Below, piece by piece: positions 1 through 64,000 of a stretch of 64,000 bases of DNA. The notes beneath the pieces are model-generated. The model was given only the letters and a program-made list of their open reading frames with translations, was not told where the DNA came from and made no database searches. The stretch is from Henricia sp. BOLD:AAB3569 (lineage: Eukaryota > Echinodermata > Asteroidea > Spinulosida > Echinasteridae), in NCBI GenBank assembly GCA_037783545.1, contig JBBELK010000062.1, forward strand, positions 248,001 to 312,000, in the 5' to 3' direction. The first letter of the stretch is position 1. Each line of letters opens with the position of its first letter. The position numbers were made by a program, and so were the translations under genes.

Positions 1-460
1 CCACGGGTTTGGCGCGTAATTACGCTGGCCGGCCGGACTCGATTACACGAGCGTACACTGACATGTCCACGCCCAAGTACACGGAAACTAAATTTTGAGA
101 AATAATCATAAGATGTTTTTTTTTTTTCGAATTGTTTGCATAGGTTGAGCGGGGCAGGGCTTATGTGACGACCGACTTGTAAATTATTTCCCACGTTGCT
201 TTAGATTGGGCGCTTTTGGGCTACAAAAATGAACTGAAATGGACATGAATCATTATGGCTGACTCCAGCTTAACCTTTTGACGCTGGAAGACGTTTAATC
301 ACGCCAGGATTTCCGCGTCGATGTAGCAGAGGACTTAAATGTTGGCTCTTCGTAATTAAATCTGAGCTCTTTGCACAATGAGCATAATATATAAAACCAA
401 AATAAATAAAATGTGTAAAAAGTCTGAAAATGATCAAGATAATTTATAAGGCAGACAATC
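1..460. repeat. Tail of the preceding H2A-H2B unit (spacer only)
   Basis: This stretch matches the part of the unit just after the 74-bp palindrome (compare 2431-2890). It holds no gene. It contains a poly-T run near 116-127, a C/EBP-like TTGCACAAT at 371-379 and a TATA-like TATATAAAA at 388-396, followed by AATAAATAAA. It differs from the consensus spacer at three places: CCAGCTT for CCAGGTT near 267, AAATGTTGG for AAATTTTGG near 340 (shared with the spacer of unit 22), and ATAAAACC for ATAAAAGC near 397. Confidence 0.9.
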
Positions 461-463
461 AAA

Positions 464-474
464 TCTCTTTCTTG
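464..474 (-). promoter_or_regulatory. Histone downstream element (H2A side)
   Basis: Reading the minus strand, CAAGAAAGAGA follows the H2A stem-loop after about 10 nt. This matches the purine-rich element that base-pairs with U7 snRNA and guides 3' cleavage of replication-dependent histone pre-mRNA. It closely resembles the well-known sea urchin CAAGAAAGA form. Confidence 0.85.
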
Positions 475-484
475 AAATTGTTGT

Positions 485-500
485 GGCTCTGAAAAGAGCC
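485..500 (-). terminator. Histone 3' stem-loop of H2A
   Basis: The minus strand reads GGCTCTTTTCAGAGCC, a 6-bp stem with a 4-nt loop, exactly the conserved histone mRNA stem-loop bound by SLBP. It starts 27 nt past the H2A stop codon. It marks the gene as a replication-dependent, normally non-polyadenylated histone gene. The same 16-mer follows every H2A copy in the window. Confidence 0.97.
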
Positions 501-527
501 GTTTTTGGTTCGTTAGTAGGTCGACCC

Positions 528-926
<399 letters not shown>

Positions 927-972
927 CTAATTTTCTTTGAGAAAGCGAATACCCCGACACGGTTGAACTACG

Positions 973-983
973 CCTATTTGTAG
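973..983 (-). promoter_or_regulatory. Probable TATA-like box of H2A
   Basis: The minus strand reads CTACAAATAGG, one base from CTATAAATAGG, about 65-75 bp upstream of the H2A start codon. The position suits a short histone leader. Every intact unit has it. It is weaker than a canonical TATA box, so the assignment is an inference from position and similarity. Confidence 0.65.
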
Positions 984-1007
984 CGTTTCCGGGATTTCGT
1001 CAATTGT

Positions 1008-1012
1008 CCAAT
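1008..1012 (+). promoter_or_regulatory. CCAAT box 1 of the divergent promoter
   Basis: CCAAT within GTCCAATCAGA, a strong NF-Y type context (CCAATCAG). It lies 100 bp upstream of the H2A start codon and 186 bp upstream of the H2B start codon. Confidence 0.8.
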
Positions 1013-1043
1013 CAGATCGTAACCCGTGCCATCACCCGATCAG

Positions 1044-1048
1044 CCAAT
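1044..1048 (+). promoter_or_regulatory. CCAAT box 2 of the divergent promoter
   Basis: CCAAT within CAGCCAATAGAG, 36 bp from the first box. In unit 18 the large insertion begins 2 bp beyond this box. Confidence 0.8.
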
Positions 1049-1113
1049 AGAGAAAGCGCAGGAAATGCGCTAGTCGTGCGAATGCCGCGGGTGAATGCCT
1101 TTGTGGAGCTACC

Positions 1114-1121
1114 ATTTGCAT
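1114..1121 (+). promoter_or_regulatory. H2B octamer motif ATTTGCAT
   Basis: A perfect octamer, the POU-factor (Oct-1 type) site typical of H2B promoters, lies 80 bp upstream of the H2B start codon and 10 bp before the TATATG box. I checked it in several copies and found no change. Confidence 0.92.
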
Positions 1122-1131
1122 GAAGAAAAAC

Positions 1132-1137
1132 TATATG
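1132..1137 (+). promoter_or_regulatory. TATA box of H2B
   Basis: TATATG in AACTATATGAGT, 62 bp upstream of the H2B start codon. This predicts a transcription start near 1160 and a leader of roughly 30 nt. A minimal upstream frame (ATG at 1159, stop five codons later) would lie at the very start of the mRNA or just outside it. Confidence 0.8.
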
Positions 1138-1193
1138 AGTCGGCACTCTGCTGGTGTCATGGTACTCTGGTGATAAAGCCGAAAATCAAAAAC

Positions 1194-1562
1194 ATGGGAC
1201 CCAAACCAAGCGGAAAGGGATCTAAAAAGGCTGGCATGGCCAAGGGAGCACCCCGCACCGACAAAAAGAGAAAGCGGCGTAGAAAGGAGAGCTACGGTCT
1301 TTACATTTACAAAGTCATGAAACAGGTCCACCCTGACACCAGCATCTCCAGCCGTGCCATGGGCATCATGAACAGCTTCGTCAATGACATCTTTGAGCGC
1401 ATCGCAGCTGAGGGTTCCCGCCTGGCGCACTACAACAAAAAATCCACCATCTCCAGTCGGGAGGTGCAGACTGCCGTCCGTCTCCTACTACCTGGCGAGC
1501 TGGCCAAACACGCCGTTAGCGAAGGTACCAAGGCTGTCACCAAGTATACAACCTCAAAGTAG
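1194..1562 (+). CDS. H2B: Histone H2B, unit 1
   Basis: Core histone H2B, 122 aa, partner of H2A. I start at [12 protein letters not shown]. An in-frame ATG 33 codons upstream (1095) is rejected because that stretch spans the octamer and the TATA box. The basic tail carries [10 protein letters not shown], the H2B repression-domain-like block, followed by the fold from SYGLYIYKV to the C-terminal helix ending in [10 protein letters not shown]117 matches the ubiquitinated K120 of vertebrate H2B. Unusual residues are S50 (usually Gly in PDTGISS), L36, and G74 (usually Ala in IAAEASRL). There is no intron; the 3' stem-loop starts 13 nt after the stop. The protein is unchanged in most other units. 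Confidence 0.98.
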
Positions 1563-1575
1563 AACATCACAAACC

Positions 1576-1591
1576 GGCTCTTTTCAGAGCC
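1576..1591 (+). terminator. Histone 3' stem-loop of H2B
   Basis: GGCTCTTTTCAGAGCC, the same 16-nt SLBP stem-loop as at the H2A end, followed by ACCACAA. Confidence 0.97.
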
Positions 1592-1602
1592 ACCACAACC
1601 TT

Positions 1603-1612
1603 CAAAAAGAGA
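1603..1612 (+). promoter_or_regulatory. Histone downstream element (H2B side)
   Basis: CAAAAAGAGA, 11 nt past the stem-loop, the U7-pairing position. It is a weaker match to CAAGAAAGA than the H2A-side element. In unit 8 its first base is changed (TTTAAAAAGAGA). Confidence 0.75.
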
Positions 1613-1644
1613 TATTTTGTTGAAGCCGTTTACTTAGCTTTTAC

Positions 1645-1672
1645 TTGGGATACATTGGGATTAAGTTGGGAT
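1645..1672 (+). repeat. Three phased TTGGGAT motifs
   Basis: TTGGGAT occurs at 1645-1651, 1655-1661 and 1666-1672, spaced 10-11 bp apart (about one helical turn), just downstream of H2B. The middle one reads GGGATTAAG, which contains the GGATTA core bound by Otx/Bicoid-type homeodomains. Function is unknown. Confidence 0.5.
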
Positions 1673-2214
1673 AAATTAAAGTACAACATACAACTCCGGT
1701 GCAGTTATAAGAGGCATGTGTTTTGGGAAAAATTAATCCGTGTAAATTGGGCATTTGGGTGCCAAACTGTTAAATCTGTTAGAGAAAATGGTACTGAAGC
1801 AAGATCCTAGCCTGCGCGCACGCAATCTTAAGAATCTGCGGTGAACACGGGCGAAAGTTGCCCCAGTTAGACTTTGGGTGGAAGGATAAATGTGGGGCGT
1901 GACCGCAGCATGCAAGTAACTGTAGGGGCGTTCAAGATACTCACACCGTGTAACAGGGGGTTTGCAACACCGGGGGAATCCCCAGAAGGTGCGAAACAAA
2001 CGACACATGGTTTCGCATTGAATTATAAGAACACCGCTAAAAAATTAAGCCGGCGCCACGCAAAAATAGTTGCCTTAAAGTACCGCAATAAACTTTGTCA
2101 ATGCCCACAGACATCTAATTATTAAGCCTTATTCCCTATGATTCTGTGTCATAAACCTGTGTTTTTCTTCGCACTCACGTCACGATTCCAAACTGTATGC
2201 CAGGTTTTACTAGG

Positions 2215-2222
2215 TGACGTCA
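2215..2222. promoter_or_regulatory. Palindromic CRE-like site in the spacer
   Basis: TGACGTCA, a perfect CREB/ATF-type palindrome, with an ACGTCA half-site at 2177-2182. It lies in the tail-to-tail spacer more than 600 bp from either histone gene end. Its role is unknown. Confidence 0.5.
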
Positions 2223-2260
2223 TTACACCGAGCTTTACACCACCGGCAAGCTCGGGTAGT

Positions 2261-2334
2261 CACTATGAGCAACTAACAATGGAAATTGGGCCCAATGGTT
2301 TGTGCCCAATTTCCATTGTTAGTTGCTCACAGTG
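2261..2334. mobile_element. 74-bp CACTA-like palindromic MITE in the spacer
   Basis: Two 31-bp arms (2261-2291 and 2304-2334) are inverted repeats with one mismatch around a 12-nt loop. The ends read CACTA on the left and CAGTG on the right (CACTG on the other strand). AGT lies directly outside both ends (2258-2260 and 2335-2337). CACTA/G termini with a 3-bp target duplication are the hallmark of the CACTA (EnSpm/CMC) superfamily. A copy occurs in every spacer that the window reaches, so it was amplified with the array. It could instead have been kept as a structural hairpin. Confidence 0.65.
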
Positions 2335-2817
2335 AGTGGTGGCTGCCACCTGCAGTGGGCAGACTCGTGTATTACGTGATGGCTAAACGAACGCTCGGGT
2401 GTAAGAACGCCCCTTGTATGAAGCGCGCCACCACGGGTTTGGCGCGTAATTACGCTGGCCGGCCGGACTCGATTACACGAGCGTACACTGACATGTCCAC
2501 GCCCAAGTACACGGAAACTAAATTTTGAGAAATAATCATAAGATGTTTTTTTTTTTTCGAATTGTTTGCATAGGTTGAGCGGGGCAGGGCTTATGTGACG
2601 ACCGACTTGTAAATTATTTCCCACGTTGCTTTAGATTGGGCGCTTTTGGGCTACAAAAATGAACTGAAATGGACATGAATCATTATGGCTGACTCCAGGT
2701 TAACCTTTTGACGCTGGAAGACGTTTAATCACGCCAGGATTTCCGCGTCGATGTAGCAGAGGACTTAAATTTTGGCTCTTCGTAATTAAATCTGAGCTCT
2801 TTGCACAATGAGCATAA

Positions 2818-2826
2818 TATATAAAA
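2818..2826 (+). promoter_or_regulatory. TATA-like motif in the tail-to-tail spacer
   Basis: TATATAAAAGC, a canonical-looking TATA sequence on the plus strand, preceded by the C/EBP-like TTGCACAAT. A plus-strand transcript from here would run antisense into the 3' end of the next H2A. The surroundings are AT-rich, so it may be chance. Confidence 0.3.
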
Positions 2827-2957
2827 GCAAAATAAATAAAATGTGTAAAAAGTCTGAAAATGATCAAGATAATTTATAAGGCAGACAATCAAATCTCTTT
2901 CTTGAAATTGTTGTGGCTCTGAAAAGAGCCGTTTTTGGTTCGTTAGTAGGTCGACCC

Positions 2958-3356
<399 letters not shown>

Positions 3357-3623
3357 CTAATTTTCTTTGAGAAAGCGAATACCCCGACACGGTTGAACTA
3401 CGCCTATTTGTAGCGTTTCCGGGATTTCGTCAATTGTCCAATCAGATCGTAACCCGTGCCATCACCCGATCAGCCAATAGAGAAAGCGCAGGAAATGCGC
3501 TAGTCGTGCGAATGCCGCGGGTGAATGCCTTTGTGGAGCTACCATTTGCATGAAGAAAAACTATATGAGTCGGCACTCTGCTGGTGTCATGGTACTCTGG
3601 TGATAAAGCCGAAAATCAAAAAC

Positions 3624-3992
3624 ATGGGACCCAAACCAAGCGGAAAGGGATCTAAAAAGGCTGGCATGGCCAAGGGAGCACCCCGCACCGACAAAAAGAG
3701 AAAGCGGCGTAGAAAGGAGAGCTACGGTCTTTACATTTACAAAGTCATGAAACAGGTCCACCCTGACACCAGCATCTCCAGCCGTGCCATGGGCATCATG
3801 AACAGCTTCGTCAATGACATCTTTGAGCGCATCGCAGCTGAGGGTTCCCGCCTGGCGCACTACAACAAAAAATCCACCATCTCCAGTCGGGAGGTGCAGA
3901 CTGCCGTCCGTCTCCTACTACCTGGCGAGCTGGCCAAACACGCCGTTAGCGAAGGTACCAAGGCTGTCACCAAGTATACAACCTCAAAGTAG
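3624..3992 (+). CDS. H2B: Histone H2B, unit 2
   Basis: 122 aa, identical to unit 1. Stem-loop at 4006-4021. Confidence 0.97.
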
Positions 3993-5387
3993 AACATCAC
4001 AAACCGGCTCTTTTCAGAGCCACCACAACCTTCAAAAAGAGATATTTCGTTGAAGCCGTTTACTTAGCTTTTACTTGGGATACATTGGGATTAAGTTGGG
4101 ATAAATTAAAGTACAACATACAACTCCGGTGCAGTTATAAGAGGCATGTGTTTTGGGAAAAATTAATCCGTGTAAATTGGGCATTTGGGTGCCAAACTGT
4201 TAAATCTGTTAGAGAAAATGGTACTGAAGCAAGATCCTAGCCTGCGCGCACGCAATCTTAAGAATCTGCGGTGAACACGGGCGAAAGTTGCCCCAGTTAG
4301 ACTTTGGGTGGAAGGATAAATGTGGGGCGTGACCGCAGCATGCAAGTAACTGTAGGGGCGTTCAAGATGCTCACACCGTGTAACAGGGGGTTTGCAACAC
4401 CGGGGGAATCCCCAGAAGGTGCGAAACAAACGACACATGGTTTCGCATTGAATTATAAGAACACCGCTAAAAAATTAAGCCGGCGCCACGCAAAAATAGT
4501 TGCCTTAAAGTACCGCAATAAACTTTGTCAATGCCCACAGACATCTAATTATTAAGCCCTATTCCCTATGATTCTGTGTCATAAACCTGTGTTTTTCTTC
4601 GCACTCACGTCACGATTCCAAACTGTATGCCAGGTTTTACTAGGTGACGTCATTACACCGAGCTTTACACCACCGGCAAGCTCGGGTAGTCACTATGAGC
4701 AACTAACAATGGAAATTGGGCCCAATGGTTTGTGCCCAATTTCCATTGTTAGTTGCTCACAGTGAGTGGTGGCTGCCACCTGCAGTGGGCAGACTCGTGT
4801 ATTACGTGATGGCTAAACGAACGCTCGGGTGTAAGAACGCCCCTTGTATGAAGCGCGCCACCACGGGTTTGGCGCGTAATTACGCTGGCCGGCCGGACTC
4901 GATTACACGAGCGTACACTGACATGTCCACGCCCAAGTACACGGAAACTAAATTTTGAGAAATAATCATAAGATGTTTTTTTTTTTTCGAATTGTTTGCA
5001 TAGGTTGAGCGGGGCAGGGCTTATGTGACGACCGACTTGTAAATTATTTCCCACGTTGCTTTAGATTGGGCGCTTTTGGGCTACAAAAATGAACTGAAAT
5101 GGACATGAATCATTATGGCTGACTCCAGGTTAACCTTTTGACGCTGGAAGACGTTTAATCACGCCAGGATTTCCGCGTCGATGTAGCAGAGGACTTAAAT
5201 TTTGGCTCTTCGTAATTAAATCTGAGCTCTTTGCACAATGAGCATAATATATAAAAGCAAAATAAATAAAATGTGTAAAAAGTCTGAAAATGATCAAGAT
5301 AATTTATAAGGCAGACAATCAAATCTCTTTCTTGAAATTGTTGTGGCTCTGAAAAGAGCCGTTTTTGGTTCGTTAGTAGGTCGACCC

Positions 5388-5786
<399 letters not shown>

Positions 5787-6053
5787 CTAATTTTCTTTGA
5801 GAAAGCGAATACCCCGACACGGTTGAACTACGCCTATTTGTAGCGTTTCCGGGATTTCGTCAATTGTCCAATCAGATCGTAACCCGTGCCATCACCCGAT
5901 CAGCCAATAGAGAAAGCGCAGGAAATGCGCTAGTCGTGCGAATGCCGCGGGTGAATGCCTTTGTGGAGCTACCATTTGCATGAAGAAAAACTATATGAGT
6001 CGGCACTCTGCTGGTGTCATGGTACTCTGGTGATAAAGCCGAAAATCAAAAAC

Positions 6054-6422
6054 ATGGGACCCAAACCAAGCGGAAAGGGATCTAAAAAGGCTGGCATGGC
6101 CAAGGGAGCACCCCGCACCGACAAAAAGAGAAAGCGGCGTAGAAAGGAGAGCTACGGTCTTTACATTTACAAAGTCATGAAACAGGTCCACCCTGACACC
6201 AGCATCTCCAGCCGTGCCATGGGCATCATGAACAGCTTCGTCAATGACATCTTTGAGCGCATCGCAGCTGAGGGTTCCCGCCTGGCGCACTACAACAAAA
6301 AATCCACCATCTCCAGTCGGGAGGTGCAGACTGCCGTCCGTCTCCTACTACCTGGCGAGCTGGCCAAACACGCCGTTAGCGAAGGTACCAAGGCTGTCAC
6401 CAAGTATACAACCTCAAAGTAG
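6054..6422 (+). CDS. H2B: Histone H2B, unit 3
   Basis: 122 aa, identical to unit 1. Stem-loop at 6436-6451. Confidence 0.97.
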
Positions 6423-7817
6423 AACATCACAAACCGGCTCTTTTCAGAGCCACCACAACCTTCAAAAAGAGATATTTCGTTGAAGCCGTTTACTTAGCTT
6501 TTACTTGGGATACATTGGGATTAAGTTGGGATAAATTAAAGTACAACATACAACTCCGGTGCAGTTATAAGAGGCATGTGTTTTGGGAAAAATTAATCCG
6601 TGTAAATTGGGCATTTGGGTGCCAAACTGTTAAATCTGTTAGAGAAAATGGTACTGAAGCAAGATCCTAGCCTGCGCGCACGCAATCTTAAGAATCTGCG
6701 GTGAACACGGGCGAAAGTTGCCCCAGTTAGACTTTGGGTGGAAGGATAAATGTGGGGCGTGACCGCAGCATGCAAGTAACTGTAGGGGCGTTCAAGATGC
6801 TCACACCGTGTAACAGGGGGTTTGCAACACCGGGGGAATCCCCAGAAGGTGCGAAACAAACGACACATGGTTTCGCATTGAATTATAAGAACACCGCTAA
6901 AAAATTAAGCCGGCGCCACGCAAAAATAGTTGCCTTAAAGTACCGCAATAAACTTTGTCAATGCCCACAGACATCTAATTATTAAGCCCTATTCCCTATG
7001 ATTCTGTGTCATAAACCTGTGTTTTTCTTCGCACTCACGTCACGATTTCAAACTGTATGCCAGGTTTTACTAGGTGACGTCATTACACCGAGCTTTACAC
7101 CACCGGCAAGCTCGGGTAGTCACTATGAGCAACTAACAATGGAAATTGGGCCCAATGGTTTGTGCCCAATTTCCATTGTTAGTTGCTCACAGTGAGTGGT
7201 GGCTGCCACCTGCAGTGGGCAGACTCGTGTATTACGTGATGGCTAAACGAACGCTCGGGTGTAAGAACGCCCCTTGTATGAAGCGCGCCACCACGGGTTT
7301 GGCGCGTAATTACGCTGGCCGGCCGGACTCGATTACACGAGCGTACACTGACATGTCCACGCCCAAGTACACGGAAACTAAATTTTGAGAAATAATCATA
7401 AGATGTTTTTTTTTTTTCGAATTGTTTGCATAGGTTGAGCGGGGCAGGGCTTATGTGACGACCGACTTGTAAATTATTTCCCACGTTGCTTTAGATTGGG
7501 CGCTTTTGGGCTACAAAAATGAACTGAAATGGACATGAATCATTATGGCTGACTCCAGGTTAACCTTTTGACGCTGGAAGACGTTTAATCACGCCAGGAT
7601 TTCCGCGTCGATGTAGCAGAGGACTTAAATTTTGGCTCTTCGTAATTAAATCTGAGCTCTTTGCACAATGAGCATAATATATAAAAGCAAAATAAATAAA
7701 ATGTGTAAAAAGTCTGAAAATGATCAAGATAATTTATAAGGCAGACAATCAAATCTCTTTCTTGAAATTGTTGTGGCTCTGAAAAGAGCCGTTTTTGGTT
7801 CGTTAGTAGGTCGACCC

Positions 7818-8216
<399 letters not shown>

Positions 8217-8483
8217 CTAATTTTCTTTGAGAAAGCGAATACCCCGACACGGTTGAACTACGCCTATTTGTAGCGTTTCCGGGATTTCGTCAATTGTCCA
8301 ATCAGATCGTAACCCGTGCCATCACCCGATCAGCCAATAGAGAAAGCGCAGGAAATGCGCTAGTCGTGCGAATGCCGCGGGTGAATGCCTTTGTGGAGCT
8401 ACCATTTGCATGAAGAAAAACTATATGAGTCGGCACTCTGCTGGTGTCATGGTACTCTGGTGATAAAGCCGAAAATCAAAAAC

Positions 8484-8852
8484 ATGGGACCCAAACCAAG
8501 CGGAAAGGGATCTAAAAAGGCTGGCATGGCCAAGGGAGCACCCCGCACCGACAAAAAGAGAAAGCGGCGTAGAAAGGAGAGCTACGGTCTTTACATTTAC
8601 AAAGTCATGAAACAGGTCCACCCTGACACCAGCATCTCCAGCCGTGCCATGGGCATCATGAACAGCTTCGTCAATGACATCTTTGAGCGCATCGCAGCTG
8701 AGGGTTCCCGCCTGGCGCACTACAACAAAAAATCCACCATCTCCAGTCGGGAGGTGCAGACTGCCGTCCGTCTCCTACTACCTGGCGAGCTGGCCAAACA
8801 CGCCGTTAGCGAAGGTACCAAGGCTGTCACCAAGTATACAACCTCAAAGTAG
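8484..8852 (+). CDS. H2B: Histone H2B, unit 4
   Basis: 122 aa, identical to unit 1. Stem-loop at 8866-8881. Confidence 0.97.
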
Positions 8853-10247
8853 AACATCACAAACCGGCTCTTTTCAGAGCCACCACAACCTTCAAAAAGA
8901 GATATTTCGTTGAAGCCGTTTACTTAGCTTTTACTTGGGATACATTGGGATTAAGTTGGGATAAATTAAAGTACAACATACAACTCCGGTGCAGTTATAA
9001 GAGGCATGTGTTTTGGGAAAAATTAATCCGTGTAAATTGGGCATTTGGGTGCCAAACTGTTAAATCTGTTAGAGAAAATGGTACTGAAGCAAGATCCTAG
9101 CCTGCGCGCACGCAATCTTAAGAATCTGCGGTGAACACGGGCGAAAGTTGCCCCAGTTAGACTTTGGGTGGAAGGATAAATGTGGGGCGTGACCGCAGCA
9201 TGCAAGTAACTGTAGGGGCGTTCAAGATGCTCACACCGTGTAACAGGGGGTTTGCAACACCGGGGGAATCCCCAGAAGGTGCGAAACAAACGACACATGG
9301 TTTCGCATTGAATTATAAGAACACCGCTAAAAAATTAAGCCGGCGCCACGCAAAAATAGTTGCCTTAAAGTACCGCAATAAACTTTGTCAATGCCCACAG
9401 ACATCTAATTATTAAGCCCTATTCCCTATGATTCTGTGTCATAAACCTGTGTTTTTCTTCGCACTCACGTCACGATTCCAAACTGTATGCCAGGTTTTAC
9501 TAGGTGACGTCATTACACCGAGCTTTACACCACCGGCAAGCTCGGGTAGTCACTATGAGCAACTAACAATGGAAATTGGGCCCAATGGTTTGTGCCCAAT
9601 TTCCATTGTTAGTTGCTCACAGTGAGTGGTGGCTGCCACCTGCAGTGGGCAGACTCGTGTATTACGTGATGGCTAAACGAACGCTCGGGTGTAAGAACGC
9701 CCCTTGTATGAAGCGCGCCACCACGGGTTTGGCGCGTAATTACGCTGGCCGGCCGGACTCGATTACACGAGCGTACACTGACATGTCCACGCCCAAGTAC
9801 ACGGAAACTAAATTTTGAGAAATAATCATAAGATGTTTTTTTTTTTTCGAATTGTTTGCATAGGTTGAGCGGGGCAGGGCTTATGTGACGACCGACTTGT
9901 AAATTATTTCCCACGTTGCTTTAGATTGGGCGCTTTTGGGCTACAAAAATGAACTGAAATGGACATGAATCATTATGGCTGACTCCAGGTTAACCTTTTG
10001 ACGCTGGAAGACGTTTAATCACGCCAGGATTTCCGCGTCGATGTAGCAGAGGACTTAAATTTTGGCTCTTCGTAATTAAATCTGAGCTCTTTGCACAATG
10101 AGCATAATATATAAAAGCAAAATAAATAAAATGTGTAAAAAGTCTGAAAATGATCAAGATAATTTATAAGGCAGACAATCAAATCTCTTTCTTGAAATTG
10201 TTGTGGCTCTGAAAAGAGCCGTTTTTGGTTCGTTAGTAGGTCGACCC

Positions 10248-10646
<399 letters not shown>

Positions 10647-10913
10647 CTAATTTTCTTTGAGAAAGCGAATACCCCGACACGGTTGAACTACGCCTATTTG
10701 TAGCGTTTCCGGGATTTCGTCAATTGTCCAATCAGATCGTAACCCGTGCCATCACCCGATCAGCCAATAGAGAAAGCGCAGGAAATGCGCTAGTCGTGCG
10801 AATGCCGCGGGTGAATGCCTTTGTGGAGCTACCATTTGCATGAAGAAAAACTATATGAGTCGGCACTCTGCTGGTGTCATGGTACTCTGGTGATAAAGCC
10901 GAAAATCAAAAAC

Positions 10914-11282
10914 ATGGGACCCAAACCAAGCGGAAAGGGATCTAAAAAGGCTGGCATGGCCAAGGGAGCACCCCGCACCGACAAAAAGAGAAAGCGGCGT
11001 AGAAAGGAGAGCTACGGTCTTTACATTTACAAAGTCATGAAACAGGTCCACCCTGACACCAGCATCTCCAGCCGTGCCATGGGCATCATGAACAGCTTCG
11101 TCAATGACATCTTTGAGCGCATCGCAGCTGAGGGTTCCCGCCTGGCGCACTACAACAAAAAATCCACCATCTCCAGTCGGGAGGTGCAGACTGCCGTCCG
11201 TCTCCTACTACCTGGCGAGCTGGCCAAACACGCCGTTAGCGAAGGTACCAAGGCTGTCACCAAGTATACAACCTCAAAGTAG
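10914..11282 (+). CDS. H2B: Histone H2B, unit 5
   Basis: 122 aa, identical to unit 1. Stem-loop at 11296-11311. Confidence 0.97.
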
Positions 11283-12677
11283 AACATCACAAACCGGCTC
11301 TTTTCAGAGCCACCACAACCTTCAAAAAGAGATATTTTGTTGAAGCCGTTTACTTAGCTTTTACTTGGGATACATTGGGATTAAGTTGGGATAAATTAAA
11401 GTACAACATACAACTCCGGTGCAGTTATAAGAGGCATGTGTTTTGGGAAAAATTAATCCGTGTAAATTGGGCATTTGGGTGCCAAACTGTTAAATCTGTT
11501 AGAGAAAATGGTACTGAAGCAAGATCCTAGCCTGCGCGCACGCAATCTTAAGAATCTGCGGTGAACACGGGCGAAAGTTGCCCCAGTTAGACTTTGGGTG
11601 GAAGGATAAATGTGGGGCGTGACCGCAGCATGCAAGTAACTGTAGGGGCGTTCAAGATGCTCACACCGTGTAACAGGGGGTTTGCAACACCGGGGGAATC
11701 CCCAGAAGGTGCGAAACAAACGACACATGGTTTCGCATTGAATTATAAGAACACCGCTAAAAAAATAAGCCGGCGCCACGCAAAAATAGTTGCCTTAAAG
11801 TACCGCAATAAACTTTGTCAATGCCCACAGACATCTAATTATTAAGCCCTATTCCCTATGATTCTGTGTCATAAACCTGTGTTTTTCTTCGCACTCACGT
11901 CACGATTCCAAACTGTATGCCAGGTTTTACTAGGTGACGTCATTACACCGAGCTTTACACCACCGGCAAGCTCGGGTAGTCACTATGAGCAACTAACAAT
12001 GGAAATTGGGCCCAATGGTTTGTGCCCAATTTCCATTGTTAGTTGCTCACAGTGAGTGGTGGCTGCCACCTGCAGTGGGCAGACTCGTGTATTACGTGAT
12101 GGCTAAACGAACGCTCGGGTGTAAGAACGCCCCTTGTATGAAGCGCGCCACCACGGGTTTGGCGCGTAATTACGCTGGCCGGCCGGACTCGATTACACGA
12201 GCGTACACTGACATGTCCACGCCCAAGTACACGGAAACTAAATTTTGAGAAATAATAATAAGATGTTTTTTTTTTTTCGAATTGTTTGCATAGGTTGAGC
12301 GGGGCAGGGCTTATGTGACGACCGACTTGTAAATTATTTCCCACGTTGCTTTAGATTGGGCGCTTTTGGGCTACAAAAATGAACTGAAATGGACATGAAT
12401 CATTATGGCTGACTCCAGGTTAACCTTTTGACGCTGGAAGACGTTTAATCACGCCAGGATTTCCGCGTCGATGTAGCAGAGGACTTAAATTTTGGCTCTT
12501 CGTAATTAAATCTGAGCTCTTTGCACAATGAGCATAATATATAAAAGCAAAATAAATAAAATGTGTAAAAAGTCTGAAAATGATCAAGATAATTTATAAG
12601 GCAGACAATCAAATCTCTTTCTTGAAATTGTTGTGGCTCTGAAAAGAGCCGTTTTTGGTTCGTTAGTAGGTCGACCC

Positions 12678-13076
<399 letters not shown>

Positions 13077-13343
13077 CTAATTTTCTTTGAGAAAGCGAAT
13101 ACCCCGACACGGTTGAACTACGCCTATTTGTAGCGTTTCCGGGATTTCGTCAATTGTCCAATCAGATCGTAACCCGTGCCATCACCCGATCAGCCAATAG
13201 AGAAAGCGCAGGAAATGCGCTAGTCGTGCGAATGCCGCGGGTGAATGCCTTTGTGGAGCTACCATTTGCATGAAGAAAAACTATATGAGTCGGCACTCTG
13301 CTGGTGTCATGGTACTCTGGTGATAAAGCCGAAAATCAAAAAC

Positions 13344-13712
13344 ATGGGACCCAAACCAAGCGGAAAGGGATCTAAAAAGGCTGGCATGGCCAAGGGAGCA
13401 CCCCGCACCGACAAAAAGAGAAAGCGGCGTAGAAAGGAGAGCTACGGTCTTTACATTTACAAAGTCATGAAACAGGTCCACCCTGACACCAGCATCTCCA
13501 GCCGTGCCATGGGCATCATGAACAGCTTCGTCAATGACATCTTTGAGCGCATCGCAGCTGAGGGTTCCCGCCTGGCGCACTACAACAAAAAATCCACCAT
13601 CTCCAGTCGGGAGGTGCAGACTGCCGTCCGTCTCCTACTACCTGGCGAGCTGGCCAAACACGCCGTTAGCGAAGGTACCAAGGCTGTCACCAAGTATACA
13701 ACCTCAAAGTAG
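13344..13712 (+). CDS. H2B: Histone H2B, unit 6
   Basis: 122 aa, identical to unit 1. Stem-loop at 13726-13741. Confidence 0.97.
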
Positions 13713-15107
13713 AACATCACAAACCGGCTCTTTTCAGAGCCACCACAACCTTCAAAAAGAGATATTTCGTTGAAGCCGTTTACTTAGCTTTTACTTGGGA
13801 TACATTGGGATTAAGTTGGGATAAATTAAAGTACAACATACAACTCCGGTGCAGTTAAAAGAGGCATGTGTTTTGGGAAAAATTAATCCGTGTAAATTGG
13901 GCATTTGGGTGCCAAACTGTTAAATCTGTCAGAGAAAATGGTACTGAAGCAAGATCCTAGCCTGCGCGCACGCAATCTTAAGAATCTGCGGTGAACACGG
14001 GCGAAAGTTGCCCCAGTTAGACTTTGGGTGGAAGGATAAATGTGGGGCGTGACCGCAGCATGCAAGTAACTGTAGGGGCGTTCAAGATGCTCACACCGTG
14101 TAACAGGGGGTTTGCAACACCGGGGGAATCCCCAGAAGGTGCGAAACAAACGACACATGGTTTCGCATTGAATTATAAGAACACCGCTAAAAAATTAAGC
14201 CGGCGCCACGCAAAAATAGTTGCCTTAAAGTACCGCAATAAACTTTGTCAATGCCCACAGACATCTAATTATTAAGCCCTATTCCCTATGATTCTGTGTC
14301 ATAAACCTGTGTTTTTCTTCGCACTCACGTCACGATTCCAAACTGTATGCCAGGTTTTACTAGGTGACGTCATTACACCGAGCTTTACACCACCGGCAAG
14401 CTCGGGTAGTCACTATGAGCAACTAACAATGGAAATTGGGCCCAATGGTTTGTGCCCAATTTCCATTGTTAGTTGCTCACAGTGAGTGGTGGCTGCCACC
14501 TGCAGTGGGCAGACTCGTGTATTACGTGATGGCTAAACGAACGCTCGGGTGTAAGAACGCCCCTTGTATGAAGCGCGCCACCACGGGTTTGGCGCGTAAT
14601 TACGCTGGCCGGCCGGACTCGATTACACGAGCGTACACTGACATGTCCACGCCCAAGTACACGGAAACTAAATTTTGAGAAATAATCATAAGATGTTTTT
14701 TTTTTTTCGAATTGTTTGCATAGGTTGAGCGGGGCAGGGCTTATGTGACGACCGACTTGTAAATTATTTCCCACGTTGCTTTAGATTGGGCGCTTTTGGG
14801 CTACAAAAATGAACTGAAATGGACATGAATCATTATGGCTGACTCCAGGTTAACCTTTTGACGCTGGAAGACGTTTAATCACGCCAGGATTTCCGCGTCG
14901 ATGTAGCAGAGGACTTAAATTTTGGCTCTTCGTAATTAAATCTGAGCTCTTTGCACAATGAGCATAATATATAAAAGCAAAATAAATAAAATGTGTAAAA
15001 AGTCTGAAAATGATCAAGATAATTTATAAGGCAGACAATCAAATCTCTTTCTTGAAATTGTTGTGGCTCTGAAAAGAGCCGTTTTTGGTTCGTTAGTAGG
15101 TCGACCC

Positions 15108-15488
15108 TTATTTTTTAGCAGCACCGGTGGTCTTCTTGGGTAGCAGAACGGCTTGAATGTTGGGCAGGACACCGCCTTGAGCGACGGTCACTCCACTCAG
15201 AAGCTTGTTCAACTCCTCGTCGTTGCGGATGGCCAACTGTAGGTGCCGCGGGTTGATTCTTGTTTTCTTGTTGTCTCGAGCTGCGTTGCCTGCCAACTCG
15301 ATAATTTCTGCTGCCAAGTATTCCATAACGGCAGCCAAGTACACTGGCGCACCGGCCCCGACACGTTCGCCATAGTTGCCTTTGCGGAGGAAACGGTGAA
15401 CACGACCCACAGGGAACTGCAGTCCAGCCCGGGCGGATCGGCTCTTAGCCTTGGCGCGTACTTTTCCTCCCTTGCCTCGTCCAGACAT
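15108..15488 (-). CDS. H2A: Histone H2A, unit 7 (I102V)
   Basis: 126 aa with a conservative change, Ile to Val at residue 102 (SGVTVAQGG). It should be functional. Stem-loop at 15065-15080. Confidence 0.97.
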
Positions 15489-15773
15489 GATGTAACTTTT
15501 GCACGGCTAATTTTCTTTGAGAAAGCGAATACCCCGACACGGTTGAACTACGCCTATTTGTAGCGTTTCCGGGATTTCGTCAATTGTCCAATCAGATCGT
15601 AACCCGTGCCATCACCCGATCAGCCAATAGAGAAAGCGCAGGAAATGCGCTAGTCGTGCGAATGCCGCGGGTGAATGCCTTTGTGGAGCTACCATTTGCA
15701 TGAAGAAAAACTATATGAGTCGGCACTCTGCTGGTGTCATGGTACTCTGGTGATAAAGCCGAAAATCAAAAAC

Positions 15774-16142
15774 ATGGGACCCAAACCAAGCGGAAAGGGA
15801 TCTAAAAAGGCTGGCATGGCCAAGGGAGCACCCCGCACCGACAAAAAGAGAAAGCGGCGTAGAAAGGAGAGCTACGGTCTTTACATTTACAAAGTCATGA
15901 AACAGGTCCACCCTGACACCAGCATCTCCAGACGTGCCATGGGCATCATGAACAGCTTCGTCAATGACATCTTTGAGCGCATCGCAGCTGAGGGTTCCCG
16001 CCTGGCGCACTACAACAAAAAATCCACCATCTCCAGTCGGGAGGTGCAGACTGCCGTCCGTCTCCTACTACCTGGCGAGCTGGCCAAACACGCCGTTAGC
16101 GAAGGTACCAAGGCTGTCACCAAGTATACAACCTCAAAGTAG
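15774..16142 (+). CDS. H2B: Histone H2B, unit 7 (S53R)
   Basis: 122 aa with Ser to Arg at residue 53 (ISRRAMG instead of ISSRAMG), equivalent to vertebrate S56, at the start of the central helix next to DNA. The same C-to-A base change is present in unit 8, showing shared descent. Stem-loop at 16156-16171. Confidence 0.95.
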
Positions 16143-17537
16143 AACATCACAAACCGGCTCTTTTCAGAGCCACCACAACCTTCAAAAAGAGATATTTCGT
16201 TGAAGCCGTTTACTTAGCTTTTACTTGGGATACATTGGGATTAAGTTGGGATAAATTAAAGTACAACATACAACTCCGGTGCAGTTATAAGAGGCATGTG
16301 TTTTGGGAAAAATTAATCCGTGTAAATTGGGCATTTGGGTGCCAAACTGTTAAATCTGTTAGAGAAAATGGTACTGAAGCAAGATCCTAGCCTGCGCGCA
16401 CGCAATCTTAAGAATCTGCGGTGAACACGGGCGAAAGTTGCCCCAGTTAGACTTTGGGTGGAAGGATAAATGTGGGGCGTGACCGCAGCATGCAAGTAAC
16501 TGTAGGGGCGTTCAAGATGCTCACACCGTGTAACAGGGGGTTTGCAACACCGGGGGAATCCCCAGAAGGTGCGAAACAAACGACACATGGTTTCGCATTG
16601 AATTATAAGAACACCGCTAAAAAATTAAGCCGGCGCCACGCAAAAATAGTTGCCTTAAAGTACCGCAATAAACTTTGTCAATGCCCACAGACATCTAATT
16701 ATTAAGCCCTATTCCCTATGATTCTGTGTCATAAACCTGTGTTTTTCTTCGCACTCACGTCACGATTCCAAACTGTATGCCAGGTTTTACTAGGTGACGT
16801 CATTACACCGAGCTTTACACCACCGGCAAGCTCGGGTAGTCACTATGAGCAACTAACAATGGAAATTGGGCCCAATGGTTTGTGCCCAATTTCCATTGTT
16901 AGTTGCTCACAGTGAGTGGTGGCTGCCACCTGCAGTGGGCAGACTCGTGTATTACGTGATGGCTAAACGAACGCTCGGGTGTAAGAACGCCCCTTGTATG
17001 AAGCGCGCCACCACGGGTTTGGCGCGTAATTACGCTGGCCGGCCGGACTCGATTACACGAGCGTACACTGACATGTCCACGCCCAAGTACACGGAAACTA
17101 AATTTTGAGAAATAATCATAAGATGTTTTTTTTTTTTCTAATTGTTTGCATAGGTTGAGCGGGGCAGGGCTTATGTGACGACCGACTTGTAAATTATTTC
17201 CCACGTTGCTTTAGATTGGGCGCTTTTGGGCTACAAAAATGAACTGAAATGGACATGAATCATTATGGCTGACTCCAGGTTAACCTTTTGACGCTGGAAG
17301 ACGTTTAATCACGCCAGGATTTCCGCGTCGATGTAGCAGAGGACTTAAATTTTGGCTCTTCGTAATTAAATCTGAGCTCTTTGCACAATGAGCATAATAT
17401 ATAAAAGCAAAATAAATAAAATGTGTAAAAAGTCTGAAAATGATCAAGATAATTTATAAGGCAGACAATCAAATCTCTTTCTTGAAATTGTTGTGGCTCT
17501 GAAAAGAGCCGTTTTTGGTTCGTTAGTAGGTCGACCC

Positions 17538-17936
<399 letters not shown>

Positions 17937-18203
17937 CTAATTTTCTTTGAGAAAGCGAATACCCCGACACGGTTGAACTACGCCTATTTGTAGCGTTTCC
18001 GGGATTTCGTCAATTGTCCAATCAGATCGTAACCCGTGCCATCACCCGATCAGCCAATAGAGAAAGCGCAGGAAATGCGCTAGTCGTGCGAATGCCGCGG
18101 GTGAATGCCTTTGTGGAGCTACCATTTGCATGAAGAAAAACTATATGAGTCGGCACTCTGCTGGTGTCATGGTACTCTGGTGATAAAGCCGAAAATCAAA
18201 AAC

Positions 18204-18572
18204 ATGGGACCCAAACCAAGCGGAAAGGGATCTAAAAAGGCTGGCATGGCCAAGGGAGCACCCCGCACCGACAAAAAGAGAAAGCGGCGTAGAAAGGAGA
18301 GCTACGGTCTTTACATTTACAAAGTCATGAAACAGGTCCACCCTGACACCAGCATCTCCAGACATGCCATGGGCATCATGAACAGCTTCGTCAATGACAT
18401 CTTTGAGCGCATCGCAGCTGAGGGTTCCCGCCTGGCGCACTACAACAAAAAATCCACCATCTCCAGTCTGGAGGTGCAGACTGCCGTCCGTCTCCTACTA
18501 CCTGGCGAGCTGGCCAAACACGCCGTTAGCGAAGGTACCAAGGCTGTCACCAAGTATACAACCTCAAAGTAG
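18204..18572 (+). CDS. H2B: Histone H2B, unit 8 (S53R, R54H, R89L)
   Basis: 122 aa and open, but the most altered H2B in the array. Residues 53-54 read RH instead of SR, and R89 in SSREVQ is Leu (vertebrate R92, normally invariant). Unit 7 has the first change only, so unit 8 looks like a further step on the same lineage. The U7-pairing element is also altered, although the stem-loop at 18586-18601 is intact. Probably drifting towards a pseudogene. Confidence 0.9.
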
Positions 18573-19966
18573 AACATCACAAACCGGCTCTTTTCAGAGC
18601 CACCACAACCTTTAAAAAGAGATATTTCGTTGAAGCCGTTTACTTAGCTTTTACTTGGGATACATTGGGATTAAGTTGGGATAAATTAAAGTACAACATA
18701 CAACTCCGGTGCAGTTATAAGAGGCATGTGTTTTGGGAAAAATTAATCCGTGTAAATTGGGCATTTGGGTGCCAAACTGTTAAATCTGTTAGAGAAAATG
18801 GTACTGAAGCAAGATCCTAGCCTGCGCGCACGCAATCTTAAGAATCTGCGGTGAACACGGGCGAAAGTTGCCCCAGTTAGACTTTGGGTGGAAGGATAAA
18901 TGTGGGGCGTGACCGCAGCATGCAAGTAACTGTAGGGGCGTTCAAGATGCTCACACCGTGTAACAGGGGGTTTGCAACACCGGGGGAATCCCCAGAAGGT
19001 GCGAAACAAACGACACATGGTTTCGCATTGAATTATAAGAACACCGCTAAAAAATTAAGCCGGCGCCACGCAAAAATAGTTGCCTTAAAGTACCGCAATA
19101 AACTTTGTCAATGCCCACAGACATCTAATTATTAAGCCCTATTCCCTATGATTCTGTGTCATAAACCTGTGTTTTTCTTCGCACTCACGTCACGATTTCA
19201 AACTGTATGCCAGGTTTTACTAGGTGACGTCATTACACCGAGCTTTACACCACCGGCAAGCTCGGGTAGTCACTATGAGCAACTAACAATGGAAATTGGG
19301 CCCAATGGTTTGTGCCCAATTTCCATTGTTAGTTGCTCACAGTGAGTGGTGGCTGCCACCTGCAGTGGGCAGACTCGTGTATTACGTGTGGCTAAACGAA
19401 CGCTCGGGTGTAAGAACGCCCCTTGTATGAAGCGCGCCACCACGGGTTTGGCGCGTAATTACGCTGGCCGGCCGGACTCGATTACACGAGCGTACACTGA
19501 CATGTCCACGCCCAAGTACACGGAAACTAAATTTTGAGAAATAATCATAAGATGTTTTTTTTTTTTCGAATTGTTTGCATAGGTTGAGCGGGGCAGGGCT
19601 TATGTGACGACCGACTTGTAAATTATTTCCCACGTTGCTTTAGATTGGGCGCTTTTGGGCTACAAAAATGAACTGAAATGGACATGAATCATTATGGCTG
19701 ACTCCAGGTTAACCTTTTGACGCTGGAAGACCTTTAATCACGCCAGGATTTCCGCGTCGATGTAGCAGAGGACTTAAATTTTGGCTCTTCGTAATTAAAT
19801 CTGAGCTCTTTGCACAATGAGCATAATATATAAAAGCAAAATAAATAAAATGTGTAAAAAGTCTGAAAATGATCAAGATAATTTATAAGGCAGACAATCA
19901 AATCTCTTTCTTGAAATTGTTGTGGCTCTGAAAAGAGCCGTTTTTGGTTCGTTAGTAGGTCGACCC

Positions 19967-20342
19967 TTATTTTTTAGCAGCACCGGTGGTCTTCTTGGGT
20001 AGCAGAACGGCTTGAATGTTGGGCAGGACACCGCCTTGAGCGATGGTCACTCCACTCAGAAGCTTGTTCAACTCCTCGTCGTTGCGGATGGCCAACTGTA
20101 GGTGCCGCGGGTTGATTCTTGTTTTCTTGTTGTCTCGAGCTGCGTTGCCTGCCAACTCGATAATTTCTGCTGCCAAGTATTCCATAACGGCAGCCAAGTA
20201 CACTGGCGCACCGGCCCCGACACGTTCGCCATAGTTGCCTTTGGAAACGGTGAACACGACCCACAGGGAACTGCAGTCCAGCCCGGGCGGATCGGCTCTT
20301 AGCCTTGGCGCGTACTTTTCCTCCCTTGCCTCGTCCAGACAT
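19967..20342 (-). pseudogene. H2A: Histone H2A, unit 9, frameshifted
   Basis: Normal H2A up to about residue 33 (GRVHRF), then a 5-bp deletion near 20243-20244 (CCTTTGGAAACGG for CCTTTGCGGAGGAAACGG) removes the codons around L34-R35 and shifts the frame. The shifted product would be about 122 aa with an unrelated C-terminal two thirds. The remainder of the true frame is still open to the normal stop. Start codon, promoter and stem-loop (19924-19939) are intact, so the break looks young. A sequencing or assembly error cannot be excluded. Confidence 0.92.
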
Positions 20343-20627
20343 GATGTAACTTTTGCACGGCTAATTTTCTTTGAGAAAGCGAATACCCCGACACGGTTGA
20401 ACTACGCCTATTTGTAGCGTTTCCGGGATTTCGTCAATTGTCCAATCAGATCGTAACCCGTGCCATCACCCGATCAGCCAATAGAGAAAGCGCAGGAAAT
20501 GCGCTAGTCGTGCGAATGCCGCGGGTGAATGCCTTTGTGGAGCTACCATTTGCATGAAGAAAAACTATATGAGTCGGCACTCTGCTGGTGTCATGGTACT
20601 CTGGTGATAAAGCCGAAAATCAAAAAC

Positions 20628-20996
20628 ATGGGACCCAAACCAAGCGGAAAGGGATCTAAAAAGGCTGGCATGGCCAAGGGAGCACCCCGCACCGACAAAA
20701 AGAGAAAGCGGCGTAGAAAGGAGAGCTACGGTCTTTACATTTACAAAGTCATGAAACAGGTCCACCCTGACACCAGCATCTCCAGCCGTGCCATGGGCAT
20801 CATGAACAGCTTCGTCAATGACATCTTTGAGCGCATCGCAGCTGAGGGTTCCCGCCTGGCGCACTACAACAAAAAATCCACCATCTCCAGTCGGGAGGTG
20901 CAGACTGCCGTCCGTCTCCTACTACCTGGCGAGCTGGCCAAACACGCCGTTAGCGAAGGTACCAAGGCTGTCACCAAGTATACAACCTCAAAGTAG
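20628..20996 (+). CDS. H2B: Histone H2B, unit 9
   Basis: 122 aa, identical to unit 1 although its divergent partner is broken. Stem-loop at 21010-21025. Confidence 0.97.
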
Positions 20997-22390
20997 AACA
21001 TCACAAACCGGCTCTTTTCAGAGCCACCACAACCTTCAAAAAGAGATATTTTGTTGAAGCCGTTTACTTAGCTTTTACTTGGGATACATTGGGATTAAGT
21101 TGGGATAAATTAAAGTACAACATACAACTCCGGTGCAGTTATAAGAGGCATGTGTTTTGGGAAAAATTAATCCGTGTAAATTGGGCATTTGGGTGCCAAA
21201 CTGTTAAATCTGTTAGAGAAAATGGTACTGAAGCAAGATCCTAGCCTGCGCGCACGCAATCTTAAGAATCTGCGGTGAACACGGGCGAAAGTTGCCCCAG
21301 TTAGACTTTGGGTGGAAGGATAAATGTGGGGCGTGACCGCAGCATGCAAGTAACTGTAGGGGCGTTCAAGATGCTCACACCGTGTAACAGGGGGTTTGCA
21401 ACACCGGGGGAATCCCCAGAAGGTGCGAAACAAACGACACATGGTTTCGCATTGAATTATAAGAACACCGCTAAAAAATTAAGCCGGCGCCACGCAAAAA
21501 TAGTTGCCTTAAAGTACCGCAATAAACTTTGTCAATGCCCACAGACATCTAATTATTAAGCCCTATTCCCTATGATTCTGTGTCATAAACCTGTGTTTTT
21601 CTTCGCACTCACGTCACGATTCCAAACTGTATGCCAGGTTTTACTAGGTGACGTCATTACACCGAGCTTTACACCACCGGCAAGCTCGGGTAGTCACTAT
21701 GAGCAACTAACAATGGAAATTGGGCCCAATGGTTTGTGCCCAATTTCCATTGTTAGTTGCTCACAGTGAGTGGTGGCTGCCACCTGCAGTGGGCAGACTC
21801 GTGTATTACGTGATGGCTAAACGAACGCTCGGGTGTAAGAACGCCCCTTGTATGAAGCGCGCCACCACGGGTTTGGCGCGTAATTACGCTGGCCGGCCAG
21901 ACTCGATTACACGAGCGTACACTGACATGTCCACGCCCAAGTACACGGAAACTAAATTTTGAGAAATAATCATAAGATGTTTTTTTTTTTCGAATTGTTT
22001 GCATAGGTTGAGCGGGGCAGGGCTTATGTGACGACCGACTTGTAAATTATTTCCCACGTTGCTTTAGATTGGGCGCTTTTGGGCTACAAAAATGAACTGA
22101 AATGGACATGAATCATTATGGCTGACTCCAGGTTAACCTTTTGACGCTGGAAGACGTTTAATCACGCCAGGATTTCCGCGTCGATGTAGCAGAGGACTTA
22201 AATTTTGGCTCTTCGTAATTAAATCTGAGCTCTTTGCACAATGAGCATAATATATAAAAGCAAAATAAATAAAATGTGTAAAAAGTCTGAAAATGATCAA
22301 GATAATTTATAAGGCAGACAATCAAATCTCTTTCTTGAAATTGTTGTGGCTCTGAAAAGAGCCGTTTTTGGTTCGTTAGTAGGTCGACCC

Positions 22391-22789
<399 letters not shown>

Positions 22790-23056
22790 CTAATTTTCTT
22801 TGAGAAAGCGAATACCCCGACACGGTTGAACTACGCCTATTTGTAGCGTTTCCGGGATTTCGTCAATTGTCCAATCAGATCGTAACCCGTGCCATCACCC
22901 GATCAGCCAATAGAGAAACCGCAGGAAATGCGCTAGTCGTGCGAATGCCGCGGGTGAATGCCTTTGTGGAGCTACCATTTGCATGAAGAAAAACTATATG
23001 AGTCGGCACTCTGCTGGTGTCATGGTACTCTGGTGATAAAGCCGAAAATCAAAAAC

Positions 23057-23426
<370 letters not shown>

Positions 23427-24733
23427 AACATCACAAACCGGCTCTTTTCAGAGCCACCACAACCTTCAAAAAGAGATATTTCGTTGAAGCCGTTTACTTA
23501 GCTTTTACTTGGGATACATTGGGATTAAGTTGGGATAAATTAAAGTACAACATACAACTCCGGTGCAGTTATAAGAGGCATGTGTTTTGGGAAAAATTAA
23601 TCCGTGTAAATTGGGCATTTGGGTGCCAAACTGTTAAATCTGTTAGAGAAAATGGTACTGAAGCAAGATCCTAGCCTGCGCGCACGCAATCTTAAGAATC
23701 TGCGGTGAACACGGGCGAAAGTTGCCCCAGTTAGACTTTGGGTGGAAGGATAAATGTGGGGCGTGACCGCAGCATGCAAGTAACTGTAGGGGCGTTCAAG
23801 ATGCTCACACCGTGTAACAGGGGGTTTGCAACACCGGGGGAATCCCCAGAAGGTGCGAAACAAACGACACATGGTTTCGCATTGAATTATAAGAACACCG
23901 CTAAAAAATTAAGCCGGCGCCACGCAAAAATAGTTGCCTTAAAGTACCGCAATAAACTTTGTCAATGCCCACAGACATCTAATTATTAAGCCCTATTCCC
24001 TATGATTCTGTGTCATAAACCTGTGTTTTTCTTCGCACTCACGTCACGATTCCAAACTGTATGCCAGGTTTTACTAGGTGACGTCATTACACCGAGCTTT
24101 ACACCACCGGCAAGCTCGGGTAGTCACTATGAGCAACTAACAATGGAAATTGGGCCCAATGGTTTGTGCCCAATTTCCATTGTTAGTTGCTCACAGTGAG
24201 TGGTGGCTGCCACCTGCAGTGGGCAGACTCGTGTATTACGTGATGGCTAAACGAACGCTCGGGTGTAAGAACGCCCCTTGTATGAAGCGCGCCACCACGG
24301 GTTTGGCGCGTAATTACGCTGGCCGGCCGGACTCGATTACACGAGCGTACACTGACATGTCCACGCCCAAGTACACGGAAACTAAATTTTGAGAAATAAT
24401 CATAAGATGTTTTTTTTTTTTCGAATTGTTTGCATAGGTTGAGCGGGGCAGGGCTTATGTGACGACCGACTTGTAAATTATTTCCCACGTTGCTTTAGAT
24501 TGGGCGCTTTTGGGCTACAAAAATGAACTGAAATGGACATGAATCATTATGGCTGACTCCAGGTTAACCTTTTGACGCTGGAAGACGTTTAATCACGCCA
24601 GGATTTCCGCGTCGATGTAGCAGAGGACTTAAATTTTGGCTCTTCGTAATTAAATCTGAGCTCTTTGCACAATGAGCATAATATATAAAAGCAAAATAAA
24701 TAAAATGTGTAAAAAGTCTGAAAATGATCAAGA

Positions 24734-25637
24734 AGGTGCGAAACAAACGACACATGGTTTCGCATTGAATTATAAGAACACCGCTAAAAAATTAAGCCGG
24801 CGCCACGCAAAAATAGTTGCCTTAAAGTACCGCAATAAACTTTGTCAATGCCCACAGACATCTAATTATTAAGCCCTATTCCCTATGATTCTGTGTCATA
24901 AACCTGTGTTTTTCTTCGCACTCACGTCACGATTCCAAACTGTATGCCAGGTTTTACTAGGTGACGTCATTACACCGAGCTTTACACCACCGGCAAGCTC
25001 GGGTAGTCACTATGAGCAACTAACAATGGAAATTGGGCCCAATGGTTTGTGCCCAATTTCCATTGTTAGTTGCTCACAGTGAGTGGTGGCTGCCACCTGC
25101 AGTGGGCAGACTCGTGTATTACGTGATAGCTAAACGAACGCTCGGGTGTAAGAACGCCCCTTGTATGAAGCGCGCCACCACGGGTTTGGCGCGTAATTAC
25201 GCTGGCCGGCCGGACTCGATTACACGAGCGTACACTGACATGTCCACGCCCAAGTACACGGAAACTAAATTTTGAGAAATAATCATAAGATGTTTTTTTT
25301 TTTTCGAATTGTTTGCATAGGTTGAGCGGGGCAGGGCTTATGTGACGACCGACTTGTAAATTATTTCCCACGTTGCTTTAGATTGGGCGCTTTTGGGCTA
25401 CAAAAATGAACTGAAATGGACATGAATCATTATGGCTGACTCCAGGTTAACCTTTTGACGCTGGAAGACGTTTAATCACGCCAGGATTTCCGCGTCGATG
25501 TAGCAGAGGACTTAAATTTTGGCTCTTCGTAATTAAATCTGAGCTCTTTGCACAATGAGCATAATATATAAAAGCAAAATAGATAAAATGTGTAAAAAGT
25601 CTGAAAATGATCAAGATAATTTATAAGGCAGACAATC
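24734..25637. repeat. Unit 11 remnant: both histone genes deleted
   Basis: Only the right part of the spacer remains, from AGGTGCGAAAC onward (compare 1987-2890). Relative to unit 1, 1,547 bp are missing: H2A with its 3' signals, the promoter, H2B and its 3' signals. The junction at 24731-24733 shares AGA with both parental sequences, a 3-bp microhomology. The CACTA-like palindrome is kept at 25008-25081. Private changes: GATAGCTAAACG near 25128 and AAATAGATAAAATG near 25582. Confidence 0.93.
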
Positions 25638-25704
25638 AAATCTCTTTCTTGAAATTGTTATGGCTCTGAAAAGAGCCGTTTTTGGTTCGTTAGTAGGTCG
25701 ACCC

Positions 25705-26085
25705 TTATTTTTTAGCAGCACCGGTGGTCTTCTTGGGTAGCAGAACGGCTTGAATGTTGGGCAGGACACCGCCTTGAGCGATGGTCACTCCACTCAGAAG
25801 CTTGTTCAACTCCTCGTCGTTGCGGATGGCCAACTGTAGGTGCCGCGGGTTGATTCTTGTTTTCTTGTTGTCTCGAGCTGCGTTGCCTGCCAACTCGATA
25901 ATTTCTGCTGCCAAGTATTCCATAACGGCAGCCAAGTACACTGGCGCACCGGCCCCGACACGTTCGCCATAGCTGCCTTTGCGGAGGAAACGGTGATCAC
26001 GACCCACAGGGAACTGCAGTCCAGCCCGGGCGGATCGGCTCTTAGCCTTGGCGCGTACTTTTCCTCCCTTGCCTCGTCCAGACAT
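25705..26085 (-). CDS. H2A: Histone H2A, unit 12 (V30D, N38S)
   Basis: 126 aa and open, but with Val to Asp at residue 30 in the first histone-fold helix (GRDHRF) and Asn to Ser at residue 38 in the L1 region (KGSYGE). An acidic residue in the hydrophobic face at 30 is expected to hurt folding. It lies next to the gene-less unit. Stem-loop at 25662-25677. Confidence 0.93.
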
Positions 26086-26370
26086 GATGTAACTTTTGCA
26101 CGGCTAATTTTCTTTGAGAAAGCGAATACCCCGACACGGTTGAACTACGCCTATTTGTAGCGTTTCCGGGATTTCGTCAATTGTCCAATCAGATCGTAAC
26201 CCGTGCCATCACCCGATCAGCCAATAGAGAAAGCGCAGGAAATGCGCTAGTCGTGCGAATGCCGCGGGTGAATGCCTTTGTGGAGCTACCATTTGCATGA
26301 AGAAAAACTATATGAGTCGGCACTCTGCTGGTGTCATGGTACTCTGGTGATAAAGCCGAAAATCAAAAAC

Positions 26371-26739
26371 ATGGGACCCAAACCAAGCGGAAAGGGATCT
26401 AAAAAGGCTGGCATGGCCAAGGGAGCACCCCGCACCGACAAAAAGAGAAAGCGGCGTAGAAAGGAGAGCTACGGTCTTTACATTTACAAAGTCATGAAAC
26501 AGGTCCACCCTGACACCAGCATCTCCAGCCGTGCCATGGGCATCATGAACAGCTTCGTCAATGACATCTTTGAGCGCATCGCAGCTGAGGGTTCCCGCCT
26601 GGCGCACTACAACAAAAAATCCACCATCTCCAGTCGGGAGGTGCAGACTGCCGTCCGTCTCCTACTACCTGGCGAGCTGGCCAAACACGCCGTTAGCGAA
26701 GGTACCAAGGCTGTCACCAAGTATACAACCTCAAAGTAG
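26371..26739 (+). CDS. H2B: Histone H2B, unit 12
   Basis: 122 aa, identical to unit 1. Stem-loop at 26753-26768. Confidence 0.97.
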
Positions 26740-28110
26740 AACATCACAAACCGGCTCTTTTCAGAGCCACCACAACCTTCAAAAAGAGATATTTCGTTGA
26801 AGCCGTTTACTTAGCTTTTACTTGGGATACATTGGGATTAAGTTGGGATAAATTAAAGTACAACATACAACTCCGGTGCAGTTATAAGAGGCATGTGTTT
26901 TGGGAAAAATTAATCCGTGTAAATTGGGCATTTGGGTGCCAAACTGTTAAATCTGTTAGAGAAAACGGTACTAAAGCAAGATCCTAGCCTGCGCGCACGC
27001 AATCTTAAGAATCTGCGGTGAACACGGGCGAAAGTTGCCCCAGTTAGACTTTGGGTGGAAGGATAAATGTGGGGCGTGACCGCAGCATGCAAGTAACTGT
27101 AGGGGCGTTCAAGATGCTCACACCGTGTAACAGGGGGTTTGCAACACCGGGGGAATCCCCAGAAGGTGCGAAACAAACGACACATGGTTTCGCATTGAAT
27201 TATAAGAACACCGCTAAAAAATTAAGCCGGCGCCACGCAAAAATAGTTGCCTTAAAGTACCGCAATAAACTTTGTCAATGCCCACAGACATCTAATTATT
27301 AAGCCCTATTCCCTATGATTCTGTGTCATAAACCTGTGTTTTTCTTCGCACTCACGTCACGATTCCAAACTGTATGCCAGGTTTTACTAGGTGACGTCAT
27401 TACACCGAGCTTTACACCACCGGCAAGCTCGGGTAGTCACTATGAGCAACTAACAATGGAAATTGGGCCCAATGGTTTGTGCCCAATTTCCATTGTTAGT
27501 TGCTCACAGTGAGTGGTGGCTGCCACCTGCAGTGGGCAGACTCGTGTATTACGTGATGGCTAAACGAACGCTCTGGTGTAAGAACGCCCCTTGTATGAAG
27601 CGCGCCACCACGGGTTTGGCGCGTAATTACGCTGGCCGGCCGGACTCGATTACACGAGCGTACACTGACATGTCCACGCCCAAGTACACGGAAACTAAAT
27701 TTTGAGAAATAATCATAAGATGTTTTTTTTTTTCGAATTGTTTGCATAGGTTGAGCGGGGCAGGGCTTATTTCCCACGTTGCTTTAGATTGGGCGCTTTT
27801 GGGCTACAAAAATGAACTGAAATGGACATGAATCATTATGGCTGACTCCAGGTTAACCTTTTGACGCTGGAAGACGTTTAATCACGCCAGGATTTCCGCG
27901 TCGATGTAGCAGAGGACTTAAATTTTGGCTCTTCGTAATTAAATCTGAGCTCTTTGCACAATGAGCATAATATATAAAAGCAAAATAAATAAAATGTGTA
28001 AAAAGTCTGAAAATGATCAAGATAATTTATAAGGCAGACAATCAAATCTCTTTCTTGAAATTGTTGTGGCTCTGAAAAGAGCCGTTGTTGGTTCGTTAGT
28101 AGGTCGACCC

Positions 28111-28509
<399 letters not shown>

Positions 28510-28776
28510 CTAATTTTCTTTGAGAAAGCGAATACCCCAACACGGTTGAACTACGCCTATTTGTAGCGTTTCCGGGATTTCGTCAATTGTCCAATCAGAT
28601 CGTAACCCGTGCCATCACCCGATCAGCCAATAGAGAAAGCGCAGGAAATGCGCTAGTCGTGCGAATGCCGCGGGTGAATGCCTTTGTGGAGCTACCATTT
28701 GCATGAAGAAAAACTATATGAGTCGGCACTCTGCTGGTGTCATGGTACTCTGGTGATAAAGCCGAAAATCAAAAAC

Positions 28777-29145
28777 ATGGGACCCAAACCAAGCGGAAAG
28801 GGATCTAAAAAGGCTGGCATGGCCAAGGGAGCACCCCGCACCGACAAAAAGAGAAAGCGGCGTAGAAAGGAGAGCTACGGTCTTTACATTTACAAAGTCA
28901 TGAAACAGGTCCACCCTGACACCAGCATCTCCAGCCGTGCCATGGGCATCATGAACAGCTTCGTCAATGACATCTTTGAGCGCATCGCAGCTGAGGGTTC
29001 CCGCCTGGCGCACTACAACAAAAAATCCACCATCTCCAGTCGGGAGGTGCAGACTGCCGTCCGTCTCCTACTACCTGGCGAGCTGGCCAAACACGCCGTT
29101 AGCGAAGGTACCAAGGCTGTCACCAAGTATACAACCTCAAAGTAG
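28777..29145 (+). CDS. H2B: Histone H2B, unit 13
   Basis: 122 aa, identical to unit 1. Stem-loop at 29159-29174. Confidence 0.97.
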
Positions 29146-30540
29146 AACATCACAAACCGGCTCTTTTCAGAGCCACCACAACCTTCAAAAAGAGATATTT
29201 CGTTGAAGCCGTTTACTTAGCTTTTACTTGGGATACATTGGGATTAAGTTGGGATAAATTAAAGTACAACATACAACTCCGGTGCAGTTATAAGAGGCAT
29301 GTGTTTTGGGAAAAATTAATCCGTGTAAATTGGGCATTTGGGTGCCAAACTGTTAAATCTGTTAGAGAAAATGGTACTGAAGCAAGATCCTAGCCTGCGC
29401 GCACGCAATCTTAAGAATCTGCGGTGAACACGGGCGAAAGTTGCCCCAGTTAGACTTTGGGTGGAAGGATAAATGTGGGGCGTGACCGCAGCATGCAAGT
29501 AACTGTAGGGGCGTTCAAGATGCTCACACCGTGTAACAGGGGGTTTGCAACACCGGGGGAATCCCCAGAAGGTGCGAAACAAACGACACATGGTTTCGCA
29601 TTGAATTATAAGAACACCGCTAAAAAATTAAGCCGGCGCCACGCAAAAATAGTTGCCTTAAAGTACCGCAATAAACTTTGTCAATGCCCACAGACATCTA
29701 ATTATTAAGCCCTATTCCCTATGATTCTGTGTCATAAACCTGTGTTTTTCTTTGCACTCACGTCACGATTCCAAACTGTATGCCAGGTTTTACTAGGTGA
29801 CGTCATTACACCGAGCTTTACACCACCGGCAAGCTCGGGTAGTCACTATGAGCAACTAACAATGGAAATTGGGCCCAATGGTTTGTGCCCAATTTCCATT
29901 GTTAGTTGCTCACAGTGAGTGGTGGCTGCCACCTGCAGTGGGCAGACTCGTGTATTACGTGATGGCTAAACGAACGCTCGGGTGTAAGAACGCCCCTTGT
30001 ATGAAGCGCGCCACCACGGGTTTGGCGCGTAATTACGCTGGCCGGCCGGACTCGATTACACGAGCGTACACTGACATGTCCACGCCCAAGTACACGGAAA
30101 CTAAATTTTGAGAAATAATCATAAGATGTTTTTTTTTTTTCGAATTGTTTGCATAGGTTGAGCGGGGCAGGGCTTATGTGACGACCGACTTGTAAATTAT
30201 TTCCCACGTTGCTTTAGATTGGGCGCTTTTGGGCTACAAAAATGAACTGAAATGGACATGAATCATTATGGCTGACTCCAGGTTAACCTTTTGACGCTGG
30301 AAGACGTTTAATCACGCCAGGATTTCCGCGTCGATGTAGCAGAGGACTTAAATTTTGGCTCTTCGTAATTAAATCTGAGCTCTTTGCACAATGAGCATAA
30401 TATATAAAAGCAAAATAAATAAAATGTGTAAAAAGTCTGAAAATGATCAAGATAATTTATAAGGCAGACAATCAAATCTCTTTCTTGAAATTGTTGTGGC
30501 TCTGAAAAGAGCCGTTGTTGGTTCGTTAGTAGGTCGACCC

Positions 30541-30939
<399 letters not shown>

Positions 30940-31206
30940 CTAATTTTCTTTGAGAAAGCGAATACCCCAACACGGTTGAACTACGCCTATTTGTAGCGTT
31001 TCCGGGATTTCGTCAATTGTCCAATCAGATCGTAACCCGTGCCATCACCCGATCAGCCAATAGAGAAAGCGCAGGAAATGCGCTAGTCGTGCGAATGCCG
31101 CGGGTGAATGCCTTTGTGGAGCTACCATTTGCATGAAGAAAAACTATATGAGTCGGCACTCTGCTGGTGTCATGGTACTCTGGTGATAAAGCCGAAAATC
31201 AAAAAC

Positions 31207-31575
31207 ATGGGACCCAAACCAAGCGGAAAGGGATCTAAAAAGGCTGGCATGGCCAAGGGAGCACCCCGCACCGACAAAAAGAGAAAGCGGCGTAGAAAGG
31301 AGAGCTACGGTCTTTACATTTACAAAGTCATGAAACAGGTCCACCCTGACACCAGCATCTCCAGCCGTGCCATGGGCATCATGAACAGCTTCGTCAATGA
31401 CATCTTTGAGCGCATCGCAGCTGAGGGTTCCCGCCTGGCGCACTACAACAAAAAATCCACCATCTCCAGTCGGGAGGTGCAGACTGCCGTCCGTCTCCTA
31501 CTACCTGGCGAGCTGGCCAAACACGCCGTTAGCGAAGGTACCAAGGCTGTCACCAAGTATACAACCTCAAAGTAG
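31207..31575 (+). CDS. H2B: Histone H2B, unit 14
   Basis: 122 aa, identical to unit 1. Stem-loop at 31589-31604. Confidence 0.97.
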
Positions 31576-32970
31576 AACATCACAAACCGGCTCTTTTCAG
31601 AGCCACCACAACCTTCAAAAAGAGATATTTCGTTGAAGCCGTTTACTTAGCTTTTACTTGGGATACATTGGGATTAAGTTGGGATAAATTAAAGTACAAC
31701 ATACAACTCCGGTGCAGTTATAAGAGGCATGTGTTTTGGGAAAAATTAATCCGTGTAAATTGGGCATTTGGGTGCCAAACTGTTAAATCTGTTAGAGAAA
31801 ATGGTACTGAAGCAAGATCCTAGCCTGCGCGCACGCAATCTTAAGAATCTGCGGTGAACACGGGCGAAAGTTGCCCCAGTTAGACTTTGGGTGGAAGGAT
31901 AAATGTGGGGCGTGACCGCAGCATGCAAGTAACTGTAGGGGCGTTCAAGATGCTCACACCGTGTAACAGGGGGTTTGCAACACCGGGGGAATCCCCAGAA
32001 GGTGCGAAACAAACGACACATGGTTTCGCATTGAATTATAAGAACACCGCTAAAAAATTAAGCCGGCGCCACGCAAAAATAGTTGCCTTAAAGTACCGCA
32101 ATAAACTTTGTCAATGCCCACAGACATCTAATTATTAAGCCCTATTCCCTATGATTCTGTGTCATAAACCTGTGTTTTTCTTCGCACTCACGTCACGATT
32201 CCAAACTGTATGCCAGGTTTTACTAGGTGACGTCATTACACCGAGCTTTACACCACCGGCAAGCTCGGGTAGTCACTATGAGCAACTAACAATGGAAATT
32301 GGGCCCAATGGTTTGTGCCCAATTTCCATTGTTAGTTGCTCACAGTGAGTGGTGGCTGCCACCTGCAGTGGGCAGACTCGTGTATTACGTGATGGCTAAA
32401 CGAACGCTCGGGTGTAAGAACGCCCCTTGTATGAAGCGCGCCACCACGGGTTTGGCGCGTAATTACGCTGGCCGGCCGGACTCGATTACACGAGCGTACA
32501 CTGACATGTCCACGCCCAAGTACACGGAAACTAAATTTTGAGAAATAATCATAAGATGTTTTTTTTTTTTCGAATTGTTTGCATAGGTTGAGCGGGGCAG
32601 GGCTTATGTGACGACCGACTTGTAAATTATTTCCCACGTTGCTTTAGATTGGGCGCTTTTGGGCTACAAAAATGAACTGAAATGGACATGAATCATTATG
32701 GCTGACTCCAGGTTAACCTTTTGACGCTGGAAGACGTTTAATCACGCCAGGATTTCCGCGTCGATGTAGCAGAGGACTTAAATTTTGGCTCTTCGTAATT
32801 AAATCTGAGCTCTTTGCACAATGAGCATAATATATAAAAGCAAAATAAATAAAATGTGTAAAAAGTCTGAAAATGATCAAGATAATTTATAAGGCAGACA
32901 ATCAAATCTCTTTCTTGAAATTGTTGTGGCTCTGAAAAGAGCCGTTTTTGGTTCGTTAGTAGGTCGACCC

Positions 32971-33351
32971 TTATTTTTTAGCAGCACCGGTGGTCTTCTT
33001 GGGTAGCAGAACGGCTTGAATGTTGGGCAGGACACCGCCTTGAGCGATGGTCACTCCACTCAGAAGCTTGTTCAACTCCTCGTCGTTGCGGATGGCCAAC
33101 TGTAGGTGCCGCGGGTTGATTCTTGTTTTCTTGTTGTCTCGAGCTGCGTTGCCTGCCAACTCGATAATTTCTGCTGCCAAGTATTCCATAACGGCAGCCA
33201 AGTACACTGGCGCACCGGCCCCGACACGTTCGCCATAGTTGCCTTTGCGGAGGAAACGGTGAACACGACCCACAGGGAACTGCAGTCCAGCCCGGGCGGA
33301 TCGGCTCTCAGCCTTGGCGCGTACTTTTCCTCCCTTGCCTCGTCCAGACAT
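32971..33351 (-). CDS. H2A: Histone H2A, unit 15 (K15E)
   Basis: 126 aa with Lys to Glu at residue 15 ([10 protein letters not shown]), a charge reversal in the N-terminal tail just before the fold. In vertebrate numbering, K13/K15 is the RNF168 ubiquitination site, so this copy would lack one of those lysines. Stem-loop at 32928-32943. Confidence 0.95.
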
Positions 33352-33636
33352 GATGTAACTTTTGCACGGCTAATTTTCTTTGAGAAAGCGAATACCCCGA
33401 CACGGTTGAACTACGCCTATTTGTAGCGTTTCCGGGATTTCGTCAATTGTCCAATCAGATCGTAACCCGTGCCATCACCCGATCAGCCAATAGAGAAAGC
33501 GCAGGAAATGCGCTAGTCGTGCGAATGCCGCGGGTGAATGCCTTTGTGGAGCTACCATTTGCATGAAGAAAAACTATATGAGTCGGCACTCTGCTGGTGT
33601 CATGGTACTCTGGTGATAAAGCCGAAAATCAAAAAC

Positions 33637-34005
33637 ATGGGACCCAAACCAAGCGGAAAGGGATCTAAAAAGGCTGGCATGGCCAAGGGAGCACCCCGCA
33701 CCGACAAAAAGAGAAAGCGGCGTAGAAAGGAGAGCTACGGTCTTTACATTTACAAAGTCATGAAACAGGTCCACCCTGACACCAGCATCTCCAGCCGTGC
33801 CATGGGCATCATGAACAGCTTCGTCAATGACATCTTTGAGCGCATCGCAGCTGAGGATTCCCGCCTGGCGCACTACAACAAAAAATCCACCATCTCCAGT
33901 CGGGAGGTGCAGACTGCCGTCCGTCTCCTACTACCTGGCGAGCTGGCCAAACACGCCGTTAGCGAAGGTACCAAGGCTGTCACCAAGTATACAACCTCAA
34001 AGTAG
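33637..34005 (+). CDS. H2B: Histone H2B, unit 15 (G74D)
   Basis: 122 aa with Gly to Asp at residue 74 ([11 protein letters not shown]), equivalent to vertebrate A77 in the central helix. Both genes of this unit thus carry a private charged substitution. Stem-loop at 34019-34034. Confidence 0.94.
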
Positions 34006-35398
34006 AACATCACAAACCGGCTCTTTTCAGAGCCACCACAACCTTCAAAAAGAGATATTTCGTTGAAGCCGTTTACTTAGCTTTTACTTGGGATACATTG
34101 GGATTAAGTTGGGATAAATTAAAGTACAACATACAACTCCGGTGCAGTTATAAGAGGCATGTGTTTTGGGAAAAATTAATCCGTGTAAATTGGGCATTTG
34201 GGTGCCAAACTGTTAAATCTGTTAGAGAAAATGGTACTGAAGCAAGATCCTAGCCTGCGCGCACGCAATCTTAAGAATCTGCGGTGAACACGGGCGAAAG
34301 TTGCCCCAGTTAGACTTTGGGTGGAAGGATAAATGTGGGGCGTGACCGCAGCATGCAAGTAACTGTAGGGGCGTTCAAGATGCTCACACCGTGTAACAGG
34401 GGGTTTGCAACACCGGGGGAATCCCCAGAAGGTGCGAAACAAACGACACATGGTTTCGCATTGAATTATAAGAACACCGCTACAAAATTAAGCCGGCGCC
34501 ACGCAAAAATAGTTGCCTTAAAGTACCGCAATAAACTTTGTCAATGCCCACAGACATCTAATTATTAAGCCCTATTCCCTATGATTCTGTGTCATAAACC
34601 TGTGTTTTTCTTCGCACTCACGTCACGATTCCAAACTGTATGCCAGGTTTTACTAGGTGACGTCATTACACCGAGCTTTACACCACCGGCAAGCTCGGGT
34701 AGTCACTATGAGCAACTAACAATGGAAATTGGGCCCAATGGTTTGTGCCCAATTTCCATTGTTAGTTGCTCACAGTGAGTGGTGGCTGCCACCTGCAGTG
34801 GGCAGACTCGTGTATTACGTGATGGCTAAACGAACGCTCGGGTGTAAGAACGCCCCTTGTATGAAGCGCGCCACCACGGGTTTGGCGCGTAATTACGCTG
34901 GCCGGCCGGACTCGATTACACGAGCGTACACTGACATGTCCACGCCCAAGTACACGGAAACTAAATTTTGAGAAATAATCATAAGATGTTTTTTTTTTTC
35001 GAATTGTTTGCATAGGTTGAGCGGGGCAGGGCTTATGTGACGACCGACTTGTAAATTATTTCCCACGTTGCTTTAGATTGGGCGCTTTTGGGCTACAAAA
35101 ATGAACTGAAATGGACATGAATCATTATGGCTGACTCCAGGTTAACCTTTTGACGCTGGAAGACGTTTAATCACGCCAGGATTTCCGCGTCGATGTAGCA
35201 GAGGACTTAAATTTTGGCTCTTCGTAATTAAATCTGAGCTCTTTGCACAATGAGCATAATATATAAAAGCAAAATAAATAAAATGTGTAAAAAGTCTGAA
35301 AATGATCAAGATAATTTATAAGGCAGACAATCAAATCTCTTTCTTGAAATTGTTTTGGCTCTGAAAAGAGCCGTTTTGGTTCGTTAGTAGGTCGACCC

Positions 35399-35797
<399 letters not shown>

Positions 35798-36064
35798 CTA
35801 ATTTTCTTTGAGAAAGCGAATACCCCGACACGGTTGAACTACGCCTATTTGTAGCGTTTCCGGGATTTCGTCAATTGTCCAATCAGATCGTAACCCGTGC
35901 CATCACCCGATCAGCCAATAGAGAAAGCGCAGGAAATGCGCTAGTCGTGCGAATGCCGCGGGTGAATGCCTTTGTGGAGCTACCATTTGCATGAAGAAAA
36001 ACTATATGAGTCGGCACTCTGCTGGTGTCATGGTACTCTGGTGATAAAGCCGAAAATCAAAAAC

Positions 36065-36433
36065 ATGGGACCCAAACCAAGCGGAAAGGGATCTAAAAAG
36101 GCTGGCATGGCCAAGGGAGCACCCCGCACCGACAAAAAGAGAAAGCGGCGTAGAAAGGAGAGCTACGGTCTTTACATTTACAAAGTCATGAAACAGGTCC
36201 ACCCTGACACCAGCATCTCCAGCCGTGCCATGGGCATCATGAACAGCTTCGTCAATGACATCTTTGAGCGCATCGCAGCTGAGGGTTCCCGCCTGGCGCA
36301 CTACAACAAAAAATCCACCATCTCCAGTCGGGAGGTGCAGACTGCCGTCCGTCTCCTACTACCTGGCGAGCTGGCCAAACACGCCGTTAGCGAAGGTACC
36401 AAGGCTGTCACCAAGTATACAACCTCAAAGTAG
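36065..36433 (+). CDS. H2B: Histone H2B, unit 16
   Basis: 122 aa, identical to unit 1. Stem-loop at 36447-36462. Confidence 0.97.
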
Positions 36434-37828
36434 AACATCACAAACCGGCTCTTTTCAGAGCCACCACAACCTTCAAAAAGAGATATTTCGTTGAAGCCGT
36501 TTACTTAGCTTTTACTTGGGATACATTGGGATTAAGTTGGGATAAATTAAAGTACAACATACAACTCCGGTGCAGTTATAAGAGGCATGTGTTTTGGGAA
36601 AAATTAATCCGTGTAAATTGGGCATTTGGGTGCCAAACTGTTAAATCTGTTAGAGAAAATGGTACTGAAGCAAGATCCTAGCCTGCGCGCACGCAATCTT
36701 AAGAATCTGCGGTGAACACGGGCGAAAGTTGCCCCAGTTAGACTTTGGGTGGAAGGATAAATGTGGGGCGTGACCGCAGCATGCAAGTAACTGTAGGGGC
36801 GTTCAAGATGCTCACACCGTGTAACAGGGGGTTTGCAACACCGGTGGAATCCCCAGAAGGTGCGAAACAAACGACACATGGTTTCGCATTGAATTATAAG
36901 AACACCGCTAAAAAATTAAGCCGGCGCCACGCAAAAATAGTTGCCTTAAAGTACCGCAATAAACTTTGTCAATGCCCACAGACATCTAATTATTAAGCCC
37001 TATTCCCTATGATTCTGTGTCATAAACCTGTGTTTTTCTTCGCACTCACGTCACGATTCCAAACTGTATGCCAGGTTTTACTAGGTGACGTCATTACACC
37101 GAGCTTTACACCACCGGCAAGCTCGGGTAGTCACTATGAGCAACTAACAATGGAAATTGGGCCCAATGGTTTGTGCCCAATTTCCATTGTTAGTTGCTCA
37201 CAGTGAGTGGTGGCTGCCACCTGCAGTGGGCAGACTCGTGTATTACGTGATGGCTAAACGAACGCTCGGGTGTAAGAACGCCCCTTGTATGAAGCGCGCC
37301 ACCACGGGTTTGGCGCGTAATTACGCTGGCCGGCCGGACTCGATTACACGAGCGTACACTGACATGTCCACGCCCAAGTACACGGAAACTAAATTTTGAG
37401 AAATAATCATAAGATGTTTTTTTTTTTTCGAATTGTTTGCATAGGTTGAGCGGGGCAGGGCTTATGTGACGACCGACTTGTAAATTATTTCCCACGTTGC
37501 TTTAGATTGGGCGCTTTTGGGCTACAAAAATGAACTGAAATGGACATGAATCATTATGGCTGACTCCAGGTTAACCTTTTGACGCTGGAAGACGTTTAAT
37601 CACGCCAGGATTTCCGCGTCGATGTAGCAGAGGACTTAAATTTTGGCTCTTCGTAATTAAATCTGAGCTCTTTGCACAATGAGCATAATATATAAAAGCA
37701 AAATAAATAAAATGTGTAAAAAGTCTGAAAATGATCAAGATAATTTATAAGGCAGACAATCAAATCTCTTTCTTGAAATTGTTGTGGCTCTGAAAAGAGC
37801 CGTTTTTGGTTCGTTAGTAGGTCGACCC

Positions 37829-38227
<399 letters not shown>

Positions 38228-38494
38228 CTAATTTTCTTTGAGAAAGCGAATACCCCGACACGGTTGAACTACGCCTATTTGTAGCGTTTCCGGGATTTCG
38301 TCAATTGTCCAATCAGATCGTAACCCGTGCCATCACCCGATCAGCCAATAGAGAAAGCGCAGGAAATGCGCTAGTCGTGCGAATGCCGCGGGTGAATGCC
38401 TTTGTGGAGCTACCATTTGCATGAAGAAAAACTATATGAGTCGGCACTCTGCTGGTGTCATGGTACTCTGGTGATAAAGCCGAAAATCAAAAAC

Positions 38495-38863
38495 ATGGGA
38501 CCCAAACCAAGCGGAAAGGGATCTAAAAAGGCTGGCATGGCCAAGGGAGCACCCCGCACCGACAAAAAGAGAAAGCGGCGTAGAAAGGAGAGCTACGGTC
38601 TTTACATTTACAAAGTCATGAAACAGGTCCACCCTGACACCAGCATCTCCAGCCGTGCCATGGGCATCATGAACAGCTTCGTCAATGACATCTTTGAGCG
38701 CATCGCAGCTGAGGGTTCCCGCCTGGCGCACTACAACAAAAAATCCACCATCTCCAGTCGGGAGGTGCAGACTGCCGTCCGTCTCCTACTACCTGGCGAG
38801 CTGGCCAAACACGCCGTTAGCGAAGGTACCAAGGCTGTCACCAAGTATACAACCTCAAAGTAG
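38495..38863 (+). CDS. H2B: Histone H2B, unit 17
   Basis: 122 aa, identical to unit 1. Stem-loop at 38877-38892. Confidence 0.97.
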
Positions 38864-40258
38864 AACATCACAAACCGGCTCTTTTCAGAGCCACCACAAC
38901 CTTCAAAAAGAGATATTTCGTTGAAGCCGTTTACTTAGCTTTTACTTGGGATACATTGGGATTAAGTTGGGATAAATTAAAGTACAACATACAACTCCGG
39001 TGCAGTTATAAGAGGCATGTGTTTTGGGAAAAATTAATCCGTGTAAATTGGGCATTTGGGTGCCAAACTGTTAAATCTGTTAGAGAAAATGGTACTGAAG
39101 CAAGATCCTAGCCTGCGCGCACGCAATCTTAAGAATCTGCGGTGAACACGGGCGAAAGTTGCCCCAGTTAGACTTTGGGTGGAAGGATAAATGTGGGGCG
39201 TGACCGCAGCATGCAAGTAACTGTAGGGGCGTTCAAGATGCTCACACCGTGTAACAGGGGGTTTGCAACACCGGGGGAATCCCCAGAAGGTGCGAAACAA
39301 ACGACACATGGTTTCGCATTGAATTATAAGAACACCGCTAACAAATTAAGCCGGCGCCACGCAAAAATAGTTGCCTTAAAGTACCGCAATAAACTTTGTC
39401 AATGCCCACAGACATCTAATTATTAAGCCCTATTCCCTATGATTCTGTGTCATAAACCTGTGTTTTTCTTCGCACTCACGTCACGATTCCAAACTGTATG
39501 CCAGGTTTTACGAGGTGACGTCATTACACCGAGCTTTACACCACCGGCAAGCTCGGGTAGTCACTATGAGCAACTAACAATGGAAATTGGGCCCAATGGT
39601 TTGTGCCCAATTTCCATTGTTAGTTGCTCACAGTGAGTGGTGGCTGCCACCTGCAGTGGGCAGACTCGTGTATTACGTGATGGCTAAACGAACGCTCGGG
39701 TGTAAGAACGCCCCTTGTATGAAGCGCGCCACCACGGGTTTGGCGCGTAATTACGCTGGCCGGCCGGACTCGATTACACGAGCGTACACTGACATGTCCA
39801 CGCCCAAGTACACGGAAACTAAATTTTGAGAAATAATCATAAGATGTTTTTTTTTTTTCGAATTGTTTGCATAGGTTGAGCGGGGCAGGGCTTATGTGAC
39901 GACCGACTTGTAAATTATTTCCCACGTTGCTTTAGATTGGGCGCTTTTGGGCTACAAAAATGAACTGAAATGGACATGAATCATTATGGCTGACTCCAGG
40001 TTAACCTTTTGACGCTGGAAGACGTTTAATCACGCCAGGATTTCCGCGTCGATGTAGCAGAGGACTTAAATTTTGGCTCTTCGTAATTAAATCTGAGCTC
40101 TTTGCACAATGAGCATAATATATAAAAGCAAAATAAATAAAATGTGTAAAAAGTCTGAAAATGATCAAGATAATTTATAAGGCAGACAATCAAATCTCTT
40201 TCTTGAAATTGTTGTGGCTCTGAAAAGAGCCGTTTTTGGTTCGTTAGTAGGTCGACCC

Positions 40259-40780
<522 letters not shown>

Positions 40781-40856
40781 GTAACCTATTTGCACAACGC
40801 CTTTGTTTCCGTCCGACTCCGGCATCTATAGGGTTTAGATATGGGTTAGATGGATT
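40781..40856 (-). repeat. Split direct repeat B2 (outer end)
   Basis: 76 bp, identical to 41125-41200. Starts GTAACC then TATTTGCACAAC on the plus strand. Confidence 0.9.
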
Positions 40857-41062
40857 GAGCATAGAAACCGAAGCCATAGGAAAGCTCAGCAATGAGGAAG
40901 GAGGTCGGGTGGGCGGGGGAAAAAAAGGTATATATATAATAATACTCACCAGAAGCTGGCCGCCGAGGCCAAACTATTATCTTACCACCGTTGAGACATA
41001 CAACCGTATACCGTCCTCTGCCGACTCGTTCCTTCTCGTCCAAATACTCCCCACCTGCCACC
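40857..41062. other. Stretch between repeats A2 and B2 of the element
   Basis: 206 bp without similarity to the rest of the element as far as I can see. Contains a purine/G-rich run (GGGCGGGGGAAAAAAA near 40912-40927) and an alternating TATATATA stretch. No gene. In this family it is part of the 3' terminal region. Confidence 0.7.
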
Positions 41063-41124
41063 TTGGTATACTCGAGACTGCGTAGATTCCTACGCAGCCC
41101 TCAACGTCGGCGGTTGTGCAAATA
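41063..41124 (-). repeat. Split direct repeat A2, with hairpin
   Basis: 62 bp, identical to 50979-51040. Holds a perfect 8-bp stem, CTGCGTAG (41078-41085) and CTACGCAG (41090-41097), with loop ATTC. Confidence 0.9.
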
Positions 41125-41142
41125 GTAACCTATTTGCACAAC
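41113..41142. other. Candidate recombinase crossover site (12-6-12) at the B1/A2 junction
   Basis: GTTGTGCAAATA (41113-41124), spacer GTAACC (41125-41130), then TATTTGCACAAC (41131-41142): perfect 12-bp inverted arms around 6 bp. The layout resembles dif (11-6-11) or loxP (13-8-13). In elements of this type the internal B1-A2 junction equals the joint of the circular DNA intermediate, so this is where the recombinase should act. The two element-host edges each keep one arm. Confidence 0.6.
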
Positions 41143-41200
41143 GCCTTTGTTTCCGTCCGACTCCGGCATCTATAGGGTTTAGATATGGGTTAGATGGATT
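41125..41200 (-). repeat. Split direct repeat B1
   Basis: 76 bp, identical to B2 at 40781-40856, and directly abutting A2. Confidence 0.9.
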
Positions 41201-41456
41201 TCGCCAAAACCTGCCCTCTTAGGCCGCCGAGAACCCCCAAACCTGCCCAAATACACCCCAATCCTTACCCAAACCTCAAACGAAAGCGGGAGACTGTATC
41301 AGATAGAAAGGAAAGAAAAACTGGACTAGTTGTCTTGCTGCCTTTCTTTCATTTTATTTTCTTCTCTTTTCTTTTCTCAAGCTGTCGCTGCCTATAAAAT
41401 TGATTAAAAAACAAAATGGGTAGTTTTGTTAGTAGGTGATGGCATTTTTAGACATA
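41201..41456. other. Element interior, 3' of the recombinase remnant
   Basis: A C-rich stretch (41220-41275) followed by a pyrimidine-rich TTTCTTTTCTC-type run (41335-41380). No gene recognised. Probably the untranslated 3' part of the element. Confidence 0.5.
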
Positions 41457-41723
41457 TCAGCTGCATGTAGATGGCGGGAAAGCTACGCGGGCCCCGAGGC
41501 CCGAGTTCAGACGCCTATAGAATTGTCCGACGATATCTGCCATTGGACTTTGTTCAGCTGTGGAGACGGCGTCGCGTAATACCTGGACCGTGCTCTGACG
41601 CCTCATAACTCTCTCAACCTGGGTATAGTGCTTGTACGTCTTCCGCGACGCCCATTGGCAGTGGTCCATCACCTGCTCGTCCGATGCATCCAGGAGCCGC
41701 AGTGTGGTTGCTACCCATGGCAC
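41457..41723 (-). mobile_element. Tyrosine recombinase remnant (C-terminal catalytic part)
   Basis: The minus strand encodes MDHCQWASRKTYKHYTQ, matching the end of the catalytic domain of tyrosine recombinases: an H-x-x-W followed about 10 residues later by the HY with the nucleophilic tyrosine. Fossil part of the Ngaro-like element; the enzyme would integrate the circular element DNA. Confidence 0.65.
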
Positions 41724-42404
41724 GGCTGTTGTGCGCTCTCAAAAGCTGGTTTTCAGGGTTGTCTGTTGCGGCAAAATACATCTTCAGCCGTGAATTCGGT
41801 CCGTTAACAGGCGAAGGGTTTGTTTACGAGGACTCTGCGATTGGCCGCCAAGGGGCGAAAGATCAACCAGACTTTGAACTGCGCCGACTGGATCCATCTT
41901 TCCTTGGTCCTGCAACTTTGGAATCATTATCAATGATGAGACACCCTCACTTACCGTCTTGCCAATAGTGTGGCTGAATAAAAAATCGCCTCCTTCGATC
42001 CTTGTTATTTTTCAGGTTCCGATTCCTCCTAGGTCACCAGCTCTGTCTCCGGCCCATTATAGGCAGAGGAAAAGGGCCAAGTCTCGTTGTACCACGTAGC
42101 GCTAGGGGAAAAGACCTTCGCCTTTGCCAAGTCTCCAGGATCGGTCAGTTATCTCTTTCACCGACCATCGTAACTTATCAGAAAACAATGGAATTGCCTG
42201 CTTTGAAGTAATGTGAGACTCAGCCTGCTCCAGCTGCATTGCGTTCATGTATCTACGAACTTGGTGAGAGATGCAAGGGTTTGCGAACTTTTATCCCACT
42301 CGCCAGACTTCGGTCTTACCGAATGAGTTAAAGTATGCCCTTATCTGCCCAACATAAGAGTCCACGGTGCATGCCGCTAATATAAGCGGGCACCCACAAG
42401 AGCG
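41724..42404. other. Element interior between recombinase remnant and MITE
   Basis: No intact gene. Upstream parts of the recombinase should lie here on the minus strand, but I cannot recognise them with confidence. Confidence 0.4.
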
Positions 42405-42567
42405 GCGGCCGATTTCACGAAAGAGTGCGCAGCCTGCGCAACTTTTGCAAAATGGCGCAAGCCCTATAGCTTGCGTGTAATTTTCACAGGAATGTTGCGC
42501 AGCCTACGCAATAAAATGTTGCGCAAGCGGACTTACGCAGTGCGTAAGGATTCGTGAAATCGGCCGC
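42405..42567. mobile_element. 163-bp palindromic DNA transposon (MITE) nested in the element
   Basis: Perfect 17-bp terminal inverted repeats: GCGGCCGATTTCACGAA at 42405-42421 and its complement at 42551-42567. The interior is full of TGCGCA/TTGCGCAA motifs forming further partial palindromes. No coding capacity. I could not identify an unambiguous target duplication, so the superfamily is open. It interrupts the retrotransposon remnant between its recombinase and hydrolase parts. Confidence 0.75.
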
Positions 42568-43047
42568 AGATCCCGTGCTTACCCAAATGTTTTCACCCTA
42601 AGCCGTGAATCTGCGTGCGACCTTCTGAGTCACGATCGATCAAAAAGCATATGATGTCAAGTGATGTCACTGACTCCCGATCCTCCCCTTCAGTACAGCA
42701 TCATTTGCTTTGATGCTCCCGCAGAAATCGGTCTAATGCTGCAAATAAGTCTGCTCTTTTGCACTCCATATCCCTCCGTATCCAACTCGTTTCCTAGTTT
42801 TGTCAGCCTGGTTGCCGCACTGATCATCTTCAAAAAGATACCAAAACGCTCTCGTGAAGAAGGGGAGGGCATGATTGAAGAAGAAATTTAGCATTGTATC
42901 GCAATTCCCGAGGGCAAGTCCGAAACGGATCTAAAAACAGCCGCAGCCTGCGCTGGAGCTTAGATATCCCATCATCGATAGGTGCACAATGTCCGCAAGA
43001 TCCTGCTCCACGATGTAATCGTTCGAGAAAAAACTGCCAGCTAGCAT
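42568..43047. other. Element interior downstream of the hydrolase remnant
   Basis: Weakly protein-like on the minus strand near 42830-43047, perhaps the end of the SGNH domain. No intact gene. Confidence 0.35.
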
Positions 43048-43527
43048 TCATGACAGACCTCTTTCAATAATGAGTTGACTACGGCGACTGAGCGATTGAT
43101 GTCCACCATCTTGGTTTGGCACCTTGAGGAAAGAACAAATATGCATATTGGGAATTTTCTCCCTGATCAGTTGGGCAACAGCGCGAAAAACCCTTACCAC
43201 GTCAAGTACACCCTGCGAAGGGTCGGTCAATCGGCTGAAATCATTTATGCCTCCGCGCAGAACAGCCACCTCCGGCTGAAAAGCCCTGCAAGATACCACC
43301 AGATGTCTACATAACGGGGCCATTGTTGTGCCTCCGTTGGCTAACATTTGCACGCTCAATGCCTTGGGCCAGCCGAATCCTTTGAATTCTCTGAACATTG
43401 AGTCGGACACAAGGAGAACATGGTGACGCTTAGCGTAAGCGATATCCATTCGGGGGGTGACAATACGTGGGAAGTAGCACTGGAAGGCCCAGAGCTCAAA
43501 CCCCAGCCCTTGAAAAATTCGGGACAT
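43048..43527 (-). mobile_element. SGNH (GDSL-type) hydrolase-like remnant of the element
   Basis: A 159-residue minus-strand frame shows the SGNH blocks in order: HHVLLVSDSMF (block I with the serine after D), MLANGGTTM (block II glycine) and VLRGGINDFSR (block III, GxND). SGNH hydrolase domains are known passengers of some Ngaro-type elements as well as of CR1/L2 LINEs. The position between reverse transcriptase and recombinase remnants favours the former. Treated as a fossil part. Confidence 0.65.
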
Positions 43528-43670
43528 ATCCCGTAGAAGACGGGTATTCTAAAAACCCCTGCTTGACCTGCCTCTGACAGGCGAAAGGAAGAACTTGAGT
43601 GGAGACCCGTTCCTGCGCGCCGGGACATTTGACGAAAGTGCCATCAAATCAAAGGTGAAAACCTGTGGGA

Positions 43671-43916
43671 CTACCAGATGGGACCTAGGTCAACTTGAGC
43701 GAAAAATTTGCCTCCAAGGAGAGGGCAAAGCAAAAATTTAAACTTCAACATTTTTGAAAGCGGTTTAGACCTAGCTCGGAGGCCAGTCCAAGCATCCACC
43801 ACATTTCTGGAATCTCCAACCACATCCACCATCAAGTTCCATAGCGAATCAAAGACTGAGAGCCACACAAAATATAGATCAAGGGCCTCCTTGCGACACA
43901 TACCCGTGTGTCCCAA
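43671..43916 (-). mobile_element. Possible RNase H remnant of the element
   Basis: A short minus-strand frame with VDVVGDSRNVVDAW, reminiscent of the aspartate-containing core of RNase H, sits between the reverse transcriptase and hydrolase remnants as expected. The similarity is weak. Confidence 0.35.
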
Positions 43917-44134
43917 AATGTCTGCAGACCAGTAATCTCAGAAACTTACACTACCGTCTGGTAAGACTAGGTTACCGCCCTATTTATAGCCAGATGCGTC
44001 TGCCGACAGTGCAATGCGATAGCAAGGTGGCGGCCTTGACTTCAAGGGATCAGCTGCGAGAAGCTATCGACAAACCTCCAAAATAGAATCTCCTCCCGCA
44101 CTTGTGGTGACAGAGGCGTAGGCACGAGATCATA

Positions 44135-45107
44135 TCAAGTGTAGATATGAAGGAGGAGCATTCCCTCAGAAACAAACAAACACCAGAGCAAAACTTTGGC
44201 CTTTGCCCACAAAACGTTGCATCTGTTTTTAGAGCATTTTATCCTCCCGCAAAATTGTCTCTCGTACCTCAGCGAATGATACCTTTTTATGCTCAGGAAT
44301 CGGAAAAGATAGGGTTTGGAGCAGATGCCGAACCCGAGATGCACCATGCTGTTCGATGGCTGCCGATGACTTTTCTTTAAGTTGCTGAACAAGCCGAGCT
44401 TTAACTGTATGTAGCGTACGACGTAAACGGCCCTTAGAGCTCTGATGTAGGAACCGTCCCCATGCATGTCCTGTTCACACCGCAATAAAACAAACACGAG
44501 TGAAGTGTTTTAAACCTTCGTATACTTTTGCCCTCCATCGCTGGGATGGCACTTGCCAATGAAACGGTCGTCTATCCATATTTCTGTATGTATACCTCTG
44601 TTCTTAAGCCATGCAGGAAGACAAAAGCCAATGGATGAGTAAACTTATGCACTGTTTTTTTTTAATTTTTTAAACCAAACCCACTTGAAGCCGGAAAAGG
44701 TTCTGGACTCCTTGGTCAAGAAGATTTGCTTGTATCCCTGGCTGTTGTCGGTACTTGAGAAAATATCGCCTTTGGTTATGGGTCTGACAACATTGCCTAA
44801 AGGTACCAAACTGAAGGGTGTGTCCTTGCGCCAAAGATTAGGTCCCTTCATTGATATAGAAGCAGACTGTCAAGGCAGTCACACATTTCGGCGGCTGTAC
44901 TTCCTTGACCCTACCCACAACGTATATAGAGCCCTCTATCCACCGCCTGGTGATTGTGTCTATGAAAAGGGCGACATAATCTTGACAAATGAGCGCATTT
45001 AAAATACCTTTCGGTGGGCAATTATAAACAGCAATTCCTGCCCCTGTATCTGCCATGAAACGACTGGAAAAATTTATACAGACTAATTCCATGATGAAGC
45101 CAACCAT
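44135..45107 (-). mobile_element. Reverse transcriptase remnant of the element
   Basis: Minus-strand pieces resemble DIRS/Ngaro reverse transcriptase: STDNSQGYKQIFLTKES followed by GFKW (the D..SGY.QI.L...S motif), and further on a KKS...P....HLGF motif. They lie in the right order and upstream of the other remnants. The region is broken in several places. Confidence 0.65.
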
Positions 45108-45544
45108 GAACTTCGTCCCTATTGGGTGACTCTGCTAAGATACCGTCCCAAAGCACCAGGATCATTGCTTAATGTGCCGGCTACAAAAAAGTTGGATCTC
45201 TGAATCCGAGCGCCTATAAATCTACCTGTAGTCTACCAGAGAGAACCTCAGGCGGGGTGGGTGTAAAGGGGACTGGCAAGCCACTTGGTTTGCCATTGAA
45301 AATTACCCACTGGGAGGTGCCTCGTTTCCGCTTCGCTGCGTGCGTAGCGATGGGATCAAAGATTGATCAAAATCTCTCACACAGATGACTCTCCAGCATT
45401 TTCAAATACCACTGGTACTCAATGGTACTGGTTGGTTTTTTTTTTATTTTTTTTATTTTTAGCAAAACTTTGCGAACGGGGTACTTGAACTTTGGGATTC
45501 ACAAAATGGCACAAAGAGGTGCCCCTGGACCACATTCAAATCAG
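45108..45544. other. Element interior upstream of the reverse transcriptase remnant
   Basis: No gene recognised. A T-rich run lies at 45435-45462. A TCGCTGCGTGCGTAGCGA imperfect palindrome is near 45333-45350. Confidence 0.5.
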
Positions 45545-46555
45545 CGTGCTAGCGAAGGCCCATCAACATGGCATACAGAGGCCCGCCCTCTGCCGGGTAC
45601 AGAGTACATATATGCGAAATAGAAGTACACTGTACCCCAAACATGGCATTCAGAGGCCCGTCCTCTGCCAAATACAGAGTATGCGAAATAGAAGCACATT
45701 GTACCACAAACATGGCATTCAGAGGCCCATCCTCTGCCAAGTATAGCGCGCATATGTGCAAAATAGAAGTACATTGTACCACAAACACGGCATTCAGAGG
45801 CCCGTCCTCTGCCAAGTACATTTGTACTTTAAACATAGCATTCAGAGGCCCGTCCTCTGCCAAGTACATTTGTACCATAAACATATAGCATTCAGAGGCC
45901 CGTCCTCTGCCAAGTACATTGCACCATAAACATAGCACTCAGAGGCCCGTCCTCTGCCAAGTACATTTGTACCATAAACATATAGCATTCAGAGGCCCGT
46001 CCTCTGCCAAGTACATTGCACCATAAACATAGCATTCAGAGGCCCGTCCTCTGCCAAGTACATTTGTACCACAAACATAGCATTCAGAGGCCCGTCCTCT
46101 GCCAAGTACATTGCACCATAAACATAGCGTTCAGAGGCCCGTCCTCTGGCAAGTACATTTGTACCTTAAACATAGCACTCAGAGGCCCGTCCTCTGCCAG
46201 GTACATTTGTACCACAAACATAGCATTCAGAGGCCCGTCCTCTGCCAAGTACATTGCACCATAAACATAGCGTTTAGAGGCCCGTCCTCTGGCAAGTACA
46301 TTTGTACCTTAAACATAGCATTCAGAGGCCCGTCCTCTGCCAAGTATATTGCACTATAAACATAGCACTCAGAGGCCCGTCCTCTGCCAAGTACATTGCA
46401 CCATAAACATAGCATTCAGAGGCCCGTCCTCTGCCAAGTACATTTGTACCATAAACATAGCATTCAGAGGCCCGTCCTCTGGCAAGTACATTGCACCATA
46501 AACATAGCATTCAGAGGCCCGTCCTCTGCCAAGTACATTTGCACCATGAACTGGC
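45545..46555. repeat. Minisatellite, 47-50 bp unit, about 19 copies
   Basis: Tandem copies of a unit of the form AACATAGCATTCAGAGGC, CCGTCCTCTGCCAAGTACAT, plus TTGTACCA or TGCACCA. Each contains the small hairpin AGAGG-CCCGT-CCTCT. From about 45,795 the period switches between about 47 and 50 bp with two linker types (TTTGTACC and TTGCACC) often alternating. A 143-bp higher-order repeat is visible at 46130 and 46273. The first three copies are longer (67-77 bp). Frames through it are not coding. Confidence 0.9.
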
Positions 46556-47040
46556 GCGTATCTGCTCGCTGAGCTCCGTGACCCTACGCTCAGCGCAGGA
46601 AAATGACACGGAAAACAGCCCCTCACTGCGAACTTTTGTGAGTACATAAAAAAAGTACGTCTATGTTTCTCCCCAACTCGCTATGCATTTCAAAGTACAG
46701 AGTATTACCTTTAGTTTGGTTATTATTTCATAAAATATATGATGCACGGGGAAAAGGGGCTTTTTTCACTCAAAGAACAGGTGTTGAACCTCAAAATCGG
46801 CAAAGTCAATGGAGGTCAACACGATTACTGATCATTTTTCAGTAGGTTGTCTCACTGAATTGAACGGCACGGTCGTTCTCTGTGACACACAGATTCAACT
46901 CGCACTTATGAATAAACTACATAAAATTCCCGTCCCACTCATATATGAAACATTTTGATTGGACAAGGGGAAAAGGGGCTTTTTTGCTTCAAATCATAGA
47001 ATGTCTCTCATCTAAGACCGTGACCCGATTGTAATACGCA
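46556..47040. other. Spacer between minisatellite and its decayed copies
   Basis: No gene. A 19-bp sequence, GGGGAAAAGGGGCTTTTTT, occurs twice about 220 bp apart (46748 and 46968). Confidence 0.55.
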
Positions 47041-48340
47041 AAATATGGTTACATTGCACATGTACCATAAGCCTGGCATTCAGAGGCACGCCCTCAGCCT
47101 GGTACCGAGTACACATGCAAATCAAGGGTACATTCATACAGAGGCCCGCCCTCTGTGTATCGCACCTGCAATATAAATGCTCATCAAAGTTGCACTGCCT
47201 TTTTTTTTTTTTAGGGTAAAATAGGTAACTTTCCCGAATAGAAAAAGTTATCAGCCCCCACTTGGCACCAAGAACGTAAAAAATCCGTCAAGGACCAACG
47301 CCAGTCGATCAAAAACAAGAAACGACCAAATGGCTGGCAGGTCACCCAATCGACAGGGCCATGACGCAAATGCACATGTGCGCGCACATGTGCACATTGC
47401 ACACACACCATGTACATACGAGCGCACGCGCACATGCACAACATGAAAAGCACGTTTCAAGAAAAAGGGCCTGCATCTCCAACTCCCGCCGTCGGAAACT
47501 TAAGTTTTTGATATTTTCCGTTACAGAGACACGTAAGCTTTATAAATTCGTTCGCTTGTGTAAATTAATTTTTATTTTTAATCCTTTCACTGAAACACGG
47601 GCAATGCGACTTTAAGCTTGGTGTCCCGAGGCCCGTCCTCTAGCACACACGCCATTTATGGGTATATTACACTTGACATACAGGGACCCGTCTGTGCCTA
47701 GTACCTGTATCTATACACATAGAAAACATGGGCACATTAAAATTTGGCATTCATAAAATTGATTTTTATTGAAATTTTGAATTCAGAGACCCGTCCTCTG
47801 CCTATGTACACGCCCTTATGTACCAATACCAAATAAGAGCGCATATTAATAGGGATACGCTAATTCAGAGGTCGGCTGTCTAGTAAAGGGTACCCATGCC
47901 AAAATTAGCGTCACATCAGAACTTGGCATCTCAACTTGGCATTTAGAGGCCCTCCTCTGCCTAGTACACATGCAAGCTATGAGCATATTAAACTTGGCAT
48001 TGGGAGGCCCGCCCTCTATCTAGTATATAGAGTACGTGGGCAATATTTACTCGGTCCGTCCTCTGTCTAGTACCGAGTACATGTGGAATATGTATTACCA
48101 CTTAGTATTCAGAGGCCCGATCTCGGCAAGTACACATGTAATCTATGGGTACTTTGAACTTGCCCTTTAGAGGCCCGTCCTCGGCCTATACAGATTCTGA
48201 CTGGGGTTATGACGAAACTTTAAGTATTGTCAAGCCAAACCCCCAGTGCATCTATGCTTGCTGCCTAATGGCGACACATATCTATCATTCAGTATAATTG
48301 ACGTGCTCACGAACAAGAGCATAGCGTTCAGAGGCCCATG
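47041..48340. repeat. Decayed, spread-out copies of the minisatellite motif
   Basis: About ten degenerate copies of GGCATTCAGAGGCCCGYCCTCTGCCTAGTAC, 50-150 bp apart, for example near 47080, 47140, 47630, 47790, 47945, 48005, 48110, 48170 and 48330. They look like the eroded flank of the tandem array. Includes the palindrome at 47371-47394 listed separately. Confidence 0.7.
47371..47394. repeat. 24-bp perfect palindrome in an alternating CA/CG tract
   Basis: TGCACATGTGCG followed by its exact complement, within a purine-pyrimidine alternating tract (47371-47440). Z-DNA or cruciform prone. Confidence 0.85.
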
Positions 48341-49430
48341 CTCTGCCTCCTCGAAGGAACTGGAAATTGAGACATGGGCTATTTCACAATAAGTGTACAC
48401 TTTCAGTCTCACTGGCAAATCGGGGTAAAATTTCAAACTTGTCCAACTCACAAAAGTTTGTTGATCTAAAAACTTCAGGATGTATACTAATAATTCAAAA
48501 AATATCAGAGCGTGGCATTATGATTAACGTGTTTTTTTTTTTTGTTTTTTTGTTTTTTTTTTTTTTTTACTGAAATAATAATTTGTAATTGGTTGTCTGG
48601 AGAGGACATTTTGTTAAACACAGAATATCACAATATAATGGCCAGACTAAATGTTGAAATGGTAATGCCATGCACTGTCCTGTTAGAAGGAATGGTACTG
48701 TTAATTTTACAAACCTAACAACGAAATATTTCAATCATGGTTGACATGTTATATTACAATTGAATGCTGTCCTGGAGAGGACAAATGTTTAACGGATTTT
48801 CCACAACCCTGAATATGATCTTGATAAAATTTACTCAAATCTCTTCCACGATCAAATTGTCATATTTACTCCATCAAATGTGTCATGTGATGATACAAAC
48901 ATCTTTGTGAGTACATATCTCCAAACTATTCCATTGTGTGGAATACCTTGACCTGGAGAGGACATTACCATATTTTGTTTGTTTGTTTGTTTGTTTGTTT
49001 TTTTTGTTGACCGAATTACACCAACCCAAGTTTCACAATATTGTTGAACACTATATATCCATGATTGATCACCAAATGATCACCACAATAATGCATCATC
49101 AACAAATGATTGCACTTAAACTAATGCAAAACTTGAAATGAGACTCCAAAATGGTGTTAAAAGTGCATGTAAATAGAGAAATTAAAAACGAATAACTCGT
49201 AGAATTATGTAAAAATAGTTCTGTAGCTTGTCCTTCATATTACCCGTCATATAAAATCACTCATAACATGTATATGCACTGATAAAGTTATCCAGGATGG
49301 GTTAAACTGTAATCTACTCAAATGACCACCCACTGTGAAATAGCCCACATGTACTCAGGGACCAGTCCTGGTCCATAGAAATACGATCTAGGCCTTGATA
49401 CTCGGAAGCCCAACCCGTGCTTCGTAAATT
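48341..49430. other. AT-rich stretch with three CTGGAGAGGACA copies
   Basis: No gene. CTGGAGAGGACA recurs near 48597, 48772 and 48951, about 175-180 bp apart, suggesting a diverged tandem repeat. Poly-T runs lie at 48531-48570 and a TTTG microsatellite at 48975-48995. Confidence 0.6.
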
Positions 49431-50149
49431 GCCTAACAAAAGATGCGCTTAAACTGCGCGTTTGGGGGCCCGTCCTCCACTTCATACATTTAGTAAGCAA
49501 GAGTCCATTCACTTGCCACTTAGGGCCTGTTCCATTACCTATGAGGGCGCTAACACAGGTACCTTGAAACAAAAGGCCAGAACCAGATTTCCCAAATGCT
49601 AGGCTGACTCCTTTTTTATTGTTATATTGCGCTCGCTATACATGCTCGAGCAATAACAAAACAAGAATTGTGAGGGCACTTTCCGAACTACGAATCTTAA
49701 AAGAGGCCCGCCCTCTATCATCTAACGAACCTGCCAAACTGGTATTTTAATTCCCATGATTCAAGGGCGTGCCCCGTTTATAAACATGCTAGCATTGCAC
49801 CCTGAGCCTTGTTTACCCGTTGGAGCATTCGCTCCAGATCTCGGCGTTGTCCTCCATATAGATCCATAGGACGCCAAGGTGAACAAATTCTCCCTCCAGC
49901 GGTCTTCCAGACCTTGCCATTGGTCGATGTCTTGCCAACCATCCTTGGCATCCGCCGTTTCCTATAGGGAGCACGAAAAAAGCAACAAAGAAAGTTGAAA
50001 TTTCGGAAACTGTTTGTGTAAACGCCAATTATCGAAAACATTTCACCTGCCCATGCCTTCTCCGACCCACGCTGTACCTTGGCCGCCTGGCTCCATGAAA
50101 AGGCGGAGAAAAGCACGGTTTCGGAGACGCGTGTGTTAAACTGCCCTTA

Positions 50150-50186
<37 letters not shown>

Positions 50187-50978
50187 GTTATAATGCGTAC
50201 TTGTGCATGGTGGGCTTAGTAGCCCAAACTTAATTAAAGAGTCGTATGCATTTGTATACGTACAAAATATTTGGCTGTATACCTGTATACCTGTCGAATG
50301 ACTGGGCCCCCGTCGCCACACGGGTGATACCTATAAAATACGAGCCTGAGACTACTAGGCCTAATTCGCCATATTTATGGGCCTGACGGATGTTTTACCA
50401 AAACTGAATAATATATTATGACATATAAAGCATTGAAGCAATTCGTACCTCAACTAAGGCGTAAATCATGTCCATCTTCAGCACATTCAGCAAACGAGTA
50501 CATGTAGTTGGAAACTTGTCCGGTACATAAAACACGACGAGGCAGCATAACCCGCACACAGCATATTGGCACTATAGCCTATAATACACACGCAAGCCCA
50601 ATGAGGGGTGCATTGCTTAAGGCACGCGAAAATTCAAAGGGAATTACTGGAGCGCGCTCTACCATTGTTGAGAAAGAGCCAATTTGACTATGTACGTACG
50701 TGTAGGCTTACCCAACGTAGTGCCAACCATGCGTGCGGTAACGGCGATTGCTTGAAGCTGCGTAATGATACTGGTGCGCGGTGCTGCCCACACCTCGCAA
50801 ATGTTTAAATGCCTATAAATTACTCTGGTTACCTGATTTCGCCTTACAAAACATCCCAAACTCGACGCTAGGTAACACACTGCTGCACTTTCATTTTCCT
50901 CGAAATATATCAGCTAATGGATGATAATTCAAAACCATTGATTATCCCGAGCGATCACACACACGTCCACCCGACGGG
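49431..50978. other. 5' part of the element: no recognisable gene
   Basis: Contains two more decayed minisatellite copies (near 49465 and 49700) and a poly-T run of about 31 at 50152-50182. A 112-codon minus-strand frame (49778-50116) matches nothing I know, and I do not call it a gene. In the expected layout, gag would lie in this half of the element. Confidence 0.45.
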
Positions 50979-51040
50979 TTGGTATACTCGAGACTGCGTA
51001 GATTCCTACGCAGCCCTCAACGTCGGCGGTTGTGCAAATA
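50979..51040 (-). repeat. Split direct repeat A1 (outer end), with hairpin
   Basis: 62 bp, identical to A2, including the CTGCGTAG/CTACGCAG hairpin (50994-51013). Ends TTGTGCAAATA directly against host GAGAAAG. Confidence 0.9.
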
Positions 51041-51184
51041 GAGAAAGCGCAGGAAATGCGCTAGTCGTGCGAATGCCGCGGGTGAATGCCTTTGTGGAGC
51101 TACCATTTGCATGAAGAAAAACTATATGAGTCGGCACTCTGCTGGTGTCATGGTACTCTGGTGATAAAGCCGAAAATCAAAAAC
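51041..51184 (+). promoter_or_regulatory. H2B half of the split unit 18 promoter
   Basis: Keeps the octamer (51105-51112) and the TATATG box, but both CCAAT boxes are now beyond the 10.26-kb insertion. Confidence 0.85.
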
Positions 51185-51553
51185 ATGGGACCCAAACCAA
51201 GCGGAAAGGGATCTAAAAAGGCTGGCATGGCCAAGGGAGCACCCCGCACCGACAAAAAGAGAAAGCGGCGTAGAAAGGAGAGCTACGGTCTTTACATTTA
51301 CAAAGTCATGAAACAGGTCCACCCTGACACCAGCATCTCCAGCCGTGCCATGGGCATCATGAACAGCTTCGTCAATGACATCTTTGAGCGCATCGCAGCT
51401 GAGGGTTCCCGCCTGGCGCACTACAACAAAAAATCCACCATCTCCAGTCGGGAGGTGCAGACTGCCGTCCGTCTCCTACTACCTGGCGAGCTGGCCAAAC
51501 ACGCCGTTAGCGAAGGTACCAAGGCTGTCACCAAGTATACAACCTCAAAGTAG
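51185..51553 (+). CDS. H2B: Histone H2B, unit 18 (separated from its H2A)
   Basis: 122 aa, identical to unit 1, so the gene has not drifted since the insertion or has been corrected by conversion. Stem-loop at 51567-51582. Confidence 0.97.
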
Positions 51554-52948
51554 AACATCACAAACCGGCTCTTTTCAGAGCCACCACAACCTTCAAAAAG
51601 AGATATTTCGTTGAAGCCGTTTACTTAGCTTTTACTTGGGATACATTGGGATTAAGTTGGGATAAATTAAAGTACAACATACAACTCCGGTGCAGTTATA
51701 AGAGGCATGTGTTTTGGGAAAAATTAATCCGTGTAAATTGGGCATTTGGGTGCCAAACTGTTAAATCTGTTAGAGAAAATGGTACTGAAGCAAGATCCTA
51801 GCCTGCGCGCACGCAATCTTAAGAATCTGCGGTGAACACGGGCGAAAGTTGCCCCAGTTAGACTTTGGGTGGAAGGATAAATGTGGGGCGTGACCGCAGC
51901 ATGCAAGTAACTGTAGGGGCGTTCAAGATGCTCACACCGTGTAACAGGGGGTTTGCAACACCGGGGGAATCCCCAGAAGGTGCGAAACAAACGACACATG
52001 GTTTCGCATTGAATTATAAGAACACCGCTAAAAAATTAAGCCGGCGCCACGCAAAAAATAGTTGCCTTAAAGTACCGCAATAAACTTTGTCAATGCCCAC
52101 AGACATCTAATTATTAAGCCCTATTCCCTATGATTCTGTGTCATAAACCTGTGTTTTTCTTCGCACTCACGTCACGATTCCAAACTGTATGCCAGGTTTT
52201 ACTAGGTGACGTCATTACACCGAGCTTTACACCACCGGCAAGCTCGGGTAGTCACTATGAGCAACTAACAATGGAAATTGGGCCCAATGGTTTGTGCCCA
52301 ATTTCCATTGTTAGTTGCTCACAGTGAGTGGTGGCTGCCACCTGCAGTGGGCAGACTCGTGTATTACGTGATGGCTAAACGAACGCTCGGGTGTAAGAAC
52401 GCCCCTTGTATGAAGCGCGCCACCACGGGTTTGGCGCGTAATTACGCTGGCCGGCCGGACTCGATTACACGAGCGTACACTGACATGTCCACGCCCAAGT
52501 ACACGGAAACTAAATTTTGAGAAATAATCATAAGATGTTTTTTTTTTTCGAATTGTTTGCATAGGTTGAGCGGGGCAGGGCTTATGTGACGACCGACTTG
52601 TAAATTATTTCCCACGTTGCTTTAGATTGGGCGCTTTTGGGCTACAAAAATGAACTGAAATGGACATGAATCATTATGGCTGACTCCAGGTTAACCTTTT
52701 GACGCTGGAAGACGTTTAATCACGCCAGGATTTCCGCGTCGATGTAGCAGAGGACTTAAATTTTGGCTCTTCGTAATTAAATCTGAGCTCTTTGCACAAT
52801 GAGCATAATATATAAAAGCAAAATAAATAAAATGTGTAAAAAGTCTGAAAATGATCAAGATAATTTATAAGGCAGACAATCAAATCTCTTTCTTGAAATT
52901 GTTGTGGCTCTGAAAAGAGCCGTTTTTGGTTCGTTAGTAGGTCGACCC

Positions 52949-53347
<399 letters not shown>

Positions 53348-53614
53348 CTAATTTTCTTTGAGAAAGCGAATACCCCGACACGGTTGAACTACGCCTATTT
53401 GTAGCGTTTCCGGGATTTCGTCAATTGTCCAATCAGATCGTAACCCGTGCCATCACCCGATCAGCCAATAGAGAAAGCGCAGGAAATGCGCTAGTCGTGC
53501 GAATGCCGCGGGTGAATGCCTTTGTGGAGCTACCATTTGCATGAAGAAAAACTATATGAGTCGGCACTCTGCTGGTGTCATGGTACTCTGGTGATAAAGC
53601 CGAAAATCAAAAAC

Positions 53615-53983
53615 ATGGGACCCAAACCAAGCGGAAAGGGATCTAAAAAGGCTGGCATGGCCAAGGGAGCACCCCGCACCGACAAAAAGAGAAAGCGGCG
53701 TAGAAAGGAGAGCTACGGTCTTTACATTTACAAAGTCATGAAACAGGTCCACCCTGACACCAGCATCTCCAGCCGTGCCATGGGCATCATGAACAGCTTC
53801 GTCAATGACATCTTTGAGCGCATCGCAGCTGAGGGTTCCCGCCTGGCGCACTACAACAAAAAATCCACCATCTCCAGTCGGGAGGTGCAGACTGCCGTCC
53901 GTCTCCTACTACCTGGCGAGCTGGCCAAACACGCCGTTAGCGAAGGTACCAAGGCTGTCACCAAGTATACAACCTCAAAGTAG
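53615..53983 (+). CDS. H2B: Histone H2B, unit 19
   Basis: 122 aa, identical to unit 1. Stem-loop at 53997-54012. Confidence 0.97.
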
Positions 53984-55378
53984 AACATCACAAACCGGCT
54001 CTTTTCAGAGCCACCACAACCTTCAAAAAGAGATATTTCGTTGAAGCCGTTTACTTAGCTTTTACTTGGGATACATTGGGATTAAGTTGGGATAAATTAA
54101 AGTACAACATACAACTCCGGTGCAGTTATAAGAGGCATGTGTTTTGGGAAAAATTAATCCGTGTAAATTGGGCATTTGGGTGCCAAACTGTTAAATCTGT
54201 TAGAGAAAATGGTACTGAAGCAAGATCCTAGCCTGCGCGCACGCAATCTTAAGAATCTGCGGTGAACACGGGCGAAAGTTGCCCCAGTTAGACTTTGGGT
54301 GGAAGGATAAATGTGGGGCGTGACCGCAGCATGCAAGTAACTGTAGGGGCGTTCAAGATGCTCACACCGTGTAACAGGGGGTTTGCAACACCGGGGGAAT
54401 CCCCAGAAGGTGCGAAACAAACGACACATGGTTTCGCATTGAATTATAAGAACACCGCTAAAAAATTAAGCCGGCGCCACGCAAAAATAGTTGCCTTAAA
54501 GTACCGCAATAAACTTTGTCAATGCCCACAGACATCTAATTATTAAGCCCTATTCCCTATGATTCTGTGTCATAAACCTGTGTTTTTCTTCGCACTCACG
54601 TCACGATTCCAAACTGTATGCCAGGTTTTACTAGGTGACGTCATTACACCGAGCTTTACACCACCGGCAAGCTCGGGTAGTCACTATGAGCAACTAACAA
54701 TGGAAATTGGGCCCAATGGTTTGTGCCCAATTTCCATTGTTAGTTGCTCACAGTGAGTGGTGGCTGCCACCTGCAGTGGGCAGACTCGTGTATTACGTGA
54801 TGGCTAAACGAACGCTCGGGTGTAAGAACGCCCCTTGTATGAAGCGCGCCACCACGGGTTTGGCGCGTAATTACGCTGGCCGGCCGGACTCGATTACACG
54901 AGCGTACACTGACATGTCCACGCCCAAGTACACGGAAACTAAATTTTGAGAAATAATCATAAGATGTTTTTTTTTTTTCGAATTGTTTGCATAGGTTGAG
55001 CGGGGCAGGGCTTATGTGACGACCGACTTGTAAATTATTTCCCACGTTGCTTTAGATTGGGCGCTTTTGGGCTACAAAAATGAACTGAAATGGACATGAA
55101 TCATTATGGCTGACTCCAGGTTAACCTTTTGACGCTGGAAGACGTTTAATCACGCCAGGATTTCCGCGTCGATGTAGCAGAGGACTTAAATTTTGGCTCT
55201 TCGTAATTAAATCTGAGCTCTTTGCACAATGAGCATAATATATAAAAGCAAAATAAATAAAATGTGTAAAAAGTCTGAAAATGATCAAGATAATTTATAA
55301 GGCAGACAATCAAATCTCTTTCTTGAAATTGTTGTGGCTCTGAAAAGAGCCGTTTTTGGTTCGTTAGTAGGTCGACCC

Positions 55379-55777
<399 letters not shown>

Positions 55778-56044
55778 CTAATTTTCTTTGAGAAAGCGAA
55801 TACCCCGACACGGTTGAACTACGCCTATTTGTAGCGTTTCCGGGATTTCGTCAATTGTCCAATCAGATCGTAACCCGTGCCATCACCCGATCAGCCAATA
55901 GAGAAAGCGCAGGAAATGCGCTAGTCGTGCGAATGCCGCGGGTGAATGCCTTTGTGGAGCTACCATTTGCATGAAGAAAAACTATATGAGTCGGCACTCT
56001 GCTGGTGTCATGGTACTCTGGTGATAAAGCCGAAAATCAAAAAC

Positions 56045-56413
56045 ATGGGACCCAAACCAAGCGGAAAGGGATCTAAAAAGGCTGGCATGGCCAAGGGAGC
56101 ACCCCGCACCGACAAAAAGAGAAAGCGGCGTAGAAAGGAGAGCTACGGTCTTCACATTTACAAAGTCATGAAACAGGTCCACCCTGACACCAGCATCTCC
56201 AGCCGTGCCATGGGCATCATGAACAGCTTCGTCAATGACATCTTTGAGCGCATCGCAGCTGAGGGTTCCCGCCTGGCGCACTACAACAAAAAATCCACCA
56301 TCTCCAGTCGGGAGGTGCAGACTGCCGTTCGTCTCCTACTACCTGGCGAGCTGGCCAAACACGCCGTTAGCGAAGGTACCAAGGCTGTCACCAAGTATAC
56401 AACCTCAAAGTAG
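56045..56413 (+). CDS. H2B: Histone H2B, unit 20 (Y37H)
   Basis: 122 aa with Tyr to His at residue 37 (SYGLHIYKV), equivalent to vertebrate Y40 in the first helix, a well conserved aromatic position. Stem-loop at 56427-56442. Confidence 0.95.
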
Positions 56414-57803
56414 AACATCACAAACCGGCTCTTTTCAGAGCCACCACAACCTTCAAAAAGAGATATTTCGTTGAAGCCGTTTACTTAGCTTTTACTTGGG
56501 ATACATTGGGATTAAGTTGGGATAAATTAAAGTACAACATACAACTCCGGTGCAGTTATAAGAGGCATGTGTTTTGGGAAAAATTAATCCGTGTAAATTG
56601 GGCATTTGGGTGCTGTTAAATCTGTTAGAGAAAATGGTACTGAAGCAAGATCCTAGCCTGCGCGCACGCAATCTTAAGAATCTGCGGTGAACACGGGCGA
56701 AAGTTGCCCCAGTTAGACTTTGGGTGGAAGGATAAATGTGGGGCGTGACCGCAGCATGCAAGTAACTGTAGGGGCGTTCAAGATGCTCACACCGTGTAAC
56801 AGGGGGTTTGCAACACCGGGGGAATCCCCAGAAGGTGCGAAACAAACGACACATGGTTTCGCATTGAATTATAAGAACACCGCTAAAAAATTAAGCCGGC
56901 GCCACGCAAAAATAGTTGCCTTAAAGTACCGCAATAAACTTTGTCAATGCCCACAGACATCTAATTATTAAGCCCTATTCCCTATGATTCTGTGTCATAA
57001 ACCTGTGTTTTTCTTCGCACTCACATCACGATTCCAAACTGTATGCCAGGTTTTACTAGGTGACGTCATTACACCGAGCTTTACACCACCGGCAAGCTCG
57101 GGTAGTCACTATGAGCAACTAACAATGGAAATTGGGCCCAATGGTTTGTGCCCAATTTCCATTGTTAGTTGCTCACAGTGAGTGGTGGCTGCCACCTGCA
57201 GTGGGCAGACTCGTGTATTACGTGATGGCTAAACGAACGCTCGGGTGTAAGAACGCCCCTTGTATGAAGCGCGCCACCACGGGTTTGGCGCGTAATTACG
57301 CTGGCCGGCCGGACTCGATCACACGAGCGTACACTGACATGTCCACGCCCAAGTACACGGAAACTAAATTTTGAGAAATAATCATAAGATGTTTTTTTTT
57401 TTTCGAATTGTTTGCATAGGTTGAGCGGGGCAGGGCTTATGTGACGACCGACTTGTAAATTATTTCCCACGTTGCTTTAGATTGGGCGCTTTTGGGCTAC
57501 AAAAATGAACTGAAATGGACATGAATCATTATGGCTGACTCCAGGTTAACCTTTTGACGCTGGAAGACGTTTAATCACGCCAGGATTTCCGCGTCGATGT
57601 AGCAGAGGACTTAAATTTTGGCTCTTCGTAATTAAATCTGAGCTCTTTGCACAATGAGCATAATATATAAAAGCAAAATAAATAAAATGTGTAAAAAGTC
57701 TGAAAATGATCAAGATAATTTATAAGGCAGACAATCAAATCTCTTTCTTGAAATTGTTGTGGCTCTGAAAAGAGCCGTTTTTGGTTCGTTAGTAGGTCGA
57801 CCC

Positions 57804-58202
<399 letters not shown>

Positions 58203-58469
58203 CTAATTTTCTTTGAGAAAGCGAATACCCCGACACGGTTGAACTACGCCTATTTGTAGCGTTTCCGGGATTTCGTCAATTGTCCAATCAGATCGTAACC
58301 CGTGCCATCACCCGATCAGCCAATAGAGAAAGCGCAGGAAATGCGCTAGTCGTGCGAATGCCGCGGGTGAATGCCTTTGTGGAGCTACCATTTGCATGAA
58401 GAAAAACTATATGAGTCGGCACTCTGCTGGTGTCATGGTACTCTGGTGATAAAGCCGAAAATCAAAAAC

Positions 58470-58838
58470 ATGGGACCCAAACCAAGCGGAAAGGGATCTA
58501 AAAAGGCTGGCATGGCCAAGGGAGCACCCCGCACCGACAAAAAGAGAAAGCGGCGTAGAAAGGAGAGCTACGGTCTTTACATTTACAAAGTCATGAAACA
58601 GGTCCACCCTGACACCAGCATCTCCAGCCGTGCCATGGGCATCATGAACAGCTTCGTCAATGACATCTTTGAGCGCATCGCAGCTGAGGGTTCCCGCCTG
58701 GCGCACTACAACAAAAAATCCACCATCTCCAGTCGGGAGGTGCAGACTGCCGTTCGTCTCCTACTACCTGGCGAGCTGGCCAAACACGCCGTTAGCGAAG
58801 GTACCAAGGCTGTCACCAAGTATACAACCTCAAAGTAG
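58470..58838 (+). CDS. H2B: Histone H2B, unit 21
   Basis: 122 aa, identical protein to unit 1; one silent base shared with unit 20. Stem-loop at 58852-58867. Confidence 0.97.
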
Positions 58839-60233
58839 AACATCACAAACCGGCTCTTTTCAGAGCCACCACAACCTTCAAAAAGAGATATTTCGTTGAA
58901 GCCGTTTACTTAGCTTTTACTTGGGATACATTGGGATTAAGTTGGGATAAATTAAAGTACAACATACAACTCCGGTGCAGTTATAAGAGGCATGTGTTTT
59001 GGGAAAAATTAATCCGTGTAAATTGGGCATTTGGGTGCCAAACTGTTAAATCTGTTAGAGAAAATGGTACTGAAGCAAGATCCTAGCCTGCGCGCACGCA
59101 ATCTTAAGAATCTGCGGTGAACACGGGCGAAAGTTGCCCCAGTTAGACTTTGGGTGGAAGGATAAATGTGGGGCGTGACCGCAGCATGCAAGTAACTGTA
59201 GGGGCGTTCAAGATGCTCACACCGTGTAACAGGGGGTTTGCAACACCGGGGGAATCCCCAGAAGGTGCGAAACAAACGACACATGGTTTCGCATTGAATT
59301 ATAAGAACACCGCTAAAAAATTAAGCCGGCGCCACGCAAAAATAGTTGCCTTAAAGTACCGCAATAAACTTTGTCAATGCCCACAGACATCTAATTATTA
59401 AGCCCTATTCCCTATGATTCTGTGTCATAAACCTGTGTTTTTCTTCGCACTCACGTCACGATTCCAAACTGTATGCCAGGTTTTACTAGGTGACGTCATT
59501 ACACCGAGCTTTACACCACCGGCAAGCTCGGGTAGTCACTATGAGCAACTAACAATGGAAATTGGGCCCAATGGTTTGTGCCCAATTTCCATTGTTAGTT
59601 GCTCACAGTGAGTGGTGGCTGCCACCTGCAGTGGGCAGACTCGTGTATTACGTGATGGCTAAACGAACGCTCGGGTGTAAGAACGCCCCTTGTATGAAGC
59701 GCGCCACCACGGGTTTGGCGCGTAATTACGCTGGCCGGCCGGACTCGATCACACGAGCGTACACTGACATGTCCACGCCCAAGTACACGGAAACTAAATT
59801 TTGAGAAATAATCATAAGATGTTTTTTTTTTTTCGAATTGTTTGCATAGGTTGAGCGGGGCAGGGCTTATGTGACGACCGACTTGTAAATTATTTCCCAC
59901 GTTGCTTTAGATTGGGCGCTTTTGGGCTACAAAAATGAACTGAAATGGACATGAATCATTATGGCTGACTCCAGGTTAACCTTTTGACGCTGGAAGACGT
60001 TTAATCACGCCAGGATTTCCGCGTCGATGTAGCAGAGGACTTAAATTTTGGCTCTTCGTAATTAAATCTGAGCTCTTTGCACAATGAGCATAATATATAA
60101 AAGCAAAATAAATAAAATGTGTAAAAAGTCTGAAAATGATCAAGATAATTTATAAGGCAGACAATCAAATCTCTTTCTTGAAATTGTTGTGGCTCTGAAA
60201 AGAGCCGTTTTTGGTTCGTTAGTAGGTCGACCC

Positions 60234-60632
<399 letters not shown>

Positions 60633-60899
60633 CTAATTTTCTTTGAGAAAGCGAATACCCCGACACGGTTGAACTACGCCTATTTGTAGCGTTTCCGGGA
60701 TTTCGTCAATTGTCCAATCAGATCGTAACCCGTGCCATCACCCGATCAGCCAATAGAGAAAGCGCAGGAAATGCGCTAGCCGTGCGAATGCCGCGGGTGA
60801 ATGCCTTTGTGGAGCTACCATTTGCATGAAGAAAAACTATATGAGTCGGCACTCTGCTGGTGTCATGGTACTCTGGTGATAAAGCCGAAAATCAAAAAC

Positions 60900-61268
60900 A
60901 TGGGACCCAAACCAAGCGGAAAGGGATCTAAAAAGGCTGGCATGGCCAAGGGAGCACCCCGCACCGACAAAAAGAGAAAGCGGCGTAGAAAGGAGAGCTA
61001 CGGTCTTTACATTTACAAAGTCATGAAACAGGTCCACCCTGACACCAGCATCTCCAGCCGTGCCATGGGCATCATGAACAGCTTCGTCAATGACATCTTT
61101 GAGCGCATCGCAGCTGAGGGTTCCCGCCTGGCGCACTACAACAAAAAATCCACCATCTCCAGTCGGGAGGTGCAGACTGCCGTCCGTCTCCTACTACCTG
61201 GCGAGCTGGCCAAACACGCCGTTAGCGAAGGTACCAAGGCTGTCACCAAGTATACAACCTCAAAGTAG
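60900..61268 (+). CDS. H2B: Histone H2B, unit 22
   Basis: 122 aa, identical to unit 1. Stem-loop at 61282-61297. Confidence 0.97.
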
Positions 61269-62663
61269 AACATCACAAACCGGCTCTTTTCAGAGCCACC
61301 ACAACCTTCAAAAAGAGATATTTCGTTGAAGCCGTTTACTTAGCTTTTACTTGGGATACATTGGGATTAAGTTGGGATAAATTAAAGTACAACATACAAC
61401 TCCGGTGCAGTTATAAGAGGCATGTGTTTTGGGAAAAATTAATCCGTGTAAATTGGGCATTTGGGTGCCAAACTGTTAAATCTGTTAGAGAAAATGGTAC
61501 TGAAGCAAGATCCTAGCCTGCGCGCACGCAATCTTAAGAATCTGCGGTGAACACGGGCGAAAGTTGCCCCAGTTAGACTTTGGGTGGAAGGATAAATGTG
61601 GGGCGTGACCGCAGCATGCAAGTAACTGTAGGGGCGTTCAAGATGCTCACACCGTGTAACAGGGGGTTTGCAACACCGGGGGAATCCCCAGAAGGTGCGA
61701 AACAAACGACACATGGTTTCGCATTGAATTATAAGAACACCGCTAAAAAATTAAGCCGGCGCCACGCAAAAATAGTTGCCTTAAAGTACCGCAATAAACT
61801 TTGTCAATGCCCACAGACATCTAATTATTAAGCCCTATTCCCTATGATTCTGTGTCATAAACCTGTGTTTTTCTTCGCACTCACGTCACGATTCCAAACT
61901 GTATGCCAGGTTTTACTAGGTGACGTCATTACACCGAGCTTTACACCACCGGCAAGCTCGGGTAGTCACTATGAGCAACTAACAATGGAAATTGGGCCCA
62001 ATGGTTTGTGCCCAATTTCCATTGTTAGTTGCTCACAGTGAGTGGTGGCTGCCACCTGCAGTGGGCAGACTCGTGTATTACGTGATGGCTAAACGAACGC
62101 TCGGGTGTAAGAACGCCCCTTGTATGAAGCGCGCCACCACGGGTTTGGCGCGTAATTACGCTGGCCGGCCGGACTCGATTACACGAGCGTACACTGACAT
62201 GTCCACGCCCAAGTACACGGAAACTAAATTTTGAGAAATAATCATAAGATGTTTTTTTTTTTTCGAATTGTTTGCATAGGTTGAGCGGGGCAGGGCTTAT
62301 GTGACGACCGACTTGTAAATTATTTCCCACGTTGCTTTAGATTGGGCGCTTTTGGGCTACAAAAATGAACTGAAATGGACATGAATCATTATGGCTGACT
62401 CCAGGTTAACCTTTTGACGCTGGAAGACGTTTAATCACGCCAGGATTTCCGCGTCGATGTAGCAGAGGACTTAAATGTTGGCTCTTCGTAATTAAATCTG
62501 AGCTCTTTGCACAATGAGCATAATATATAAAAGCAAAATAAATAAAATGTGTAAAAAGTCTGAAAATGATCAAGATAATTTATAAGGCAGACAATCAAAT
62601 CTCTTTCTTGAAATTGTTGTGGCTCTGAAAAGAGCCGTTTTTGGTTCGTTAGTAGGTCGACCC

Positions 62664-63062
<399 letters not shown>

Positions 63063-63329
63063 CTAATTTTCTTTGAGAAAGCGAATACCCCGACACGGTT
63101 GAACTACGCCTATTTGTAGCGTTTCCGGGATTTCGTCAATTGTCCAATCAGATCGTAACCCGTGCCATCACCCGATCAGCCAATAGAGAAAGCGCAGGAA
63201 ATGCGCTAGTCGTGCGAATGCCGCGGGTGAATGCCTTTGTGGAGCTACCATTTGCATGAAGAAAAACTATATGAGTCGGCACTCTGCTGGTGTCATGGTA
63301 CTCTGGTGATAAAGCCGAAAATCAAAAAC

Positions 63330-63698
63330 ATGGGACCCAAACCAAGCGGAAAGGGATCTAAAAAGGCTGGCATGGCCAAGGGAGCACCCCGCACCGACAA
63401 AAAGAGAAAGCGGCGTAGAAAGGAGAGCTACGGTCTTTACATTTACAAAGTCATGAAACAGGTCCACCCTGACACCAGCATCTCCAGCCGTGCCATGGGC
63501 ATCATGAACAGCTTCGTCAATGACATCTTTGAGCGCATCGCAGCTGAGGGTTCCCGCCTGGCGCACTACAACAAAAAATCCACCATCTCCAGTCGGGAGG
63601 TGCAGACTGCCGTCCGTCTCCTACTACCTGGCGAGCTGGCCAAACACGCCGTTAGCGAAGGTACCAAGGCTGTCACCAAGTATACAACCTCAAAGTAG
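63330..63698 (+). CDS. H2B: Histone H2B, unit 23
   Basis: 122 aa, identical to unit 1. Stem-loop at 63712-63727. Confidence 0.97.
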
Positions 63699-64000
63699 AA
63701 CATCACAAACCGGCTCTTTTCAGAGCCACCACAACCTTCAAAAAGAGATATTTCGTTGAAGCCGTTTACTTAGCTTTTACTTGGGATACATTGGGATTAA
63801 GTTGGGATAAATTAAAGTACAACATACAACTCCGGTGCAGTTATAAGAGGCATGTGTTTTGGGAAAAATTAATCCGTGTAAATTGGGCATTTGGGTGCCA
63901 AACTGTTAAATCTGTTAGAGAAAATGGTACTGAAGCAAGATCCTAGCCTGCGCGCACGCAATCTTAAGAATCTGCGGTGAACACGGGCGAAAGTTGCCCC

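Follow-up and report, generated by a model that had tools for sequence, protein, structure and literature searches.

In the sea star Henricia sp., a palindromic joint inside a decayed retrotransposon is probably the core recombination site of a family of Ngaro-like tyrosine-recombinase (YR) retrotransposons, whose members would insert by exchange of a single strand with YR provided in trans. The joint occupies 41113..41142 on the plus strand of the window, the whole 64,000-nucleotide stretch of contig JBBELK010000062.1 that we analysed, where a sequence scan found the internal repeats A2 and B1 meeting as perfect 12-bp arms around the 6-bp spacer GTAACC (41125..41130, plus strand); the same 30-mer is present elsewhere in the genome. 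The window holds four copies of the arm sequence TATTTGCACAAC, at 40787-40798 (+), 41113-41124 (-), 41131-41142 (+) and 51029-51040 (-); shuffled versions of the window held a mean of 0.70 occurrences at one mismatch, and four were reached in 0 of 100 shuffles. The A2/B1 joint is the sole place within the window where perfect 12-bp arms stand 6 bp apart. Because the outer spacer bases G and C of G-TAAC-C pair as well, the perfect palindrome is 13-4-13, GTTGTGCAAATAG TAAC CTATTTGCACAAC. The first-pass annotation of this DNA had described a 12-6-12 site at the joint and a single arm at each outer edge (40787-40798 and 51029-51040). Its coordinates are exact in both cases, as are the perfect arms and the spacer, but the symmetry extends further than it stated, to 13-4-13 and in one subfamily to 17-4-17.

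Across 30 loci, the window copy counted among them, contiguous arms measure 13 bp in 25 and 17 bp in 5. The predicted fold of the window copy adds three further pairs beyond one bulged G; the subfamily (L007, L013, L015, L023 and L025) has one extra C beside the arm, which eliminates this bulge to give a perfect 17-4-17 joint and is present in both B repeats wherever B2 was located (4 of 5). The A2/B1 strand is predicted to fold far more strongly than shuffled sequence (z=-6.6). A strong hairpin at the joint would suit a single-stranded substrate, but an inverted site in double-stranded DNA predicts the same equally.

Divergent H2A/H2B units repeat in tandem across the window with a main period of 2,430 bp; histone 3′ stem-loops are present in the scanned part (18 kb, 36000-54000), and the window's open reading frames of at least 100 amino acids include no other histone. 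One unit is split between the H2A and H2B reading frames by a 10,260-bp insertion (40781..51040, minus strand), the whole element, whose limits and lack of a target duplication are defined by empty histone units and by the empty sites of other copies. Comparison with intact units places the empty target in a neighbouring unit at 38339..38362 (plus strand), where GCCAATA^GAGAAAG spans 38350^38351; the insertion point between H2A and H2B is a CCAAT-like motif. About 211 kb past the window's joint on the same contig, another family copy (L011 and L034) occupies the same kind of histone unit, at that unit's near-perfect 36-bp hairpin. Loci L083 and L084 on contig C257 carry the window's insertion at the same histone site with 99.95% identity over 2 kb, and represent either the other haplotype or a duplication.

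Read along the minus strand, which also carries its coding remnants, the element consists of A1 (50979..51040), the body, B1 (41125..41200), A2 (41063..41124), a unique 206-bp linker (40857..41062) and B2 (40781..40856), all delimited by repeat comparison and, at the outer edges, by the empty units and for B2 also by the edges of other copies. A1 ends in the arm GTTGTGCAAATA with a host G next at 51041, and B2 starts with GTAACC TATTTGCACAAC. Exact repetition covers 80 bp between B1 and B2 (41121-41200 = 40777-40856) and 63 bp between A2 and A1 (41063-41125 = 50979-51041), extents in which, at the outer edges, the first 4 bp on the B2 side and the last base on the A1 side belong to the host. 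The body holds, in order, a reverse transcriptase (RT) remnant (44648..45134) and an RNase H-like remnant (43674..43937), both recognized by reading the frames by eye and without a Pfam match; an SGNH/GDSL hydrolase remnant (43051..43548; PF13472, E=5.8e-4, under the gathering score); and YR remnants comprising an N-terminal core-binding piece (42294..42503), which matches ALOG_dom at E=4.2e-5, also under the gathering score, and LSH3 chain 8p5q at E=0.0026, and the remaining YR (41460..42290), read by eye as broken pieces at 42105-42290, 41787-42011 and 41460-41738 with no Pfam match; all of these lie on the minus strand. ALOG domains, we assume, derive from DIRS-type YRs. The repeat layout and the weak hydrolase and ALOG matches, both under the Pfam cut-off, support the identification of the element, on sequence grounds, as a decayed Ngaro-like YR retrotransposon with split direct repeats. 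This agrees with the first-pass annotation, whose proposed tyrosine recombinase remnant fits the sub-cut-off ALOG_dom match on the N-terminal piece. PHROGs returned only weak matches of unknown function (E 0.05 to 0.55), and scans found no relatives in viral contigs. A repeat scan also revealed an unstranded 48/75-bp minisatellite within the element (45565..46551), built on a 48-bp repeat with the motif AGAGGCCCGTCCTCT and with worn copies further on, inside a region common to the window copy and the four long copies compared.

Searching the 740.7-Mb assembly for the 30-mer joint at up to three mismatches gave 180 places (90 forward and 90 reverse), the 100 places listed all being exact, and 0 for the reversed control. 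We fetched 104 targeted stretches and 30 loci of 3 kb, one of them (L010) the copy in the window, and sought edges in 68 copies including the window (A1 in 68, B2 in 67), locating B2 edges through sequence outside the arm and spacer. Every B2 edge found (65 of 65) passes from host directly into GTAACC and then TATTTGCACAAC; 58 of the 59 A1 edges found end in GTTGTGCAAATA, that is, in CAAATA followed immediately by host, the odd one (L070) ending in AAATT. The search came up empty for two B2 and nine A1 edges. Beyond the A1 edge the first host base is G in 56 of 58, the exceptions being A in L046 and T in L104. Arms and arm–spacer boundary are constant among these copies and flanks vary, the pattern that the annotation had named as the mark of a genuine site. 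Because nearly all of the 68 copies sampled from the 180 tallied places were entered via an exact joint, conservation of the internal spacer is partly due to this selection of copies, and that of the edges is not. B1 equals B2 exactly in 28 of 29 copies (the window's own included) and A1 equals A2 in 24 of 24 further copies, with variants shared by both repeats of a pair, and such identical pairs with shared variants are as expected if the ends were copied from the joint. Copies are about 96-99% identical across long stretches.

Empty sites locate the point of exchange. For 56 copies we joined the two flanks and searched for them in just the window and the fetched loci, and 20 matched across the join, including six independent exact sites (L004, L011, the window, L095, L105 and L115) that align over 100/100 bp free of gaps, and L101 at 99%; the remaining matches either were partial or gapped, or fell in diverged repeats or in the flank of the copy itself. 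In the six exact sites zero bases are duplicated or lost, the G on the A1 side being the host's and the G on the B2 side the element's. Constant B2 and A1 edges together with these gap-free sites place the crossover at a single bond, A^G, where the left arm meets the 6-bp spacer (41124^41125 in the window), in line with edge, target and empty-site comparisons alike. The crossover site proposed by the annotation therefore holds for the arm–spacer boundary, which is constant across copies, and has to be narrowed to the spacer's left boundary, the only one seen as a crossover point. An overlap symmetric about the palindrome centre was rejected, as 0 of the edges found had the crossover at the right side of the spacer.

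Host flanks at these edges contain recognizable half-sites. After removal of duplicate or near-duplicate targets (L083, L107 and L131), 62 left and 55 right flanks were scored as z against a base-composition background with bases assumed independent. The left flank is dominated by A at -1, T at -2 and A at -3, and GCAAATA directly left of the crossover reaches z=13.6, the next best of 30 offsets being 2.4. Among the 55 deduplicated right edges, +1 is G in 96% and +2 is T in 62%; the overlap from +3 to +6 agrees with AACC in 29, 25, 35 and 25%, approximately chance; and TATTTGC scores best at +8 (z=5.5, next 2.6 of 40 offsets), with z=3.5 for the full 12-bp arm. Other offsets near the crossover fall as low as z=-3.7 for short motifs and -4.4 for the 12-bp arm. 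A pattern barring T at +2 matched 66 places, with G at +1 in 64 and T in 1, the last (C366) being a worn internal joint, and provided 31 further A1 edges with distinct flanks (38 before dropping repeats of the same first 25 bases), some of them in related repeats. These carry G at +1 in 31 of 31 and again score best, if weakly, at +8 (z=2.3 versus 2.0 at +7). Pooling yields 86 edges with G at +1 in 84 and z=5.8 at +8 versus 0.7 at +7, the motif at +8 ranking 1 among 210 motif permutations. From half-site matches at fixed offsets in the host flanks, targets are, as judged by their sequence, worn and degenerate copies of the core site. Their half-sites are probably 7 bp apart compared with 6 in the joint, a spacing drawn from the first 55 edges; taken by themselves, the extra 31 do not distinguish 6 from 7. 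Constant edges and targets that themselves resemble the site fit the defined recombinase core site for the family that had been suggested from the window.

Inheritance of the spacer is one-sided. The element's spacer lies on the B2 side in 53 of 53 deduplicated copies with both edges, and in all of them the target spacer differs from GTAACC, by a mean of 3.3 of 6 bases; under 50:50 segregation the chance of this outcome is about 1e-16. On either strand, YR cleavage falls at the overlap's 5′ end, and the observed crossover, A^GTAACC on the window plus strand, corresponds to a plus-strand cut. A two-strand exchange with a mismatched overlap would leave both edges as heteroduplex, and replication should then segregate it in either direction. 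Two features expected of one-strand exchange, a single crossover bond and a spacer inherited on one side, are observed, and we infer a one-strand exchange of the plus strand because the spacer is on the B2 side in every informative copy despite mismatched overlaps. In the pathway that we propose, circularisation of the cDNA would bring B2 and A1 together in a joint with the same sequence as the internal one between B1 and A2, and this internal joint would be the template or keeper of the circle joint. In joint and target alike, YR supplied in trans by another element would cut at A^G on the strand antisense to the genes (first-strand cDNA polarity) and exchange this single strand. At the far side of the spacer the enzyme would not exchange the second strand, leaving replication to resolve the junction, or else the joint may be single-stranded or gapped on the other strand; the 6-versus-7 spacing mismatch would itself hinder a second exchange. 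The expected product is host...A^GTAACC...element...CAAATA^G...host, with the spacer fixed on the B2 side. That YR retrotransposons of this kind integrate by single-strand exchange with first-strand cDNA polarity at a palindromic joint, resolved by replication in an integron-like pathway of an animal retroelement, is a possibility that we advance tentatively; if true, cDNA could integrate before, or without, full second-strand synthesis.

An ordinary two-strand YR exchange of a double-stranded circle, with a 6-7 bp overlap whose heteroduplex is always repaired toward the same strand, would give similar products, and we consider it rather unlikely. Biased mismatch repair after such an exchange could imitate the one-sidedness of the spacer, and the published DIRS-1 model, in the available portion of its description, has a double-stranded circle and does not require one-strand exchange (PMC5633606). 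The repair bias would nevertheless be needed, unexplained, in 53 of 53 informative copies, and it would have to operate on overlaps that match the element from +3 to +6 at about chance and on pooled targets with half-sites spaced 7 bp instead of the joint's 6, even though 12-13 bp arms with a 6-bp spacer are typical of YR sites (11-13 and 6-8 bp in the accessible text of PMC3212892) and both half-sites are visible in the targets. It is very improbable, and already disfavoured, that the inverted arms are incidental to some unrelated function, such as an RNA hairpin or transcription signal, with the edges set by some other integration mechanism: folding of the joint strand at z=-6.6 makes a hairpin role possible, but a factor reading the arms in DNA best accounts for the likeness of host targets to both arms at fixed offsets, and the six exact empty sites are without target duplication. 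A chance palindrome in a single copy, for which we found nothing in favour, has next to no probability and is refuted by the genome-wide tally of 180 such sites and by edges that fall at one and the same base.

One-strand exchange at the core site would probably be carried out by an enzyme from outside the copies themselves. Across the 30 loci including the window, the stops that end the open YR pieces are present at 42102 and 41739 in 30 of 30, at 42012 in 29 and at 42291 in 28, and four stops in the RT/RNase H part recur in 4 of 4 copies for which this part was fetched. The 62-amino-acid YR piece lies in a frame of just 62 amino acids in 144 of 150 scored matches and of 77 to 133 in the other 6. 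Because the YR stops are common to nearly all copies compared, the family probably spread after its genes had died, with enzymes supplied in trans from elsewhere. It appears to have multiplied as a retroelement whose YR frames were already dead and whose terminal and internal repeats are still identical. No helper element was found among the 150 of 293 YR-piece candidates scored, and those listed are 97-100% identical to the family.

Integration without target duplication is a trait of YR retrotransposons, and the window and other empty sites display it. Split direct repeats, a Ngaro trait, are seen in the window, as a B1/B2 pair in 29 loci and as an A1/A2 pair in 24 further copies. The order A1-[ORFs]-B1A2B2 and, in some elements, an SGNH hydrolase are described for Ngaro in the accessible parts of two reports (PMC9210276, PMC8547959). 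By the same sources, the Henricia element differs in being 10.2 kb long compared with about 6 kb in Cafeteria elements (PMC8547959) and in having its hydrolase remnant before YR in transcription order, whereas the hydrolase follows YR in amphibians (PMC9210276); it further differs in its 206-bp linker between A2 and B2 and in stops shared by nearly all copies compared. DIRS1 likewise keeps a circle junction inside the element and is proposed, in the text available, to recombine at a short target-shared sequence without duplication (PMC3266345), but it has inverted terminal repeats and a 3-bp junction in place of split direct repeats and a palindromic 30-bp joint. A DIRS1-like identity was rejected, as the ends are direct repeats of internal repeats and inverted terminal repeats with internal complementary regions are absent. 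Ngaro elements place RT/RNase H upstream of YR, an order that in the Henricia element is read by eye apart from the N-terminal YR piece, and they lack the methyltransferase of DIRS and PAT. PAT elements would fit the split direct repeats, and no methyltransferase was seen among the 10 translated pieces scanned, whose frames are decayed. A Crypton, a YR-only DNA transposon with no long direct repeats, is inconsistent with split direct repeats of 63 and 80 bp.

As a site, the joint resembles loxP, dif and other YR core sites, described in part of one source as inverted arms of 11-13 bp around 6-8 bp (PMC3212892), but differs from them in its degenerate targets and in having only one spacer boundary seen as a crossover point. 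The proposed one-strand YR exchange is a likeness to integron attC x attI recombination and to Vibrio strand-biased elements (SE). In the passages available, integron integrases act on folded single strands and need replicative resolution (PMC4792948), and 6 bp tends to one side after SE integration (PMC9345347). These are bacterial DNA elements without reverse transcription, and we do not claim membership for the Henricia family. Split direct repeats with a hydrolase for Ngaro, and the circle idea and lack of duplication for DIRS1, are already known from the accessible text of earlier reports (PMC9210276, PMC8547959, PMC4157794, PMC3266345). The literature searched, which covers few subscription journals and in part only excerpts, describes neither strand bias nor a palindromic core site for Ngaro elements. 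As far as searched, it is apparently new for a Ngaro-like family to have its core site defined to the base together with a target motif, and so is the one-sided inheritance of the spacer. The DIRS-1 mechanism is not fully proven according to the available text of a review (PMC5633606), and insertion of YR retrotransposons has so far been mostly a paper model. Core site, target motif and strong asymmetry are readable from one genome, and the strand-exchange question is therefore directly testable.

Rearranged and recurrent copies were also seen. Twenty of the A1 edges for which no joint was listed some 10 kb off were examined as candidate solo 344-bp A2-B2 units, and none proved to be one: 18 are ordinary A1 ends, L149 is an internal joint with AG lost and L152 is an inversion. 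In L152 and L155 (contig C570, 764100-765050), A2, linker and B2 are inverted exactly between the arms with both spacers in place, which is what a recombinase or a crossover between short arms would produce. Contigs C490, C100, C757 and C96 carry several A1 edges with common flanks or near-regular recurrence, on C490 about every 343-358 kb, which suggests duplications or assembly repeats.
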